In this document: one piece after another, positions 1-64,000 of the stretch
How the letters are laid out: every line of letters begins with the position of its first letter
How positions within the stretch are numbered: the stretch's first letter is position 1
DNA from: a bacterium
Lineage (GTDB): Bacteria > Zhuqueibacterota > QNDG01 > JAGLOF01
Reading direction: 5' to 3'
Assembly (NCBI GenBank): GCA_016934955.1
Contig: JAFGRY010000017.1
Location: forward strand, 97,108 to 161,107
DNA: 64,000 nt
The notes under the pieces: model-generated
Seen by the model: the letters and a program-made list of their open reading frames with translations, nothing else
What the model was told of the DNA's origin: nothing
The model's database searches: none
Position numbers and translations under genes: made by a program

Positions 1-916
1 GAAGAATCGTATATCCGTTGTAGGCGGTATATGTCGCGTAGTAGGTGACACTGCCGTCATCATCGATAAATCGCACGAAGCGGGCGTCTTCGATGCCGTT
101 GCTCTCTGAGTATGATACGGGGAAAAGAATCCGTTCTGATAGAGCCGTATCGAGAGAAAACGTGACCTCATAGTGGGAAGTCGCCAGCCAGGTAATGGTG
201 TGAATCGTCTGTTCACGGGTGGGGGAGATATTCTTCTCTTTCTTTACATTCGCGGCAGCGGCGAGTAGTTCGCCATAGATGAACGTGTCTCCCAGCTGAT
301 CCATCACCAGCAGGGCGTCATCCTCGTCTATCTTCATTTCTCCCAGTTTATTCATGAAGGTTTTTTTATCATAAACGTGCCGTGTGATAATTTCGGGAAC
401 ATCAACCAGTTCTCCGGGCGGTTCGCAGGTGCAGTTGTTATGTGCGTCGATGATTCCGCTTCTGAAGGCGATGGATGAGATGTGCCCTTCCCCCGTCGCT
501 CTGAAGCTGAAAATAACTCTTTTCTGTCCATTGCTTAAATTCCCCTGATAGGGATCTTCCACCATGGAAGGATTGAAAAAGGCCGCCGACTCAATGGAGT
601 ATTCCATGGTGAAGTAGGCTCCTATTATCAGCCGTTTTTCGACAGGAATTGCCTCAGCATCCTGATCCAGGCGTGATACCAGGAACCTGACACGGTCAAA
701 ACTGTTTTCAAAGATACGGGTGATGTTGCGGTGACGGGTTGAAAAATTCCGGAGGATCTGGTTTAATATATACCTGGAATCGACCTCCGTCATGGCCAGA
801 ACGGTACCGATGATCCTCAACGCCCTTTTTTCGTTGCCCGGCATATAATATTTTGTAATGACACGCTTCGGGTCGGGGAAAAACCGTATCGTTTTTCTAT
901 TCACGGTGACTGACAT
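1..916 (-). CDS. GH130 beta-mannoside phosphorylase/hydrolase, partial (3' end off the left edge)
   Basis: This gene is absent from the ORF track because its frame runs off the window. Reading the complement from the ATG at 914-916 gives about 305 stop-free residues starting MSVTVNRKTIRFFPDPKRV. A Shine-Dalgarno AGAAGGGA lies about 7 bases before the ATG. The first ~170 residues are an N-terminal extension. Close to the edge come EDARFVRF and YYATYTAYNG, which match the propeller core of the long GH130 type. Family knowledge: GH130 enzymes phosphorolyse or hydrolyse beta-mannosides, usually in the cytoplasm, and no signal peptide is visible here. The gene is divergent from the decayed glycan genes that follow. 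It is a different subtype from the short GH130 protein at 10550. Linkage specificity cannot be read from the sequence. Confidence 0.82.
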   Translation of the reverse strand, partial: MSVTVNRKTIRFFPDPKRVITKYYMPGNEKRALRIIGTVLAMTEVDSRYILNQILRNFSTRHRNITRIFENSFDRVRFLVSRLDQDAEAIPVEKRLIIGAYFTMEYSIESAAFFNPSMVEDPYQGNLSNGQKRVIFSFRATGEGHISSIAFRSGIIDAHNNCTCEPPGELVDVPEIITRHVYDKKTFMNKLGEMKIDEDDALLVMDQLGDTFIYGELLAAAANVKKEKNISPTREQTIHTITWLATSHYEVTFSLDTALSERILFPVSYSESNGIEDARFVRFIDDDGSVTYYATYTAYNGYTIL

Positions 917-1106
917 TGGTGTCCCTTCTGATTTGATAAGGATTGCTGTGTCCCGGCCACTGTCCAGACAGGATTGGATGTACGGCGGATAATATACAAC
1001 AACTCCGTCAAATAGCAAGGTTAAAATATTTTACTATTTATTAGGTTATTTCTGTGTATATTGGCCTTTGATACTGTCCGTGAAGAAATTCGTATGGAAA
1101 ATATAG

Positions 1107-1865
1107 ACATGCTATATCGGAAAGTCTGTCTTATCGTCGCCCACCAGTGATTGGCGTGATGAGCAGTGGGTGCTGGGATACGGTCTTTTTGTCAATACGA
1201 TCGTTTATGCCTATCTGTCTCTCTTCGGATTTCATGAGCGGGCTGCCGAACTGCGGGGTTTGATGAGCAAATTCACCGTGCAGACTGCAGCCCAGCATCG
1301 CCATGTGCATGAGGGACTGGTTGTTCCGCATAAACCATATTATGCCCTGTGGTCTTATAAAGTACACAGTAATCAGCGGTTCGATCTGCTGGGGAACAGT
1401 TTTGCGGTAATAACCGGGATGGCCTCGCCCACCCGATCACGGTCTCTCATCACCTGGGTTGAGTCTGAATGCGACGCGCTGAGAGACCGGGGCGAGCTTG
1501 CCGGTGATCTGCCGCCCTGTCTGCTGCCGTTTATCCGTCCCGAAGATCCGGACTGGCGTCCACGGTATCAACTCTACAATAATCCCGGTGATTATCATAA
1601 CGGCGGCATTTGGCCGTTTATCTGCGGTTTCTATGTTGTCGCCGCTCTGGCTGCGGGGCATCAAAGACTCGCAGAGGAAAAACTCGTTTCTCTTGCACAG
1701 CTTGTGAAAACCAGTCGTGATAAAAAACTGGCTTTCGGATTCAACGAGTGGATCCGGGCGGGAGATGGCACTCCTGGAGGACAGGACTGGCAAACCTGGT
1801 CAGCGGCAATGTATCTCTATGCCGTTGCGTGCGTCAAAAGCGGGAAAACAATATTCTTTGCATAA
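1107..1865 (+). pseudogene. GH100-like (invertase/glycogen-debranching-like) gene, 5'-truncated remnant
   Basis: The open frame extends upstream of the listed GTG (1170) to a stop at 1104-1106 without any plausible start, reading SDWRDEQWVLGYGLF. The rest carries the C-terminal half of an alpha/alpha-barrel glycosidase: YHNGGIWPF and FNEWIRAGDGTPGGQDWQTWSAAMYLYA-type signatures, as in GH100 and related amylo-glucosidase-like proteins. Family members are roughly 400-500 residues; about 250 are present here, so the N-terminal half is missing. There is no ribosome-binding site at the GTG. It lies directly before a glycosyltransferase ghost, so I infer that a deletion removed the start of this gene. 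An alternative is a split gene rescued from the GTG, which I consider less likely because the missing part would carry half of the barrel. Confidence 0.68.
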
Positions 1866-1890
1866 AATAAAGAATCGGCAGGGAGGTAAT

Positions 1891-2341
1891 GAAAAATTCA
1901 GAGTCGTTGAGCGCCGCGTTCTCCTGACTATTGGACTTCTCAGCGAGAATAATGGCATTGAATGGGTTGTGGAAGCATTGCCGAGGTGGTGACACTATTT
2001 CCCGACGTTCTCTATATTGTCCTGAAATGGACACATCCCAATGGTACCCGGTGACAGGGGGAGCGATAGAGAATTTCTTTTGAATCCCGGGGAAAAGAAC
2101 CGGGACTGCAGCAGCATGCTGTTTTTTAAAACCAATATGTACCACTGGAACGGCTGGTCGAGTTTCTGGTCGCGACCGATATGTATATCACCCCGTATCT
2201 TTCCAAAGAGCAGATATCTTCCGGGAACTCGCCCGTGACTGATTGCGGCAGCAAGAGCTGTTTTACGGTCCAAATCACGATCGCTCGATGAATGGTTGTG
2301 CCGGGAGGCCGGTATTACTGCCGTTTAATTACGAAAATGAT
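1891..2341 (+). pseudogene. Degenerate GT4 glycosyltransferase remnant
   Basis: No intact frame exists, but two successive frames give recognisable GT4 sequence. The first reads RRVLLTIGLLSENNGIEWVV up to a TGA at 1990. The second, shifted, reads FPDVLYIVLKWTHPNGTR, then stops, then LVEFLVATDMYITPY, SKEQISSG and finally GRPVLLPFNYEND. These align in order with VLLSFGLLSASKGFEDVIS, HPNVVYIVAGATHPHVLR, LVEFISTADIYITPYLNEEQ and GRGVLVPFKDP of the intact enzyme at 8271. At least four in-frame stops and one frameshift are visible, and the first ~185 residues of the family are missing. This is a dead gene. It is a diverged relative of the 8271 product, not a recent copy. Confidence 0.8.
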
Positions 2342-2619
2342 TACAGTTTGACTTTTTGCGGAAACAGTATTACCTTATGACAGCACACCAGGCGGGGATG
2401 TATCACGTTCCCGGTGGATTCAATGAAGTGTTCGACGTCTCCCTGATTCTCAAAGAAGTTACCTGCCTTGCCGTGTCATCTCACAGCGTGCGTGTTCAGG
2501 ACAGCATGAGTTTTGAGTGCAACTGCATCCGTGGATTTGCCTGCTGATGGTCAATGAGCCCCTGATGAGAATAAACTCCCTTGTTGGGCAGATATCGGTA
2601 AGGTATGAGGTGCTTGTTT
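2342..2619 (+). other. Non-coding or decayed stretch
   Basis: A 63-residue frame (2356-2547) with YYLMTAHQAGMYHVPGGFNE is open here, but I recognise no family and it has no clear ribosome-binding site. It may be another remnant of the decayed glycan locus. The stretch ends in the leader of the response-regulator gene. Confidence 0.35.
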
Positions 2620-3288
2620 ATGAAAGATATATCTATCCGTATAGTGATCGCCGACGACAACAGTCTGCTGTTGGAAGGTCTTGTTGCCATGATCGAAAAA
2701 CTGGATGAATTTACTGTTGTCGGGACTGCCCCGAACGGTGATGGAGCTCTGGAACTGATACAAAGCCTGCGTCCGGATGTGGCGCTGATAGACATCGGCA
2801 TGCCCGACAAGGACGGTCTGGAAGTTACGCAGATTCTTCATCAAGACATGCCGGAAGTGAAAGTGATCATTCTCGGTCTGATTGACCTGACTGATGAAAT
2901 CATGGCATGTATTGCAGCCGGAGCGACTGGATATGTATTGAAGGAATCTTCCTTTGACCATTTGATTGAGACTATTAAAGCCGTGTACCGTAATGAAACG
3001 TTCTGCTCTCCACGGGTGGCTGCGTCCCTCTTCTCCCGAATCGCTGAATTGACTATTGAAGTCAACGAGCAGATACCGATTAATTCCGTCAAGTTATCCC
3101 CGCGTGAACTGGAGGTGATTAATCTCATCGCCGAGGGTATGCCGAACAAGGAAATCGGTCTGCGGCTTTTTATTGAAACACAGACAGTAAAAAATCATAT
3201 CCATAACATTTTAGACAAACTTCAACTGCATAACCGTTTCGAAGCCGTGCAATATGCCCGGGAACGAAATCTTTTAAGTAAAAAATAA
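2620..3288 (+). CDS. NarL/FixJ-type response regulator (receiver plus LuxR HTH)
   Basis: A 222-residue transcription factor. The start at 2620 (MKDISIRIVIADDN) is preferred over the listed 2605 because GAGGTG sits about 7 bases before it. The receiver domain (about 5-122) has the acidic pair DD at 12-13, phosphoacceptor Asp58 in DVALIDIGMPD and Lys108 in TGYVLKES. The conserved Thr/Ser that normally ends the fourth strand is replaced by glycine (VIILGL, Gly86), which may blunt phospho-switching. The LuxR helix-turn-helix (about 158-215) is typical: LSPRELEVINLIAEG, then TVKNHIHNILDKL. No sensor kinase gene is adjacent. A degenerate receiver protein follows 165 bases downstream in the same direction. 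Target genes are unknown. Confidence 0.9.
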   Translation: MKDISIRIVIADDNSLLLEGLVAMIEKLDEFTVVGTAPNGDGALELIQSLRPDVALIDIGMPDKDGLEVTQILHQDMPEVKVIILGLIDLTDEIMACIAAGATGYVLKESSFDHLIETIKAVYRNETFCSPRVAASLFSRIAELTIEVNEQIPINSVKLSPRELEVINLIAEGMPNKEIGLRLFIETQTVKNHIHNILDKLQLHNRFEAVQYARERNLLSKK

Positions 3289-3361
3289 TATAATAATTTT
3301 TCCTGCCCGAGGCTCAGTACTTTCTTGCCATATTTCCAGTTTGGTCCATGTCGTTGCTGTA

Positions 3362-3370
3362 CCCCCCCCC
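3362..3370. repeat. C9 homopolymer in an intergenic region
   Basis: Nine consecutive C residues lie about 85 bases upstream of the 3454 gene. Such runs can slip during replication and change promoter spacing. No evidence of variation is available from one sequence. Confidence 0.5.
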
Positions 3371-3453
3371 TGGACCCATATTGTACCTGCCGGTCTATTG
3401 ACTATCTGCTCTTCATTCGTGACATTGTTGCATGCTAAAAAAGAGACAATGCC

Positions 3454-3810
3454 ATGCAGACGATTAACGTGATGTTTTCAAGCCGTCCGAAGCTGTTATC
3501 TGAAGTTTTCCACAATCTGATCGAACGGCAGCCGGATATGAGAGTCGTGGGAGAGGTTGTCGACCCCATCGAATTAATCTTTGCTCTCAGGAAAACGCCA
3601 ACTGATGTCATTATCATCACTCCGATGAAGGCGAATGGCGTGCCGAGGGTCTGCAGTCAATTACTGAAAGAACATCCCCGGTTGAAAATTTTGACTCTGA
3701 CACTGGAAGGAGAGGCCGTCTATATTTACCAGTCCGGGTTGAAAAGGAGCTGTATTCAGAAACCCACCGAACAGATGCTTCTCGATGTTATCCGGAAGGG
3801 GGTACAGTAG
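3454..3810 (+). CDS. Stand-alone receiver-like protein lacking the phosphoacceptor
   Basis: A 118-residue protein with the length and alternating alpha/beta pattern of a response-regulator receiver domain: INVMFSSRPKLLSEVF, then TDVIIITPM, then LKILTLTLEGE, then RSCIQKPTEQ. The usual acidic pair is replaced by SSR, and the phosphoacceptor strand reads IIITPM instead of LLDxxMP. The Lys before Pro near the C-terminus is retained (QKP). Phosphorylation at the normal site is therefore not expected. It has no output domain. It could sense a ligand or partner instead, or modulate the neighbouring LuxR-type regulator. The weak upstream ribosome-binding site is AAAGAGA. The fold assignment is inferred from pattern and context. 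Confidence 0.65.
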   Translation: MQTINVMFSSRPKLLSEVFHNLIERQPDMRVVGEVVDPIELIFALRKTPTDVIIITPMKANGVPRVCSQLLKEHPRLKILTLTLEGEAVYIYQSGLKRSCIQKPTEQMLLDVIRKGVQ

Positions 3811-3899
3811 ATGTCCCGCTGTTCGCTGAGGAGGAGGCATTTTCGACGCCGCCTGGAGAAAAGGAATCATATGGCCCACTAATCGAAAGGAGCAGTGCC

Positions 3900-4025
3900 A
3901 TGGGAGATAAAGGCCGGAAAGACCGCGAAAAGAAAAGCAGACAAAAATCAGCACAGCAGGATAAAAACGCCGGAGGCGGGCAAAAGCCGGTGGAGAGGGC
4001 GGGTGCGGTAGATGAGAGGAAGTAA
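3900..4025 (+). CDS. Small highly charged protein, 41 residues
   Basis: This gene is below the ORF-track cutoff. ATG at 3900 is preceded by AAAGGAG at an ideal distance. The product begins MGDKGRKDREKKSRQKSAQQ and is almost all Lys, Arg, Asp, Glu, Gln, Ala and Gly, with no hydrophobic core, so it is probably disordered. Short proteins starting MGDKG followed by Lys-rich runs occur in several bacterial phyla as uncharacterised proteins; I recall this pattern but cannot name a function. The strong ribosome-binding site and clean stop support translation. A nucleic-acid or ribosome association would fit the charge but is only a guess. Confidence 0.6.
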   Translation: MGDKGRKDREKKSRQKSAQQDKNAGGGQKPVERAGAVDERK

Positions 4026-4134
4026 CCCCCGATCATGATGAGCATTACACTATGTATAGATATCCCATAGATATGCGATGGTTATGTACCGAAACCCAGC
4101 TTCTATTACGAGCGGAAACAGGAAAGTAATAACG

Positions 4135-4437
4135 ATGCAACATAATGGTAATATGATACTTGTCGGTATTAAAATCAATGATAAACTGCAAGAACAGCTG
4201 GATGCAAGCAAACCCTCTGTAAAACCTTTTTTTGCTGATAATAATGAGGATTTCCTGCAGGTATTCCGGATTGATGATCATGAATACCTTGCAAAGCGTG
4301 CGAAAAGCGGCACTTCTCTGGAGGAATTAGGCAACATGCGTTTGAACCTGAAAACCATGCTGAATCTTATTTGTCCCCAATTCGTTATTTCCGAGGCCGC
4401 GATTAAAATTTACGCCTATTCACCCTCACCACTGTAG
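4135..4437 (+). CDS. Hypothetical protein, about 100 residues
   Basis: I do not recognise the family. The start at 4135 (MQHNGNMILVGIKIND) is preferred to the listed 4078 because AGGAAAG precedes it; the extra 19 residues of the longer frame look non-coding. The product is soluble, with a beta-rich N-terminus (MILVGIKIND), a charged middle (DDHEYLAKRAKSG) and a hydrophobic C-terminal half. It is monocistronic in appearance, with gaps on both sides, between the small charged protein and the radical-SAM gene. Confidence 0.6.
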   Translation: MQHNGNMILVGIKINDKLQEQLDASKPSVKPFFADNNEDFLQVFRIDDHEYLAKRAKSGTSLEELGNMRLNLKTMLNLICPQFVISEAAIKIYAYSPSPL

Positions 4438-4532
4438 TCGCACTGCCTGTCTGCCCAATATGATAAGATGCTCAGCCGCCGGCGTAAAGAGATGAGGACT
4501 GGGGCACTAAGCAGCATACTGCGAGGGACACG

Positions 4533-6188
4533 ATGAAGAATTTAGTGAATACCAATACCAGGTGCCTTATCATTCAATCAGAGTTTTCCAAATTCAGTTA
4601 TTGGAATTATGGTGATGTATGCAAGATGGTTGGCGCAAAATATCCGTCTGCGCCTCTGGGCCTGCTGACGGTTGCGGCACTGCTCCCTCAGCAGTGGTCG
4701 TTTAAACTGGTAGACGCGAACATTGAAGAAATTCTTGATGAACATTTTGAATGGGCGGAGATTGTCTGTATTGGTGGTATGCTGCCGCAGCAATCAAGCA
4801 TGATTTCGCTGATTAACCGGGCGCATCGATTCGGGCGTCCTGTTGTCGTTGGCGGCCCGGATCCAACCTCACAGCCCGAACTGTACCGTAATGCCGATTT
4901 TCTGGTCCTGGGCGAGGGGGAAGTGACCATTCCGCTGTTTATCGCCGATCTGGGAAAGGGCTGCACCGGAGGTGAATACAGGTCGCTGGAAAAAGCTGAC
5001 ATGGCCGAGGCTGTCGTCCCCCGGTTTGATTTGATCTCTTTTAAAAATTATATGCAGATAGGCATTCAGTATTCGCGGGGATGCCCTTTTCACTGTGAGT
5101 TTTGCAACATTGTCGAATTGTTCGGCAGAAAACCGCGCACCAAGGAACCCGAGCAGATGCTTCGGGAGCTTCAGACGCTGTATAATTTGGGGTATCGGGG
5201 ACATATCGATATTGTCGATGACAATTTCATCGGCAATGTACGTAAGGTGAAAACACTCCTGACCGCCCTCAGGGACTGGTCAGCGGCATACAAATATCCC
5301 TTCTATTATTCAACGGAATGTTCAATCAACCTTGCAGATGATACGGATCTGATGCAGATGATGCAGGATGTAGATTTTCGCTATGTCTTCATCGGCATTG
5401 AAACACCGGAGAAGAAAGCACTGATAATGACGGACAAGACAGCGAATGTGAACAGACCGGTGAAAGAAACGATTGGAATAATCTATTCATATGGAATGAT
5501 CGTCACGGCAGGTTTCATCATCGGGTTTGATCATGAAAGCGACCAGATCGCGGAAAATATGATAAGCTGTATTCAGGATTCAGGAATTGCGATGGCGATG
5601 CTTGGCATGTTATACGCATTGCCTAATACCAAATTATCGAGACGGTTGGAAAAAGAAGGCAGATTTTTTAGATCTAGCACCAGGTTCGATGCGGACCGGA
5701 GGGTGATTGACCAGACGACGAATGGGTTGAATTTTGTTACCATCAGGCCCAGGGCGGACATTTTACGTGATTTCCGCCGCGTTGAAAGGGCCATCTACAG
5801 CCCGGCGAATTATTTTGACAGAGTCACAACCAGTGTCTTGCAGTTAAAGAGGAAGGCCAGACATACACCGAAATTAACAAAATGGTTGAGAACGGGATTC
5901 GCCTTTTTACGGGTTAGCCGCCGGCTGACTATGGACAGATTAACCGCCAGGCCTTATCGGACCATGTTTTTCAAGATCCTCCTCAACAATCCCCGTGCAC
6001 TCGAGGCTGCCGTCAGCCTTTCAGCGATGTATATTCATTTTTATAAACAATCTCGATTTATTATTACCCATATCACAAAGGAGATTAAGAACGTCCCCTC
6101 GGCGGAATCAGTAACGTCTCCTGCAACCCAGAGCGTAGATCACACGGAGCAAGCGCGGGTAATTGAAATTACTGGAAACCCGTATTGA
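4533..6188 (+). CDS. B12-binding radical SAM protein with DUF4070-type C-terminus
   Basis: A 551-residue enzyme. The N-terminal ~150 residues form a Rossmann-like cobalamin-binding domain (PSAPLGLLTVAALLP, VDANIEE, VVGGPDPTSQPELY, LGEGE). The radical-SAM cluster motif follows at about residue 184: RGCPFHCEFC, with the CxxxCxxC spacing that binds the [4Fe-4S] cluster. DIVDDNFIGN lies in the barrel. The C-terminal ~150 residues resemble DUF4070, as in the hopanoid C-2 methylase HpnP and relatives. The substrate cannot be assigned: HpnP-like lipid methylation is one option, but no hopanoid genes are nearby. GAGGGA precedes the ATG. It is cytoplasmic, and no operon partner is obvious. Confidence 0.88.
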   Translation: MKNLVNTNTRCLIIQSEFSKFSYWNYGDVCKMVGAKYPSAPLGLLTVAALLPQQWSFKLVDANIEEILDEHFEWAEIVCIGGMLPQQSSMISLINRAHRFGRPVVVGGPDPTSQPELYRNADFLVLGEGEVTIPLFIADLGKGCTGGEYRSLEKADMAEAVVPRFDLISFKNYMQIGIQYSRGCPFHCEFCNIVELFGRKPRTKEPEQMLRELQTLYNLGYRGHIDIVDDNFIGNVRKVKTLLTALRDWSAAYKYPFYYSTECSINLADDTDLMQMMQDVDFRYVFIGIETPEKKALIMTDKTANVNRPVKETIGIIYSYGMIVTAGFIIGFDHESDQIAENMISCIQDSGIAMAMLGMLYALPNTKLSRRLEKEGRFFRSSTRFDADRRVIDQTTNGLNFVTIRPRADILRDFRRVERAIYSPANYFDRVTTSVLQLKRKARHTPKLTKWLRTGFAFLRVSRRLTMDRLTARPYRTMFFKILLNNPRALEAAVSLSAMYIHFYKQSRFIITHITKEIKNVPSAESVTSPATQSVDHTEQARVIEITGNPY

Positions 6189-6417
6189 TTGGGAATGGCG
6201 TGCAGGATGTGCAGACAGGGGAGACGCAGCCGGGCATCAAGGCCGTAATATGGAGGAATTGATGATGTTCGCTGAGGCGTTTGCAGCAGAAGTGAACGGG
6301 TGGTTTCCGCCCGAAATGTTACTTGATCTGGCTTGCCGGGTCATATGCAGCATAAGATTGAGACCTGTCACAACCAAGATGAACACAATCAGGCACACGT
6401 AAACAATGGAGAATACC
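6189..6417 (+). other. Intergenic stretch, no supported gene
   Basis: A 79-residue frame (6163-6402) overlaps the end of the radical-SAM gene and has no convincing ribosome-binding site or recognisable domain. It may be the untranslated leader of the RRM gene, whose mRNAs are often long and regulated in other bacteria, but no specific structure is evident. Confidence 0.4.
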
Positions 6418-6693
6418 ATGAAAATGTATGTAGGCAACCTGTCGACTAAAGTCACCGAAGACAATTTAAAAGAAACGTTTGAAGCCTTTGGGCTGATTAA
6501 ATCCGTGACACTTGTCAAAGATAAAGGCACCGGCGATTCCCGGGGCTTCGGATTTATCGAGATGCCTTCCAAAGCTGAGGCTCAGGCGGCAATCGATGGG
6601 CTTAACGGTACAGATTTACAGGGGAAAACCCTGGTAGTTAACGAAGCCCGGCCTCGCCGGGAACATCAAGGGAACAGAGAAAGAAGATTCTAG
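6418..6693 (+). CDS. RRM-domain RNA-binding protein
   Basis: A 91-residue single RRM protein. The start at 6418 (MKMYVGNLS) has GGAG six bases upstream; the listed 6406 start has none. RNP2 is MYVGNL and RNP1 is RGFGFIEM, both with the aromatic residues needed for stacking on RNA. The C-terminal tail ARPRREHQGNRERRF is Arg-rich, as in small cyanobacterial and FCB glycine/arginine-tailed RNA-binding proteins. Such proteins are often cold- or stress-induced and bind single-stranded RNA. With the KH protein at 7767 this gives two RNA binders within 1.4 kb, separated by a slipin gene. Confidence 0.95.
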   Translation: MKMYVGNLSTKVTEDNLKETFEAFGLIKSVTLVKDKGTGDSRGFGFIEMPSKAEAQAAIDGLNGTDLQGKTLVVNEARPRREHQGNRERRF

Positions 6694-6754
6694 CCGGCGG
6701 AGATTGAACGAGAAGACCGGTTTCTGGCAACCATCCGTTTTACTGTGAGAATCG

Positions 6755-6778
6755 ATCCTTCCACTACGGGATCATTTT
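6755..6778 (+). terminator. Weak hairpin after the RRM gene
   Basis: GATCC and GGATC flank a 10-base loop and are followed by ATTTTGTTT. The stem is only 5 bp, so this is a possible weak terminator between the RRM and slipin genes. Confidence 0.3.
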
Positions 6779-6806
6779 GTTTCCATATGCTGATAAGGAG
6801 TTGATC

Positions 6807-7559
6807 ATGATGTACCTGTTTCCCGTAATTATTATCGTTATGCTTTTTATTGCAGGCGCGGTCCGTGTTCTGAAAGAATACGAAAGGGGTGTAATCTTTC
6901 GACTCGGCCGGATGATCGGCTATAAGGGGCCCGGTTTGATTATTCTGATTCCTGTGATTGACCGGATGGTTAAGGTGAGCCTGAGAACCGTAGCCATGGA
7001 TGTCCCGCCCCAGGATGTTATTACGAAAGATAATGTTTCCGTGAAAGTCAACGCGGTTGTTTATTTCCGGGTGATGGATGCCGGTAAGGCGATCGTGGAA
7101 GTACAGGATTATCTCTATGCGACGTCACAACTGGCCCAAACGACTCTGCGGTCGATTCTGGGTCAATTTGAACTGGATGAACTGCTTGCAACCAGGGACA
7201 AGATCAATGAAGAGCTTCAAGTGATTCTGGACAAACATACAGATCCCTGGGGAATTAAAATATCCCTGGTGGAAGTCAAGCACATCGATCTTCCGGAAGA
7301 GATGAAAAGAGTAATCGCCAGACAGGCTGAAGCGGAAAGAGAACGGAGAGCGAAAATTATTCATGCAGAAGGAGAATTACAGGCCTCAGAACAGCTTGCT
7401 GCAGCTGCGGCTGTCCTCGGAAGAGAACCGACGGCGATTCAGCTGCGGTTTCTGCAGACCCTGGTTGAAGTCGCGGCTGAAAATAATTCCACCATGCTCT
7501 TTCCTGTCCCGATCGATTTATTTGAGCCGTTCATGAAGAGAATGAGAAAGAAAGAATAA
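6807..7559 (+). CDS. Slipin / SPFH-Band 7 membrane protein
   Basis: About 250 residues. The start at 6807 ([19 protein letters not shown]) is placed after AAGGAG, instead of the listed 6777. An N-terminal hydrophobic segment of about 18 residues anchors the protein. The band-7 domain follows ([50 protein letters not shown]), then a coiled-coil stretch ([18 protein letters not shown]). This layout is typical of bacterial slipins, which oligomerise on the membrane face. Slipins are usually paired with a NfeD-type protease-linked partner; none is next to this gene, so it is an orphan. Function in bacteria is poorly defined: membrane microdomains or stress. Confidence 0.93.
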
Positions 7560-7766
7560 TACCATCGCTGTGATCGAGAATGAATACAGCCTCGCGCCTG
7601 TTGCCGTGGAATAGAGACCAATGTTCGCTGAAAAAAACAGGGGCCAGCGGTGAACGGAATGCAGCCGCAGAAGCGAAACGAATGTCACATGGTACCGTGT
7701 TACTCGTTGGTACGCATATCCAACTGACTGAATAAGATTTGGCTGAAGCGATACTGCTGAGGCCTA

Positions 7767-8045
7767 ATGAAAGAATTTATCTTATATGTGATCAGCCATC
7801 TCGTGGATGAGCCCAATCAAATCAGGTTAAATGAGATTCTCGGTCAGCATACCCTTGTTTATGAATTACATGTCGGAGACAATGATGTGGGAAAAGTAAT
7901 TGGACGCCATGGCAACACCATCAGATCTCTTCGCATTCTCTTATCAGCAGCAGCAGCGAAACAGGGCAAGCGGATCATTCTGGAGATAATGGAAGGCGGG
8001 ATACATCAGGATGTCGTTCCCGCCGGCAGGCCGTTGCCGGTTTGA
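7767..8045 (+). CDS. khpA: KH-domain RNA-binding protein (KhpA family)
   Basis: A 92-residue protein made of a single KH domain, with the signature VIGRHGNTIRSLRILL containing the GxxG loop (GRHG). Length and sequence match the KhpA/YlqC family, whose members bind RNA, often as dimers or with a Jag/KhpB partner. In most genomes khpA sits between rpsP and rimM; here it stands alone, with no ribosomal genes, so it could be a second copy. The N-terminus (MKEFILYVISHLVDEPNQI) is standard. GAGG precedes the ATG. The C-terminal tail VPAGRPLPV is short and unremarkable. Confidence 0.9.
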   Translation: MKEFILYVISHLVDEPNQIRLNEILGQHTLVYELHVGDNDVGKVIGRHGNTIRSLRILLSAAAAKQGKRIILEIMEGGIHQDVVPAGRPLPV

Positions 8046-8075
8046 CCGGTGACAGGCATGCACCTGCTCCCGATA

Positions 8076-8110
8076 CTCTCCCGTTAATGACGGTGCGTCA
8101 GACGGGAGAG
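8076..8110 (+). terminator. Strong two-part hairpin downstream of khpA
   Basis: CTCTCCCGT pairs perfectly with ACGGGAGAG, and inside the loop TGACG pairs with CGTCA around GTG, giving 14 bp in total. There is no T-run after it, so it may be a factor-dependent terminator or a structured RNA end instead of an intrinsic terminator. Confidence 0.5.
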
Positions 8111-8270
8111 ACAGGTCCGGAGGGGTGAGGACGGGTTTTATTTATGCTGCGAGAAATGAAGTAAAAATTGTGGGCTCTGGCGGAATGGTATGATGATCAA
8201 TGCCGGTTCAGATGGCATCGATCCCGGTCCGTGAGAGAGGAAGGCTGATTACCAGCGTGAGACGATCCGT

Positions 8271-10550
8271 ATGAAAATCAATGCATCAAAATCTACAATT
8301 AACCGGGTGGCCTTCATCGGCAACTACCTGCCGCGCCAGTGCGGCATCGCCACGTTCACAACAGATCTTTGTGAGGCAGTCGCTGCCCAATATCAAAAAA
8401 CTTCCTGTATTGCACTGCCGGTTAATGATATTGAGGCCGGCTACGCGTATCCTGCCCGGGTGCGGTTTGAACTCCGAGAGAAAGATATCGATTCATATCG
8501 GCGGGCTGCCGATTTTCTGAACCTGAACGGCGTGGATATCGTTTCCCTGCAGCATGAATACGGTATTTTCGGGGGACGCGCGGGGAGTTACATTCTGACG
8601 CTTCTGCGAGGATTGCGGATGCCGATTGTGACCACTTTTCATACCGTTCTCCGTACCCCTGATCCTGATCAGAAGCGGGTGCTGGAAGAATTGGCGGCCC
8701 TGTCCGACCGGGTAGTCGTGATGAGCAAGCGAGGTGCTGCCATGCTTCAGGAGATCTATGGCGTGCTGCCGGAAAAAATAGACCTGATCCCCCATGGCAT
8801 TCCGGACGTGCCGTTTGTGGACCCGAGCTTTCACAAAGATCTGTTCGGCGTAGAGGATAAATTCGTCCTGCTCAGCTTCGGGTTACTGTCAGCCAGCAAA
8901 GGGTTTGAAGATGTCATCTCCGCTCTACCCGCAATTCTGGCACGGCACCCGAATGTAGTCTATATAGTAGCCGGTGCGACTCATCCGCACGTGCTCCGGA
9001 ATGAAGGTGAGGCGTACCGCCTGTCTCTGCAGTGGCTGGCCCGGGAGAATGGAGTGGAGGGCCAGGTGATTTTTTACAACCGTTTTATCAGTTTGAAGGA
9101 GCTGGTGGAATTTATCAGTACCGCCGATATCTATATTACCCCCTATCTCAATGAAGAGCAAATTACTTCGGGGACACTCGCCTATACGCTGGGAACCGGC
9201 AAGGCGGTGATATCCACACCGTACTGGTATGCGCAAGAGATGCTTGACGAAGGAAGAGGTGTTCTGGTGCCGTTCAAGGATCCCGCCGCACTGGCTGAGC
9301 AGGTGATCGCCCTTCTGGACAATGATGCGCTGCGGCATGCGATGCGTAAGCGGGCGTTTGTTTTCGGGCGGGAGATGATCTGGCCCAGAGTGGCTCAGCG
9401 ATATATGGCGAGTTTTGAACGAGCGAGGGCGGAACGCCACTATTTTCATCATCCGGACCTCACCGTTAAAACCCTCGATAAACTTCCGGGCGAGCTGCCG
9501 ACGCTCAAGCTAAACCATCTGAACCATATGACCGATGAAACAGGAATCCTGCAGCATGCCGTTTTTACCATCCCCAATTATTCCGAAGGGTACACTGTCG
9601 ACGATAACGCCCGGGCCATTATCGTGAGCGCGCTCCTGGAGGCGTCGGGCAGTGAATTGGCAATGAAATTTACTTCCCGGTATCTGGCGTTCATCTGGTA
9701 TGCCTTCAATCAAGAGCTGCGACGCTTTCGAAATTTTATGGATTATCAGCGTCTCTGGCTTGAGGAAAAAGGGTCCGATGACAGCCACGGCCGTACGTTG
9801 TGGGCGCTGGGTTCATTACTGGGCCGATCAAATACGCCAGGTATCTATAGTATGGCTGGCTGGTTATTTGAAAAGGCTTTGCCGGCGATTCTTGACACGA
9901 CGAGTCCCCGTGCATGGTCGTTCGCGATCATCGGGATCGGGGAATATCTGCAGCGGTTTGCCGGTGACCGACGGGCGGCTCAGGTCCGGGATGAGTTGTC
10001 CGGGCGGCTTCTCGCCCTGCATCAGAAGAATGCGACTGATGACTGGTGCTGGTTCGAAGACCGGCTTACCTATTGCAACGCTGCGCTGCCTCATGCTCTG
10101 CTCGTATGTGGTGAGGATGCTTCCGATCCTGCAATGACTGAAATCGGATTGAGATCGCTGGACTGGCTTGCGGCTCTTCAGAAGGCGGATGCGGGACATT
10201 TCGTTCCGATAGGCTCCAATGGTTTTTACAAGAAGAATGGTGAGCGGGCGCGGTTCGATCAACAGCCGGTTGAGGCACAATCCATGGTTTCCGCATGCCT
10301 TGAAGCGTACCGGGTTACGCTGGATAAACACTGGCGAAAGGAAGCCCGCCGCGCTTTCGAGTGGTTTCTGGGACGCAATGATCTCAACCTTCCGCTGTAT
10401 GATCCAATTACCGGAGGCTGTCGTGACGGGCTGCATTCCGATCGAATCAACGCGAATCAGGGGGCAGAATCGACGTTGGCTTTTCTGCAGGCCCTGCTTG
10501 AATTGAAACTCACTGAGACCGTCATTATGCCGCAGGAGAAAAGCAAGTAA
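8271..10550 (+). CDS. GT4 glycosyltransferase fused to a large all-alpha C-terminal domain
   Basis: A 759-residue cytoplasmic protein. Residues ~1-395 are a GT4-type GT-B glycosyltransferase: an N-terminal Rossmann fold (GNYLPRQCGIATFTTDL, VSLQHEYGIFGG), then the donor-binding half (FGLLSASKGFEDVI, TPYLNEEQITSGTLAYTLGTGKAVIST). The last ~350 residues are helical with DNARAIIV and SWSFAIIGIGEY-type repeats, and resemble an alpha/alpha-toroid found in glycan-active enzymes. The stop codon overlaps the ATG of the GH130 gene by one base, so the two are translationally coupled. I infer synthesis or turnover of a mannose-containing glycan or glycolipid. The nucleotide-sugar donor is unknown. A decayed relative lies at 1891-2341. 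Confidence 0.88.
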   Translation: MKINASKSTINRVAFIGNYLPRQCGIATFTTDLCEAVAAQYQKTSCIALPVNDIEAGYAYPARVRFELREKDIDSYRRAADFLNLNGVDIVSLQHEYGIFGGRAGSYILTLLRGLRMPIVTTFHTVLRTPDPDQKRVLEELAALSDRVVVMSKRGAAMLQEIYGVLPEKIDLIPHGIPDVPFVDPSFHKDLFGVEDKFVLLSFGLLSASKGFEDVISALPAILARHPNVVYIVAGATHPHVLRNEGEAYRLSLQWLARENGVEGQVIFYNRFISLKELVEFISTADIYITPYLNEEQITSGTLAYTLGTGKAVISTPYWYAQEMLDEGRGVLVPFKDPAALAEQVIALLDNDALRHAMRKRAFVFGREMIWPRVAQRYMASFERARAERHYFHHPDLTVKTLDKLPGELPTLKLNHLNHMTDETGILQHAVFTIPNYSEGYTVDDNARAIIVSALLEASGSELAMKFTSRYLAFIWYAFNQELRRFRNFMDYQRLWLEEKGSDDSHGRTLWALGSLLGRSNTPGIYSMAGWLFEKALPAILDTTSPRAWSFAIIGIGEYLQRFAGDRRAAQVRDELSGRLLALHQKNATDDWCWFEDRLTYCNAALPHALLVCGEDASDPAMTEIGLRSLDWLAALQKADAGHFVPIGSNGFYKKNGERARFDQQPVEAQSMVSACLEAYRVTLDKHWRKEARRAFEWFLGRNDLNLPLYDPITGGCRDGLHSDRINANQGAESTLAFLQALLELKLTETVIMPQEKSK

Positions 10551-11551
10551 TGGTGCATTCTGATAGTGGATTGTTAACGCGTGATGCCATTAATCCGATC
10601 CTTACAGCCGCCCAATGGCCCTACCCTGTGACAAGCGTCTTTAATCCCGGAGCGGTACTGCTGCCGGACGGTGTGACCCTGCTTCTCTGTCGGGTGGAAG
10701 ACCGGCGTGGACATTCGCATCTCTGCGCTGCCCGCTCACGCAACGGCATCGATGGTTGGGAGATTGATCTCCGGCCGACCCTGCATCCCGATCCGGAACA
10801 CTGTCCTGAAGAACTGTGGGGCATTGAAGACCCCCGGATAACCTATCTCGATGAATTACATATGTATGCCGTTGTTTACACAGCGTATACGCAGACCGGA
10901 CCGGGAGTTTCCCTGGCACTGACCGAGGATTTTCACTGTTTTGAGCGTTATGGTCTGATCATGCCGCCTGAAAATAAGGACGCAGCCCTTTTGCCCTATC
11001 GCATTAAAGGGAACTGGGCGTTGATTCACCGGCCGTTCAGTGCTTCATCCGGGAATATGTGGATCTCTTATTCTTCAAATTTACGGGATTGGGGCGATCA
11101 CAGGGTGATGATGAAGGCCAGACAGGGAGGATGGTGGGATTCCCACAAGATAGGACTCACTGCTCCACCCATTGAAACGCCAAAGGGCTGGCTCATATTG
11201 TATCATGGTGTACGGCAAAATGCGGCCGGCTCACTTTACAGAGTCGGAGCGGCCCTGCTTGATCTGCAGAGACCGGACATCTGTTTAAAACGCAGTGATG
11301 AGTGGCTGTTTGGACCGGAAGCATCATACGAACGGAGCGGTGATGTCGATAATGTCGTCTTTCCATGCGGGGCCACCATCTGCCCTGACGGTGATACGAT
11401 CCATATCTATTACGGTGCCGCGGACACGAGCGTTGCAGTCGCGACCGGGAGCAAGACGGCCATTCTGGAATGGCTGGCGTGTAATTCGACGAGTCCATAC
11501 AAGTACATAAAAAGAAATAAGTCAAAAAAGTGCAATTGTGGCTCGGGGTGA
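10550..11551 (+). CDS. GH130 short-type mannoside phosphorylase/hydrolase
   Basis: 333 residues. The five-bladed propeller motifs are clear: FNPGAVLLPDGVTLLLCRVEDRRG, WGIEDPRITYL and HRPFSASSGNMWISYS. WDSHKIGLTAPPIET and LILYHGVR follow further on. IEDPR carries the Asp proposed as general acid in GH130. There is no signal peptide, so it is cytoplasmic. The ATG overlaps the last base of the GT4-fusion gene (TAATG). GH130 next to a GT4 enzyme is a recurring pair in FCB genomes, where the pair may make or recycle beta-linked manno-oligosaccharides. The basic C-terminal tail (KYIKRNKSKKCNCGSG) is unusual for the family and may be an extension gained by loss of an earlier stop. Confidence 0.92.
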   Translation: MVHSDSGLLTRDAINPILTAAQWPYPVTSVFNPGAVLLPDGVTLLLCRVEDRRGHSHLCAARSRNGIDGWEIDLRPTLHPDPEHCPEELWGIEDPRITYLDELHMYAVVYTAYTQTGPGVSLALTEDFHCFERYGLIMPPENKDAALLPYRIKGNWALIHRPFSASSGNMWISYSSNLRDWGDHRVMMKARQGGWWDSHKIGLTAPPIETPKGWLILYHGVRQNAAGSLYRVGAALLDLQRPDICLKRSDEWLFGPEASYERSGDVDNVVFPCGATICPDGDTIHIYYGAADTSVAVATGSKTAILEWLACNSTSPYKYIKRNKSKKCNCGSG

Positions 11552-12014
11552 GTCCACGATTTTTCGCTTCAGACCGGGTACTCCTTGGTCACCCCCATCA
11601 CATATATCTGCCAAGCCAAGCCGCATAGAGCAACGAACGCGGAATTGATGAGCAGATCCGGGCTGCCCTTCGATCCAGATTATAAATGTCACCGGATTAC
11701 TGTTCGTCCATCAAACAAATACAATCCTGAGCCGCCACGCCCCTTTCAATGTACCCTGTTTATGCCGGAGTGTCCGTGTAGCAGCAACGCGTGAATTCCG
11801 GCAGTGAAAAAAAGTTGATTGTCAGAGTATTTTGTATTAATTTAATATGTGTGTATACCCCTTATCCAGTAATGGTTTCTGTGCATTGAATGGAAAGTGC
11901 TCGTTTCCGTATCAGGCCGGAATGTTAACATGTGCAATTGATCGTTCAACGGTGACACACAGTTTACCGTTGTGCGACAGTAAACGGTAAAAAAAATGGT
12001 ACGCGAGATACTGT
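11552..12014 (+). other. Intergenic region of 463 bases
   Basis: No supported gene. A 69-residue frame at 11585 lacks any recognisable feature. The stretch around 11820-11860 is AT-rich (TATTAATTTAATATG) and could hold a promoter. The last 70 bases contain the inverted half-sites described separately. Confidence 0.5.
11947..11991 (+). promoter_or_regulatory. Three alternating ACCGTT half-sites upstream of the DUF1003 gene
   Basis: CAACGGT (11947-11953), TTTACCGTTG (11963-11972) and AACGGTAAA (11983-11991) form two overlapping inverted repeats that share the middle element. Either stem excludes the other. This could be an operator with three half-sites or a pair of alternative RNA hairpins 24 bases before the start codon. 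A run of A follows, not T, so it is not an intrinsic terminator for the plus strand. Confidence 0.4.
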
Positions 12015-12722
12015 ATGAAAAAGAATTCAGACATCAGACAAATCTGTGCTATCTGCGGCAAGGCGTTCGCTGCGGCTGATATTGTCGCAGGGGCAGTCGT
12101 ACGTGATCCGGTAGCGGAGCTGATCCGTAAAGAACATCCCGGCTGGGCTGAAAATGATTTTATCTGCCAATCCGACCTCTCGGATTTTCGTTCCAAATAT
12201 GTGCATTCACTGCTGGAATCAGAAAAAGGGGAACTGAGCGATCTGGAGCATGAAGTGCTTGACCGGCTGCAGGAGCAGGAGCTGCTTGCAAAAAACGTCG
12301 AAGAGGAGTACGAGCAGGATTGGACCTTAGGGGAACGTCTGGCGGACAGGATCGCCTCGTTTGGCGGAAGCTGGAAATTTTTAATCCTGTTCGGAATTGT
12401 TCTGACCCTGTGGATCGCCATCAATTCCGCGGTGCTGCTCCTGAAACCAGTCGATCCCTATCCATTCATCCTTCTGAACCTGCTGCTCTCATGTCTCGCC
12501 GCGATTCAGGCTCCCATAATCATGATGAGTCAGAACCGGCAGGAGTCGAAAGACAGAATACGGTCCCAGCATGATTATCAGGTCAATCTGAAAGCCGAGC
12601 TGGAGATCAGGCAGCTGCATGAAAAACTGGATCATTTGCTCCAGCAGCAGTGGCAGCGGCTGGCGCAGATCCAGGAAATTCAGATGGAGCAACTGGCCGA
12701 GCTGGGCAGAATCAAGCGGTGA
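12015..12722 (+). CDS. DUF1003 membrane protein
   Basis: 235 residues. Two transmembrane helices lie near residues 118-140 (FLILFGIVLTLWIAINSAV) and 148-172 (FILLNLLLSCLAAIQAPIIMMSQNRQ); the latter, ending in MMSQNRQ, is the DUF1003 hallmark. The N-terminus has a CAICGKAF motif that may bind a metal with other cysteines missing, so only a half-site is present. The C-terminal ~60 residues form a long coiled coil (LEIRQLHEKLDHLLQQQWQRL). Family knowledge: DUF1003 proteins are widespread and poorly characterised. The gene precedes an MgtC/SapB-like gene by about 100 bases, suggesting a small membrane-stress operon. Confidence 0.88.
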   Translation: MKKNSDIRQICAICGKAFAAADIVAGAVVRDPVAELIRKEHPGWAENDFICQSDLSDFRSKYVHSLLESEKGELSDLEHEVLDRLQEQELLAKNVEEEYEQDWTLGERLADRIASFGGSWKFLILFGIVLTLWIAINSAVLLLKPVDPYPFILLNLLLSCLAAIQAPIIMMSQNRQESKDRIRSQHDYQVNLKAELEIRQLHEKLDHLLQQQWQRLAQIQEIQMEQLAELGRIKR

Positions 12723-12821
12723 CCCTCTCCGCAGGGAGAGGGGATGGTGTTTCAGCATAACGACAGGCATCCGGGCTCAAGGCAAGTACGTAACGGCGGT
12801 TACCGCAGGAGGTGTGCTATC

Positions 12822-13301
12822 ATGACATTTGTCGAGCATGTTTTCAATGTGTTCCCCTTTACCTGGACGGAGATACTCTGCGCCATTGTCGCGGGCGCCG
12901 TTGTCGGGGCTGAACGGCAGCTCTCGGGAAAGCCGATCGGCATCAGGACCGGCATTCTCATCTGTCTTTCCACCTACGCGTTCGCGACCTTCGCCAGCCT
13001 CAATCCGTCGGGAACACCGGATTCCTCACGTATCGTTCCCCAGATCATCACCGGGATAGGGTTCCTGGGAGGCGGGGTCATTCTGACCCGGAACGGCATC
13101 GTCGTCGGTGTCACTTCGGCCGCCTGCATCTGGATTCTGGCTGCAATAGGCATCACCATCGGCCTTAATTTTCCCTATACAGGAGTAAAGCTCGCTGTTT
13201 TGTCAGTGGTGCTGCTGCTGGGCATTGAAAACCTGGAAAAGCGCATTACCAGCCTGCATCAGGGCGCGCATCGTAAACAGCCCAAAGAAAAAGGTGAATG
13301 A
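12822..13301 (+). CDS. MgtC/SapB family membrane protein
   Basis: About 159 residues. The start is set at 12822 (MTFVEHVFNVFPFTW) after GCAGGAGGTG; the listed 12744 start adds unsupported residues. The family signature AGAVVGAERQLSGKPIGIRTGILICL is present, followed by GIGFLGGGVILTR and GVTSAACIWILAAIGITIGL. Four or five transmembrane helices are predicted by eye. Only the short membrane domain is present, without the C-terminal ACT-like domain of true MgtC. MgtC-like proteins affect Mg2+ homeostasis and ATP synthase in other bacteria; that role here is inference. It follows the DUF1003 gene closely. Confidence 0.92.
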   Translation: MTFVEHVFNVFPFTWTEILCAIVAGAVVGAERQLSGKPIGIRTGILICLSTYAFATFASLNPSGTPDSSRIVPQIITGIGFLGGGVILTRNGIVVGVTSAACIWILAAIGITIGLNFPYTGVKLAVLSVVLLLGIENLEKRITSLHQGAHRKQPKEKGE

Positions 13302-13742
13302 CGGCCGTGATGCAGGCCGCATATGCGGATACCGGTTTGCCGCAGACCGGCGCTCCGCGCGTGCTGCGTCTGCCGTGGCGGGCCGGATTCTGTGTGTCAT
13401 GATAAAGTGCTTGCGTTCCAACCCGGATGTGGTTACATTACTGTAATCCTCGTTTTATTAATCGCGTTGTATCGGCGCCATCAACACGTTTCACTGTCAT
13501 CCGAATACTTTCACCGTAGGTGTTGAACCGTTCATGCCCGGTATCAGGCATACCTGTGCGTACCGGAAACGAGGTGTTCTCCATTTTGTTATTGTATGGA
13601 TCATCGGCGATGAGCCGTCGGACGGTCTCCATTGTCATGACACTGCCGACCGATAGTCCTGAAAAGAGGCTGACATTCCAACACTGTTCCCTCCGCCATG
13701 CGCGGCCAAGACAGTCGTTTACCAGCGATAAGGGAAAGTATC
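13302..13742 (+). other. Intergenic region of 441 bases
   Basis: No supported gene. A 78-residue frame at 13520 overlaps the next start and has no domain or ribosome-binding site. I see no hairpin with a T-run and no repeat here. Confidence 0.5.
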
Positions 13743-14132
13743 ATGTACGAAATTGAAAAAAGAGAGTACGGCTATAAACTCACGTTCAGGGGGATGATCA
13801 GGGGCGAAGAGATGAAAGCCTGGGTTGATGACTCGAAGAAAGAGCTTGCCGATGCTCCCGAAGCGTTCGGAGTGTTCGTCGATATGCGAACCCTGAAACC
13901 GATATCCGTTGATGCGCAGGTGCAGATGCAGGAAGGGCAGCAGCTCTACAAAGCGAAAGGCATGGTTCGTTCGGTGGTCATTGTCGACAGCGCGGTAACG
14001 AAAATGCAGTTCAAGCGGATTGCCATACGAACCGGCATCGATGAATGGGAACGATATATTGATGCATCGGCCAATCCCGACTGGCACAAGGCCGGTATGG
14101 CCTGGATTAATGACGCCATCGATCCCGATTGA
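13743..14132 (+). CDS. STAS/SpoIIAA-like protein
   Basis: 129 residues, starting at 13743 (MYEIEKREYGYKLTFRGMI) after AAGGGAAAG; the ORF-track start at 13698 lies in non-coding sequence. The pattern (short strands, VFVDMRTLKPIS, SVVIVDSAVTKMQFKRIA, WERYIDASANPDWHKAGMAWI) matches the SpoIIAA-like/STAS fold found in lipid or regulatory contexts. No conserved phospho-Ser motif of true anti-anti-sigma factors is apparent. It sits alone between membrane-protein genes. Two further STAS-like genes occur at 40577 and 41022, but they are closer to each other than to this one. Confidence 0.7.
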   Translation: MYEIEKREYGYKLTFRGMIRGEEMKAWVDDSKKELADAPEAFGVFVDMRTLKPISVDAQVQMQEGQQLYKAKGMVRSVVIVDSAVTKMQFKRIAIRTGIDEWERYIDASANPDWHKAGMAWINDAIDPD

Positions 14133-14383
14133 TGAGGAGAGCGGACCTGTTTCCCCCGCCGGGGGGATCAGAGTAACGGATATGCATCACTCCCGCATTG
14201 CCTGTTGAAATAGATGATTTTTCTCGTTACATTAATCCATACTGACCATTATCCGAGTACCAGCCGATTTTTTGAACCGTCTGTTCCGGATCACACTGCC
14301 GGGGGATGCATCTCCTCTGCCGGTGCGCTGACCGGATTCGACCATACGCACCCGCGTTACTGTATCAGAACAGGGAGGGAAAC

Positions 14384-16441
14384 ATGAACAGCGCTCTCAC
14401 CGGAAACGAGCGGTCCGGTTCGGCTTCAGCCTGGATCGCCCCCGTAATGGCGTTTGCCGCGGCCTATCTGCTCTACGCGTTCAGCGGAGCCAGAGGCATA
14501 TTCTGGGGTGATGCCGGAGAATTCGCCGCAGCCGCGCGTACCCTGGGTATCGGTCATCCCTACGGCCATCCGCTATTCTGGCTGCTGGGACGTCTGAGTA
14601 TGATCATCGGTCCCGCTCATCCCGCGGCCGCCATGACGGAACTCACGGCCCTTACCGGTGCCGGTACGGCTGCCGCCGCCGCCATGGTCGCCCGGGAAAT
14701 ACTCTCGGAGAGGGTGAAAGGAACCGCCCGCACAGTCATTCCCGTCACAGCCGCGCTCACGTTTGCGGTCATGGAGACGGTGTGGGCCCAGGCCACGTTC
14801 ATCGAAGTGTACCAGCTGCAGGCGCTGCTGGCCATGCTGGCGCTGCTCTTTTTTCAGCAGTATCTGAACCGTGAGGATGCGCGCAGACTGTTTGCCGCCC
14901 TTTTCTTCTGGGGCCTGTCCGCCACGCTCGGCATCTATATCGGCATTCTGGCCGTTTTACCCATTCTGGTGCTGATCCAGAGACGGGGACGTCTGCCGGC
15001 GATCTCGCCCGGTGTCGCCGGAGGCGCGGTAGTCTCCTTCGTTCTCCCGCTCACCTTGTGGCTCTATCTGCCCGTGCGCACCGCGGTGCATCCGCCGTTT
15101 CTCTGGGCGCGGGTTGATTCCTTGAGCGCGTTTCTCGCCTACCTCTCCAGGGCAATGTATGAACATATCGTTCCCGCAGGAGCGGCTGCCTGGAGCATCT
15201 CACTCTCCCGCACAGTGATGATACTGCTCGGCAACGTCGGTGTGTGGGGCGGTCTTCTTGTCCTGGTCTGGCTGATCCGAACGATCAAACAGAGGACCGC
15301 GGACCGGCTTTGGCCCTATCCGGCGGCGGCATCAGCGGTGCTGCTGATATCAGGACTGCTGATACCGCTCTCCCTTTCTTTCCGGCAGATGGTTGACATG
15401 GATGTCTATTTTCTCCCGGCATTTCTCCTGCTGGTTCCTGTCTTCACGTCCGGGCTTGAGACGGTCGCCGGCCGCCTGAAGCCGGGTGCCGTCTGGCTTC
15501 TGCTGCTTCCGGTAATCGCAACCGCTGCCTGGCAGTGGTCAGGGATATCTATCGCGAACAAGGACACTATCCGGCGGTTTCAGACCTGTCTGGTTACCGC
15601 CCTGCCCGCGGGATCCACACTGATCCTTTCTTCCGATGAAGTGGCCTATCCACTCTTCGATGCAGCCTATGTTGCGGGGAATGAGAAGGGATTTCGGGTG
15701 CCGCTCACGGAGGAAATACACATCGAAACCGTTCTCGACACCTCGCTCCATGCTGCGTCCCCCCATTTTTTCGAGCTGACCACCTATTTCACCCGGGAAA
15801 TCCTGCCCCGGTACCGTTTCGCTATCGCCGGACCCCTGCTCGCTCATGAAAGCGATTCCTCTGCCGCCGCCCTGCTTGAACGCCGGTTCAGCATGCTGTT
15901 CAATCCCGACACTCTCGTCCCCGGAGAATTGAACCGGCTGGACAGGCTCAGCATGGCGAGGATATGGTCCCGGCGCGGAGTGTACTGGTTTCAGCTGTTC
16001 AGTCAGGCGCCTTCAGGAAGCGGCGAACAGCAGGCGACGCTGCAGGAAGCGGTCCGCAGTTTCCGCAACGCATCCCGCTTCGATGATTTCAGCCTGGAAG
16101 GGGCGCTGCATGCGGCCAATCTTGCCATGGCCCTCGCGCGCACCAGTGACGGAGATGCGGCCGAGGCGGCCGCCCGGCAGGCGCTGCGTCTCAACTCCCG
16201 GTCTCCCGAGGCGTTCCGGGCGCTCTATTTCCTCTCGGTGCAGAAGCAGGATTATGAGCGGGCCATTACCCATCTGAACAAGGCGATGCAGCTGTCCCGG
16301 CCATCCGCCGATGACTATGTCAAACTGGCAACGCTCTACCTCCTTACCGGCCGCAGAGAGGAGGGCGGCGATGCCTATCAGCGGGCCCTGGATCTGGGCG
16401 CCGCACCCCAGCCCGGCCTCGAGCAGGCGATCGGCCTCTGA
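14384..16441 (+). CDS. GT117/DUF2723 membrane glycosyltransferase with TPR C-terminus
   Basis: About 685 residues. The ATG at 14384 follows AGGGAGGGAAAC; the upstream 26 residues of the listed frame are discarded. The first ~400 residues hold about ten transmembrane helices. The family signature near the N-terminus is GDAGEFAAAARTLGIGHPYGHPLFWLLG, with the acidic DxGE pair expected for a GT-C-type enzyme. The C-terminal ~200 residues are periplasmic and contain tetratricopeptide-like repeats (AIMTHLNKAMQL-like, LATLYLLTGRREEGGDAYQRAL). DUF2723 proteins are proposed to glycosylate proteins at Ser/Thr in FCB bacteria. The gene is monocistronic here. Confidence 0.9.
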   Translation: MNSALTGNERSGSASAWIAPVMAFAAAYLLYAFSGARGIFWGDAGEFAAAARTLGIGHPYGHPLFWLLGRLSMIIGPAHPAAAMTELTALTGAGTAAAAAMVAREILSERVKGTARTVIPVTAALTFAVMETVWAQATFIEVYQLQALLAMLALLFFQQYLNREDARRLFAALFFWGLSATLGIYIGILAVLPILVLIQRRGRLPAISPGVAGGAVVSFVLPLTLWLYLPVRTAVHPPFLWARVDSLSAFLAYLSRAMYEHIVPAGAAAWSISLSRTVMILLGNVGVWGGLLVLVWLIRTIKQRTADRLWPYPAAASAVLLISGLLIPLSLSFRQMVDMDVYFLPAFLLLVPVFTSGLETVAGRLKPGAVWLLLLPVIATAAWQWSGISIANKDTIRRFQTCLVTALPAGSTLILSSDEVAYPLFDAAYVAGNEKGFRVPLTEEIHIETVLDTSLHAASPHFFELTTYFTREILPRYRFAIAGPLLAHESDSSAAALLERRFSMLFNPDTLVPGELNRLDRLSMARIWSRRGVYWFQLFSQAPSGSGEQQATLQEAVRSFRNASRFDDFSLEGALHAANLAMALARTSDGDAAEAAARQALRLNSRSPEAFRALYFLSVQKQDYERAITHLNKAMQLSRPSADDYVKLATLYLLTGRREEGGDAYQRALDLGAAPQPGLEQAIGL

Positions 16442-16619
16442 GCGGGAGGGAGATGGTCCATGGAACGGACGATCCCTCCGGCGGCGGCTCTGCTGATCCT
16501 GTTATTGGGAACGGCAAGGACCCGGCAAACGGAGCGGCCGCGTCTGCCGTGTCCCAATGCGGCGCAGCTGGCCTGGCAGGAGGCATAAGACAGATCCCGC
16601 TGCTTCGGTCAATCGCCTG

Positions 16620-16712
16620 GGCAAGAAACGAAATACAGGAAGGTCATAGTACGTATTCTATTTTCGTTTCTTTCGTGATTTTCGCGGGTGAATTCGAGGA
16701 TGAAAAAATGTG
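16620..16712. repeat. Dispersed ACGAAA-type intergenic repeat, copy a
   Basis: The sequence contains AAGAAACGAAATACAGGAAG and, in the opposite sense, TTTTCGTTTCTTTCGTGATT. The reverse complement of the latter closely matches copy d at 30757. Non-coding, between the GT117 and HsmA-like genes. Confidence 0.55.
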
Positions 16713-16731
16713 ATGAAAGGGAACGCTCCCC

Positions 16732-17100
16732 ATGAATCCAATCGTAATCGTCATTATCAATCTGGCCCTGGTGTCTTATTCCATCGGCGTCTGGAGTGAA
16801 CGGATTGCGGGACGTCTTCGTCCGGGCCACCTTGTTTTTTTCTATCTGGGCTTTATCTGTGATACGTGGGGTACGGGTATGATGTTCGGGTCGGCCGGAA
16901 AACTGCTCTTTAATTTTCATGCCCTCACCGGCGTTCTGGCGATCGTGCTGATGGCCGTGCATGCGGTCTGGGCCACGGTGGTCCTGATCAAGAAAGGTGA
17001 AAAATGGATCACCGTATTTCACCGCTTCAGTATCACGGTCTGGGTGATCTGGCTGATTCCCTATTCCGGTCCCATGCTGCTGAGGGTATTTGCAAAATAA
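16732..17100 (+). CDS. HsmA-family (TIGR03987-like) small membrane protein
   Basis: 122 residues with four transmembrane helices (VIVIINLALVSYSIGVW, HLVFFYLGFICDTWGTGMM, HALTGVLAIVLMAVHAVWA, FSITVWVIWLIPYSGP). Histidines in helices three and four (FHALTG, FHRFS) could bind heme, and the layout matches the HsmA family. Function is not established. It ends 95 bases before the first sulfatase gene; the ORF listed at 17090 for that gene overlaps this stop but its extra N-terminus is not credible. Confidence 0.85.
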   Translation: MNPIVIVIINLALVSYSIGVWSERIAGRLRPGHLVFFYLGFICDTWGTGMMFGSAGKLLFNFHALTGVLAIVLMAVHAVWATVVLIKKGEKWITVFHRFSITVWVIWLIPYSGPMLLRVFAK

Positions 17101-17194
17101 CCATCGTGATACATCGTCGGTACCGGTGATCAGCCTGCATACATCGTTCGGCCGGCATACAGTCCGGTACCTGCAACAATGGAGGAAGCCTCAT

Positions 17195-18703
17195 ATGAGT
17201 GATATGCATACGCTTGACAGGCGGTCGTTTCTCAAGGCGGGCGGCGCCGCCCTTGCCGGAATCGCCCTCTCTGGTCCGGGCTGTTTTCGTTCCGGCGGGA
17301 AGCGTCCGAATATCGTCTTCATTCTGGCAGATGACCTTGGATACGGCGATGTGGGATGCTACGGTGCCTCCGCGGTTCCGACACCCAATATCGACCGCCT
17401 GGCCAGGGAAGGAGTACGGTTTACCAGCGGCTACTGTTCGGCTGCCACCTGCACTCCCACCCGGTTTTCACTGCTGACCGGGAAATACGCGTTCCGGCAG
17501 GAGGGCACCGGGGTGGCGGCGCCCAACGCCACGGCGATCATTCAGCCCGGCACGGTAACCCTGCCGTCGCTGCTGAAACAGGCGGGCTATGCCACCGCGG
17601 TCATCGGCAAGTGGCACCTTGGTCTCGGCGAAGGCGAGCAGCCGGACTGGAACGGCGAGCTGAAGCCGGGCCCGCTGGAAATCGGGTTCGACCGCTGTTT
17701 CCTGCTGCCCACCACCAACGACCGGGTGCCCAGTGTCTTCATTGACGATCACCGGGTCAAGGACCTCGATCCCTCGGATCCGCTCTGGGTCAGCCGTGAA
17801 AACCTGGACGGGCAGCCCGACGGAAGCGAACTGAGAGACCGGCTGCGCATGGACTGGAGCGACGGGCATAACTATTCCGTGCACAACGGCATCGGCCGCA
17901 TCTGGTATTTCGGCGGCGGGCACGCGGCCCGCTGGCGGGATGAAGACCTGGCCGATACCTGGGTGAAGGAGTCCGTGCAGTGGATGGAGGAGCAGAAAGA
18001 AAATCCCTTCTTTCTTTATTTCGCCTCTCATGATATTCACGTCCCCCGCATGCCCCATGAGCGCTTTCAGGGCGCAACCAGCCTCGGCTACAGGGGTGAC
18101 GCTATTGTCGAGCTCGACTGGTGCGTGGGGCAGATACTCGCTGCCCTGGACCGCCTGAACCTGACCGGGAATACGCTGGTGATTTTCGCCAGTGACAACG
18201 GCCCGGTGCTGGATGACGGCTACAAGGACGGCGCCGTGGAGCGGCTCGGCGATCACACACCTGCGGGTCCCTACCGGGGCGGGAAGTACAGCGTCTATGA
18301 AGGGGGAACGCACACGCCCTTCATCACCCGCTGGCCCGGCACCATCGCTCCCGGCGAGTCCGATGTCCTGGTGTGCACGATCGATATGGCGGCCAGCCTG
18401 GCCGGCTTCACCGGAGAGAAACTGCCCGCGGGATCCTGCCCCGACAGTTTCGATGTGATGGATGCCCTCCTGGGAAAACCAAACGCACCCGGCAGGGACC
18501 ACCTGGTGGAGGAGGGGAACGGTCTGGCACTGCGCGACCGCGACTGGAAATTCATCCGCTTCCGGGACGGCCGCACGGAACTGTACAATCTCACGGCGGA
18601 TCCGGGAGAGACAATGAATCTTATCGGGACGGAGACGGACAGGGCGGAGGCCATGCGGAAGCGGCTTGAAGAGATAGAGAAGGCGGGGGCGAGCAGAGTG
18701 TAA
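17195..18703 (+). CDS. Tat-exported arylsulfatase-type sulfatase
   Basis: 502 residues from the ATG at 17195 (GGAGGAAGC upstream). A twin-arginine signal is visible: DRRSFLKAGGAALAGIALS. The metal-binding NIVFILADDLGYGDVGCYG follows, then the formylglycine site C86-T-P-T-R in AATCTPTRFSLLTGKY. GKWHLG and FASDNGPVL complete the core, so this is a Cys-type S1 sulfatase with all expected active-site parts. A formylglycine-forming enzyme or anSME is needed for activation; neither is in the window. Substrate class is not predictable, but with the neighbouring rhamnosidases a sulfated polysaccharide is likely. LSGPGC is a poor lipobox. Confidence 0.93.
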   Translation: MSDMHTLDRRSFLKAGGAALAGIALSGPGCFRSGGKRPNIVFILADDLGYGDVGCYGASAVPTPNIDRLAREGVRFTSGYCSAATCTPTRFSLLTGKYAFRQEGTGVAAPNATAIIQPGTVTLPSLLKQAGYATAVIGKWHLGLGEGEQPDWNGELKPGPLEIGFDRCFLLPTTNDRVPSVFIDDHRVKDLDPSDPLWVSRENLDGQPDGSELRDRLRMDWSDGHNYSVHNGIGRIWYFGGGHAARWRDEDLADTWVKESVQWMEEQKENPFFLYFASHDIHVPRMPHERFQGATSLGYRGDAIVELDWCVGQILAALDRLNLTGNTLVIFASDNGPVLDDGYKDGAVERLGDHTPAGPYRGGKYSVYEGGTHTPFITRWPGTIAPGESDVLVCTIDMAASLAGFTGEKLPAGSCPDSFDVMDALLGKPNAPGRDHLVEEGNGLALRDRDWKFIRFRDGRTELYNLTADPGETMNLIGTETDRAEAMRKRLEEIEKAGASRV

Positions 18704-18786
18704 CCGCTGCTGGAGAGCGGAGGCCGGAGCCGGGAAAGCCGCGCAGCGACGGTTGTTTTCCGAGACCGTGATTGATGTCCGGTCTA

Positions 18787-18838
18787 TATTTCAAAACGCC
18801 AACGAAGGACACGGAGGGCGCGAAAGGAATACAATAAT
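18787..18838. repeat. Dispersed ACGAAA-type repeat, copy b
   Basis: Contains CCAACGAAGGACACGG and GCGCGAAAGGAATAC. Non-coding, between the first sulfatase and the PD40 lipoprotein gene. Confidence 0.45.
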
Positions 18839-18892
18839 GGAAACACGTTTTTCATATCATGTGTCCTGGCGGATTAACGATGGAGTCTTCCA

Positions 18893-19903
18893 ATGAAAAG
18901 ATGTGCTGTGTATCTTTATTGGGTGCTGGTGCCTGCCATTGGATTGTCATGTTATCAGGACCGTACCGTTCAAAAAGTGCGCGGACCGTACCTGGGGCAG
19001 AATCCGCCCGGAGATACTCCCGTCCTCTTCGCTCCCGGCATTGTTTCCACCGGACTCGATGAGCTGAATAATGTCTTTTCACCCGACGGCAGCGAGTTTT
19101 ATTTCTGTGTGAGAAATCAGCTGGGAATGGTGTCCATATTTTGTCTGCGTGAAACCGGTTCGATCCTGTCCGAACCGGAATTGCTCCCCTTCGCGTCGGC
19201 GGAGGGCGACATCGATGTCACGCTTTCACCGGACGGCTCGACGCTGCTGTTCAGCTCCCGCAGAGCCCTGCCCGGGAGTACCGAACCGAAGCTGGATAAT
19301 GATTTCTGGATGGCAAGGCGATCCGAACACGGCTGGAACACTCCCGTTCATCTCGGAGCGGGGATCAATTCGGAGAGTGAAGATTACTATGCCGTGATGG
19401 CCGGAAGCGGCACGATCTATTTTTCCAGTCAGCGTGAGGGTCCGGGTACCAATAATATTTACCGTTCCCCGGCAGTAAACGGTGTTTACCAGGATGCTGA
19501 GAAGCTGGGGCCGGCGGTCAATACGGAATACCGGGAATTCGATCCCTATATCGCTCCGGATGAATCGTTCCTCATCTTCGCGTCGGACCGTCCCGGTGGA
19601 CAGGGAGCTTCCGATCTGTATGTCTGCTTTCAGTCCGGGGACGGCGGCTGGACCGATGCGGTGAATATGGGGAGCACGCTGAACAGCGCCGGGTCGGAAT
19701 ACTGTCCCATGCTCTCGCCGGACGGCCTGTTTCTTTTTTTCACGGCCGCTCGCCGGGAATCGCCGACGAGGCCCGAGCATCCGGCCACCTATGATGATTT
19801 TCGTTCAATTCAGAACGGTCCCGGCTATCTGTTCAGCGATATTTACTGGGTCGATGCCGGCATTATCGAACGGCTGGGAGCCGGCGTTCAGGACGCGCCC
19901 TGA
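18893..19903 (+). CDS. PD40/TolB-like beta-propeller lipoprotein
   Basis: 336 residues. A lipoprotein signal ends at AIGLSC (Cys about 19). Propeller blades are marked by repeated SPDG motifs: FSPDGSEFYFC, LSPDGSTLLFSSRR, IAPDESFLIFASDRP and LSPDGLFLFFTAAR. Proteins of this sort bind partners or small ligands at the outer membrane or periplasm and often accompany polysaccharide utilisation or efflux genes. GGAG is seven bases before the ATG. It follows the sulfatase by 189 bases in the same direction and may be its neighbour in function. No enzyme activity is predicted. Confidence 0.88.
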   Translation: MKRCAVYLYWVLVPAIGLSCYQDRTVQKVRGPYLGQNPPGDTPVLFAPGIVSTGLDELNNVFSPDGSEFYFCVRNQLGMVSIFCLRETGSILSEPELLPFASAEGDIDVTLSPDGSTLLFSSRRALPGSTEPKLDNDFWMARRSEHGWNTPVHLGAGINSESEDYYAVMAGSGTIYFSSQREGPGTNNIYRSPAVNGVYQDAEKLGPAVNTEYREFDPYIAPDESFLIFASDRPGGQGASDLYVCFQSGDGGWTDAVNMGSTLNSAGSEYCPMLSPDGLFLFFTAARRESPTRPEHPATYDDFRSIQNGPGYLFSDIYWVDAGIIERLGAGVQDAP

Positions 19904-20007
19904 TCCGTCAGTCCAGCTTTCGGCTGAAATTCGTCGAGCGCTCGCTGGGGGCGAATCCGGCTAGATCCGCACCCATACTTCTGTATGCTGTCCGAAAGGA
20001 GGTTTCA

Positions 20008-21126
20008 ATGAAATACATATGGCTGATCATCGGCTGGTTCTTTACGCTGGTGTTTTCTCTGCTCACTGTCTCAATGATCCTGACCGGAAACATTGGGGCC
20101 GCGGTTCCTGTGTTTCTTTTACTGCTGCTGTCGCTCCCTCCGGTGAGCGGGATGCTGAAGAAACGGGTTCGCAAGCGGTCGCTGTATCACATCCTCAGGC
20201 TGGCACTGATCTTTTTCCTGCTCTTTCTCTTTGCCAGACTGCTGATCGGCGGGGAGGTGACCTCTATTTACAAGAGTCCGGAGGTGAAGGCCGAATTCGT
20301 GCGCATCTACGATGAAAAAATGAAGGAATGGCCGCTCCCCTTTGACGATATATTTCTCGTCACGACATACGGCACCGTTCATGTGATCGCCAGCGGTCCG
20401 GCGGACGCATCTCCGCTGCTGCTGCTGCACGCATCGGGAACAGCCGGCTGGAGCTGGAAATACAATGCGGCGGGCCTCGGCTCCCTCTTCCGGCTCTATG
20501 CGGTCGATCTCATCGGGGATGCGGGAAAGAGTGAACTTGCGGATATGGGGCATGTCATGAAAACGGGGCAGGATCAGGCCGGTCTTTACTGCGAAATCAT
20601 GGACAGCCTCGGGATTCAGTCCGCGTATATCGCCGGGGCATCGGAAGGCGGATTTATCGGCTCCAATATTGCCCTGTATGCCCCGGAACGTGTGCGGAAA
20701 CTCGCGCTGCTGGGGCCCATGGGCTATTCGGGTGCGGCCCAGTCCATATTCCGCATCGCCATCGCCCAGATGTTCCCGTTGAAACCGATCCAGCAAAGTA
20801 CGTTCAGCTGGGCCTTCAGCAACAGCCCCATGCTCGAGAAAGAGTTTGAAACCTGGTTCCCGCTTCTGATGAGTGCCGTGTTCCCGGTAAAGGTGCCGCC
20901 CCTGACCATACCGGAACGGCTCCGCAGCAGCATCAGCGTCCCTGTGATGTTCATTTTCGGCAGCCGGGACAATCTGGTCGGCGATCCTGAAAAGGCACGG
21001 GAACTGGTTCAGGACATCCCCGATGTCCGGGTTCATATTGTGGAAGCGGGCCACCTCATGGCGGCGGAACTGCCGGATGAGGTGAATGCACTGCTGATCG
21101 ATTTTTTCAATGAAACGGAAGAGTGA
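20008..21126 (+). CDS. Alpha/beta hydrolase with N-terminal membrane segment
   Basis: 372 residues, first gene of a likely three-gene operon. AAAGGAGG six bases before the ATG is one of the strongest ribosome-binding sites in the window. Three hydrophobic helices span the first ~85 residues. The hydrolase domain (from about 110) has LLHASGTAGWSWKYNA as the oxyanion loop, nucleophile Ser in GASEGGFIG, an acidic residue in FGSRDNLVGDP and His in AGHLMAAE. The substrate is unknown. It is followed after about 45 bases by the MarR-GNAT gene and then by the B1 beta-lactamase, so hydrolysis or modification of a small xenobiotic is possible but unproven. Confidence 0.9.
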   Translation: MKYIWLIIGWFFTLVFSLLTVSMILTGNIGAAVPVFLLLLLSLPPVSGMLKKRVRKRSLYHILRLALIFFLLFLFARLLIGGEVTSIYKSPEVKAEFVRIYDEKMKEWPLPFDDIFLVTTYGTVHVIASGPADASPLLLLHASGTAGWSWKYNAAGLGSLFRLYAVDLIGDAGKSELADMGHVMKTGQDQAGLYCEIMDSLGIQSAYIAGASEGGFIGSNIALYAPERVRKLALLGPMGYSGAAQSIFRIAIAQMFPLKPIQQSTFSWAFSNSPMLEKEFETWFPLLMSAVFPVKVPPLTIPERLRSSISVPVMFIFGSRDNLVGDPEKARELVQDIPDVRVHIVEAGHLMAAELPDEVNALLIDFFNETEE

Positions 21127-21171
21127 CATGCGGAGGGCCCCCGCGTTGTCCGCCGCTGCAGGATGGATTGC

Positions 21172-22137
21172 ATGGATCTGTTAAAAGATATGGGAGCGCT
21201 GGCGTTTGCCAGCCGCATGAAACGGCTGAGCGACCGTCTCATGGATGATGTCAGAACGCTGTACCGAAGGGTCGACATCGATTTCAATCCCCGCTGGTTC
21301 ACGACTCTCTACACCCTGAGCAATTACGGTTCTTTATCCGTTTCCGATCTTTCTCAGATGATCGGCCTGACCCATACCGCGGTGCATCTGCTGGCCGAGG
21401 AGATGGGCAGGGAGGGTCTGCTGGTCTCGGCAGGAACTTCGCGTGACAGGCGGAAGAGGATTCTGGCACTGACAGAAGAGGGTATGAGTCTGGCCGCGAG
21501 GCTCAGTCCGGTCTGGAAGGCGATCGAGTCGGCCACAGCCGCGCTGATCGAAGAGAGCGGCGTGGATGTGCTGCAGAGTCTTTCGGAAATTGAAGGGTCC
21601 CTCGATGAGGAGGATATGTTCCGCAGGGCGTGGTTCAGACTGAAAAATCGCCCGGGCCTGGATATCAGAATCGAACAGTATCGCCCGGCCTACAAGAAAT
21701 ATTTTGCCTCTCTCAACAGGCAATGGATCGAGGATTATTTTAAAATTGAAGCATATGATGAGAAAGTCCTGAGCGATCCGCGCGCTCATATCCTGAAAAA
21801 GGGCGGCACGATCCTTTTCGCCCTCCTGGATGATGAGGTTGTCGGCACCTGCGCCCTGCTGCGGCACGGGGAGCACAGAGAACTGAGTAAAATGGCGGTG
21901 GAACCGAGAATGCGGGGACTTGGTGTCGGAAGCCGACTCCTTCAGGCGGTGTTCGACCTAGCTGCAGACGAAGGAGTTCCGGAGATCTATCTTCAGACAA
22001 GCAGCACATTGAAAGCGGCGGTGCGTCTCTATAAACACCACGGGTTCAGCGTCATTGAAACGCTGCCCTTTGCTCCGCCAGGGTACAGCCGGGAGAGCAT
22101 CTGCATGGTCTGCCGCGTGACCGATTTTCTCTCATGA
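21172..22137 (+). CDS. MarR-type regulator fused to a GNAT acetyltransferase
   Basis: 321 residues (start at 21172 after AGGATGG; 21163 is also possible). The N-terminal ~150 residues are a MarR winged helix: SVSDLSQMIGLTHTAVHLLAEEM as the recognition region and SRDRRKRILALTEEG as the wing. The C-terminal ~150 residues are a GNAT domain with the acetyl-CoA loop RMRGLGVGSRLLQAVFDLA and KAAVRLYKHHGFSV. MarR-GNAT fusions occur in several phyla and are little studied; the acetylation target could be a drug, a protein or a metabolite. Position between a hydrolase and a B1 beta-lactamase suggests it regulates, or works with, this set. Confidence 0.92.
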   Translation: MDLLKDMGALAFASRMKRLSDRLMDDVRTLYRRVDIDFNPRWFTTLYTLSNYGSLSVSDLSQMIGLTHTAVHLLAEEMGREGLLVSAGTSRDRRKRILALTEEGMSLAARLSPVWKAIESATAALIEESGVDVLQSLSEIEGSLDEEDMFRRAWFRLKNRPGLDIRIEQYRPAYKKYFASLNRQWIEDYFKIEAYDEKVLSDPRAHILKKGGTILFALLDDEVVGTCALLRHGEHRELSKMAVEPRMRGLGVGSRLLQAVFDLAADEGVPEIYLQTSSTLKAAVRLYKHHGFSVIETLPFAPPGYSRESICMVCRVTDFLS

Positions 22138-22162
22138 ATCAGCTGTTGGGGAGTGACGGCAC

Positions 22163-22951
22163 ATGCATACAATGACGGGTGTATTTTCCTGTATTCTCCT
22201 GTGGGCCGCGGCGGTTGCGGGGCAGCAGGCGCAGATCCTTTCCGTCACCCCTGATATTGAACTGATCCCTCTCGATGACGGGTACTACATACACCGGACC
22301 TGGTATGATTTCAATACGGACCGGCGCATGCCCTCCAACGGTCTCCTGCTTGTCAGAAACGGTTTCGCTCTGCTGGTGGATACTCCCAACACCGACGAGC
22401 AGACCGGGGAACTGTACCGGTATGTGCGGGACTCCCTGCGCGCCCGGATCAGTACCGTGATCTGCGGCCATTCCCACAGCGACTGTCTGGGCGGCCTGGG
22501 CTGGCTGCACCGGCGGGGAGTCTCCTCCATCGCGGGTGATAAAACGCGGGCGATCTGCATCGAGCAGGGGCTTCCCGTGCCGGACCGTTCATTCGCCGAT
22601 TCCCTCTCATTGACTTTTGAGGGAGAGCCGGTTTTGTGCGAATACAGCGGCGGCGGCCATACGATTGATAATATCACTGTCTGGTTTCCCGCCTCCCGCA
22701 TTCTCTTCGGCGGCTGCCTGGTAAGAAGCGTGGATGCCCGCACTCTTGGCTTCACCGGAGAAGCGGTCCCGGAGCAGTGGGCGGAGACCATTGCCGTGCT
22801 TCAGGAGAGACATCCTGATGCGCAGACGGTAATCCCCGGGCATGGAGAGCACGGGGGGCCGGCGCTGCTCGATCATACGATCGCCCTGGTTCGCGAGTTT
22901 CTCGGCACGAAGGAAGCTGCCAGCGAAGACAACGCAAAGCACGAAAAATGA
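22163..22951 (+). CDS. Subclass B1 metallo-beta-lactamase
   Basis: 262 residues with a signal peptide (GVFSCILLWAAAVAGQQAQ), so periplasmic. All six zinc ligands of subclass B1 are present: HSHSD (H116, H118, D120), GGGHTIDN (H196), GGCLVRS (C221) and PGHGEHGG (H263). The flanks also fit B1: PSNGLLLV, CLGGLGWLHRRG, VWFPASRILFGG. Position 224 is Arg instead of Lys, and the residue where many B1 enzymes have Asn233 appears to be Phe (LGFTGEA), so substrate contacts may differ. The gene starts 25 bases after the MarR-GNAT stop. The Lys/Glu-rich tail (KEAASEDNAKHEK) overlaps a dispersed repeat. Confidence 0.93.
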   Translation: MHTMTGVFSCILLWAAAVAGQQAQILSVTPDIELIPLDDGYYIHRTWYDFNTDRRMPSNGLLLVRNGFALLVDTPNTDEQTGELYRYVRDSLRARISTVICGHSHSDCLGGLGWLHRRGVSSIAGDKTRAICIEQGLPVPDRSFADSLSLTFEGEPVLCEYSGGGHTIDNITVWFPASRILFGGCLVRSVDARTLGFTGEAVPEQWAETIAVLQERHPDAQTVIPGHGEHGGPALLDHTIALVREFLGTKEAASEDNAKHEK

Positions 22952-22955
22952 TCAC
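22903..22955. repeat. Dispersed ACGAAA-type repeat, copy c, within the 3' end of the beta-lactamase gene
   Basis: GGCACGAAGGAAGC, GCGAAGACAACGC and AGCACGAAAAATGA resemble the other copies. They encode the last ~15 residues of the beta-lactamase and its stop codon, so the repeat may have replaced the original gene end. Confidence 0.4.
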
Positions 22956-23232
22956 AGCCTGATGATCCGCAATTATCGTGATCGTGACCTGGTACGGGCT
23001 CCGGTCACCGTGGCAATCAGATATTCGATACGGGCCGGTCTTCAGTTTTTTTTGGTGATTTTTATTGTTTTTCCCTGGTCTTTCCCGGGGGGTGTGGGGC
23101 ACGGCCTGCTGTTTCCGGGTTGCATTTTTCATTCATTTTCCGTACGTTTGAATACCTGCACAACTGTATCACTGACTGACAATTTCATTCAGCAGCGCCA
23201 CGGCCGGGTCCGGTCAGACGGAGGAAGCGAAC

Positions 23233-24780
23233 ATGGAACATATGAACCGCAGAGAGTTCGTTGCGACTGTCGGCGGAGCCGCTGCCGCCGCCCTGGGGGG
23301 CTGCGCGGGGCTGAAAGGAGGGAGAAGGCCAAATATCCTTTTTATCCCCATTGACGATCTGCGAACCGAACTCGGGTGTTATGGCAGAGACCATGTCATC
23401 AGCCCCAATATCGACCGGCTGGCCGCGGGAGGAACCGTTTTCTCCCGGGCTTACTGTCAGTCCGCGGTCTGCAATCCGTCACGGGCGAGCCTGCTCACCG
23501 GAAAACGCCCTGATACCATCAAGGTGCTCGATCTTCACACCGATTTGCGGGATGTCAGCCCTGATGTGGTGACGCTGCCCCAGTATTTCCGGCGGCACGG
23601 ATACTACACCGCCAGTATCGGCAAGATCTATCACAATATATTCCCCGATGAAACCTCCTGGGACGAGCGGAAATATCTGGACGGATTTCCATTCGATCCC
23701 GACGCCGTCTATCTGGGCGACGAGGGAAAGGCGATACAGGAACAGAGAAAACAGCGGCTGGCAGCCGCCGGCAGGGCGGAGCAGCGAAAGGACCGGTTCG
23801 GCCATTTTTATCTCAAGGCCCAGGCAACGGAGGCGCCGGATGTGCCGGACAATGCCTACTACGACGGCGCCCAGACGGACTGGGCGGTTGAGAAGCTGAA
23901 GGAATTGAAGGAGCGAACCCAGCCCTTCTTTCTCGCGGTGGGCTATTATCGTCCCCATCTTCCCTTCAATGCTCCGAAGAAATACTGGGATCTCTACGAC
24001 CGCCGCACCATTCCCCTGGCTGAGAATGATTTCATTCCCAAGAATGTGCCGCCTATGGCGATGAACAACCTGCGTGAATTACGGGGCTACACCGACTTCG
24101 CCCGTCATGGAATGCCCCATGAAGACCGGCTGAGCGAAGCCGAGGCCCGGCTGCTCAAGCACGGGTATCTGGCTTCCGTGAGTTATATCGACGCCCAGAT
24201 AGGACGGCTGCTCGACACGCTGGACGAGACGGGCCTGGCGGGCAACACGATCGTCGTGCTCTGGGGGGACCACGGCTGGAAACTGGGTGAGCACAACAGC
24301 TGGTGCAAGATGACCAATTTTGACGTCGATACGCATGTTCCGCTCATTTTCAAGGTCCCCGGTGCGGCGGCATGCGGCAGGCAGTCGGCGGCGTTCGTGG
24401 AGTTCGTGGATATATACCCGACCCTCTGCGAGCTGGCCCGCCTGCCGGTCCCCGCCGATATGGAAGGGCTGAGCATGAAGCCCCTGCTCGGAAATCCCGA
24501 CCTGCCGTGGAAGTCCGCGGTATTCAGCCAGTTCCTGAGAGAGGGCGGTTGGGTCGGTCCGGACGGCAGGGAGTATAACGGCTACTCGATCCGCACCGAC
24601 CGCTACCGGTACGGAGAATGGTATCATCGCGACACCCGGGAGATTGCCGGTGTCGAGCTCTACGACCATGCATCCGATCCCGGCGAGAATGAGAATATCG
24701 CGTCCCGGCCGGAAAACGCGGCGCTGGTACAAGAGCTTTCGGGGCGGCTGCAGGCCGGGTGGAAGGCGGCGCTTCCCTGA
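23233..24780 (+). CDS. Iduronate-2-sulfatase-like Tat lipoprotein sulfatase
   Basis: 515 residues. GGAGG lies eight bases before the ATG. The N-terminus has a Tat motif followed by a lipobox (NRREFVATVGGAAAAALGGC), so it is probably a Tat-exported lipoprotein. Core motifs: NILFIPIDDLRTELGCYG (metal), then C80-N-P-S-R (formylglycine site) in CQSAVCNPSRASLLTGKRPD, GKIYH, YRPHLPF and LWGDHGWKLGEH. This pattern fits the iduronate-2-sulfatase group, whose bacterial members also desulfate marine and plant polysaccharides. Together with the sulfatase at 17195 it gives two formylglycine sulfatases of different type. Activation by a maturase encoded elsewhere is required. Confidence 0.93.
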   Translation: MEHMNRREFVATVGGAAAAALGGCAGLKGGRRPNILFIPIDDLRTELGCYGRDHVISPNIDRLAAGGTVFSRAYCQSAVCNPSRASLLTGKRPDTIKVLDLHTDLRDVSPDVVTLPQYFRRHGYYTASIGKIYHNIFPDETSWDERKYLDGFPFDPDAVYLGDEGKAIQEQRKQRLAAAGRAEQRKDRFGHFYLKAQATEAPDVPDNAYYDGAQTDWAVEKLKELKERTQPFFLAVGYYRPHLPFNAPKKYWDLYDRRTIPLAENDFIPKNVPPMAMNNLRELRGYTDFARHGMPHEDRLSEAEARLLKHGYLASVSYIDAQIGRLLDTLDETGLAGNTIVVLWGDHGWKLGEHNSWCKMTNFDVDTHVPLIFKVPGAAACGRQSAAFVEFVDIYPTLCELARLPVPADMEGLSMKPLLGNPDLPWKSAVFSQFLREGGWVGPDGREYNGYSIRTDRYRYGEWYHRDTREIAGVELYDHASDPGENENIASRPENAALVQELSGRLQAGWKAALP

Positions 24781-24864
24781 GATAGTGCGTACGACAGGAG
24801 ATAGAAAAGGAGGGACGGCCGGTCGATCCGCCGCCCGGGGAAATCACAATCATGGAGGTGCAGC

Positions 24865-25314
24865 ATGTTCAAGGACTTCAAAGAGTTCGCCATGCGGGGC
24901 AATGTCGTTGATATGGCGGTTGGTATTATCATCGGAGCCGCATTCGGCACCATTGTCAAATCATTGGTGGCCGATATCATCATGCCGCCCATCGGGCTGC
25001 TTCTGGGAAATGTTGACTTCACGAATCTGTTTGCCGTGCTCAAGGGGGGGGCGGCGGCGGGGCCGTACGCATCCCTTGCCGATGCCCAGGCAGCGGGAGC
25101 GGTAACCATCAACTACGGTGTTTTCATCAATACAGTGGTCAGTTTCCTTATTGTGGCATTTTCCGTGTTCGTGCTGGTGCGGAGTTTGAACAGCCTGAAA
25201 CGCAAAGAAGCGGCGGCCCCCCCGGCACCGACAACGAAGGAGTGCCCTTTCTGCCTCTCGTCCGTACCGATCAAGGCGACCCGCTGTGCCCACTGTACCT
25301 CGGAACTGAAATAA
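24865..25314 (+). CDS. mscL: Large-conductance mechanosensitive channel with C-terminal zinc ribbon
   Basis: 149 residues. The MscL core is clear: [27 protein letters not shown] (amphipathic helix and pore-lining TM1), [12 protein letters not shown], a periplasmic loop and [21 protein letters not shown] (TM2). Instead of the usual charged helix bundle, the C-terminus ends in a cysteine zinc ribbon, [22 protein letters not shown] (CxxC...CxxC). MscL opens under membrane tension to release solutes. Zinc-ribbon-tailed variants are known from deltaproteobacterial and FCB genomes. GGAGGTG precedes the ATG. A run of eight G within the periplasmic loop codons (around 25044) is a potential slippage site. 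Confidence 0.96.
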
Positions 25315-25425
25315 CCGCTTCGGGAACAAGGTTTTCCCGGAGGCGAAGGTACCGGGCGGGCCCGTCCGGTATGTTGGTATACGTCTGCACGAGGAACAGT
25401 CACCCTACAGACCCGGGAGGACAAC

Positions 25426-26217
25426 ATGCATGTCGTGGCAGTCTACGGCTGGAAACAGCACACCCCTGAATTGGTACAAGCGATTGCGGAGGCGCAGGAG
25501 AAGACCGCCTATGAAATCCAGCAGCGAATTATCGGCGGCAGTCCCTGCGTGATTGCGTCATTCGCCGATCCCGGGATGGCGGAACAGCTGGCGGCTGAAA
25601 TCGGGAACCGTGGGATCGCGACCATGGTGGTCGACGCGGAGACGGTGCGCGCCGCTGTCGACTACATTCATGTCTATCGTTTCGAGATCAGAGACGCGGC
25701 GCTTCACATCTGGACGGTTGAGGATGATCATGCGGAAGTCCCCTACGGCAGGATCCGGGTGATGATTGCCGGAACCAGCACCTGTACGGAAACGGTGACC
25801 AAAACTGTGGAGCGGAAGAAAATCAGCGTTGGCAAGACCATTCTTGCCGGAGGCATACCGATCCCGAAGACAGTCAAACATACGGAAACGAGTGAAACGC
25901 TGCAGCACAGCCGGTTCCTCTACATGTATGTGGGCAGACGGCCGCAGCCGCTCATTTTCAGTCAGGACGGGATGATCTACGAAGGGCTGGGAGACGCGAT
26001 ACAGATTTCCCACGTACTCAATTTCAATTACCTGATCAGCGTGCTGCGTAAACGGTCTCCCGGGGCCGTTTATGATGAACGGCTGCTCAAGCGCATCGGG
26101 CTGACGAGACTTCTCGGGCCCACCATCGATCCCGATACCAATCTTGATCTTGCGGCGGAACTTCTTTCACGGAGTCTCAGAGACACGTTCGATCCGCCGG
26201 CAACGACGGAGGCATAA
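25426..26217 (+). CDS. Hypothetical protein, 263 residues
   Basis: Not recognised. GGGAGGAC precedes the ATG. There is no signal peptide or membrane segment. Residues ~30-75 (RIIGGSPCVIASFADPGMAEQLAAEIGNRGIATMVVDAET) look like a small alpha/beta fold. The middle has a Thr/Lys-rich stretch (TCTETVTKTVERKKISVGKT) followed by a hydrophobic loop, and the C-terminal third is helical (LLGPTIDPDTNLDLAAELLSRSL). Similar proteins of unknown role are found in deltaproteobacteria, as far as I recall. It follows mscL by 111 bases in the same direction, without clear evidence of a shared role. Confidence 0.75.
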   Translation: MHVVAVYGWKQHTPELVQAIAEAQEKTAYEIQQRIIGGSPCVIASFADPGMAEQLAAEIGNRGIATMVVDAETVRAAVDYIHVYRFEIRDAALHIWTVEDDHAEVPYGRIRVMIAGTSTCTETVTKTVERKKISVGKTILAGGIPIPKTVKHTETSETLQHSRFLYMYVGRRPQPLIFSQDGMIYEGLGDAIQISHVLNFNYLISVLRKRSPGAVYDERLLKRIGLTRLLGPTIDPDTNLDLAAELLSRSLRDTFDPPATTEA

Positions 26218-26285
26218 CGGTCCTTATTCCTATCGGTGTCAGCACATGTAGACGTATCCTTAAGAACTTGGTGTTGGAGACAGGT

Positions 26286-29045
26286 ATGAAAAATCGAGTG
26301 TCGTTTTTCCTGCTGCTGTCCGGAGCGGTACTCATTGCCGGCGCCGGCCGGTCCGCGGCTGTATCGCAGAAGAAATCCGGGGCCGGAGTCGTGCATCCGC
26401 GCACGGAATACAGAGTCAATCCTCTGGGAATCGATGTGGAGCAGCCGCGGCTCAGCTGGGAAATCCTCTCGGAGCGGCGGGGAACGCTGCAGTCCGCCTA
26501 TGAGATTCAGGCGTCCGTCACGGCCGCCGGCCTGGGCCGGAAAGGAGCGATGATCTGGGAGACAGGAAAGGTCGAATCCGACAGATCCATCCAGGTGCGG
26601 TATGAGGGGCCGCCCCCGGGTTCGGGCGAACGTGTCTACTGGCGGGTCCGTGTCTGGACCGGAGACGGTGAGCCGTCCCCCTGGAGTGACCCGGCCTGGT
26701 GGGAGGCGGGCCTTGCCGCCGCCGCATGGCAGGCGGAATGGATCGCGCCTCCCTGGGAGGAGGACACGCTCTCTTCGCAGCCATGTCCCTATCTGCGCCG
26801 TGAGTTCAGCGTCGGGCCGGGCCTGGTGCGGGCGAGGCTGTACGCGACCGCCCACGGGCTCTACCATATGCGGTTGAACGGGCGGGCGGTTGCCGACTGG
26901 CTGCTGACTCCGGGCTGGACCAGCTATAACAAACGGCTTCAGTACCAGACCTACGACGTCGGCGGCCTGCTGCGCCGGGGAGAGAACTGCCTGGGGGCAA
27001 TTCTCGGAGACGGCTGGTACCGGGGCTATCTCGGCTGGCAGGACAAGCGTAACAATTACGGCACGGATGTGGCCCTGCTGGCGGAACTCCACCTGCGGTA
27101 CCGGGACGGACACACTGAAGTGATCCGCAGCGACGGATCCTGGCTGGCTGCAACCGGTCCCATTCTCAGCTCCGATATCTACCATGGCGAGACCTGCGAC
27201 GCCCGCCTCGAAATGGAGGGGTGGGATGCCCCGGGATTCGCCGCCGGGGACTGGGCGGCGGTTACAACCGCTGTGTACCCCAAGAATCATCTCATCGCCC
27301 AGAACGGTCCCGCGGTTCGTCCCATGCTCGAGGTTGAGCCGGTTGCCATTATTCGAACGCCGCGGGGGGAGACGGTGTATGATTTCGGCCAGAATATGGT
27401 GGGGCACGTGCGCCTGCGGGTCTCCGGACCCGCCGGCACGGAGATCACCATCCGACATGCCGAAGTGCTTGACCGAGAGGGCAATTTCTATACCGGCAAC
27501 CTGCGGGTGGCCAAACAGACCGTCCGCTACATTCTCAAGGGAGAGGGTGTCGAAATCTATGAACCCCGTTTCACGTTTCAGGGTTTCCGCTATGCGGCGG
27601 TAGAAGGGCTCCCCGGGGAGCCGTCCCTCACGCATCTGACCGGCATCGTCACGTACTCGGACATGGAGCGGACCGGTACGTTCTCCTGTTCGGATTCACT
27701 GATAACCCGTTTGCAGGAGAATATCGTCTGGGGGCAGCGGGGCAATTTTCTCGACGTCCCCACCGACTGTCCGCAGCGGGATGAACGCATGGGCTGGACC
27801 GGCGACGCCCAGGTGTTCGCGCCCACGGCCTGCTTCAATATGGACGTGGCCGCGTTTTTTACCAAATGGCTGGGCGATCTTGCCGCTGACCAGCAGGAGG
27901 ACGGCGCGGTTCCCTGGGTGGTCCCTGATGTGCTGGGAGGAGCGGGTTCGGCCGCCTGGGCCGATGCCGCGGTGATCGTCCCCTGGGTTATGTATCAGTC
28001 CTATGGAGACGTTGAGATCCTGCGGCGGCAGTATGACAGCATGCGCAGATGGGTCGAATGCATGCGCGGGAGGGCCGGCGATGACCTGCTCTGGACCGGC
28101 GGCTCTCATTTCGGCGATTGGCTGGCGTACGCCACCACCCGATCCGACTATCCGGGGGCGACCACCGAGAAGGACCTGATTGCCACGGCGTTTTTCGCCC
28201 ATTCCACCGAGCTGCTGGCACGAAGCGCCGCGATCCTCGGCCGCGGGGAGGAAGCCGCTGCCTATGCGGGCCTTGCCGGCCGGATCAAAGCGGCATTCTG
28301 CGATGAATTCGTCACGCCCAACGGGCGTCTTGTTTCCCATACACAGACCGCCTACGCCCTGGCCCTCGCATTCAATCTTCTGCCCGAGGAGCGCCGGCAG
28401 CAGGCGGCGGATTATCTCGCCGCCGATGTCAGAAAATTCGGGCACCTGACAACCGGTTTCGTGGGCACGCCCCTGCTCTGCCCCGTCCTTTCGGATTACG
28501 GACACACCGATCTGGCCTACCGGCTGCTGATGCGCAGGGCGTATCCTTCCTGGCTCTATCCGGTCACCATGGGCGCGACGACCATCTGGGAGCGCTGGGA
28601 CGGCATCAGGACAGACGGCAGTTTCCAGGACGAAGGCATGAATTCATTCAACCATTACGCCTACGGGGCCATCGGCCAGTGGCTCTACAGCAGGGCCGCC
28701 GGCCTCAGGATCGATCCGGAGCACCCGGGCTACAAGCATATACTCTTTCACCCGGAGCCGGGCGGCGGTTTGACGCGCGCGTCGGCTTCCCTGCATACAC
28801 TGTACGGTGCGGCCCGTTCGGCCTGGAAGATCGAAGACGGCACGCTCGTGTATGAAGTGATGATCCCACCGAACAGCACCGGCTCGGTGGTGCTCGAGCA
28901 TACGACCGTCGACGATGTCACGCTGGATTCACACCCCCTGGGAACGATGCGCCCGTCTCCGGACTGCCGTCAGGAAGCAGACCGGGTTGTTGTCACCATC
29001 GGATCCGGGGCGTACACCTTCCGCTGTCCCTGGAGCGCAGAGTGA
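26286..29045 (+). CDS. GH78 alpha-L-rhamnosidase
   Basis: About 919 residues. The start at 26286 gives a clean signal peptide (MKNRVSFFLLLSGAVLIAGAGRSAA); the listed 26268 start adds an extra MVLETG. Domain order: N-terminal beta-sandwiches (TEYRVNPLGIDVEQPRLSWEI, then YDFGQNMVGHVRLRV), then the alpha/alpha-barrel with the GH78 signature DCPQRDERMGWTGDAQVF, WERWDG and NHYAYGAIGQWLY. The catalytic acidic residues lie in the RDER and WERWD motifs. The enzyme releases terminal alpha-L-rhamnose from pectin, ulvan-like or plant glycosides, outside or in the periplasm. An NCS1-type permease gene follows after 27 bases, suggesting an operon. Confidence 0.95.
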   Translation: MKNRVSFFLLLSGAVLIAGAGRSAAVSQKKSGAGVVHPRTEYRVNPLGIDVEQPRLSWEILSERRGTLQSAYEIQASVTAAGLGRKGAMIWETGKVESDRSIQVRYEGPPPGSGERVYWRVRVWTGDGEPSPWSDPAWWEAGLAAAAWQAEWIAPPWEEDTLSSQPCPYLRREFSVGPGLVRARLYATAHGLYHMRLNGRAVADWLLTPGWTSYNKRLQYQTYDVGGLLRRGENCLGAILGDGWYRGYLGWQDKRNNYGTDVALLAELHLRYRDGHTEVIRSDGSWLAATGPILSSDIYHGETCDARLEMEGWDAPGFAAGDWAAVTTAVYPKNHLIAQNGPAVRPMLEVEPVAIIRTPRGETVYDFGQNMVGHVRLRVSGPAGTEITIRHAEVLDREGNFYTGNLRVAKQTVRYILKGEGVEIYEPRFTFQGFRYAAVEGLPGEPSLTHLTGIVTYSDMERTGTFSCSDSLITRLQENIVWGQRGNFLDVPTDCPQRDERMGWTGDAQVFAPTACFNMDVAAFFTKWLGDLAADQQEDGAVPWVVPDVLGGAGSAAWADAAVIVPWVMYQSYGDVEILRRQYDSMRRWVECMRGRAGDDLLWTGGSHFGDWLAYATTRSDYPGATTEKDLIATAFFAHSTELLARSAAILGRGEEAAAYAGLAGRIKAAFCDEFVTPNGRLVSHTQTAYALALAFNLLPEERRQQAADYLAADVRKFGHLTTGFVGTPLLCPVLSDYGHTDLAYRLLMRRAYPSWLYPVTMGATTIWERWDGIRTDGSFQDEGMNSFNHYAYGAIGQWLYSRAAGLRIDPEHPGYKHILFHPEPGGGLTRASASLHTLYGAARSAWKIEDGTLVYEVMIPPNSTGSVVLEHTTVDDVTLDSHPLGTMRPSPDCRQEADRVVVTIGSGAYTFRCPWSAE

Positions 29046-29072
29046 TCCGGCAGAGGAACAAACGAGGAACCC

Positions 29073-30467
29073 ATGGGTAAAAAACAGTCTTCAGCGATTA
29101 TTCAGCGCCTCGACAGCCTCTATGAGTTCGACCGGGAACCGGTATCCGACCGGAAACTGCAGGGCGCCTCTAATTTTATCGGCATTTACGCGGGGGAACA
29201 TGTCGCCGGCACGGAGTTCGTGATCGGGCCTCTTTTTGTGGCCCACGGCGTCAGCGCTCCCGACCTTATCTGGGGCCTGCTGATCGGCAATCTGCTGGCC
29301 GTACTCAGCTGGGCCTTCCTGGCGGCGCCCATCGCCGTGCGCAGCAGACTCAATCTCTACTGGCACCTTCGGAAAATCGTCGGCCCCTACCTGCTGTTCA
29401 TCTACAATATCGTCAACGCGCTCATGTTCTGCTTTTTAGCCGGAGCCATGATCTCGGTCGCGGCCACCGCGGTGGGACTGCCGTTTCATATGCGCATGCC
29501 GGAATTGAACGATATGCTGCCCAACAGTATCGGCTGGATCGTCACCGTCCTGGTCGTGGGCGGCGTCGTCACCGGCATCGCGATTCTCGGTTTCGAACGG
29601 ATGTCCCGTTTTTCCAAGATCGCCGCGCCCTGGATGTTCCTTGTCTTTGTGGCCGCCGCGGTATCGGTGCTGCCGACCCTGGGCGTGTCCGGGCCGGGTG
29701 ATTTCTGGCAGGTGGCAAAGGAGAAGATCTGGACAGGGGTTCCACTGGCCGGCCAGTCGAAATTCACCTTCTGGCACGTGATGTTTTTCGCCTGGTTCTG
29801 CAATATGGCCATGCACATCGGTATGGCCGATATGACTCTGCTGCGCTACGCGAAAAAGTGGCAGTACGGCTTTTTAAGCGCTTTCGGGATGTACCTGGGG
29901 CACTTCACCGCCTGGATCGCGTCCGGCATTCTCTGTGCGGCGGCCGCGGGCAGCGTCGCGCCCGGACCGATCGCCTATCTCGGCGCGGGCATCGCGGGCG
30001 CGGTTTGCGTCGTGGTCGCGGGCTGGACCACTTCGAATCCCACCCTCTACCGGGCAGGCCTGGCGCTGCAGACGGCGACGCCCGACTGGAAACGCTGGAA
30101 GGTGACCCTGGCGGCGGGCGCGGTAACGACCCTCGCCGCGCTGTTCCCGGCGCTGATGATGAAACTGCTGGATTTCGTCGCCCTCTATGGACTGATCCTG
30201 ATGCCCATGGGCGCGGTGATATTTGCCGATTTCTGGCTGCTGCCGAAACTGGGCCTGGAACGTAATTTTGCCGAGAAGAAAAAGGTGCTGTTCAGTATTC
30301 CCGCGGCGCTTGCCTGGGGTGTGACCCTGGCGTTTGCTTTCGCGCTCCCCCTGGAAATATTCTTCAAGGGACTGCCGGGCTGGATCGCCGCCGTCCTTAT
30401 TTTTACCGCCGCCAGTTATGTGCAGCAGCGGAGCTTCCGCGGTGCAGGAAAGGAGGTGGAGGCATGA
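29073..30467 (+). CDS. NCS1-type (cytosine/purine permease-like) transporter
   Basis: 464 residues with about twelve transmembrane helices. The N-terminal motif [25 protein letters not shown] resembles the first helix of NCS1 transporters, and the two-fold repeat layout fits. True nucleobase permeases are one reading, but the position between a rhamnosidase and an esterase in a glycan island suggests a substrate such as a sugar or sugar derivative; this is inference. GAGGAA lies before the ATG. The stop overlaps the next small gene by four bases (ATGA). Confidence 0.85.
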
Positions 30468-30649
30468 GACGGGTGCTGCAGATCATCTCGGCTGCCGGGC
30501 TGGCCATGGTCATTGTCCCCGCATTCCTCGTGTTCGCCGGACGGATCCCGTGGCGGACCCACGCGGACCTCATGCTGGCAGGCACGGTGCTCTGGTTCGT
30601 CACGGCGCCGTTCTGGATGGGAATGTCCGGGAAAAAGGGAAAAGGGTGA
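30464..30649 (+). CDS. Small two-helix membrane protein coupled to the NCS1 transporter
   Basis: 61 residues with two hydrophobic helices ([20 protein letters not shown] and [18 protein letters not shown]) and a basic tail (KKGKG). The ATG overlaps the transporter stop (ATGA), and GGAGGTGG lies just before it inside the transporter gene, so translation is very likely coupled. It could be a transporter subunit or stabiliser, as small membrane proteins are for other carriers. The gene ends directly at the start of the tandem repeat, which raises the possibility that its C-terminus was cut or altered by repeat expansion. Confidence 0.75.
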
Positions 30650-30727
<78 letters not shown>

Positions 30728-30746
30728 CCCGGCCCCCTCCACCCTA

Positions 30747-30842
30747 TGAGCGCTCCAACGAAAGAAACGAAAATCACGAAAGGATTATGAGCATGTATAT
30801 TTTTCGTATCTTTCGCGGTTTCCGCTGGAAATTTCATGGGCA
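30747..30842. repeat. Dispersed ACGAAA-type repeat, copy d
   Basis: Contains CCAACGAAAGAAACGAAAAT, CACGAAAGGATTATGAGC and an opposite-sense arm TTTTTCGTATCTTTCGCGG. It is the longest copy and shares AACGAAAGAAACG-type words with copy a in the opposite orientation. It lies between the tandem repeat and the esterase gene. Confidence 0.55.
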
Positions 30843-30922
30843 GGGAGGCGGGGTTGAACAACGTGTAACGATGATTTTTCTCTCAAGCTCTCACGTTCTT
30901 TTCAAAACAGGGGACAATTCAC

Positions 30923-33067
30923 ATGCGAAAATTATTTATTCTACCAATGGTCCTGTTTCTGTTTTCCGCCGCCGCGCTTTCCGCCCAGGTGCGGCTGCCC
31001 GCGTTCATCTCGTCCCGCATGGTGCTGCAGCAGAACGTCGACGCGCCTCTCTGGGGCTGGAGTGAGCCAGGGAAAACCGTGACCGTACAGGCAAGCTGGA
31101 ACGACAGGGCGTTCCGGGCCAGAGCGGATGATGACGGCAGGTGGGCGGTTCGGATTCCGACTCCGGCGGCGGGAGGCCCCTATACGGTCACTATCGATGA
31201 TTCAGTGCTTACCGATGTGATGATCGGCGAGGTCTGGATCTGCAGCGGCCAGTCCAACATGCAGTGGCCCCTGAGCCAGACGCTGAACGCGGAAGAGGAG
31301 ATTGCGGCGGCCGCCTGTCCCGATATGCGTCTGTTTTACGCGGCCCGCGCCTTTTCACCGGAACCGCTGCATGATGTCTACGGGTCATGGAGGGCATGCA
31401 CCCCGAAGTCCGCGGAGACATTCAGCGCCGTGGCCTATTTTTTCGGCAGGGAACTGCACCGGGAACTTGGCGTGCCGGTCGGGCTGATCCATACCAGCTG
31501 GGGAGGGACACCGGCCGAGGCCTGGACCCGTCATGACGTACTCTCTTCCGATGCCGATCTGCGGATCTATCTCGAGCGATTCGCGAAAAAGATCGCCGAG
31601 GCTGAGCCGGGCATGCTTCCCCTGAACCAGGGCAGCCCTGCCAGTCTCTACAATGCCATGCTCCATCCCTTCATTCCCTACGGTATTCGCGGTGCCATCT
31701 GGTACCAGGGTGAAGCAAACATACTGGATGCAGATATCTATGAGATTCTTTTTTCGGCCATGATAGGGAACTGGCGTCGGGACTGGGGCCAGGGCGAATT
31801 CCCCTTCTATTTTGTCCAGCTCGCTCCCTATGAGTACGCCACGCCCCTGGCAGGGGCCGCACTGCGGGACGCCCAGCGCAGAACCCTGCGGGTGCCGAAT
31901 ACCGGTATGGCCGTGACCATGGACATCGGCAATCCCGATGATATCCATCCCCGTAACAAGCGCGATGTCGGGAAACGCCTGGCGCTCTGGGCCCTGGCGA
32001 ACACCTACGGCCGGTCCGGCATGGTTTTTTCCGGTCCGCTCTACCGGTCCATGGAAAAAGACGGCGGACGGATCAGGCTCTTTTTTGATCACACCGGCGG
32101 CGGTCTGAGGTCCCGGGCCGGGGAATTGACCCATTTCGAAATTGCCGGAGCGAACCGGGAATTCGTTCCGGCAGAAGCGCGCATAGACGGCGCCACTATC
32201 CTCGTCTCGAGCGATTCGGTGGAGCATCCTCTGGCTGTCAGATATGCGTTTCATAATGCAGATGAGCCAAACCTGGTCAACGCCGAGGAACTGCCCGCTT
32301 CTTCGTTCCGGACGGATGACTGGCCGATCGTCACCGACCCGGTCGTGTTGAGCATCCGGTTCGATGCCGGTTCCGGCCTGCTGAAGGTGACAATGCGGAC
32401 AGAGGATCCCGGGCTCCTGATCCGCTATACGCTGGACGGATCCGTCCCCGGTGTGTCCGCGCCGGTGTACGGCGACACCCTGCGGCTGAGCGAAGTCAGC
32501 GTGGTCAGGGCGCGGGCATTCAAGGGGGAATTCCCCTCAGCGGCCGTGCGGGAAATACGGTTCACCCGTCACCTGGCCACCGGGAAACCGATTGACATCA
32601 TCCATCCATGGAGCCCCCGCTATGCGGCGGGCGGCCCCGGCGCCCTGGTGGACGGTATCGAGGGAGGCTCCAATTTCAATGACGGCCGCTGGCAGGGGTT
32701 TCAGCAGAACAATATGGAAGCGGTCATCGATCTGGGTGCGATGGCGGCCATTGACACCGTTTCCGTCCATTTTCTGAAAAACATCGATTCCTGGATATTC
32801 CTGCCGAAATCGGTCCGTTTCCTGGTGTCGGCCGACGGCACCGCCTGGCAATCCCTTGGCGAAATTGTCACTGATCCCGCACTCAACCTCAGCGGTTCCT
32901 CCCGGCAGCTCTACGAGCTGCAGGCCCGCGCAGTCCGTGCCCGTTACCTTAAAGTGACCGCCTACAATACGGGTGAGTGCCCTGAGTGGCACCCCGGGGC
33001 CGGGGGGAAGGCGTGGCTGTTTGCCGATGAGATTATTGTGAGGGGAGGGGAAAGCCCGCTGCCCTGA
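30923..33067 (+). CDS. Sialate O-acetylesterase-like protein with chitobiase-type and discoidin-like domains
   Basis: 714 residues with a signal peptide (LFILPMVLFLFSAAALSAQ). The SGNH-type esterase block EVWICSGQSNMQWPL supplies the nucleophilic Ser, AIWYQGEANI follows, and DDIHPRNKRDVG supplies the Asp-x-x-His pair. After the catalytic part (about 1-480) comes a small beta domain (LIRYTLDGSVPGVSAPVY) of the chitobiase C-terminal type, and the last ~170 residues resemble an F5/8 discoidin carbohydrate-binding module (SNFNDGRWQGFQQNNMEAVIDLG). It probably removes acetyl esters from a polysaccharide outside the cell. Bacterial members of this family act on pectin and xylan as well as sialate. 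Confidence 0.92.
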   Translation: MRKLFILPMVLFLFSAAALSAQVRLPAFISSRMVLQQNVDAPLWGWSEPGKTVTVQASWNDRAFRARADDDGRWAVRIPTPAAGGPYTVTIDDSVLTDVMIGEVWICSGQSNMQWPLSQTLNAEEEIAAAACPDMRLFYAARAFSPEPLHDVYGSWRACTPKSAETFSAVAYFFGRELHRELGVPVGLIHTSWGGTPAEAWTRHDVLSSDADLRIYLERFAKKIAEAEPGMLPLNQGSPASLYNAMLHPFIPYGIRGAIWYQGEANILDADIYEILFSAMIGNWRRDWGQGEFPFYFVQLAPYEYATPLAGAALRDAQRRTLRVPNTGMAVTMDIGNPDDIHPRNKRDVGKRLALWALANTYGRSGMVFSGPLYRSMEKDGGRIRLFFDHTGGGLRSRAGELTHFEIAGANREFVPAEARIDGATILVSSDSVEHPLAVRYAFHNADEPNLVNAEELPASSFRTDDWPIVTDPVVLSIRFDAGSGLLKVTMRTEDPGLLIRYTLDGSVPGVSAPVYGDTLRLSEVSVVRARAFKGEFPSAAVREIRFTRHLATGKPIDIIHPWSPRYAAGGPGALVDGIEGGSNFNDGRWQGFQQNNMEAVIDLGAMAAIDTVSVHFLKNIDSWIFLPKSVRFLVSADGTAWQSLGEIVTDPALNLSGSSRQLYELQARAVRARYLKVTAYNTGECPEWHPGAGGKAWLFADEIIVRGGESPLP

Positions 33068-33118
33068 GTTTTTCCAGCGAAATGCACGAAATTAACGAAC
33101 GGAATATAAGGAAAAAGG
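33066..33118. repeat. Dispersed ACGAAA-type repeat, copy e
   Basis: Contains CCAGCGAAATGCACGAAATT and AACGAACGGAATATAAGG between the esterase and GH106-like genes. This is the last copy seen in the window. Confidence 0.45.
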
Positions 33119-33140
33119 AATCAGCTGGAGGAATCTTATT

Positions 33141-35141
33141 GTGCATTACAGAGTAACATCGGACAAACAGACATGTGCTATTTCTCAAAAAATGGGTGTA
33201 CCAATTGGCATTTCTGCTCTGCTGGCAGCAGGCTTGCTGTCAGTAACTCTGCTCTCCTGCGCTAACCGGGGTGATACCCGCCTCGCCGGCAGCGAGTATT
33301 ACCCCGAATCGAAGCCGTATACACGCTGGTGGTGGTTCGCGGCGCCGGTGGATACAGCGGATATACTGTATCAGCTCGACTGGCTGCGCATGAACGGTTT
33401 CGGCGGGGTCGAGATCGCCTGGGTCTATCCCGGGGACGGAGAGCCGAAGGAGGGAACCCCTGCCTGGCTCTCAGCTGAATGGTCCGATCTCGTCTCCTTC
33501 ACGAAGCGGGAAGCGGAAAGACGGGGGCTCGGCTGCGATTACACCTTCGGCACGCTCTGGCCCTTCGGTGACAGCCGCGTGCCCCCGGAAGACGGCGCCC
33601 GGGTATACGGCGAGGATGGTTCCGCGGCGGGTATGCGGCTGACCTGGGAACATCCCGTGCGGGGCCGGGTGCTCAACCACCTGGACAGCACTGCCTTCAG
33701 GCGCTACGCGGAACGGGTCGGCGACGCACTAAAACCCGCAATGGGGGGACGTTCATCCGGTATCTTCTGCGATTCGTGGGAAGTGGAGACCCGGCGCATC
33801 TGGACCGACGGATTGGGAGATACCTTCAGGCAGCGGTACGGGTACCGGCTCGAACCCTTCATGGCGCGGATCTATGAGCCGGGATATGAGAACATCTTTT
33901 ATGACTATATGAAGCTGGTCTCCGGCTATGTGCTCAATCAGTTTTACGCTCCCTTCACCGCGAAGGCCCACAGCCTGGGCGGATTCTCGCGGGCCCAGTG
34001 CGGCGGTGCGCCGGTGGATCTGCTCACCGCTTTCTCCCTTGTCGATGTTCCCGAAACCGAGGCCATCCTCTACGAACCGGGATTCGCCCGCATTCCCGTA
34101 TCCGCGGCGGTCCTGTCGGGCAGGCCGCTGGTCTCATCCGAGACCTTCACCTGTATCTACGGCTGGAAGGGCTGGCCCGGGCCGGGACCGCACCAGGGTG
34201 AAGAAAAGATCGCCGATCTGAAACTGCTGGCCGATGCCCTTGTCGCCCACGGTGTAAATCATCTAATCTGGCACGGCATGCCGTTCAACGGCAAGAACGG
34301 AGAGAACCGCTTCTATGCGTCCGTGCATCTCGGCCCCGATGCCGCTTTCGCGGACATGCTGCCTCTGTTCAATGCCTATATGGAGACGGTATGCGGGTAT
34401 ATGCGCCGGGGCAGGCCGTACAGCAATATAGCCATGTACCTGCCCCTGGAGGACAGCTGGCTGGGTGTGGAATATCCCGATTCTCTCAAGTTCCCCTGGG
34501 TCTGGGGTGAGTACGAGCAGCGCTATCTCCGCCCTTCCGAGCTACTGCGCGGCTGCCAGCCGCTCTGGATCAACGACCATTTCCTTAAACGGTCCACGCT
34601 GGAAAACGGTCGTCTGAACTGCGGGGAGGCCTCTTTTTCAGCGCTGTATATCGATGCGGAGTATATGGACGGAGAGACAGTGCGGACCGTCATCGATCTC
34701 GCCCGCAGGGGGTTCCCCGTCGCTGTTACGCGTCCTCCCAAAGAACCGGGACATATCAAGGATCCGGCCTACCCGGCCCTGGTCAAGGAGCTGTTTTCGC
34801 TGCCCTCGGTGAGCAGACAGGGTGACGCGATTCTGCCCGAAGAGCCGCTGGTTGCCGGTACGCATCTCCCCCCGTTCTGGTGCCGTGAGACTGACAAGGA
34901 AGCGTATATCTTTTTTGCCCATCCGGCGGCTGGCGGTCTCTCCTACCCGCTGCCTTATGGGTATAGTGAAGAGGCGGGACCGCTTTCACGAACCGTCACC
35001 GTCACCTGGCGGCATATCAGCCATCGTGTGGTGCTCGATTTTTCCAGATGCGGTTCTCTGTTGCTGAAGGTCACGGAAAGGGGAGTCGAACGGATCGATC
35101 TTCCCGGTGAACACCGGTTATCGGGACGGGAAGAGGGCTGA
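33141..35141 (+). CDS. GH106-like alpha-L-rhamnosidase, lipoprotein
   Basis: 666 residues starting at GTG 33141, supported by GGAGG eight bases upstream. A lipoprotein signal ends at SVTLLSC (Cys about 40). The start of the mature protein, KPYTRWWWFAAPVDTADILYQLDWLRMNGFGGVEIAWVYPG, matches the opening of GH106-type rhamnosidases (RPWxRWWW ... GxGGVEI). YTFGTLWPFGDSRVPPEDGA, IFCDSWEVE and ETFTCIYGWKGW follow. The protein is shorter than typical GH106 enzymes (about 1000 residues) because the C-terminal beta domains are reduced, so activity on rhamnosides is inferred. It closes the block of plus-strand glycan genes. Confidence 0.78.
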   Translation: MHYRVTSDKQTCAISQKMGVPIGISALLAAGLLSVTLLSCANRGDTRLAGSEYYPESKPYTRWWWFAAPVDTADILYQLDWLRMNGFGGVEIAWVYPGDGEPKEGTPAWLSAEWSDLVSFTKREAERRGLGCDYTFGTLWPFGDSRVPPEDGARVYGEDGSAAGMRLTWEHPVRGRVLNHLDSTAFRRYAERVGDALKPAMGGRSSGIFCDSWEVETRRIWTDGLGDTFRQRYGYRLEPFMARIYEPGYENIFYDYMKLVSGYVLNQFYAPFTAKAHSLGGFSRAQCGGAPVDLLTAFSLVDVPETEAILYEPGFARIPVSAAVLSGRPLVSSETFTCIYGWKGWPGPGPHQGEEKIADLKLLADALVAHGVNHLIWHGMPFNGKNGENRFYASVHLGPDAAFADMLPLFNAYMETVCGYMRRGRPYSNIAMYLPLEDSWLGVEYPDSLKFPWVWGEYEQRYLRPSELLRGCQPLWINDHFLKRSTLENGRLNCGEASFSALYIDAEYMDGETVRTVIDLARRGFPVAVTRPPKEPGHIKDPAYPALVKELFSLPSVSRQGDAILPEEPLVAGTHLPPFWCRETDKEAYIFFAHPAAGGLSYPLPYGYSEEAGPLSRTVTVTWRHISHRVVLDFSRCGSLLLKVTERGVERIDLPGEHRLSGREEG

Positions 35142-35216
35142 GAAAAAATCCTTGTATATAGAGATCCTGTGCAGTATACTGTCTGTATTGATGCAAACAT
35201 ACCAGAGGAGAATTCC

Positions 35217-35390
35217 ATGTGCGGCCATGAACATGATCACGCCAACAAGATGTGCGCCCTTGCCTGCTGTCCCTGCAATCTGAACCTAGACGTGCTGAAG
35301 CCGCTGGTCAGGGATCCCAAATATATCTGTAAAAGCTGCGGCCGTGTGGCCAACGACGCTGAACATCTCTGTCAGCCGGAAAAATTATAG
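35217..35390 (+). CDS. Small cysteine-rich metal-binding protein
   Basis: 57 residues from the ATG at 35217 (GAGGAG upstream); the listed 35169 start adds a spurious N-terminus. The product begins MCGHEHDHANKMCALACCPC and ends with a CKSCGRVANDAEHLC module. Eight of 57 residues are cysteine and four are histidine, so it almost certainly binds metal (zinc, copper or an Fe-S cluster). Short proteins with a CKSCGR-type ending occur in anaerobes and deltaproteobacteria, without known function. It stands alone, followed by a strong hairpin. Confidence 0.8.
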   Translation: MCGHEHDHANKMCALACCPCNLNLDVLKPLVRDPKYICKSCGRVANDAEHLCQPEKL

Positions 35391-35423
35391 GGGACGCACT
35401 GAATAAGCAGCAGGGTAATACAG

Positions 35424-35452
35424 CCGCTGCCCGGAGATAATCCGGGCAGCGG
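35424..35452. terminator. GC-rich hairpin between converging genes
   Basis: CCGCTGCCCGG and CCGGGCAGCGG form a perfect 11-bp stem around a 7-base loop. It serves the 35217 gene on one side and the minus-strand S46 gene on the other. No T-run follows on either strand, so it may need Rho or only protect 3' ends. Confidence 0.6.
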
Positions 35453-35466
35453 TTACAGATGCGGTG

Positions 35467-37545
35467 TCAGTTGCCTTCCAGTTCGTCGGCCAGTTTCCCG
35501 GCGTCATAGAGATGCCGCAGCGCTTCCGAGATATAGGCGGTGTGGACCGCGACCGCCCGGTTTATGCGCTCGTCATACATGAACCTGCCCGGCAGACTCT
35601 CGATATTGCCGTCGAAAATCAATCCCACCACTTCCGCTTTCCTGTTGATCACCGGCGATCCCGAATTGCCGCCGATGATGTCACAGCTGCTGACGAAGTT
35701 GACCGGCGTGGAGAGATCGACCCTGTCCTGCCGGTCCCAGAAGCGCCGGGGCAGCATGAAGTCGCCCTCATTATCGAAACTGACGGCCCGGTCATAGAGA
35801 CCGTACAGGGTCGTCTTGCAGGGAGCCTTGGTCCCGTTCATGGGATAGCCGGTCACCGTCCCGTAGGACAGCCGCAGTGTGAACGTGGCATCCGGATAGA
35901 TATCTTTCCCGTAGATGGCGAAACGGGCCCGGGCGATTTTTTCCGCGGCAGATTCGAACGCGCTCTGCATGTGCTCCCTGTTCCACTCGATATTCTCTCT
36001 GAGCAGGGGATCGAGCTTCCGCATGAGCACGATCAGGGGGTCCTTGCAGGCCTTCACCGCTTTTTCGCCGCCTTCTATCAGTTTTTTCCGGAAATTCACA
36101 TCATAGAGTTTTGTTTCTTTGGTCAGCCCGGCTGCCACGTGCTCCGGCGTTTTGCCGTTCAGCACCGTTTTGATAAAGGCATCGTCATCGCCCAGCCCTT
36201 TCTGGGAGAGGCCCAGGGACCAGGTGAGGGTGGCTTCCTCCATGTCCTGAAAAATCGGTGCAGGCGAAAGAAGTCCGAAACGGGTGTTTTCCAGCTCCGC
36301 TTCGTGGTAGCCGTCAAGACGCTCCGCATCCGGTTTCGTAACCTCGGCGGCATAGCGCACGATGTTGATCGCGAGGCCGGTAAGCCGCGAACCGAAGAAC
36401 CCCTGGTAAAACTGGCGGTTTATCCTGTCCGTATCAGATGCCAGTAATGTTTCGATGGTTTCCCACGCGCCGCCGTAGCGCTGCTGCATCTCCGGATCAG
36501 CGGCGATCTGTTTCCGCAGCGCTTCTTCTTTACGCTTGTGCTGATTCATGAGGCTGGTGTCCTGCAGGCCGCCGAATTCGCCGGTCATGGCCTTTTTCGC
36601 GTTCTCGAGGCCGAATATCCGCACCAGCGCCCGCCGTTCCTGCTCTTCCCCTTTGCTTGAATATTCACGCAGCGCCCCGATCCAGGAATCGATCAGCCCC
36701 AGTGTCATCGGGTACTGATAATCGCGCTGATACACGAGCTGCGCGTAGGTGTTGAGACGGTTTGTGGATCCCGGATTGCCTGAGACGAATACCAGATCGT
36801 CTTCTCCCGCTCCCTCTTTGTTCCAGGCGAAAAAGTGCTCCGACTGTACCGGTTTGCCGTTTTCATACACCCTGAAGAACGCGACATCCAGATCGTAGCG
36901 GGGGTAGGTGAAGTTGTCGAAATCGCCGCCGTAATAGGCCGCCTGCCGTTCGGGTGCAAAGACGAGCCGCACATCGGTGTACTCCTTGTATACATAGAGC
37001 CAGTATTCACCGCCGGAGTAGAGCGAAACGACGTTGGAACGGAGTCCGGTCTTCTCTTTACTCTCCTGTTCGATCTCGGCAATCACCGCATCCCTGGCCT
37101 TTAACTTCTCCTGGTCGGATTTCGCACCCGCAATCGCTTGTTCAACTCTCCCGGTGACATTTTTCATGTCGACGAGAACATTCACTTCCAGATCCGAGCT
37201 TTTGATCTCCTGGTCCGGTGTCGCCGCGTAGAATCCGGTGGCCACATAGTTCTGCTCGGGAGTGGAAATCTTCTGCAGCTGTCCCACGGCCACATGGTGA
37301 TTGGTCATCACCAGCCCGTCGGGACTGACAAACGAGCCCGATCCGCCGTCCATAAAACGGACGCTGGCCAGACGTACGTGGTCCAGCCATTCCTGGGTCG
37401 GGGTGAATCCGTATGTTGCCTTCAGCAGTTTGAGGGGCGGATTATCGAAGGTCCACATACCCTCATCGGGAGTGCCGAAGGCCGCGGCTGCAAGCAGCAT
37501 AACCGTCGCCGCAGTGATCAGCTTGATCAGTCGTTTCCTCTGCAT
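35467..37545 (-). CDS. S46 family dipeptidyl-peptidase
   Basis: 692 residues with a signal peptide (LITAATVMLLAAAAFG). The S46 pattern is complete: MWTFDNPPL near the mature N-terminus, GLVMTNHHVAVGQLQ with the catalytic His, an Asp in the FTYPRYDLDVAFFRVYENGKP block, and GGNSGSPVINRKAEVVGLIFDGNIESL with the catalytic Ser. The residue after FD is Gly, as in DPP7-type enzymes, where DPP11 has Arg, so I infer preference for hydrophobic P1 residues. It releases dipeptides from peptides in the periplasm. AGGAGACACC precedes the ATG. The gene is alone on the minus strand. Confidence 0.95.
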   Translation of the reverse strand: MQRKRLIKLITAATVMLLAAAAFGTPDEGMWTFDNPPLKLLKATYGFTPTQEWLDHVRLASVRFMDGGSGSFVSPDGLVMTNHHVAVGQLQKISTPEQNYVATGFYAATPDQEIKSSDLEVNVLVDMKNVTGRVEQAIAGAKSDQEKLKARDAVIAEIEQESKEKTGLRSNVVSLYSGGEYWLYVYKEYTDVRLVFAPERQAAYYGGDFDNFTYPRYDLDVAFFRVYENGKPVQSEHFFAWNKEGAGEDDLVFVSGNPGSTNRLNTYAQLVYQRDYQYPMTLGLIDSWIGALREYSSKGEEQERRALVRIFGLENAKKAMTGEFGGLQDTSLMNQHKRKEEALRKQIAADPEMQQRYGGAWETIETLLASDTDRINRQFYQGFFGSRLTGLAINIVRYAAEVTKPDAERLDGYHEAELENTRFGLLSPAPIFQDMEEATLTWSLGLSQKGLGDDDAFIKTVLNGKTPEHVAAGLTKETKLYDVNFRKKLIEGGEKAVKACKDPLIVLMRKLDPLLRENIEWNREHMQSAFESAAEKIARARFAIYGKDIYPDATFTLRLSYGTVTGYPMNGTKAPCKTTLYGLYDRAVSFDNEGDFMLPRRFWDRQDRVDLSTPVNFVSSCDIIGGNSGSPVINRKAEVVGLIFDGNIESLPGRFMYDERINRAVAVHTAYISEALRHLYDAGKLADELEGN

Positions 37546-37910
37546 AAGGTGTCTCCTGGTTATTGTGGATTATTGTTGAATGCTCAACCATACTGATATA
37601 TACGAGCAAATATAGCGATTGGATCCAGGAAAAACAAGTGCAGCCGATGGGTAACGGTATGATCCCGGGCCCGGCGGCTATGCCCGTTTCCCGGCAACTG
37701 TACTATTTTGTTGGAAAAGCGGCGAAAAATCAGTTTATTTCCAGGAGCTCCCATTCGCAATTTCAGGGCCGGACCATTCTGTCCCCGGATCAAATGACCC
37801 GGGAATAAAACAGCATCTCTCCTGTTTAATACATATGTCGAACCGGTACGGCTCCTGTGGTCCTGCGATCATGCCGCTGTTACCATCCTGTTAACGGAAG
37901 GAGCCGTTGT
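37546..37910. other. Divergent intergenic region of 365 bases
   Basis: It separates the minus-strand S46 gene from the plus-strand zinc-ribbon gene. A small palindrome GTTGA-ATGC-TCAAC lies at 37575-37588, close to the S46 leader, and the next 40 bases are AT-rich, compatible with promoters in both directions. No gene is supported. Confidence 0.45.
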
Positions 37911-38132
37911 ATGATATGCCCGTCATGCGGTGAGAACAATTCCGACAATGCCGCACTCTGTACCTACTGCGGGTACAAGTTCAGATTCGGACACGCGTTC
38001 AATGATCCGGCGAACATGACGTTTCTTAAGTCCGGTTCCGCCGGAAAATCCAGAGCAGGCAGGATCGTTTTCTTCCTGTTCCTCCTGGTGATGGTCGTTA
38101 CGGTGATCGTTGCCTCGTTCCTGAAATACTGA
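37911..38132 (+). CDS. Zinc-ribbon membrane-anchored protein
   Basis: 73 residues from the ATG at 37911 (AAGGAG upstream). The N-terminus is a zinc ribbon, CPSCGENNSDNAALCTYCG, followed by a Gly/Lys-rich linker and a C-terminal transmembrane helix (IVFFLFLLVMVVTVIVASFL). The ribbon should face the cytoplasm. Such tail-anchored zinc-ribbon proteins are common in uncultivated bacteria and lack assigned functions. The gene is followed by a perfect hairpin. Confidence 0.85.
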   Translation: MICPSCGENNSDNAALCTYCGYKFRFGHAFNDPANMTFLKSGSAGKSRAGRIVFFLFLLVMVVTVIVASFLKY

Positions 38133-38162
38133 TATGTATTGCCGCTTTCAGTCCGGCCGGAG

Positions 38163-38192
38163 TGCGCGGGCATGCATCAGCATGCCCGCGCA
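38163..38192 (+). terminator. Perfect 13-bp hairpin after the zinc-ribbon gene
   Basis: TGCGCGGGCATGC and its exact reverse complement flank the four-base loop ATCA. No T-run follows, so it is probably a 3'-end stabiliser or factor-dependent terminator. Its position also allows a role as a leader structure for the GH172-type gene 100 bases downstream. Confidence 0.6.
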
Positions 38193-38291
38193 GCCTGGAA
38201 TTCCATCAGCTGCGAACCGGGCCGCCTGCGCCGGGATATACGAACAATCACGTTCCCCATGATTCCTTGTCCTGCACGAGAGGAGGCTCCG

Positions 38292-40367
38292 ATGCGACAA
38301 TCTTTTTTTCTGCTGATCATCACGATGGCCGGCGCACTTGCCGCTCAACCGGGAACAGAACGTCCCTTGATCACAACCGGTACTCTTTTTGAAGAGATGG
38401 CTGATATGGAGCGCCTGACCAGGTTTCCCGATCCCGCTTTTCGCACCATCCAGTATTCGTCCTTCGATCACCGCAGCACCGTGCCGGGGGGGCCTTACTG
38501 GTTCGCCAATTCCGACGGTTTCGGCGGTGAACCGGTGCCCAATTTTGAAGCGGTGCTGCAGGACCCTGATGACAACGGCATCGGGAGCTATCTGATCGCG
38601 GACGTAGAGGGGCCGGGAGCGATAGTGCGGCTCTGGACGGCCAGTATCGAGGGAACGCTGAGCGTGTATCTCGACCGCTTATCCGATCCTCTATACGAGG
38701 GACCGGCGGATGACTTCTTCCGCCGGCCCTATGACGGGTTTGCCGGGATCGGCGGCATCGACCGGGAGCGGTTCACCACCACTGTATACCAGCGGGATGC
38801 TTCCTATGCTCCCATACCCTTTGCCGAACACCTGCGGGTTGTCTGGAAGGGGAATATTCAGCACATACATTTTTATCAGCTGCAGGTACGGCTGTACGAT
38901 CAGCCGGCGCGTGTGCAGACATTCACTCCCGCCGATATCGAGCGTTACCGTGATACCATACATAGAACGACGGTGCTTCTCAGCGAACCGGGGCGCCCCC
39001 CCGGGGGTGATACCCATCCTTTCAGGACGGCGGTGGCGCCCGGAGCGCATACTCAAGCGCTCACGCTTCGCGGATCGGAAGCCGTTCGCGTATTCACTCT
39101 CAAGATCGAGGCTGTATCGCCTGAGAAAGCGCTGCGGCAGACCGTCCTGAGGATGCACGCGGACGGATACGCCATACCCCAGATCGAGGCGCCCTGCGGA
39201 GACTTCTTCGGCGCCGCACCGGGGATCAATCCCTATGAATCCCTGCCGTTTTCAGTGCATCCCGACGGCACCATGATCTGCCGGTTCGTGATGCCGTTCC
39301 ACGACTCTCTGACCGTTTCATTCGAGAATTACGGTGATCAGCCGGTGGGGATAACCGGATCGGCGGAGACCACAGCGTATACCTGGGATGAGCGGTCCCT
39401 TTACTTCAGAGCCCGTTGGCGGGTAACCCATGATCTCACCGGGCCGAACAGAAATATCTTCGATCTGCCGTTCCTGCTCGCGCAGGGGGCCGGCCTCTAT
39501 GCGGGGACGACATCGATTATTATGAACCCCGCCGATGCGCCTGCGTCCTACGGCAACTGGTGGGGAGAAGGCGATGAAAAGGTGTTCGTCGATGACGATA
39601 CCGTACCATCTTTCTTCGGCACGGGATCGGAGGACTATTACAATTACTCATGGTCGTCTCCCAATATTTTTTATTATCCCTACTGCGGGCAGCCGCGGAA
39701 CGACGGCCCGGGCAACCGCGGGTTCGTCGCCAACTTTCGCTGGCATCTGCTCGACGCCATCCCGTTCCGGGAAAGGATCGCCTTTTATATGGAATTGTAT
39801 CATCATGATGTCACTCCCGGAATGAGCTATGCGCGAACCGGGTACTATTATGCCCGCCCCGGGGTGATCGATGACAGTGAACCGCTGATGGCCGGGGATC
39901 TGCGGGAACTGCGGATGCCGGTCAACTGGCAGCCGTCGGCGGAGAAGGGAGCTGCCGATGCAGTGTTTTATGCGGCCGAGACAGTCGCTGAACCTGGTGA
40001 CCGGACGGAACTGGTTGACGGGGCGATGTGGGAGGGATCGAAGCTGTTTGTCTGGAAACCGGCGGCGGCGGGGGAGACACTGGATGTCTCGCTTCCCGTC
40101 CTGGAGACCGGTCGCTACCGGCTGGTACTGACCGCGGCTCTCTCTCCTGAATCGGGCAGCGCTTCTTTCATGCTTGACGGTCAGGAGATTCTCTTCGCAA
40201 ACGGGCGGAGGGACATCGACTTCCACCGTCCGTTCCGAACGCTCTCACGCAGCTATACGCTCACGACAAAAGAACTGTGGAAAGGCTCTCATACACTCAC
40301 ACTCGTTGCCGGAAGCTCGGAAAACAGAATGATCGGGCTCGATTTTTTCTGGCTGCAGAAGCGGTAG
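38292..40367 (+). CDS. GH172/DUF2961 glycoside hydrolase
   Basis: About 691 residues from the ATG at 38292 (AGAGGAGG upstream); the first 51 residues of the listed frame are discarded. Signal peptide: SFFLLIITMAGALAAQ. DUF2961 features: SSFDHRSTVPGGPYWFANSDGFG, VEGPGAIVRLW, FGTGSEDYYNYSW and MELYHHD. The family was reassigned as GH172, whose members include D-arabinofuranosidases and difructose anhydride I synthases/hydrolases and work as trimers or larger assemblies. The acidic residues in GSEDYYNYSW fit the active-site region. The C-terminal ~150 residues form an extra beta domain. The substrate here is open; export is likely. Confidence 0.9.
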   Translation: MRQSFFLLIITMAGALAAQPGTERPLITTGTLFEEMADMERLTRFPDPAFRTIQYSSFDHRSTVPGGPYWFANSDGFGGEPVPNFEAVLQDPDDNGIGSYLIADVEGPGAIVRLWTASIEGTLSVYLDRLSDPLYEGPADDFFRRPYDGFAGIGGIDRERFTTTVYQRDASYAPIPFAEHLRVVWKGNIQHIHFYQLQVRLYDQPARVQTFTPADIERYRDTIHRTTVLLSEPGRPPGGDTHPFRTAVAPGAHTQALTLRGSEAVRVFTLKIEAVSPEKALRQTVLRMHADGYAIPQIEAPCGDFFGAAPGINPYESLPFSVHPDGTMICRFVMPFHDSLTVSFENYGDQPVGITGSAETTAYTWDERSLYFRARWRVTHDLTGPNRNIFDLPFLLAQGAGLYAGTTSIIMNPADAPASYGNWWGEGDEKVFVDDDTVPSFFGTGSEDYYNYSWSSPNIFYYPYCGQPRNDGPGNRGFVANFRWHLLDAIPFRERIAFYMELYHHDVTPGMSYARTGYYYARPGVIDDSEPLMAGDLRELRMPVNWQPSAEKGAADAVFYAAETVAEPGDRTELVDGAMWEGSKLFVWKPAAAGETLDVSLPVLETGRYRLVLTAALSPESGSASFMLDGQEILFANGRRDIDFHRPFRTLSRSYTLTTKELWKGSHTLTLVAGSSENRMIGLDFFWLQKR

Positions 40368-40576
40368 GCGTCGGAGGACGGTATGATTGCCGGCTGGGTT
40401 CGGTACAATTTTTGCATATTCCTGAAATGCACTGGATAACGCTGAAGCTGCGCCGGAATCGACAGTGACAGCCATGCAATCTGCACCGTGAAATGGAGCA
40501 CCTGTTTTCTCCATGAAATATGGCCTCTTACTAACATGATTGGCGGGTGCAGCAATACAGGCAGGGAGGCACATCC

Positions 40577-40957
40577 ATGGTACTGCAGTTCAGAGAGTAT
40601 CGGGGCCGCAAAATGATCTACCTGGACTGTCGCGGTCTTGATGATCATGACCTGATTCATATTCTGGAAGAGGCGGCGGAAGTGATGCGTCCCATGAATG
40701 AAAAAGTGCCGGTGCTGGCGAACGTTACCGATGTCGCGCTCTCCAGCGAGTTCATGGAAAAGATGAAGTCCCTGACGAGAGACGTGTTTGTCGACAAGGT
40801 GGAGAATACGGCCATCGTCGGCGTGGACGGGTTGAAAAATGTGCTGCTGAAAACGTATAATTTCCTTCTCAATCGGGATCTCCGTACATTCCCCGCCGAA
40901 GAGGAAGCGCTTGAGTGGCTCTATCAGGGAAACAGCCGGATGAAGAAAGAGGAATGA
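40577..40957 (+). CDS. STAS/SpoIIAA-like protein, first of a tandem pair
   Basis: 126 residues from the ATG at 40577 (GGGAGGCAC upstream), starting MVLQFREYRGRKMIYLDCRGL. The middle reads HILEEAAEVMRPMNEKVPVLANVTDVALS and the C-terminal part NTAIVGVDGLKNVLLKTYNFLLNRDLRTF. By eye more than half of its residues match the product of the next gene, so this is a tandem duplication. The fold matches short SpoIIAA-like/STAS proteins. No kinase or phosphatase partner is adjacent. Role unknown; a lipid or regulatory sensor is possible. Confidence 0.75.
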   Translation: MVLQFREYRGRKMIYLDCRGLDDHDLIHILEEAAEVMRPMNEKVPVLANVTDVALSSEFMEKMKSLTRDVFVDKVENTAIVGVDGLKNVLLKTYNFLLNRDLRTFPAEEEALEWLYQGNSRMKKEE

Positions 40958-41021
40958 ACAGATCGCGTCATGCAGTATTTTATGGTGTGTGAATGATGAT
41001 ACGTAAACAGAGAGGAACAGT

Positions 41022-41381
41022 ATGCTGGCGAAATGGAAGCAATATCAGGATATGGATTATATCTATCTCGACTGCCGCGGACTCAAGGAAACGGAAATGA
41101 TCACGATTCTGGAAGACGCCGCCGAAATAATGAAACCGAAAAGCGAGCAGGTGTTCGTCCTCGCCAATGTGACCGGTGCCGTCATCGCTCCGGAATTCAT
41201 GGAACGTTTCAAGGCGCTGACTGCTGAAGTGTATAAAGAAAAAGTAGCACGGACGGCCATTGTCGGCGTCGACGGCATGAAGAGTGTGATTATCAAGACA
41301 TACAATTTTATCATGGGCAGGGATGTGCATACGTTCGCCTCGGAAGAGGAAGCGCTTGCCTATCTTTACAGCAACCGGTGA
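41022..41381 (+). CDS. STAS/SpoIIAA-like protein, second of a tandem pair
   Basis: 119 residues: MLAKWKQYQDMDYIYLDCRGL, then TILEDAAEIMKPKSEQVFVLANVTG, then RTAIVGVDGMKSVIIKTYNFIMGRDVHTF. It is a paralogue of the 40577 protein and shares the blocks YLDCRGL, VLANVT, TAIVGVDG, KTYNF and EEEAL. AGAGAGGAAC precedes the ATG. The pair is closed by an intrinsic terminator at 41474, so the two are probably cotranscribed. Divergence at the N-terminus and around the loop after YLDCRGL suggests separate partners. Confidence 0.75.
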   Translation: MLAKWKQYQDMDYIYLDCRGLKETEMITILEDAAEIMKPKSEQVFVLANVTGAVIAPEFMERFKALTAEVYKEKVARTAIVGVDGMKSVIIKTYNFIMGRDVHTFASEEEALAYLYSNR

Positions 41382-41835
41382 CGATGAGGGGCCGCATCGC
41401 TCGTCCTTTCCTGGTGTCGATGCCGGGATACATGTACGAATCGTTTTTTCCCTGAAAAACAGCGGCTAATGGAGGCCGGCGAACGCCGGCCATGTTTTTT
41501 GGGCCGGTGCCGGTCCTCCGCCGCCTTGCCGGCACGGCATACATTGCGTATACCTCCCCTTCAATCAGGATCAGGTACCGAATCCCTCGCTCCATTCAGA
41601 TATGGCTTCTCAATCCCCGGCAGGTGCTGATTTTCTGTCCGGATTCGGACAATCACTGTTTGCAGACGGACATCAATAGGATATCCTCAAAGATTTATTG
41701 ATGTAACTATAATAAAAACAAATATGGCATAGTTCTTGTCTCTTCGCTCGTATACATGATGAGTCAACATATCCGCCGGGCCGGCCGCGAGTGACTGATT
41801 TCCAACCGGCGTGCCGGTTTAATGAAGGGACATCG
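41382..41835 (+). other. Intergenic region of 454 bases
   Basis: It holds the terminator at 41474 and, at about 41690-41735, an AT-rich stretch (TTGATGTAACTATAATAAAA) that is a likely promoter for the permease gene. No gene is supported in between. Confidence 0.5.
41474..41500 (+). terminator. Intrinsic terminator of the STAS pair
   Basis: GGCCGGC and GCCGGCC pair around GAAC and are followed by ATGTTTTTT. Stem, short loop and T-run make this a good intrinsic terminator. Confidence 0.8.
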
Positions 41836-44253
41836 ATGCTGAAAACGTATCTGAAAATCGCATTGCGGAATCTCTCCAGGCAAAAGCTTCCTGTCTTCAT
41901 CAATATATTCGGACTAGCCGTAAGCCTGACGTTATGCCTGCTGACAATGGGGTACATCGTGCATGAGTATCAGTACGATACGTTTCATGAACATGGAGAT
42001 CGCATTGCCCAGCTTTTCTGCAGGTTTGACTTCAAACAATCAGGAATCACCTATGCATATGGTATGCGGCCGTTGGCGCGGGCATTGGTTACTGAATTGC
42101 CCGAGGTCGAAAATGCAGCCGTTTTCACGTATCGATACACCGGTGTCGGCAGAGCAGATGATACGGGCAGGGAAGGGCCTGCCGGCAAGCAAAGTGTACT
42201 GTATGCGGATGCGGATTTTCTGCGGGTGTTCACTTTCCCTTTGCTGGCCGGATCATCCGTCTCGCTCGATGACCCGTTTACCGTACTGCTCACGCAAAAA
42301 GCGGCACATGCCTGGTTCGGAGATGAAAACCCCATCGGCAGGTATTTGAGGATCGGGGATGACACACGGTATGAAATTACGGGTGTTCTGGATGATGTGC
42401 CGCATAACAGCCATCTCGAATTTAATTGTATCGCCTCGGATGCCAGCCTCCGTATGAGCGGAGTACCTGAATATACATGGAGTGATTACACGGAAAAGGA
42501 CCGGTTCGGGGATGACTATGTGTACCTGCTCCTTACGAATCCCGCAGATATCCGTGTGGTCGAGGAGAAAATTCCGTCTATTATTCAGCATCACTTTGAT
42601 CCGGAAACTGCTGCCGCATACTCATTTCAGCTTGTCGCTCTTTCACATATTTATCACAGCGTCGGCAGCTTCAGGAAATGTATCGGCATGCTGTGCCACT
42701 GCAACATGTATTTGATAAGGACGGCTTCCCTGATCACGGCGCTGATATTATTGGTTGCCGTGTTCAATTTTGTGAATCTCGCCACCGCCCGCACGGCATC
42801 CCGGGTAAAGGAAGTGGGATTACGGAAAGTATTTGGCGCAGCCAGGAAACAGCTTGTTTATCAGTTTCTTTTCGAATCGTTTCTTACTGTAGTGGTCGCG
42901 GCGGGAATCGGTCTGCTCGCATATACACTGGTAACGCCGTTCATTACGCCGCTGTTCGGGAAAACCATGTTTGCCGATTTTCTCCGGGATCCGGTAATGG
43001 CCGGTTCGGTCCTGCTGTTTATCGGCCTGGTGAGTGTCGCGGCGGGCGTCTATCCGGCGGTGTATCTTTCCCGGTTCGATCCCATCTCTGTATTTCGGCG
43101 CAGCACGACCATATCATCGGCGAAATCGCTGTTTCGCAAGGTACTGGTTGTCGGTCAATTCGCCGTCGTCACCCTGTTTGTTGCATATACGTTGGTTCTC
43201 AACAATCAAACCAGGTATATGATGGCTATAGACCTTGGTTTCAGGAAAAACAACATCATGCTCCTGCCCCTGAGTAAAGAAATTTCCGCGGGTCGCATTG
43301 AACGATTGAAAACCGAAATTGAGAGGATCGGTGCCGTGCAGGCGGTGACTGCCGTGGACCACCTTCCCGGTGTCAGCGGGGCATACGCCGTTTACTATAC
43401 AAAAGACACCAGGGATCGGGCGAGCAGAGTTCTCGGTACGGGATATTCGGCCGACAAGGATTTTTTCAATGTGTTCGATATCGAACTTGTCCGGGGAAAC
43501 GGTTCTCGGCAGGATCAATCGGCCGATGAGAGCGATTGCGTGTACATTAATGAGTCATTCGCCGCCTCGATGGATATGCGCAACCCGATCGGATACCGGC
43601 TGTATACGGCAGACGGCGAATATCGCGTTGCGGGCGTTTTTAAAGATTTTTACGGTGCGGATATGACGCTGCATCATCGATTCCCGCTGTATATGGTCAA
43701 ACTGATGCCGGGCGAGAGCCGGTACATGTGCGTATCGCTGGAAGCGCGTCAGGTCGGGTCCGCAGTGTCGGACATTCAGGATGTCTGGAACCGGATTCTT
43801 CCCGGCCGTGTATTGTCCTATTCATTTCTGGATGATGAAATCGCGGCGCATTACGCCCCGGTTCGGTTCAGGATTCGTCTCTTGTCACTGCTGTCACTGC
43901 TGTCTGTCTGTATCGCATGTCTTGGTGTCTTCGGGTTCGTTTCCTATGCCACTGAACAGCGGACACGGGAGGTCGGCATCAGAAAAGTGCTCGGGGCTTC
44001 CGTTGGGGACATCATTGCCATTTTCACCGGTGAATTCTTCCGTCTGATCACAATCGCTGCCTTGATCGGATTACCGGCAGCCTTTATCCTGGGAAGGCAA
44101 TTCAGCAGCGGGTATGCGGTGCAGGCGCCTCTCTCCATGTGGATTTTTCTGATCACCGCAGGCGGCTCGGCAATAGTTGTCGGGCTTATGATCGGTTGTC
44201 AGGTCGGGCGGACAGCGTTACGGAATCCTGTTGAATCGTTGCGGAATGAATAG
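41836..44253 (+). CDS. MacB/FtsX-type ABC transporter permease, orphan
   Basis: About 805 residues from the ATG at 41836 (GAAGGGACATCG upstream). It starts MLKTYLKIALRNLSRQKLPVF, the usual opening of FCB MacB-like permeases. There are eight transmembrane helices: one near the N-terminus, three around 290-420, one near 440 and three at the C-terminus. Two FtsX domains are present, each with the VREVGIRKVLGA-like motif (VKEVGLRKVFGA, TREVGIRKVLGA), and periplasmic MacB_PCD domains lie between. No ATPase gene is adjacent. Such lone permeases occur in arrays in Bacteroidetes and may use a shared ATPase. Possible roles are efflux of peptides or lipoprotein handling. Confidence 0.9.
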   Translation: MLKTYLKIALRNLSRQKLPVFINIFGLAVSLTLCLLTMGYIVHEYQYDTFHEHGDRIAQLFCRFDFKQSGITYAYGMRPLARALVTELPEVENAAVFTYRYTGVGRADDTGREGPAGKQSVLYADADFLRVFTFPLLAGSSVSLDDPFTVLLTQKAAHAWFGDENPIGRYLRIGDDTRYEITGVLDDVPHNSHLEFNCIASDASLRMSGVPEYTWSDYTEKDRFGDDYVYLLLTNPADIRVVEEKIPSIIQHHFDPETAAAYSFQLVALSHIYHSVGSFRKCIGMLCHCNMYLIRTASLITALILLVAVFNFVNLATARTASRVKEVGLRKVFGAARKQLVYQFLFESFLTVVVAAGIGLLAYTLVTPFITPLFGKTMFADFLRDPVMAGSVLLFIGLVSVAAGVYPAVYLSRFDPISVFRRSTTISSAKSLFRKVLVVGQFAVVTLFVAYTLVLNNQTRYMMAIDLGFRKNNIMLLPLSKEISAGRIERLKTEIERIGAVQAVTAVDHLPGVSGAYAVYYTKDTRDRASRVLGTGYSADKDFFNVFDIELVRGNGSRQDQSADESDCVYINESFAASMDMRNPIGYRLYTADGEYRVAGVFKDFYGADMTLHHRFPLYMVKLMPGESRYMCVSLEARQVGSAVSDIQDVWNRILPGRVLSYSFLDDEIAAHYAPVRFRIRLLSLLSLLSVCIACLGVFGFVSYATEQRTREVGIRKVLGASVGDIIAIFTGEFFRLITIAALIGLPAAFILGRQFSSGYAVQAPLSMWIFLITAGGSAIVVGLMIGCQVGRTALRNPVESLRNE

Positions 44254-44535
44254 CGTCGTGTCAGAGCCGGCACGGTTCCAGCCGTTTTTCCACCGGTCCG
44301 CTCCGTTTCCAATGCATGAGTGCCGCGTCTGCAGCGGAGTTTCTTTGAAAGCCAGCATATCTGCGATGATTGCCGGAATCCGCTCCTCGTCATTTCCGGC
44401 TGCGGATCAGCTGATTTTTTAAAAATGTTTATGGGTGCCCGCAGGTTTTTACCCGTGCAGGATGTTAAAGGGATGGATTCAGCTGAGGATGAACGCTGAA
44501 GAAATATATCCTTACCCGGGAGATTCGCGGGAACG

Positions 44536-46500
44536 ATGAAAATAACATCTTTTGCAGCCGGCGTCCCGTTGATGCTGGCCATGCTGGCGGGTGGAGAAGG
44601 CCTGAGGGCCGAACAGCCCGACAGCAGTGCAGCCGCCGCACTTGCGTCGTATATTCAGTCGCTGCGTCTAATTGATGTGCATGAACATCTCTATATCGAG
44701 CAGGATTACCGAAAGAATCCTCCCGACAACATATTCGCTCTCTTTTATCCTTCCGCCTACGATGATCTGATCAGCGCCGGGATGCCTGAACCCGACTGGC
44801 AGATCATTATGAATCCGGCGTTTCCCCTGTCCGACCGGTGGGCGCTCTTTGCCCCCTACTGGCAGCGAATCCGAAATACCGGGTTCGGGCACATTCCCCT
44901 GATTATCGCTAAAGATCTCTACGGTATCGATGATATCAATGACAGCACCTACGCGGAACTGAACCGGAGAATGGCCGCGTGCCATGAACCCGGGTGGTAT
45001 CGCCGGGTCCTGCGCGACAACGCGGGAATCGAGATGATCGTCGAAGACATGGGCAGCCTGGAATTCGATCGGAGCCTGTTCAGGCATGTACTCAAGTTCG
45101 ATCACCTGCTCAATGTCAGGTCGAGTGCCCAGCTGGAAATCCTGAGCAGCGTCTACCACCATCCCGTCGCCGGTCTCGATGACTACCTCGCTGTCATCGA
45201 CAGGGCTGTTGCAGACGGAGTCCGGCATGGCATGGTCGGCATCAAGATGGCGTTAGCGTATGAACGTTCTCTGCAGGTCGACAGGGTCGCGAAAGAGAGC
45301 GCGGAAGAGATACTGCAAAAAGTGCTGCAGCAGCAAAACGGGTCGCCCGATCTGCCCGCCGGCGAGATCAAGCCATTACAGGACTACCTGATTTTTCACC
45401 TCTGCGGACTGGCGGTCAAGCACAATATGCCGGTGCAGATACATACAGGGTTCCAGGCCTGGCTGAGGAATGATATCAGGCAGGCGGATCCCATCGGCCT
45501 GATACCGCTGTTTCAGGCGTTTCCCGGTGTTCGTTTCAGTCTGCTTCACGGCAGTTATCCCTATGGCGACCACCTGGCGGTTCTGGCGAAACAGTACCCA
45601 AATGTCTATATCGATTTGAGCTGGCTGTACGCCATTTCACCATCGTTTGCTGAACGGTATCTCCACGAATGGATCGAAACCATTCCCGGCAACAAGATTA
45701 TGGCGTTCGGGGGCGACTATTTTTATCCCGAACAGTCATACGCGGAGTCGAAAATAGCCAGGAAAGTGATCACAAAGGTGCTTGTCACGAAGATGGAAGC
45801 CGGTTATCTTTCTTATGAATCGGCGACGTTCCTCGCGGCCGCTCTGCTGCGGGATAACGGTATTCGTTTTTTCGGACTGAAAAAAATCACGCCCGAATTC
45901 CCTGATAAGCCTGTCATCGTAAGCGATCCCGTGATCCGCGAGCTGGTCAAGTCCCGGGAAGAAAACAGCGGGCTCGTTACCCACTGGCTGGCGGCCGGGC
46001 CCTTCGATCTCAAGGCGAATGTTCTCAACCAGGTAACGCCGCCGCCGGGGTTTCTCGAGTCATATGCTCCGGAGCGGAGTGTCGATCCGGTGTCTCAGAT
46101 CTCCCAGGACGGGGCCATACTTTCATGGCTCCCTGCCAGGGCCGATGCACGAGGATATCTCGATTTCACCAAGGTGCTCGGGAACTACGGCCGAAGCATC
46201 GGGTATGCCTATACCGAAATCATCAGCAGCGATGACCGGCAGGTGGTCATGGCGTTTGGGAGCTCTGACGGTCTGAAGATCTGGGTGAACGGTATGCTGG
46301 TTCATGACAGGCACGGTCTGCACAAAGCAAGACGCGATGACGTCCTGATCTCGGTGCCGTTCCGCAGCGGCACAAATCACCTTCTTTTCAAAGTTGAGCA
46401 CTTCGTGGGAGTTGACTGGGGGCTGTACCTGCGGGTGCTCGATCCCGACAAGGCGCTCACATTCAAAAAAACGTTCACAGGATTCAGAGCCGGAGCGTAA
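44536..46500 (+). CDS. Exported TIM-barrel amidohydrolase with a C-terminal beta domain
   Basis: 654 residues. A short signal peptide is likely (SFAAGVPLMLAMLAGGEGLRA). The barrel (about 40-470) begins with LIDVHEHLYIE, the HxH metal motif of amidohydrolases. QIHTGFQAWLR, RFSLLHGSYPYGDHLA and IMAFGGDYFYPEQSYAESK supply further metal or catalytic residues. The last ~170 residues (THWLAAGPFDLKAN, VVMAFGSSDGLKIWVNGMLVHDRHG) resemble a beta-sandwich similar to the PA14 or CBM type. The substrate is unknown; the family hydrolyses or decarboxylates small molecules. It stands alone and precedes a cluster of exported hydrolases. Confidence 0.85.
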   Translation: MKITSFAAGVPLMLAMLAGGEGLRAEQPDSSAAAALASYIQSLRLIDVHEHLYIEQDYRKNPPDNIFALFYPSAYDDLISAGMPEPDWQIIMNPAFPLSDRWALFAPYWQRIRNTGFGHIPLIIAKDLYGIDDINDSTYAELNRRMAACHEPGWYRRVLRDNAGIEMIVEDMGSLEFDRSLFRHVLKFDHLLNVRSSAQLEILSSVYHHPVAGLDDYLAVIDRAVADGVRHGMVGIKMALAYERSLQVDRVAKESAEEILQKVLQQQNGSPDLPAGEIKPLQDYLIFHLCGLAVKHNMPVQIHTGFQAWLRNDIRQADPIGLIPLFQAFPGVRFSLLHGSYPYGDHLAVLAKQYPNVYIDLSWLYAISPSFAERYLHEWIETIPGNKIMAFGGDYFYPEQSYAESKIARKVITKVLVTKMEAGYLSYESATFLAAALLRDNGIRFFGLKKITPEFPDKPVIVSDPVIRELVKSREENSGLVTHWLAAGPFDLKANVLNQVTPPPGFLESYAPERSVDPVSQISQDGAILSWLPARADARGYLDFTKVLGNYGRSIGYAYTEIISSDDRQVVMAFGSSDGLKIWVNGMLVHDRHGLHKARRDDVLISVPFRSGTNHLLFKVEHFVGVDWGLYLRVLDPDKALTFKKTFTGFRAGA

Positions 46501-46776
46501 TACAGCGCAGCGTGTCCGGTACCGTATCTGTAGCGGCGGGCAGCCGAAAAACCGCTTGCTCGTGATGTAAATCTTTTTCATATTATACCATATTCCCAAT
46601 CAGTCACATCTTTCGATAATCCAATACGTGGCCGCAGCCGCTGCGCGCGGCCGCTGCCACGGGTATGATACGGGGGATCGAACGGCTCGGTCCCGAAGGG
46701 GTGAATCGCTGTGTTTCAGAGTGCCGGCGAATATTCGCACCACCAGTAAACGCCTTACAGATCGGGAGGATGACGC

Positions 46777-47019
46777 ATGAGTATAGTATGGTTTATCATC
46801 ATCGGAGCGGTTGCCGGCTGGCTGGCCGGACAGATCATGAAGGGGAAAGGCTTCGGGTTTCTCTGGAATCTGATTGTCGGTATTGCCGGGGGTATTCTGG
46901 GAGGGTGGCTGTTCGGAGAACTGGGGATCGAGTTTTACGGCGTTATCGGATCGCTGGTTGCGGCGGTTGTGGGGGCGGTCATTCTCCTGTTTATCATCAG
47001 GCTCATCAAGAAGAAATAG
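46777..47019 (+). CDS. GlsB/YeaQ/YmgE family stress-response membrane protein
   Basis: 80 residues with three transmembrane helices: MSIVWFIIIGAVAGWLAGQIMKGKGFGFLWNL, IVGIAGGILGGWLFGELG and GSLVAAVVGAVILLFIIRLI. GLAG-type small-residue motifs are characteristic of the GlsB family (formerly called transglycosylase-associated). Members respond to envelope or alkaline stress. GGGAGGATG precedes the ATG. An intrinsic terminator follows directly, so it is monocistronic. Confidence 0.95.
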   Translation: MSIVWFIIIGAVAGWLAGQIMKGKGFGFLWNLIVGIAGGILGGWLFGELGIEFYGVIGSLVAAVVGAVILLFIIRLIKKK

Positions 47020-47041
47020 CCGCCCTGCCTGGAAGCAGCAA

Positions 47042-47069
47042 AGCCGCCGGAAGCCCGGCGGCTTTTTTT
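47042..47069 (+). terminator. Intrinsic terminator of the GlsB-family gene
   Basis: AGCCGCCGG pairs with CCGGCGGCT around AAGC and continues into TTTTTT. It is one of the clearest intrinsic terminators in the window. Confidence 0.9.
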
Positions 47070-47317
47070 ATATGGCCCCGGCAATCCCCGATTTCTTTCG
47101 GAAACGCCGGTTCTCCCTGTATTGCATACCCGGACCGTCTGCGGCTGTACCATCATACCGTGCCGTAGCATCATGAAACCACTGCCCGCGTATGGATGCT
47201 TCCGGATGCGTGAGGGATTGGTGCGATTTGCCGGTTTGCTGAAACATAGCGGACACGAATGCGTAGACTCGTATTGTACAATCCGTACCATTGTAAACTA
47301 TCATAAAGAGGCATGCG

Positions 47318-49024
47318 GTGATAAAGAACATATCACAACGGAGCGCGCTCATACTGCTTATGGTATGTGCCCCCTTGGCTGCACAGCCCTTATCTCGTGA
47401 GCAGTGTATTGAAGACGCCCGGCAAATGGTACGGCTCGTAGAGGCATGCCATCCCGATCCATATGAGCGGACCGGCGGAAAAATGGAGTATAATCTGGCG
47501 TTTCACCGGCTGCTCACGGCAATCCCGAATGAGGGCATGTCTGTTGAAGACTTCTGGTGGCGTTTATCGGGATTCCTGGCCCTGATCGGAGATGGGCACA
47601 CCTATCTCTATCCGGTTACACATCCGGATGCACAACACCCGGGAGGAATTCCAGTACGGTTCCGGGTGCTCGCTGATTCAGTTTTAGCGGTGGAGCGTGT
47701 CCCCGCTTTCTGTGATCCATCATACATCGGTTCCCGTGTAGTGACGATAAACGGGATTGCAATCGATTCCCTGGTACGAAGAGTCGCCACGCTTTATCCT
47801 ATGGAAAACATGTTTGACCGTTTCCGGAACCTGAAAATCTATCTCTGGTATGGTGAATACCTGAAACGGCTGCTGCCGGACTGGGAGCCCGGCGACCCGG
47901 TTACACTGCAGGTTATGCATCCGGCCGGTGAATATCGGGTTCTTACGCTGGCAACCGATCCGCAGGACGATTATCAGACAACAGGGCAGGCGGAATCTTC
48001 CCTGCATCTGCCGAATACAACGAGATGTGATTTTGTATTCGACTGGATTGGTCATGATGATGAGATAGGGTATTTGCGCATTGATAAACAGGATGAATTC
48101 AGGGAGTACGCGGAACAGGCGGTTGCAGGGCTCTCATCGATCGGCAATCCGGCCGTGGTGAGGGAATACCGGCGTCACTATCTCTCATTCGCACACCAGT
48201 GGCATGAACGGTACTACGGCAATCCGGGTCCGGACAGCCTGGAATTGATAATCGAGACTCTCCCTTCTTTTACAGAATTTATGGTTGATGTGACCAGCCG
48301 GTTAAAGCAAAACAATACCAGGGATCTGATCATTGACCTGAGGAACAATCGGGGAGGGATATCGCTTATGTCGGATATCCTCATCTATTTCCTTTTTGGT
48401 AAAGAGACATTGAACGATATTCACAGCGATGGATATGTGATTACCTATCACTCCGAGCTGAACTGCCGGGCTGCTTCGTCACTGGATGTTGCGGCGCTGA
48501 ACAGGTCTCGAGCGAAGGATCAGTCCGTGCCCCTGCAGATTGGGGATTATGATTTCTATTCCATGCAAAAATGGCTTGATAAAGATGAGGAATCGAAGGG
48601 GGCATCAGTACCTGCAGTTGAATTTTCCGGCACAAAAACGTTCTCCCGCGAGTATGTGTCCGGCGAGCATGAAGGGTGGTTTACTCCGGAGCACATATGG
48701 GTGATCGGCAGTGACGGAACGTTCAGCGCCGGATATGAAACGCTTGTGTCCCTTATAAAATCGGGCGCGACTTTTGTCGGGGTGCCGTCGGCACAATCCG
48801 GCAACTGCTACGGAATGGGTGTCGAACCGGTAAAGGGATTGACCCATTCAGGGATCCGATTGCAGGTTTCTGTACGAAAGATAATGACATTTCCCGATAA
48901 TCCGCAATTTGGATACCAGATCGAGCCTGCGATTCCTCTTGATTTTACCGCCTATATACAGTATGGATATGATCAACATGCCGCTGTACTGGTGACGCTC
49001 GATCATATTTACGGATCGAGGTGA
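47318..49024 (+). CDS. S41-family exported peptidase-like protein
   Basis: 568 residues from a GTG at 47318 (AAAGAGG upstream), with a signal peptide (SALILLMVCAPLAAQP). The S41 tail-specific protease fold is recognised from FWWRLSGFLALIGDGHTYLYP, an inserted PDZ-like region, LIIDLRNNRGGISLMSDILIYF and HIWVIGSDGTFSAGYETLVSLI, where the last part places the catalytic Ser in DGTFSAGYE. A canonical Lys is not obvious, so the dyad may differ. The role is peptide or protein processing outside the cytoplasm. The gene ends 86 bases before the Ntn acylase gene. Confidence 0.87.
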   Translation: MIKNISQRSALILLMVCAPLAAQPLSREQCIEDARQMVRLVEACHPDPYERTGGKMEYNLAFHRLLTAIPNEGMSVEDFWWRLSGFLALIGDGHTYLYPVTHPDAQHPGGIPVRFRVLADSVLAVERVPAFCDPSYIGSRVVTINGIAIDSLVRRVATLYPMENMFDRFRNLKIYLWYGEYLKRLLPDWEPGDPVTLQVMHPAGEYRVLTLATDPQDDYQTTGQAESSLHLPNTTRCDFVFDWIGHDDEIGYLRIDKQDEFREYAEQAVAGLSSIGNPAVVREYRRHYLSFAHQWHERYYGNPGPDSLELIIETLPSFTEFMVDVTSRLKQNNTRDLIIDLRNNRGGISLMSDILIYFLFGKETLNDIHSDGYVITYHSELNCRAASSLDVAALNRSRAKDQSVPLQIGDYDFYSMQKWLDKDEESKGASVPAVEFSGTKTFSREYVSGEHEGWFTPEHIWVIGSDGTFSAGYETLVSLIKSGATFVGVPSAQSGNCYGMGVEPVKGLTHSGIRLQVSVRKIMTFPDNPQFGYQIEPAIPLDFTAYIQYGYDQHAAVLVTLDHIYGSR

Positions 49025-49110
49025 ATTTTCCCATCATGAGGTGGGGACAGGTATCAGCGCCTGGAACAGAAAGGGAACGTGCCAGGCGGCTTCAAGGAGG
49101 CCAGCGTATC

Positions 49111-50196
49111 GTGAATAGATTGTCACTGATGAGGGCGGGTCGATTGCTGATGCTCACAGTGCTCCTGCATCTGGGAGACCGCCAAAGCGCGGAGGCGTGC
49201 ACCGTGTTTGTCCTCAACAACGGCACCACCATCGTGCTGGCAAAAAATCTTGACTGGTTTGCCGGAGACGGATTCATCATGGTGAATCCTCCGGACATAG
49301 AAAAACGGGCGTTCACACAGGATACCGGCAAGCGGTTTACCTGGCACTCCCTCTACCGAAGTATAACATTCAATCAGTTCGGCCGGGAGCTGCCTCTCGG
49401 CGGTATGAACGAGCATGGCCTGATCATCGAAGAGATGAATTACATGCCCTCCCGTTTTCCTGTCGATTCTCGGCCTTCATTAAATGAATTTCAGTGGGTA
49501 CAGTATCAGCTCGATACTGCCGCGGAAACGAAGGAAGTGATTGCGAGTCTTGAAAAGATAACTATTTCCCCTTTGCTCATTCATCTGCATTACATGGTAT
49601 GTGACGGGAAAGGGAATACCGCAGTCATCGAGTTTATCGAAGGTGAGGCGAAAGTGTATACCGGAGATGATCTTCCCATCCCTGTCCTCGTGAACAACAG
49701 TTACCGGAATTCACTGAAATATATCGCCCTGCATAAAGGATTCGGAGGTGAAAGAACCGTGTCGAACGGACCGGAATCCCCGGAGCGTTTTGTGCGGGCA
49801 GCGACAGCCATACAAACGGATACCGTCGCTTCGCAGGAGCCGCTTTGTGAGCGGGCGTTTCGTATCCTGGAGACTGTCAGGCAGGATGATACTCAGTGGA
49901 CGATCGTGTACAACGGGTCAACCGGAACCGTCTATTTCAAACTCCGGGGGATGACACATCCAGCAACGGTCGCTCTGGGTGATATTGAGCGCCCGGCCGG
50001 CTGCCTGATGGCTGATCTGGCTGATCCTGATATTCGCAAGGGAACCGTCAGGTTCAGAGATTACTCGTTCCGGGAGAACAGCCGTTTACTGTCGACTGTC
50101 TTTTACAAACTCGCTTCAGAAGCGATACTGTCCGAAGGAGAGAGTAATGCACTTTGCCGGCAGCTGAGCATCTTTGGAGGCGGCCTGCACCAGTGA
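49111..50196 (+). CDS. Linear amide C-N hydrolase of the penicillin V acylase/bile salt hydrolase family
   Basis: 361 residues from a GTG at 49111, chosen because AAGGAGG lies 11 bases upstream and a clean signal peptide follows (LLMLTVLLHLGDRQSAEA). Cleavage would expose Cys30, the Ntn nucleophile, in CTVFVLNNGTTIVLAKNLDW. GGMNEHGLIIEEMNYMP and YMVCDGKGNTAVIEF are also family motifs. Known members cleave amides such as penicillin V, bile-salt conjugates and N-acyl homoserine lactones. Three such reactions are compatible with a periplasmic location; none is proven. It follows the S41 peptidase and precedes an esterase. Confidence 0.9.
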   Translation: MNRLSLMRAGRLLMLTVLLHLGDRQSAEACTVFVLNNGTTIVLAKNLDWFAGDGFIMVNPPDIEKRAFTQDTGKRFTWHSLYRSITFNQFGRELPLGGMNEHGLIIEEMNYMPSRFPVDSRPSLNEFQWVQYQLDTAAETKEVIASLEKITISPLLIHLHYMVCDGKGNTAVIEFIEGEAKVYTGDDLPIPVLVNNSYRNSLKYIALHKGFGGERTVSNGPESPERFVRAATAIQTDTVASQEPLCERAFRILETVRQDDTQWTIVYNGSTGTVYFKLRGMTHPATVALGDIERPAGCLMADLADPDIRKGTVRFRDYSFRENSRLLSTVFYKLASEAILSEGESNALCRQLSIFGGGLHQ

Positions 50197-50254
50197 TTCG
50201 CCTTTTATCACTGTCGAAGCAGGGTTCATCAATTCAGATGTATCGGGGAGTACT

Positions 50255-51268
50255 ATGAAGTATGCAAAGTCTCTCGCAGCCGGTGCTGTATGGTTCATTA
50301 TTACGGGCTGCAATAACGATCAGACAATCCGCACGTATGATGAATTTGAAATTGCGGTCAATTCACTGGAATCAGAGGAGCGATACGAGGAAGCGATCGG
50401 GCTGACACACCGAACGCGGAAGCAGCTTCCGGAGCATGAATTTACATTCATCAAGGAACTGGAGTATTTGAACGGGAAAACCGGGCGGTATAAGGAAAAT
50501 CTCGATCTCTGGAAAGAAGGGCATGAACGCGGTTATTTTTTTCTCCTGAACACACGTCTGCCGCGTTTTGAGCCCTATCTGCAGTTCCCGCAATTCGACA
50601 GCCTGGCAGCGACCGATGCCCGCCTGCGGGCGGAAGCGCTGAAGACATCGAAGACGATATACAGTACTCGTCTGCCCGATGACTATCATGAGGACAGCTG
50701 CTATCCGCTGCTGATTCTGCTGCATGGCGGCGGCAGCAGCCTCGAGAAAGCGCAGGAGCGCTGGCGCCTTCTCAACGTCATGAAGGCTGGCTATATCGTC
50801 GTGTTCCTTCAATCCTACCTTCATTATGATTCGGAATCATTTGGCTGGCGCTCTGGAGATACGAGAGCCCGTGAGGATGTCAGCAGGATCTATCGGGATC
50901 TTGTCAGTGAGTTGGCTGTTGATACGTCCAGAATAATTTTAGGGGGGACATCAGCCGGCGGGACGATGGCCTTCGATCTTGCCTTCAGAAAGATCATCCC
51001 TGTCGAGGGTGTCATCGGCTTCTGTCCCGGCAGACCGGCCGGACTGGAAATGCGTGATCTTTCTGGAAGCAGGGTGAGAGTGTATATGCTGGGAGGGGAG
51101 ACCGATTTCTATCTCGATCGGCAAAAGGAGCTGGCTGCTCTGTTTGACGATGCAGGGATACCGTATATCCATACAGTCGTGCCTGGGATGGGACACGAAT
51201 TCCCCGATCATTATCAACGATTCATGTCGGCCGCGCTTGAATATATCTCTGGAAACGGTGACAGGTAA
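50255..51268 (+). CDS. Lipoprotein alpha/beta-hydrolase (PHB depolymerase/esterase-like)
   Basis: About 337 residues from the ATG at 50255 (GGGGAG upstream). A lipoprotein signal ends in WFIITGC. Residues ~25-110 are helical with repeat-like sequence (RTYDEFEIAVNSLESEERYEEAIG, ELEYLNGKTGRYKEN). The hydrolase domain (from about 140) has LLILLHGGGSSLEK as oxyanion loop, nucleophile Ser in LGGTSAGGTMAFD and His in GMGHEFPDHY; the acidic residue is probably in GGETDFYLD. Members cleave esters of polymers or xenobiotics. It lies 58 bases after the Ntn acylase gene. Confidence 0.85.
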   Translation: MKYAKSLAAGAVWFIITGCNNDQTIRTYDEFEIAVNSLESEERYEEAIGLTHRTRKQLPEHEFTFIKELEYLNGKTGRYKENLDLWKEGHERGYFFLLNTRLPRFEPYLQFPQFDSLAATDARLRAEALKTSKTIYSTRLPDDYHEDSCYPLLILLHGGGSSLEKAQERWRLLNVMKAGYIVVFLQSYLHYDSESFGWRSGDTRAREDVSRIYRDLVSELAVDTSRIILGGTSAGGTMAFDLAFRKIIPVEGVIGFCPGRPAGLEMRDLSGSRVRVYMLGGETDFYLDRQKELAALFDDAGIPYIHTVVPGMGHEFPDHYQRFMSAALEYISGNGDR

Positions 51269-51356
51269 ACGGACGGGCGGTTTGCCGGCGGTATACCTCG
51301 CGGTACCTGTTTCGGCCTGCCCGCTGAGCTGTAAAGAAAACAGAAGGAAATGATCT

Positions 51357-52385
51357 ATGAAAAAGTGCCAACTCTCGTCGGCAATGATGCTGTCACTTTT
51401 TATTGCGGCTGCGATCTCCGCTTATTCGCAGACATTTGATCCCTTGGGATTCGATGTTACGAAACTGACAGCCGATGCCGTGGTCGTATCCGGGCATCAG
51501 TACAATGTCAATGTGCTTGCCGTTCGGACCGATGACGGGATCATTCTGGTCGATACCGGTATTTCTCCGGCCTGGGCATCCGCAGTGAGAGACACGCTCC
51601 AGCGTATTTTCGCGACCGACCGGTTCCATTATGTGATTAACACCCATTATCATTGGGATCATGTACAGGGGAACCAGGTGTTTCCCGATGCGATTATTGT
51701 GGCCCAGGAGCGGTGCCGAAAAGCGATGGAAAGACAGAATAATCAACGACGGGGACAGCGGCCGGCATCGCAGTCCGGGCAGTCAGAAGGAGATAAAGGG
51801 GACGGAACCAGGCTTCCGCCGCCTCCCAGTCCGATTCTCACGAATGGTAAAGCGGGATTCCATCTCTGCGTGCCGACTCTCACGGTCGCTGATCGTATGA
51901 TCCTTACCTCCGGAAAGACAACCGTTGAAATTGTTGCCTATGGGTACGGACATAGTGACAATGATCTGATCGTTTATTTTACCCAGTCAGGTATTCTCGC
52001 CACCGGAGATCTTTTTTTTAACCATGTCCTGCCGATTATAAAGCCGTGGGGCCAATCGCACATCGAGCGGTCACTGACAGTACTGGGGGAATTTCTCGAG
52101 GAAGAGCGAACAATAACCGCGGTTGTGCCCGGCCACAATGAGTGTATGACAAGAGAAGATCTCGAGCAGCACTATACCTATCTTGCCGGACTTTCAAAGG
52201 GAGTTTCACGGATAGCGGCAGCGGGTGAAGAATGGGAGTCGGCTCGCGAGGAGTTCAGGCTGGAGTCATTTGCCCCGCAGCTGACCTTGTGGGATGTGCG
52301 CAGTAATAACGGGAACAGTCTTCATGAGGGCAATGTCAGGAATCTTTGGAGGGTGTTTACAGGTGAAGAGAACGGACAGCGGTAG
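51357..52385 (+). CDS. Exported MBL-fold hydrolase
   Basis: 342 residues with a signal peptide (LSLFIAAAISAYSQ). Zinc-binding motifs: THYHWDHVQGNQVF (HxHxDH), AYGYGHSDNDLIVYF with GH, TGDLFF and VVPGHNECMT. A low-complexity insert (ASQSGQSEGDKGDGTRLPPPPSP) divides the core. The HxHxDH motif differs from the HSHSD of the beta-lactamase at 22163 and fits generic MBL hydrolases (lactonases, glyoxalases and others), so I do not call it a beta-lactamase. It closes the run of exported hydrolases that begins at 47318. Confidence 0.9.
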   Translation: MKKCQLSSAMMLSLFIAAAISAYSQTFDPLGFDVTKLTADAVVVSGHQYNVNVLAVRTDDGIILVDTGISPAWASAVRDTLQRIFATDRFHYVINTHYHWDHVQGNQVFPDAIIVAQERCRKAMERQNNQRRGQRPASQSGQSEGDKGDGTRLPPPPSPILTNGKAGFHLCVPTLTVADRMILTSGKTTVEIVAYGYGHSDNDLIVYFTQSGILATGDLFFNHVLPIIKPWGQSHIERSLTVLGEFLEEERTITAVVPGHNECMTREDLEQHYTYLAGLSKGVSRIAAAGEEWESAREEFRLESFAPQLTLWDVRSNNGNSLHEGNVRNLWRVFTGEENGQR

Positions 52386-52498
52386 TGTCCCTTTTCGACC
52401 CTCCCTTCCGGACAGGGTATCATCCCCTTGACGCTGATTCCCTGGAGTTGTATATTGTTCGGAGAAAACGATCCCGGACAGTTATAGCGTGACAGGTC

Positions 52499-53284
52499 AT
52501 GAACAGAGATACACATGCCTTAACTCCTTCTTCAGCCCGTTTCCGGTTTTATGAAGAGCTGAACGATTTCCTTCCGCGCGAGCACAGGAAAAAAGAGTGT
52601 GAATACCGGTTTTCCGCCAATCCCTCCATAAAAGACACCATCGAAGCGCTGGGCGTTCCCCATTCCGAAATCGATGTTATTCTTGTCAACGGCAAGTCCG
52701 TGGGATTCGATTACCGGCTGCAGGAGGGCGACTGCGTGTCGGTCTATCCCGTATTTGAAACCTTCGACATCACACCGATCCAGCGCCTGCATCCCGAACC
52801 CCTGAGACGGACCGCTTTCATCGTGGACGGTACCGCCGGCAGGCTGGTAAGGAACCTGCGACTGCTCGGGCTCGACACGGCAGACGGTGCTGTTTTATCG
52901 GAACGGGAGATGGTGCACACCGCGCTGCAGGAAAAGAGGATCATTCTCACCCGGAACAGAAAGCTGCTGAAGCACGGCGGCGTCACCCGGGGATACTGGC
53001 TGAGAGATGCAGACCCGGACCGGCAGCTGGAGGCGGTGATTCACCGTTTCCAGCTGGAAAACAGGCTGAGCCCATTCAGCCGCTGTACCGTCTGCAATGG
53101 ACTGCTTGCATCCGTTTCCCGGGAAGCGGTGTCGGCACAGGTCCCGGAACGGTCCCTGGCCGCATTCACGGAGTACCGGGAGTGCGGCGGCTGCGGCAGG
53201 GTATACTGGAAGGGGTCTCATTACGAGCGGATGTGCCACTGGCTGCAGCAGCTCGGGTTTGACCGGCAGCTGCAGCGGACCTGA
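52499..53284 (+). CDS. Mut7-C RNase-domain protein with N-terminal ubiquitin-like domain
   Basis: 261 residues. The first ~90 residues form a MoaD/ubiquitin-like domain (YRFSANPSIKDTIEALGVP, VNGKSVGFDYRLQEGDCVSVYPVFE). The rest is the Mut7-C domain: FIVDGTAGRLVRNLRLLGLDTA, then VLSEREMVHTALQEKRIILTRNRKLL, with two zinc-knuckle pairs (CTVCNG and CGGCGRVYWKG). The Asp residues of the PIN-like core are present (VDGT, LD). The activity of this family on RNA is inferred from its name and fold; the biological role in bacteria is unknown. A terminator follows. Confidence 0.95.
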   Translation: MNRDTHALTPSSARFRFYEELNDFLPREHRKKECEYRFSANPSIKDTIEALGVPHSEIDVILVNGKSVGFDYRLQEGDCVSVYPVFETFDITPIQRLHPEPLRRTAFIVDGTAGRLVRNLRLLGLDTADGAVLSEREMVHTALQEKRIILTRNRKLLKHGGVTRGYWLRDADPDRQLEAVIHRFQLENRLSPFSRCTVCNGLLASVSREAVSAQVPERSLAAFTEYRECGGCGRVYWKGSHYERMCHWLQQLGFDRQLQRT

Positions 53285-53289
53285 AAAAA

Positions 53290-53318
53290 GAACGCCCCGG
53301 CAGTCAAGCGGGGCGTTC
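53290..53318 (-). terminator. Intrinsic terminator between converging genes
   Basis: GAACGCCCCG and CGGGGCGTTC form a perfect 10-bp stem. On the minus strand it runs into TTTTTT (the AAAAAA before it on the plus strand), so it is an intrinsic terminator for the aminotransferase gene and can also stop the Mut7-C transcript. Confidence 0.9.
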
Positions 53319-53342
53319 ACTGTTCCGGTTGCCGTGGAACGG

Positions 53343-55058
53343 CTATTTCTGGAGCGTAAAGTACTGCAGTTCGCCCAGCTCTCCGGCAAGCACCTCATTT
53401 TTCCCGCTCTTTTCCTGCTCAAGGTCAAGAGCGATATCCAGCGCTTCTCTGAGATAGTCCCGATAGATGCGGCTTCTGATTTCCGGAGGGAGCGCGCAAT
53501 ATTCTTCATCGCATTCCCTGAGGGCATCCTCCAGGGAAAATTCGGTAATATCTTCCGTGTGTTTTTTATGACACCAGTAGCCGCTGTTGAGATCAAACGT
53601 GTAGAGCTTCAGGAACAGGTGGCCGTGATGGCCGATGAAATCAACCGCATCGATCAGATAATCGGCTTCAGCGTCATCCATGGTATAATGAAACCCGATT
53701 CTGCACCAGCCGGGTTTGATGCCGCAATAGCCGTCAACCACCATTTTCTTATATCTCAGCGATGTGTTCTGGTCAATGCCCATGAGATAATGGCCGTATG
53801 GTCCGGCACAGGAACAGCCCGCACGGGACTGGATGCCGAACAGGTCATTCAACAACACCGTTACGAATTTCGGATGCAGGTATTTACCGTCGGGTTCCTT
53901 CGCATTGAATGACATGACGGCGATGTGCTCATCGGGATTTTCCAGGCCGAGGATCGACAGGTTCGGGTTTTTTCCCCATCTCTTCACGGCCCGGCTGTAG
54001 AGTTCCTCCTCCCGTCTGGCAATGGTGTCAACCCCGATGCTCTCTTTCACCTCAAAGACAAGCGCTGATTTCATGATCTGAAGCACTCCCGGTGTGCCGG
54101 CTTTTTCCCGCTCTTCAATATCCTTGAGAAATTCATGGTCTGTTGAGCTGACGTAGTCCACCGTACCGCCGCCGCTCACCGAGGGAGCGAGATTCTGGTT
54201 GTAGACCTTTTTATTGAAAATCAGCACACCGGCTGATCCGGGCCCGCCGATAAATTTATGCGGGGAGATAAATATCGCGTCCAGAGAAGGATCTCCCCCT
54301 TCGGGACCGGGGTCCGGGTTCATGTCGATAGTGACGTAGGGTGCGCTGGCCGCATAGTCGAAACAGGCCAGGGCGTTGTATTTGTGGAGCAGCCTGGCGA
54401 TGGTATGAACGGGAGAGATGATGCCGGTGACATTTGAGGCCGCGGAAAAGGATCCAATCCGCATCCGGTTCTCATAGGCGGGATCCTGCAGCAGTTCTTC
54501 CAGATGTTTCAGATCGATCCTGCCTTTTTTGTCGATGCGCACCTGAATGACGGTTGCCAGTCCTTCCCGCCAGGTGACCTCATTGGAATGGTGCTCGTAG
54601 GGGCCGACAAACACCACCGGCTGCCGTTCTCTGATGAAGGCCTCGAAATTTTTCTCATTGCTGATGTCCGGTGAATTGTTCAGCATTTGCAGCAGCATGT
54701 GGCGGGTTGCCGGCGGGAGCGCGATTCCCACAATCTGCTGAAATTTATCTATGGCCGCGGTCGAGCCGGTACCTATGGCAATAATACAGCCGTCAGGCCC
54801 TGCGTTTACCGCATGTTTCATTGCCGTTTCGGCCGCACGCAGCAGCCGCGTCATGCTGCGGCCGGTGATATCGTCTTCTGTGTGGGTGTTGGCGTAATGG
54901 CGCTGCAGCCGGGCGATATATTTTTCGATGAATTTCAGACAGCGGCCCGAGGCGGTGTAATCACAGTAGACCATCATGCGTTTCCCGAAAGGCGTTTCAA
55001 ACGTGGAATCGATGCCGACGATCTGATTGCGAAGGTATGTGAAGTCTAATGATTTCAT
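53343..55058 (-). CDS. Class V aminotransferase / cysteine-desulfurase-like PLP enzyme
   Basis: 571 residues. The PLP Lys is in IFISPHKFIGGPGSAGVLIF, preceded by LACFDYAASAPYVTIDMNP where the Asp contacts PLP. Substrate-binding residues are in YCDYTASGRCL and HYANTHTEDDITGR near the N-terminus. A Cys pair (RAGCSCAGPYGHYL) lies where cysteine desulfurases carry the persulfide Cys, although the surrounding sequence differs. The protein is about 150 residues longer than standard family members at the C-terminus (KKHTEDITEFSLEDAL...). Cytoplasmic. Function could be desulfuration or amino-acid lyase. The gene is not next to Fe-S assembly genes. Confidence 0.93.
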   Translation of the reverse strand: MKSLDFTYLRNQIVGIDSTFETPFGKRMMVYCDYTASGRCLKFIEKYIARLQRHYANTHTEDDITGRSMTRLLRAAETAMKHAVNAGPDGCIIAIGTGSTAAIDKFQQIVGIALPPATRHMLLQMLNNSPDISNEKNFEAFIRERQPVVFVGPYEHHSNEVTWREGLATVIQVRIDKKGRIDLKHLEELLQDPAYENRMRIGSFSAASNVTGIISPVHTIARLLHKYNALACFDYAASAPYVTIDMNPDPGPEGGDPSLDAIFISPHKFIGGPGSAGVLIFNKKVYNQNLAPSVSGGGTVDYVSSTDHEFLKDIEEREKAGTPGVLQIMKSALVFEVKESIGVDTIARREEELYSRAVKRWGKNPNLSILGLENPDEHIAVMSFNAKEPDGKYLHPKFVTVLLNDLFGIQSRAGCSCAGPYGHYLMGIDQNTSLRYKKMVVDGYCGIKPGWCRIGFHYTMDDAEADYLIDAVDFIGHHGHLFLKLYTFDLNSGYWCHKKHTEDITEFSLEDALRECDEEYCALPPEIRSRIYRDYLREALDIALDLEQEKSGKNEVLAGELGELQYFTLQK

Positions 55059-55216
55059 TCGGTTGGTCCCTTATATCAACCCTAATTCCATGCCCAAAAT
55101 GATACGGAATTAGCGGGTAATATGCAAGGGAAAAGGGGGCAGGTCCGAATGAGATGATTTTAACGGACCGAACGGTGGACCATTTTCGAATGAATCCGTA
55201 GGTCCGGGTAACCCGG

Positions 55217-55242
55217 CGGTATCGGACGATCCGATTGTACCG
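55217..55242. other. Imperfect hairpin in a 296-base intergenic gap
   Basis: CGGTA-TCGGA and TCCGA-TACCG pair around CGA with a three-base bulge (TTG). It sits between the membrane-protein gene (55355) and the aminotransferase gene, both minus strand. No T-run. It may be an attenuator, an operator or chance. Confidence 0.3.
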
Positions 55243-55354
55243 GAGCATTCGACGGTATACTGTCGCACATGTTCGTACGCGGGATCTGTACCAATGATAT
55301 ACTGCCTGTATGGATCAGACGGTTCGAGGTGCTGCATTGCGTGACTATGACAGT

Positions 55355-55759
55355 TTATCTGCTCTGTTTCCGGAACCAGAGGCCGGCGGCGATCTGGTAT
55401 GCGCTCCAGAAAGAGACGGTGAAGAGCAGCGCGAATCGAAAGAAATCGTCGAGCCCGTTTTTGACCATACTGAAAATCAGCGGCGGTGAGAGAATGAAGG
55501 CAAACAAAACGACGACCGTCAGCCCCGCGACATGGGGGTATCTTTTCCGGATAATCGGTTTGTATTCCGGGCTGTTTCGGAATCGTACCATTTCAAAATA
55601 CCAGATGATGTACCCCCAGATCAGGCCACAAAACGTTATCATACGTTTCGCTTCCCATTCGAGGCGAACGTTCCAGAGCAGCACGGCCAGGAGAAGCAGC
55701 CATCCGGTGACAAGAATCGGGATCATATTTTTTTTAATGAACACCATCGCACGATTCAT
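55355..55759 (-). CDS. Small membrane protein, unknown
   Basis: 134 residues with four hydrophobic segments (MIPILVTGWLLLLAVLLW, FCGLIWGYIIWYF, VAGLTVVVLFAFILSPP, FALLFTVSFWSAYQIAAGLWF). The N-terminus MNRAMVFIKKN is basic, giving a cytoplasmic N-terminus. No family recognised. It is in the same direction as the beta-barrel protein gene upstream, from which it is separated by a hairpin. Confidence 0.65.
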   Translation of the reverse strand: MNRAMVFIKKNMIPILVTGWLLLLAVLLWNVRLEWEAKRMITFCGLIWGYIIWYFEMVRFRNSPEYKPIIRKRYPHVAGLTVVVLFAFILSPPLIFSMVKNGLDDFFRFALLFTVSFWSAYQIAAGLWFRKQSR

Positions 55760-55817
55760 GGGACATGTTCCTCCGGGTCGTTTACTGTGCTTCCCGTGAC
55801 AGGGAGTTTCGGAATAA

Positions 55818-55855
55818 GGGCCCCTCTGACAGTACGTATACGGTCTGAGGGGCCC
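55818..55855 (-). terminator. Hairpin between two minus-strand genes
   Basis: GGGCCCCTC and GAGGGGCCC form a perfect 9-bp stem 26 bases past the stop of the beta-barrel gene. On the minus strand it is followed by TTATT, a weak T-run, so it is a probable terminator. Confidence 0.6.
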
Positions 55856-55880
55856 GAAGTTTTCAGATATGCGAATTTTT

Positions 55881-56489
55881 TTAGAGATACCAGCGGATGA
55901 AGAGCAGGCCTTTGAATTTCATGATAGAGGTTTTTGTCTCGTCGTTATGATTTTCACCTTCCCAGTTACCGACATTGACATAATTGAACTGCAGTTCGCC
56001 TCCGAAGCTGAGGTGCTTGCAGGCGAAGCCTTCGGCACCGATGACGGGGCTGATCCACATATCGGTTTTGTCATGTGAATAGGATGTTCCGTCCTCATAT
56101 TTTTCGGTCCACTTGTACATGAGGAATCTGCCGCCCATGTAGATATTGCAGCTTCCGTACCATTTGGTGTAGAGAAGACCGGCGCCGAAACCCAGGACGG
56201 AGTAGGTCATAATTTCGCCGCTGTCATCCATTTTTATCATGTAATACGCGAGTTCGGGTTCGATGCGGATCATGCTGTTGAGTTGAATCGGGAGATAGAA
56301 CGTCGGGAAATCGAGCAGACTGTAGGGTCCTCCCACGGACGACATTTCGAGCATTGGCTCTTTGCCGAAGCTGATGCCGAACCCCATCTTCATACCGTCG
56401 GCATGCGTGAGCGCCTTCTCGTCCCCCTGCGCGTAGACCAGACCGGCGGCCAGCAGCAGCACCGTGAGGATAATTGCACATTTCTTCAT
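55881..56489 (-). CDS. Outer-membrane beta-barrel-like protein
   Basis: About 202 residues from the ATG at 56489 (AGGAGGTAGTATT upstream); the listed 56537 start lies outside the coding region. Signal peptide: CAIILTVLLLAAGLVYAQ. The mature protein has alternating polar and hydrophobic strands with aromatic ends (GKEPMLEMSSVGGPYSLLDFPTFYLPIQLNSMIRIEPELAYYM, FKGLLFIRWYL at the C-terminus). This fits an eight- to ten-stranded outer-membrane barrel. The C-terminal residue is Leu instead of the usual Phe. A structural or porin-like role is likely. It lies directly downstream of the LytTR gene. Confidence 0.8.
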   Translation of the reverse strand: MKKCAIILTVLLLAAGLVYAQGDEKALTHADGMKMGFGISFGKEPMLEMSSVGGPYSLLDFPTFYLPIQLNSMIRIEPELAYYMIKMDDSGEIMTYSVLGFGAGLLYTKWYGSCNIYMGGRFLMYKWTEKYEDGTSYSHDKTDMWISPVIGAEGFACKHLSFGGELQFNYVNVGNWEGENHNDETKTSIMKFKGLLFIRWYL

Positions 56490-56728
56490 AATACTACCTC
56501 CTGTTAATGGGTGAGCGTGCACCAATTGCCTGACCAATTTTGAGGAACCACCTCCTTTTCAGGTTAATTTCAGGTATGGATATGTCGGGATCGGAATAAT
56601 AATAGCGGGGTCGTATGCATCAAACGTACATATTCCCTGGATAACATGCAAGAATAAAATGTATGTTTGACTGCCATGCCGGAAAGCGGATACAGTGTGG
56701 AGCGATGACGCGCGCGTATTCGTGTCTG

Positions 56729-57481
56729 TCAGCCGAGCAGTTCTCTGAGCGTTTTCGCGCCGCTTCTGCTGCTGACAATTTCATTGCCATCCGTGAGAAC
56801 GCATTTCAACCTGCCGTTTGACCAGGGGCGGAGTTCCTTTACCGCCTCCAGGTTGATGGCGTGGGAGCGGTGAATCCGAATGAATGTCTCGGGGTCGAGT
56901 TTTTTCATGAATGTTGCCATCGACTGGCTTATCAGGTAGGCACCGGCATCGGTGTGGATGTTGATATAATCTTCCACTGCTTCCACCCAGTGTATTTCAG
57001 CGGTATTGAGGATAATTATTCTGCCTGATTCCTTTACCAGCATGCGCGTGAGGTATTTCCGTTCCGGATTGATGCTGGCGAGAAGTCGTTCAATCGCCTG
57101 GTCTCTGTCCTCTGCGCGGTGAGACAGTGAATGCCGGGCTCTCTCGAGAGCGGTATTGAATCGTTCCCTGTCATACGGCTTCAACAGATAGTCAACGGCA
57201 TTCACTTCGAACGCCTTGATTGCGTACTGATCGTACGCCGTGGAAAAAATAATATGAGGGTGGCTGTCCAGCATGGTGAGCATTTCGAACCCGTTGATTT
57301 CAGGCATACTGACATCCAGGAACAGGAGATGCGGATGCAAGCGGCCGATTGCTTCCAGCGCCTCGTGCGCGTCACAGCACTCGGCGGCGATAACGATGTC
57401 CGGATGATCCTGCAGGTATTCCCTGATCAATGTTCTCCCCAGGGGTTCATCATCGATGATAATCGCTCGTATAACATTCAT
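56729..57481 (-). CDS. LytTR-family response regulator
   Basis: 250 residues. Receiver: acidic pair in IIIDDEPLG, phosphoacceptor Asp in PHLLFLDVSMPEINGFEM, Thr/Ser in IIFSTAYDQYAIKAFE and Lys in YLLKPYDRE, all conserved. LytTR DNA-binding domain in the C-terminal ~100 residues: RIIILNTAEIHWVEAVEDYINIHTDAG, then ETFIRIHRSHAINLEAVKELRPW, NGRLKCVLTDGNEI. Its start overlaps the histidine kinase stop by four bases, so the pair is coupled and cotranscribed. The next gene downstream is the beta-barrel protein, a possible target. Confidence 0.96.
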   Translation of the reverse strand: MNVIRAIIIDDEPLGRTLIREYLQDHPDIVIAAECCDAHEALEAIGRLHPHLLFLDVSMPEINGFEMLTMLDSHPHIIFSTAYDQYAIKAFEVNAVDYLLKPYDRERFNTALERARHSLSHRAEDRDQAIERLLASINPERKYLTRMLVKESGRIIILNTAEIHWVEAVEDYINIHTDAGAYLISQSMATFMKKLDPETFIRIHRSHAINLEAVKELRPWSNGRLKCVLTDGNEIVSSRSGAKTLRELLG

Positions 57482-58527
57482 ACAAGCCCCTGCGGAATGG
57501 CAATTGAAACAGTAAACATGTCTGATCCTGATGCTACCGAGAATGTGCCGCTGCCCTGGTAAAGCAGGAGCAGCCGCTGTCTGATGTTTTCCAGGCCGGT
57601 TCCGGTGCTCTCCTGCTTCGGGCTTCCCGACGCCACCGAGTTTGAAACGGTTATGGCAAGCCGCTCATCCTGTCTGCCGATCATGATCCTGATCCACCCC
57701 TTGCCCCGTTTGGCGGCGATGCCGTGTCGAACCGAGTTTTCAAGCAGGGGCTGCAGGATCATTGCAGGCACTTTCCAGGTCTCGAGGCCGGGCTCAATGG
57801 TCTCCTCGATGCTGATTCTGTCACTGAAACGGACTTTTTCGATCTCCAGATACTGGTGCATGAGATCGATTTCTTCCTTGAGGGGAATGAGCGGTTTACC
57901 CCTTGTCTCGAGTGAAAACCGCAGCAGATCTGATAATTTCCCCATCATTTTCCGGGCCAGGTCAGGCTTTTCTTTGATAAGCGCGTTGACCGAGTTCAGG
58001 GCGTTAAAAAGAAAGTGCGGGTGGATCTGCATTTTCAGTGCCTTCAATTCAGCGTCCCGGACAAGGATCATCTGCTCCTTTTCCCTCAGCTCTTTTTCCC
58101 GAAACTGGTGGTAATAGATAATGGTGTAAAACACGCCTGTGCTGAGAAGATAGATCAGCACTCCCAGCATGAATTGCCAGATGATAATGTCTTTGATCGG
58201 AACAATGGTGAAGATGACATCACCTTCCTGCAGGTACCAGCTTCCGTATACGATCAGGATCCACAATGCGGAGAACAGATTTGCCAGTATGAAATGCAGA
58301 AAAAGCTGGGGGACGAATCGAACCCTGCCGAATGCGATGTGCCGGCATATATACCAGATACCGATGCTCAGCAGGGCGTATGTATAGTTGTTTGAGCAGG
58401 ATGAGATCAGTGCCGTGACCCATTCCTGGCCTGTCTGGATCTTGAACAGTACCATATAGTACAGCACCCAGAAGGTCCAGATGATCAACCCATTAAAAAG
58501 GATTTTTCTGCTCGAAAGCGAAGGCAT
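57478..58527 (-). CDS. LytS/YehU-type membrane histidine kinase
   Basis: About 349 residues from the ATG at 58527 (AAAGGGATC upstream). Four transmembrane helices occupy the first ~170 residues (FNGLIIWTFWVLYYMVLF, YTYALLSIGIWYICRHIAF, LFLHFILANLFSALWILIVYG, MLGVLIYLLSTGVFYTIIYY), with no large sensor loop. A coiled coil leads to the HisKA-7TM-type phosphorylation site IHPHFLFNALNSVNALI. The HATPase part ends SVRHGIAAKRGKGWIRI and GTGLENIRQRLLLLY. It should phosphorylate the LytTR regulator encoded by the overlapping next gene. Signal unknown; the small membrane sensor suggests a hydrophobic or membrane-state signal. Confidence 0.95.
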   Translation of the reverse strand: MPSLSSRKILFNGLIIWTFWVLYYMVLFKIQTGQEWVTALISSCSNNYTYALLSIGIWYICRHIAFGRVRFVPQLFLHFILANLFSALWILIVYGSWYLQEGDVIFTIVPIKDIIIWQFMLGVLIYLLSTGVFYTIIYYHQFREKELREKEQMILVRDAELKALKMQIHPHFLFNALNSVNALIKEKPDLARKMMGKLSDLLRFSLETRGKPLIPLKEEIDLMHQYLEIEKVRFSDRISIEETIEPGLETWKVPAMILQPLLENSVRHGIAAKRGKGWIRIMIGRQDERLAITVSNSVASGSPKQESTGTGLENIRQRLLLLYQGSGTFSVASGSDMFTVSIAIPQGLV

Positions 58528-58608
58528 GATGATCCCTTTGTTGTTTCGCCGGTCACTGTCGCCGGAGCGATGCGCTCCTCGCACCAACGGGGCTTCCCTG
58601 TCAATATA

Positions 58609-59388
58609 TTATTCACTATCGATAATAGCAAGATGATTGTTCCGTTGGGATATAAGACGACTGCGATTCCAGACCCATGAAAAACGAATCGCATTTTTTT
58701 TGCACACTGCAAGGCAGGCGCCGCACATTATACATTCTGCATTGGTGACAAGACCCTGGTTATCCCTGACATAGCCGGTTATCGGTATTCTCACCGGACA
58801 TGCCTGTTCACAGTTGCCGCACAGTGTGCATCGTTCCGGATCGACCAGTGGTATCAGACGGGCAAAGTGAGCTCCCGCGGAGCAGAGGGCTCCCATGAAG
58901 CAGAGGTTCCTGCAGATCCAGCGTCGTTCCAGCAGAAGACCGAACAGTATAGCCGAGGCGATGTCGATCGTCCACACCCAGGCGTAGTGAACAGTGAACT
59001 CGGGCTTGAGGAACCCGGGCGAATAACTGAAATTGTGAGTCAGACCCTGGCTTTTGTTGACGGCATAGAATGTCAATGCCGATGCAAAAAAGGGTATGAG
59101 AATGAGCAGTCTGACCCATCTGTTCGGTTTGTTCCAGGCGACGGTTCTGAGAGAATAGCGGCCCGCCAGGTCCATTGTCGTACCCATGAAACAGAACCAG
59201 CCGCAGCCGATTCTGCCGAATAGCGGCGAGATAAGAATAAAAAAACCCCAGATGAGGACGACTGCCGTGATGACTCCCCAATAGATCGAATGCCAGATAA
59301 AACCAATGGCAAAAAACTGGAAAAATACCGGAGTGATCAGCAGGAAGATGATCCTGGATATTCCGTTCGCGGTTGCCGGTGTTTTCAT
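58609..59388 (-). CDS. NapH-like membrane polyferredoxin
   Basis: 259 residues with four to five transmembrane helices. IGCGWFCFMGTTMDLAGRY is the cysteine motif of NapH/CcoG-type proteins in a membrane loop. Near the C-terminus, CTLCGNCEQACPVRIP and CIMCGACLAVCKKNAI each bind a [4Fe-4S] cluster. The protein could pass electrons between quinol and soluble partners or maintain a redox enzyme. No nitrate reductase or cytochrome oxidase genes are nearby. It lies 81 bases upstream of the kinase gene on the same strand. Confidence 0.93.
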   Translation of the reverse strand: MKTPATANGISRIIFLLITPVFFQFFAIGFIWHSIYWGVITAVVLIWGFFILISPLFGRIGCGWFCFMGTTMDLAGRYSLRTVAWNKPNRWVRLLILIPFFASALTFYAVNKSQGLTHNFSYSPGFLKPEFTVHYAWVWTIDIASAILFGLLLERRWICRNLCFMGALCSAGAHFARLIPLVDPERCTLCGNCEQACPVRIPITGYVRDNQGLVTNAECIMCGACLAVCKKNAIRFSWVWNRSRLISQRNNHLAIIDSE

Positions 59389-59415
59389 ACATGTCCTTTT
59401 ATATATAGATGGATG

Positions 59416-60705
59416 TCAGTGCTGTCCGGCCCGGGAGCCGTCCTGCCTGTATTGAGTCCGGTCACATCTCCAGCCGTCCTTCCAGACGGCGAGAATGTCG
59501 CGGGTCTTTTTTATATCCTCCGTGGGGTCGCCATTAACCATGACCAGGTCGGCTGCCGCACCCGGAATGATAAGGCCGCGGTTTTTGATGCCGAAGATTC
59601 GTGCCGGAACCGATGTCGCGGCTTTCAGCGCTTCAACAGGAGACAATCCCGCCTCGACCAGCAGCAGCAGCTCCTCATGCAGGCTGGGGCCGTAGGATGT
59701 GCCGGGATTGGGCGCGTCGGTCCCTGCGAGAATCGGCACACCGTTGTCCCGCAGCTGCCGCAGTGCGTATTCGGCGTCGGCATATGCGCGGATCCCGGCG
59801 GTACACGGAAACGAGCGTTCCAGCATCATGACATCCACCGGTGTCATATAGGGCCCGAGATCCGGATCCCGGATCAGACGCTGGATGTTCCCCGCCCCGC
59901 AGAGGCTCTGGAGCACACTCAGCGTGGGGATAACAAAAACGGAATGTCTGGCGGCAATCCGGCCGAAATCGGGATGAACGCCGCCGTTTGCATAGAGATG
60001 CGCCAGCCCGTCAGCCCCGGCTTCGATGACGGTAATCGCATCATCCAGGTCCAGTATGTGCACAACCGCCAGCTTGTTCCGGGTGTGGGCCGCGGAGATC
60101 AGCGCCGCAATGGTTTCCTTGTCCAGTGAGTTGAAAGCATGGTTCCGGTCTCCGTCTTCACAGATTATTTTTATGAAATCGGATCCTTCGGCGATGCGGG
60201 CGTCCACAAACGCCAGGGCCTGATCAGGGGCCGAGAGCGTGGGAATCTCGATCCCGAACTGCGTACCGTGCCCCCGCGGCGCGGTGGCGAGAATTCCGGG
60301 AGAGATCAGGTCCGCCAGGTGATGGACCCCCGGTTGAGCGATATGCGCTTTGATATCCTTCATCAGCCGGGGATCCATGAACATGTCGATCACCTGGGTT
60401 ATGCCGTAGACCAGGGATTGCTCCAGCTGATACTCGGAGAAAATATGCACGTGAGCGTCAATCAGGCCGGGGATAACGGTTTTGCCTTTGCCGCTGATAA
60501 CGGGGATCGAATCCGGCAGTATCGCTCCGGCACCGACGGATGCAATTATCCCCTGATCTACATGCAGCGCTCCATACCGGATTGTATCGCCGTCGAATAT
60601 GCGGCATTCCGTAATCACGAATGAATTACCCGGCTGGGCCGATATGATGCCTGCACTGTTCAGGAACGTCCAGATCATCAGGAAGCAGGTGTTTTTGGGG
60701 CTCAT
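59416..60705 (-). CDS. Exported amidohydrolase (imidazolonepropionase/prolidase-type)
   Basis: 429 residues with a signal-like N-terminus (TCFLMIWTFLNSAGIISAQ). Metal-binding motifs: VIPGLIDAHVHIFSEYQ, HLADLISPG, KLAVVHILDLDDAI, GADGLAHLYANGG and ILAGTDAPNPGTSYGPSLHEE. Together they give the subtype III amidohydrolase (like Xaa-Pro dipeptidase-type or pseudoprolidase) with one or two metals. It probably hydrolyses an amide or cyclic compound in the periplasm. It follows the 60746 gene after 40 bases in the same direction. Confidence 0.93.
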   Translation of the reverse strand: MSPKNTCFLMIWTFLNSAGIISAQPGNSFVITECRIFDGDTIRYGALHVDQGIIASVGAGAILPDSIPVISGKGKTVIPGLIDAHVHIFSEYQLEQSLVYGITQVIDMFMDPRLMKDIKAHIAQPGVHHLADLISPGILATAPRGHGTQFGIEIPTLSAPDQALAFVDARIAEGSDFIKIICEDGDRNHAFNSLDKETIAALISAAHTRNKLAVVHILDLDDAITVIEAGADGLAHLYANGGVHPDFGRIAARHSVFVIPTLSVLQSLCGAGNIQRLIRDPDLGPYMTPVDVMMLERSFPCTAGIRAYADAEYALRQLRDNGVPILAGTDAPNPGTSYGPSLHEELLLLVEAGLSPVEALKAATSVPARIFGIKNRGLIIPGAAADLVMVNGDPTEDIKKTRDILAVWKDGWRCDRTQYRQDGSRAGQH

Positions 60706-60745
60706 GGCAGTCCTCCCAGAGATTCGTTTTCCGCCGGGTACGCCG

Positions 60746-61525
60746 TCACTGTGCGTCGTCTTTTTGTTCGTCCAGCTGTGATTTCAGCTCCATGGCCCAG
60801 CCATGCTGCGGTTTCAATGCCAGACAGTTGTTCAGCTCTGTTTCGGCTTCGGTCACATTGTGCAATTCCATGTGAATCAGACCCAGATATACGTAGGTGT
60901 CCGCCAGCCCCCAGTCCGGTTCGAGATTCGATTCAGGAGTGTATGTCTGAAAACAGGTTACCGCGGAATGAAGATGCTGCAGCGCCTTCTCCTTGCCGCC
61001 GCCGAACATTCTGGGAGTATAATAGGCATTTATCCCGGAGAGAAAGGCAACCCGCGGATTGTCAGGAGACAGTGAAACCGCTCTGCTCGCATGTGTTCCC
61101 GCTTTAATGCCGAGTGTCATGCCGAGAATGGGTTTGATCGCGATTTTATTGCCATACAGGGAACTGAGCAGTATGTGTGCTTCCGCGGATGCATCGTTCA
61201 GCGCCAGGGCGGCTTCAAGATGGTCGATACCGTCATCAATATAGCGCCTGGCGTGCTCAAAGTCCTCTTGAGCGAAGTAAAAGGTGACAATACGGTAGTC
61301 GGCATAGGCGATGTAGTAGCGCACCAGCGGTTCCTGCTGGCCCAGTCCGAGCAGCCGTTCGAAGCAGCCGCGGGCATTGATCATGGCCTGGACATCCCAG
61401 GTATCAACGGCGGATTCAATAGAGGCGACTCCGGCGATAATACTGCTGTCCACGGCAGCCGGTTCCTGAGCACTGCCGGTCGAGACGCAGAGCAGTACTG
61501 CTGCAAGAATGATACTTTGTTTCAT
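60746..61525 (-). CDS. Periplasmic helical-repeat (TPR-like) protein
   Basis: 259 residues from the ATG at 61525 (AAGGAG upstream; a TTG six bases earlier is the listed start). Signal peptide: KQSIILAAVLLCVSTGSAQ. Repeats of helix pairs follow: YIDDGIDHLEAALALNDASAEAHILLSSLYGNKI, LLHSAVTCFQTY-like and YVYLGLIHMELHNVTEAETELNNCLALK, which are TPR-like. It is a probable scaffold for the TonB receptor or the amidohydrolase encoded on either side. Confidence 0.8.
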   Translation of the reverse strand: MKQSIILAAVLLCVSTGSAQEPAAVDSSIIAGVASIESAVDTWDVQAMINARGCFERLLGLGQQEPLVRYYIAYADYRIVTFYFAQEDFEHARRYIDDGIDHLEAALALNDASAEAHILLSSLYGNKIAIKPILGMTLGIKAGTHASRAVSLSPDNPRVAFLSGINAYYTPRMFGGGKEKALQHLHSAVTCFQTYTPESNLEPDWGLADTYVYLGLIHMELHNVTEAETELNNCLALKPQHGWAMELKSQLDEQKDDAQ

Positions 61526-61597
61526 GGTCAATCTCCTTCTGTTTTATTCACGGGGCGGTGCGGCGGTCACGGGATTGATCTACAGTGTTACCGATCA

Positions 61598-63751
61598 TCA
61601 TCCGACGTTGACCTGCACTCCGAAATAGAACGACCGGCCAAACGCGCTTCTGACCGGACACCTGCGCTGATAGTCGGATGAATAGATGTAATCGAATATA
61701 TTGATCCTGCCGAACAGGTTTGAAACCGCCAGATAGCATATGGTCATGTCACTGCCGGTGAAGCTGTGGATCCAGCCGAGATTGATGTCGACGTTACGGT
61801 AGGGCGGCACCCGTTCGGTGTTGTATCGGTCAGCCGCCGGGCTGTAGGGTTTTCCGCTTGCCAGGCGGCAGCTCATGCCCGCGGTAAACCCCGCGGGAAG
61901 GTCCGCAGTGAGCACTGCGGTCAGATTGTGAGTGATGTCAAAACAGGGAGAGGTCATGACCGGCAGGCTGAGCCATTTCCGTCTTGCCTGCAGATAGCTG
62001 TAGGAAATCCAGCCGGAGAGAGAGCCGAGGCGTGTTTTTAGGAAGAGATCAATCCCGGCGGCATACCCGTGTCCGTTATTTGAAAGGTTCGTCACCGCAT
62101 CGTCGAGCAGCAGACCGGTGTACTGTTTTCCGTATACTTCAGCACGCAGCAGCGTTTCATCGCGTTCATAGACGGCCCCCAGGATTGCGTGACGGGATTT
62201 CATGGAACCCAGCGACGGATTGCCGATCCAGGGATCATAGTACACGGGATCAGGATACTGATGGTAGGCGCCGGCCGCGGCGGTGAGAGAGAAACAGGAT
62301 GTGAGAGGAACGACTGCCGAGAAGCGCGGCGCTGCGTGTGTTTCACGGGATATGGACTCCCTTTCGACTCTGAGCCCGGGGATAAGGGTGAATCTCAGGG
62401 GAGTGATGATGTTCAGCTGGACAAATCCCGCTTGCCGGCTGGATTGGTAATCGGTATCGACGTCAAGGCCGGGTGCGTCGGGGCTGACGTCACCGTCATT
62501 GACGGGAACCGTTCCGGAAATTACGGTGATCTCCCGGTAGTAGTCGGCTCCAGCCTGCAGTGTGAGCCGGTCGCTTACCGTTTTTTGAGCGGTCAGGCGA
62601 AACTGACCGAGTCTGTCCGCGGTATCGAGGTCGAGGACTCCCACCCGCGCTCCGGAACGGTAATCACTGAGGGCGGCGTTGGCTGTCAGAAATAGTCCGC
62701 CGGCGGTCAGTGAGGTGAACCGGAGGTTGTACAGCCGGTTCGATCCGTCTCCGTGAAAATGGGTGGTGTAGTCCGGATCGTCGGCCAGCAGGCCAATGGT
62801 GTCATCCTGGCGGAAGATAAAGAGTTTCAGCTGTGATGCGGCGGTCGGCCTGTAAACGGTATTGACGCTGACATCGAACGACTCGGGGAAACGGGAAAAT
62901 TCCCGTCTGCTGTTATTGAGCCGGAACATCATTTTCGAGTTACCGATGTTCCCCGAGAGAGAGTATCCGAGTTTGCCGGGGATTAGGGGAACACTGAGGA
63001 AGGCCGACTGGGCGGCCAGACCGGCGCCGACACCAATCCGCCGTGCTGCCGGCAGATCAAGGCTTTCCATGGCCAGGACACCGGATAGGGCGTGGCCGTA
63101 TGCGGCCGAATAACCGCCGCTGGAGAAGTAGGTGCCCTTGAGGAGAAAGGGATTGAATGTCCCGAAAAATCCTCCCGTGGGTGATTCATATTTATATGGA
63201 TGCCGTATCAATGCGCCATCAAGGTAGACGGCGGTCTCGGACACGTCGCCGCCTCTCACAAAAAGCCCGGCGCCTTCTCCCACCTGCTGCAGTCCGGGAA
63301 ATGACTTGATCGCCCGGAAGATATCCGCGGCGGTCCCCGGAGTGCGCACGACATCGAGTGAGGTAAGGGTGACCCCTTCCTCGTCGGCGGCGATAAAGGA
63401 GCTTGCGGTTGCCGTCACTCCGCGAACACGGACAATCTCCTGTTTCAGGGTGATGTTGACTGTTACCTCTGTTTCCGGGCGGGCATGAACGGATGCGGTA
63501 TTTGTGCGATAGCCCATATACATACATACCAGTGTCATGGTACCGGTTTTTACCGTGGTGAAGGAGTAACGCCCGTCTGTACCGCTTACCGTTCCCTCCA
63601 CCGTCCCTTCGAGGTAGATATTCGCATTGGGAAGGGGAGTGTCGCGGCCGGTTGTTACCCGTCCGGAAATACGGCAGGGATGGCTCTGACCATGGGCGGC
63701 GGTCATGGGGACCGCCAGCAGCAGTGTGATTGTCAGAAGGTGACGATTCAT
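61598..63751 (-). CDS. TonB-dependent outer-membrane receptor
   Basis: 717 residues. Signal peptide: LLTITLLLAVPMTAAHGQ. The N-terminus is a carboxypeptidase-regulatory-like beta-sandwich (CRISGRVTTGRDTPLPNANIYLEGT, DGRYSFTTVKTGTMTLV), then the plug (RTPGTAADIFRAIKSFPGLQQVGEGAGLFVRGGDVSETAVYLDG), then the 22-strand barrel, ending in AFGRSFYFGVQVNVG. A clear TonB box is not visible. No SusD partner is encoded next to it, so it is not a SusC-type complex. Imported ligands might be peptides, metals or small glycans. It begins a minus-strand operon with the 60746 and 59416 genes. Confidence 0.95.
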   Translation of the reverse strand: MNRHLLTITLLLAVPMTAAHGQSHPCRISGRVTTGRDTPLPNANIYLEGTVEGTVSGTDGRYSFTTVKTGTMTLVCMYMGYRTNTASVHARPETEVTVNITLKQEIVRVRGVTATASSFIAADEEGVTLTSLDVVRTPGTAADIFRAIKSFPGLQQVGEGAGLFVRGGDVSETAVYLDGALIRHPYKYESPTGGFFGTFNPFLLKGTYFSSGGYSAAYGHALSGVLAMESLDLPAARRIGVGAGLAAQSAFLSVPLIPGKLGYSLSGNIGNSKMMFRLNNSRREFSRFPESFDVSVNTVYRPTAASQLKLFIFRQDDTIGLLADDPDYTTHFHGDGSNRLYNLRFTSLTAGGLFLTANAALSDYRSGARVGVLDLDTADRLGQFRLTAQKTVSDRLTLQAGADYYREITVISGTVPVNDGDVSPDAPGLDVDTDYQSSRQAGFVQLNIITPLRFTLIPGLRVERESISRETHAAPRFSAVVPLTSCFSLTAAAGAYHQYPDPVYYDPWIGNPSLGSMKSRHAILGAVYERDETLLRAEVYGKQYTGLLLDDAVTNLSNNGHGYAAGIDLFLKTRLGSLSGWISYSYLQARRKWLSLPVMTSPCFDITHNLTAVLTADLPAGFTAGMSCRLASGKPYSPAADRYNTERVPPYRNVDINLGWIHSFTGSDMTICYLAVSNLFGRINIFDYIYSSDYQRRCPVRSAFGRSFYFGVQVNVG

Positions 63752-63935
63752 GTCTGTTCCTCGTGTTTGATACGCCGTAATATACAGTGGAACCGCAGCC
63801 GGATAAAGGGATTGTCGGTCAACGGCCGGAAAATTCTGTGTATCGACATATTTCCCCGCTGAACGACAGAAATGACATTACTGCTTGATTCCTATATTAT
63901 CGTGTTGTATGTTTAATGTGTTAGAATTAAGCGCG

Positions 63936-63964
63936 TTGTTTACAGTTTTAGGATTTCCTATATT
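63936..63964 (+). promoter_or_regulatory. Possible sigma-70-type promoter before the right-edge gene
   Basis: TTGTTT, a 17-base spacer and TATATT form a reasonable -35/-10 pair 20 bases before the ATG at 63985. The predicted leader is very short, about 14 bases. Confidence 0.35.
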
Positions 63965-63984
63965 GTACGAACAGGAGGAAATCC

Positions 63985-64000
63985 ATGGTCATTCACAAAC
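63985..64000 (+). CDS. Start of an unknown gene, cut by the right edge
   Basis: ATG at 63985 follows AGGAGG at good spacing. Only five residues are visible (MVIHK). The opening resembles that of bacterial flagellins (MVI followed by a polar residue), but five residues cannot prove it. The region upstream is AT-rich and divergent from the TonB-receptor gene. Confidence 0.4.

Follow-up and report, generated by a model that had tools for sequence, protein, structure and literature searches.

The B1 gene and its surroundings

The window, that is the whole 64,000-nucleotide stretch of DNA analysed here, comes from an uncultured environmental bacterium of the phylum KSB1. This phylum belongs to FCB, which fits the uncultivated FCB-type host proposed in the initial annotation. 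The window carries an open reading frame that has a Shine-Dalgarno-like sequence, GGGGAG, 9 nt upstream of its start codon and is confirmed at the sequence level as a complete subclass B1 metallo-beta-lactamase gene (Table 1). The initial annotation had already named it so, and the reading frame, the six zinc ligands, the curated profile NF033088.2 and the phylogeny all bear this out. The signal peptide that it had also proposed is supported by a hydrophobicity peak over approximately residues 4 to 19 and by the AlphaFold2 model, in which the low-confidence N-terminus forms a helix at residues 4-19. This predicted peptide, in which no lipobox was recognised, is of the Sec type. The open reading frames overlapping the gene on the opposite strand (22139-22510 and others) are considered mechanical, coding evidence having been neither sought nor found. 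The GC content of the gene (60%) is like that of its neighbors (55-64%); base composition therefore does not mark it as recently acquired.

Table 1. Features of the B1 locus, in window coordinates; residues are given in B1 numbering, with protein numbering in brackets.
Feature	Position	Strand	Evidence
Alpha/beta hydrolase, hydrophobic N-terminus	20008..21126	+	Pfam Abhydrolase_6
MarR-type HTH and GNAT acetyltransferase protein	21163..22137	+	Pfam
Subclass B1 metallo-beta-lactamase gene	22163..22951	+	ATG at 22163, stop ending at 22951, 262 codons (262 aa); NF033088.2 score, tree, pLDDT 94 model, CcrA fold match
Predicted signal peptide MHTMTGVFSCILLWAAAVAGQ	22163..22225	+	Residues 1-21 approximately; hydropathy, model; putative cleavage site
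HSHSD with ligands H116, H118, D120 (H103-S-H105-S-D107)	22469..22483	+	Alignment with CcrA, IMP-1, VIM-2, NDM-1
Ligand H196 (H166)	22658..22660	+	Alignment
Ligand C221 (C185) through R224 (R188)	22715..22726	+	Alignment
F233 (F197), usually Asn	22751..22753	+	Alignment
Ligand H263 (H227)	22841..22843	+	Alignment

Two genes precede the B1 gene, and the MarR_2 match of the nearer one is marginal (26.9 bits for a cut-off of 27). A single operon is possible, because the three genes share a strand with gaps of 36 bp between the alpha/beta hydrolase and MarR-GNAT genes and 25 bp between the latter and the B1 gene. Neither of the two was found beside B1 genes elsewhere. A role of the MarR-GNAT protein as a conserved B1 regulator was rejected, since the six genomes of the phylum with MarR-GNAT and the nine with a B1 gene overlap only in the window's genome. 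The same genome encodes a paralogue of this protein (41%) at another locus (G000:C47). Also near the B1 gene are two sulfatases and an alpha-L-rhamnosidase (17090-18703, 23233-24780 and 26268-29045), which suggest a sulfated-polysaccharide-degrading lifestyle. These neighbors, like the alpha/beta hydrolase, give no hint of resistance. The flanking genes examined showed no sign of a mobile element, and no RNA family was found in the window.

Zinc ligands and active-site residues

The residues of the protein, hereafter the KSB1 protein, were read from an alignment with CfiA2, IMP-1, VIM-2, NDM-1 and about 60 other sequences. The six B1 zinc ligands are complete, both the Zn1 set (H116, H118 and H196) and the Zn2 set (D120, C221 and H263), and the second-shell residues S69 and D84, read from the sequence and numbered by analogy with NDM-1, are conserved. 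S117 and S119 are read directly, and position 121 is a Cys (protein C108), as in CcrA. Position 87, occupied by Trp in many B1 enzymes and by Ile in CcrA, is an Asn (protein N76); the initial annotation was silent on N87 and C121. It had reported Arg at 224 and Phe at 233, and the alignment agrees, R188 aligning with K224 and F197 with N233. The common B1 residues K224 and N233 are thus absent, but they do not define the subclass, because VIM-2 has Y224 and several B1 enzymes have Tyr or Phe at 233.

Family assignment and phylogeny

The curated B1 model of NCBIfam, NF033088.2, matches the KSB1 protein with 236.8 bits (E 2e-70), above its cut-off of 200. The CcrA/CfiA allele model NF000322.2 (194.1 bits for a cut-off of 550) and the B1 'long type' model NF041269.1 (176 bits for a cut-off of 350) stay below theirs, and the same holds for every named allele family displayed in this profile search. 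Among solved structures, those of CcrA/CfiA are the closest in sequence (E 1e-58). The AlphaFold2 model, built with an alignment of 42 B1 sequences (pLDDT 94, pTM 0.88), has the B1 fold with a CcrA-like architecture. Its best PDB matches are CcrA structures, with an rmsd of 0.9-1.0 A over about 225 columns and a TM-score normalised by target of 0.96-0.98, followed by a Dyadobacter CcrA-like structure, CJO-1 and CIM-2.

The initial annotation had proposed a B1 phylogeny as a check, a placement outside B1 counting against it. In a maximum-likelihood tree whose outgroups are superfamily hydrolases of the host's phylum and which contains no B2 or B3 reference, the KSB1 protein is nested within B1, sharing a 31-row clade with CfiA (support 100/99). 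Within this clade it belongs to a mostly environmental 11-row clade (99/98; 100/97 with the outgroups removed), whose members come from Bacteroidota, Ignavibacteriota, Calditrichota and Thermodesulfobacteriota besides the window. The nearest relative found, at 51% identity, is encoded by a Melioribacteraceae MAG (L022, Ignavibacteriota), with weak support as the exact sister (96/33). It shares S117 and C121 and has GYI at 232-234, but differs by K224 and has no gene neighborhood in common. By the 70% identity criterion that Berglund et al. use (PMC5637372), the KSB1 protein counts as a family of its own relative to all sequences found here.

Among named enzymes, CcrA/CfiA of Bacteroides fragilis (group B1-3, Berglund et al. 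2017) has in common with the KSB1 protein the six ligands, C121, G262, the length, the active-site flap, the fold (about 1.0 A) and the major clade. Their identity is about 37-40%, and the changes from CcrA to the KSB1 protein include K224R, N233F, I87N, W117S and G119S. NDM-1, IMP-1 and VIM-2 share the subclass B1 ligands and fold, but belong to other clades at 25-31% identity. R224, an aromatic residue at 233 and T234 recur together in SHD-1 of Shewanella denitrificans and in three gammaproteobacterial proteins (L049, L053 and L060), all of which have R121 in contrast to C121. SHD-1 itself is absent from the tree; the three others group with IMP-1 in a different B1 clade, and two of them (L053 and L060) are 33-35% identical to the KSB1 protein. 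The residues shared with these three appear to be of independent origin. Over the 54 B1 sequences on the tree, R224 needs at least six changes and F/Y233 at least seven. Nine sequences carry the former, ten the latter and five both; coupled evolution of the two looks suggestive by eye, but the tree gives it no significant support (sign test, median p 1). The KSB1 protein is a distant new member of a well-known family of zinc enzymes that break down penicillin- and carbapenem-type antibiotics, its unusual residues being already known in working relatives.

Two natural B1 sequences of different subclades carry Asp in place of C221, one from Dysgonomonas alginatilytica (L031:2993-3679) and one from a Sedimentisphaerales MAG (L039:4001-4720). 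The motifs AGDVLK and GGDLVR are listed for them, and both pass the NCBI B1 cut-off despite this Asp (265.6 and 248.2 bits).

Distribution in the phylum KSB1

A B1-like gene is present in nine of the 82 genomes of the phylum. It is of the short type in only three (G000, G018 and G058), while in the six others the best match covers only the C-terminal part. Four of these six (L006-L009) were included in the tree, where they form a separate deep B1 branch characterized by HFHxD(N/C) and by some 30 extra residues inserted ahead of H196; L006 barely passes the B1 model (200.6 bits for a cut-off of 200). Monophyly of the three short-type proteins is rejected (AU p 1e-7), and this scatter points to transfer of the gene between phyla, or to many losses. 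The B1 gene was not found in phages, and the plasmid records found were all below 60% identity to the protein, those listed being known B1 families. The literature search returned no paper on KSB1 beta-lactamases and no characterised beta-lactamase for the phylum.

Function of the KSB1 protein

The favored reading, with a probability of about 0.93, is that of a chromosomal, secreted (periplasmic) dizinc B1 beta-lactamase of the CcrA side, guarding the penicillin-binding proteins of its host. Zn1 would be held by H116, H118 and H196 and Zn2 by D120, C221 and H263, a bridging hydroxide would attack the beta-lactam carbonyl, and R224 would replace K224 in binding the substrate carboxylate. The host's penicillin-binding proteins would thereby be protected from environmental beta-lactams. 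The host genome encodes three transpeptidase-domain proteins, and targets of beta-lactams therefore exist in this organism. Its substrates probably include penicillins and at least some cephalosporins. It is probably a carbapenemase as well, with an activity that may be lowered by R224 and F233.

How far it is lowered is the subject of a sub-case within the same family, a B1-fold penicillinase/cephalosporinase with little carbapenemase activity, which is considered rather unlikely. In NDM-1, the substrate carboxylate is bound by K224, and N233 makes contact with both the carbonyl and the newly formed carboxylate (PMC6207675). K224R and N233Q, single or double, keep ampicillin and much cefotaxime activity and lower the imipenem kcat/KM, which drops about 20-fold in K224R/N233Q, from 3.71 to 0.17 per uM per s (PMC6207675). 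For CJO-1, it has been suggested that Y233 makes the hydrolysis intermediate less stable (PMC12326980). SHD-1, however, with R224, Y233 and T234, hydrolyses penicillins, cephalosporins and carbapenems and strongly increases carbapenem MICs in E. coli (64-, 4- and 1024-fold for ertapenem, imipenem and meropenem), even if the purified enzyme has low activity (PMC7443720). Imipenem was also hydrolysed by 18 of the 21 novel B1 genes tested by Berglund et al. (PMC5637372). The literature search found no tests of F233 itself, as opposed to Tyr, Gln or His, or of N87. A somewhat reduced carbapenem turnover is plausible with R224 and F233, and the unusual combination of N87, S117, S119, R224 and F233 could lower activity. 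A shift of preference caused by R224, F233 and N87 together, toward penicillins or another native substrate with little carbapenemase activity, is doubtful. GIM-1, with Tyr at 233 according to PDB titles, is a clinical carbapenemase and, like SHD-1, speaks against the penicillinase/cephalosporinase sub-case.

The initial annotation had suggested that a divergent enzyme with these residues might have a different substrate. This suggestion is weak: R224 and F233 are no argument for a non-beta-lactam substrate, because SHD-1 is active with R224 and Y233 and both changes recur across B1. A primary native role other than antibiotic defence, e.g. in cell-wall or sulfated-glycan turnover, is very improbable for this B1 enzyme. 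The neighboring sulfatases, alpha/beta hydrolase and alpha-L-rhamnosidase would favor it, but no conserved gene neighborhood was found beside 52 related loci. The one exception is in L055 (Acidobacteriota chromosome CP070717.1), where a sulfatase-like stretch ends a short way upstream of the B1 match; the B1-like frame there appears broken, a single frame holding no more than the C-terminal 116 aa. If the KSB1 protein were instead another metallo-hydrolase from the broader superfamily (lactonase, glyoxalase-like or RNase) with only a resemblance to B1, this would account for the Pfam match, which is only to the general PF00753, but this reading is as good as ruled out by C221 with H196 and H263 in B1 order, by the curated B1 model and by a position far inside B1 in a tree with superfamily outgroups.

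Significance

With the beta-lactamase reading, the phyla that host B1 enzymes come to include KSB1. Since no mobile context was found, the gene gives no cause for clinical alarm. Its scattered distribution and its mixed-phylum relatives support the idea that CcrA-side B1 genes form an old reservoir in the environment and move between phyla. The KSB1 protein also joins the small set of natural enzymes combining R224 with an aromatic residue at 233, a set that tests how the L10 loop tunes carbapenem versus penicillin hydrolysis.
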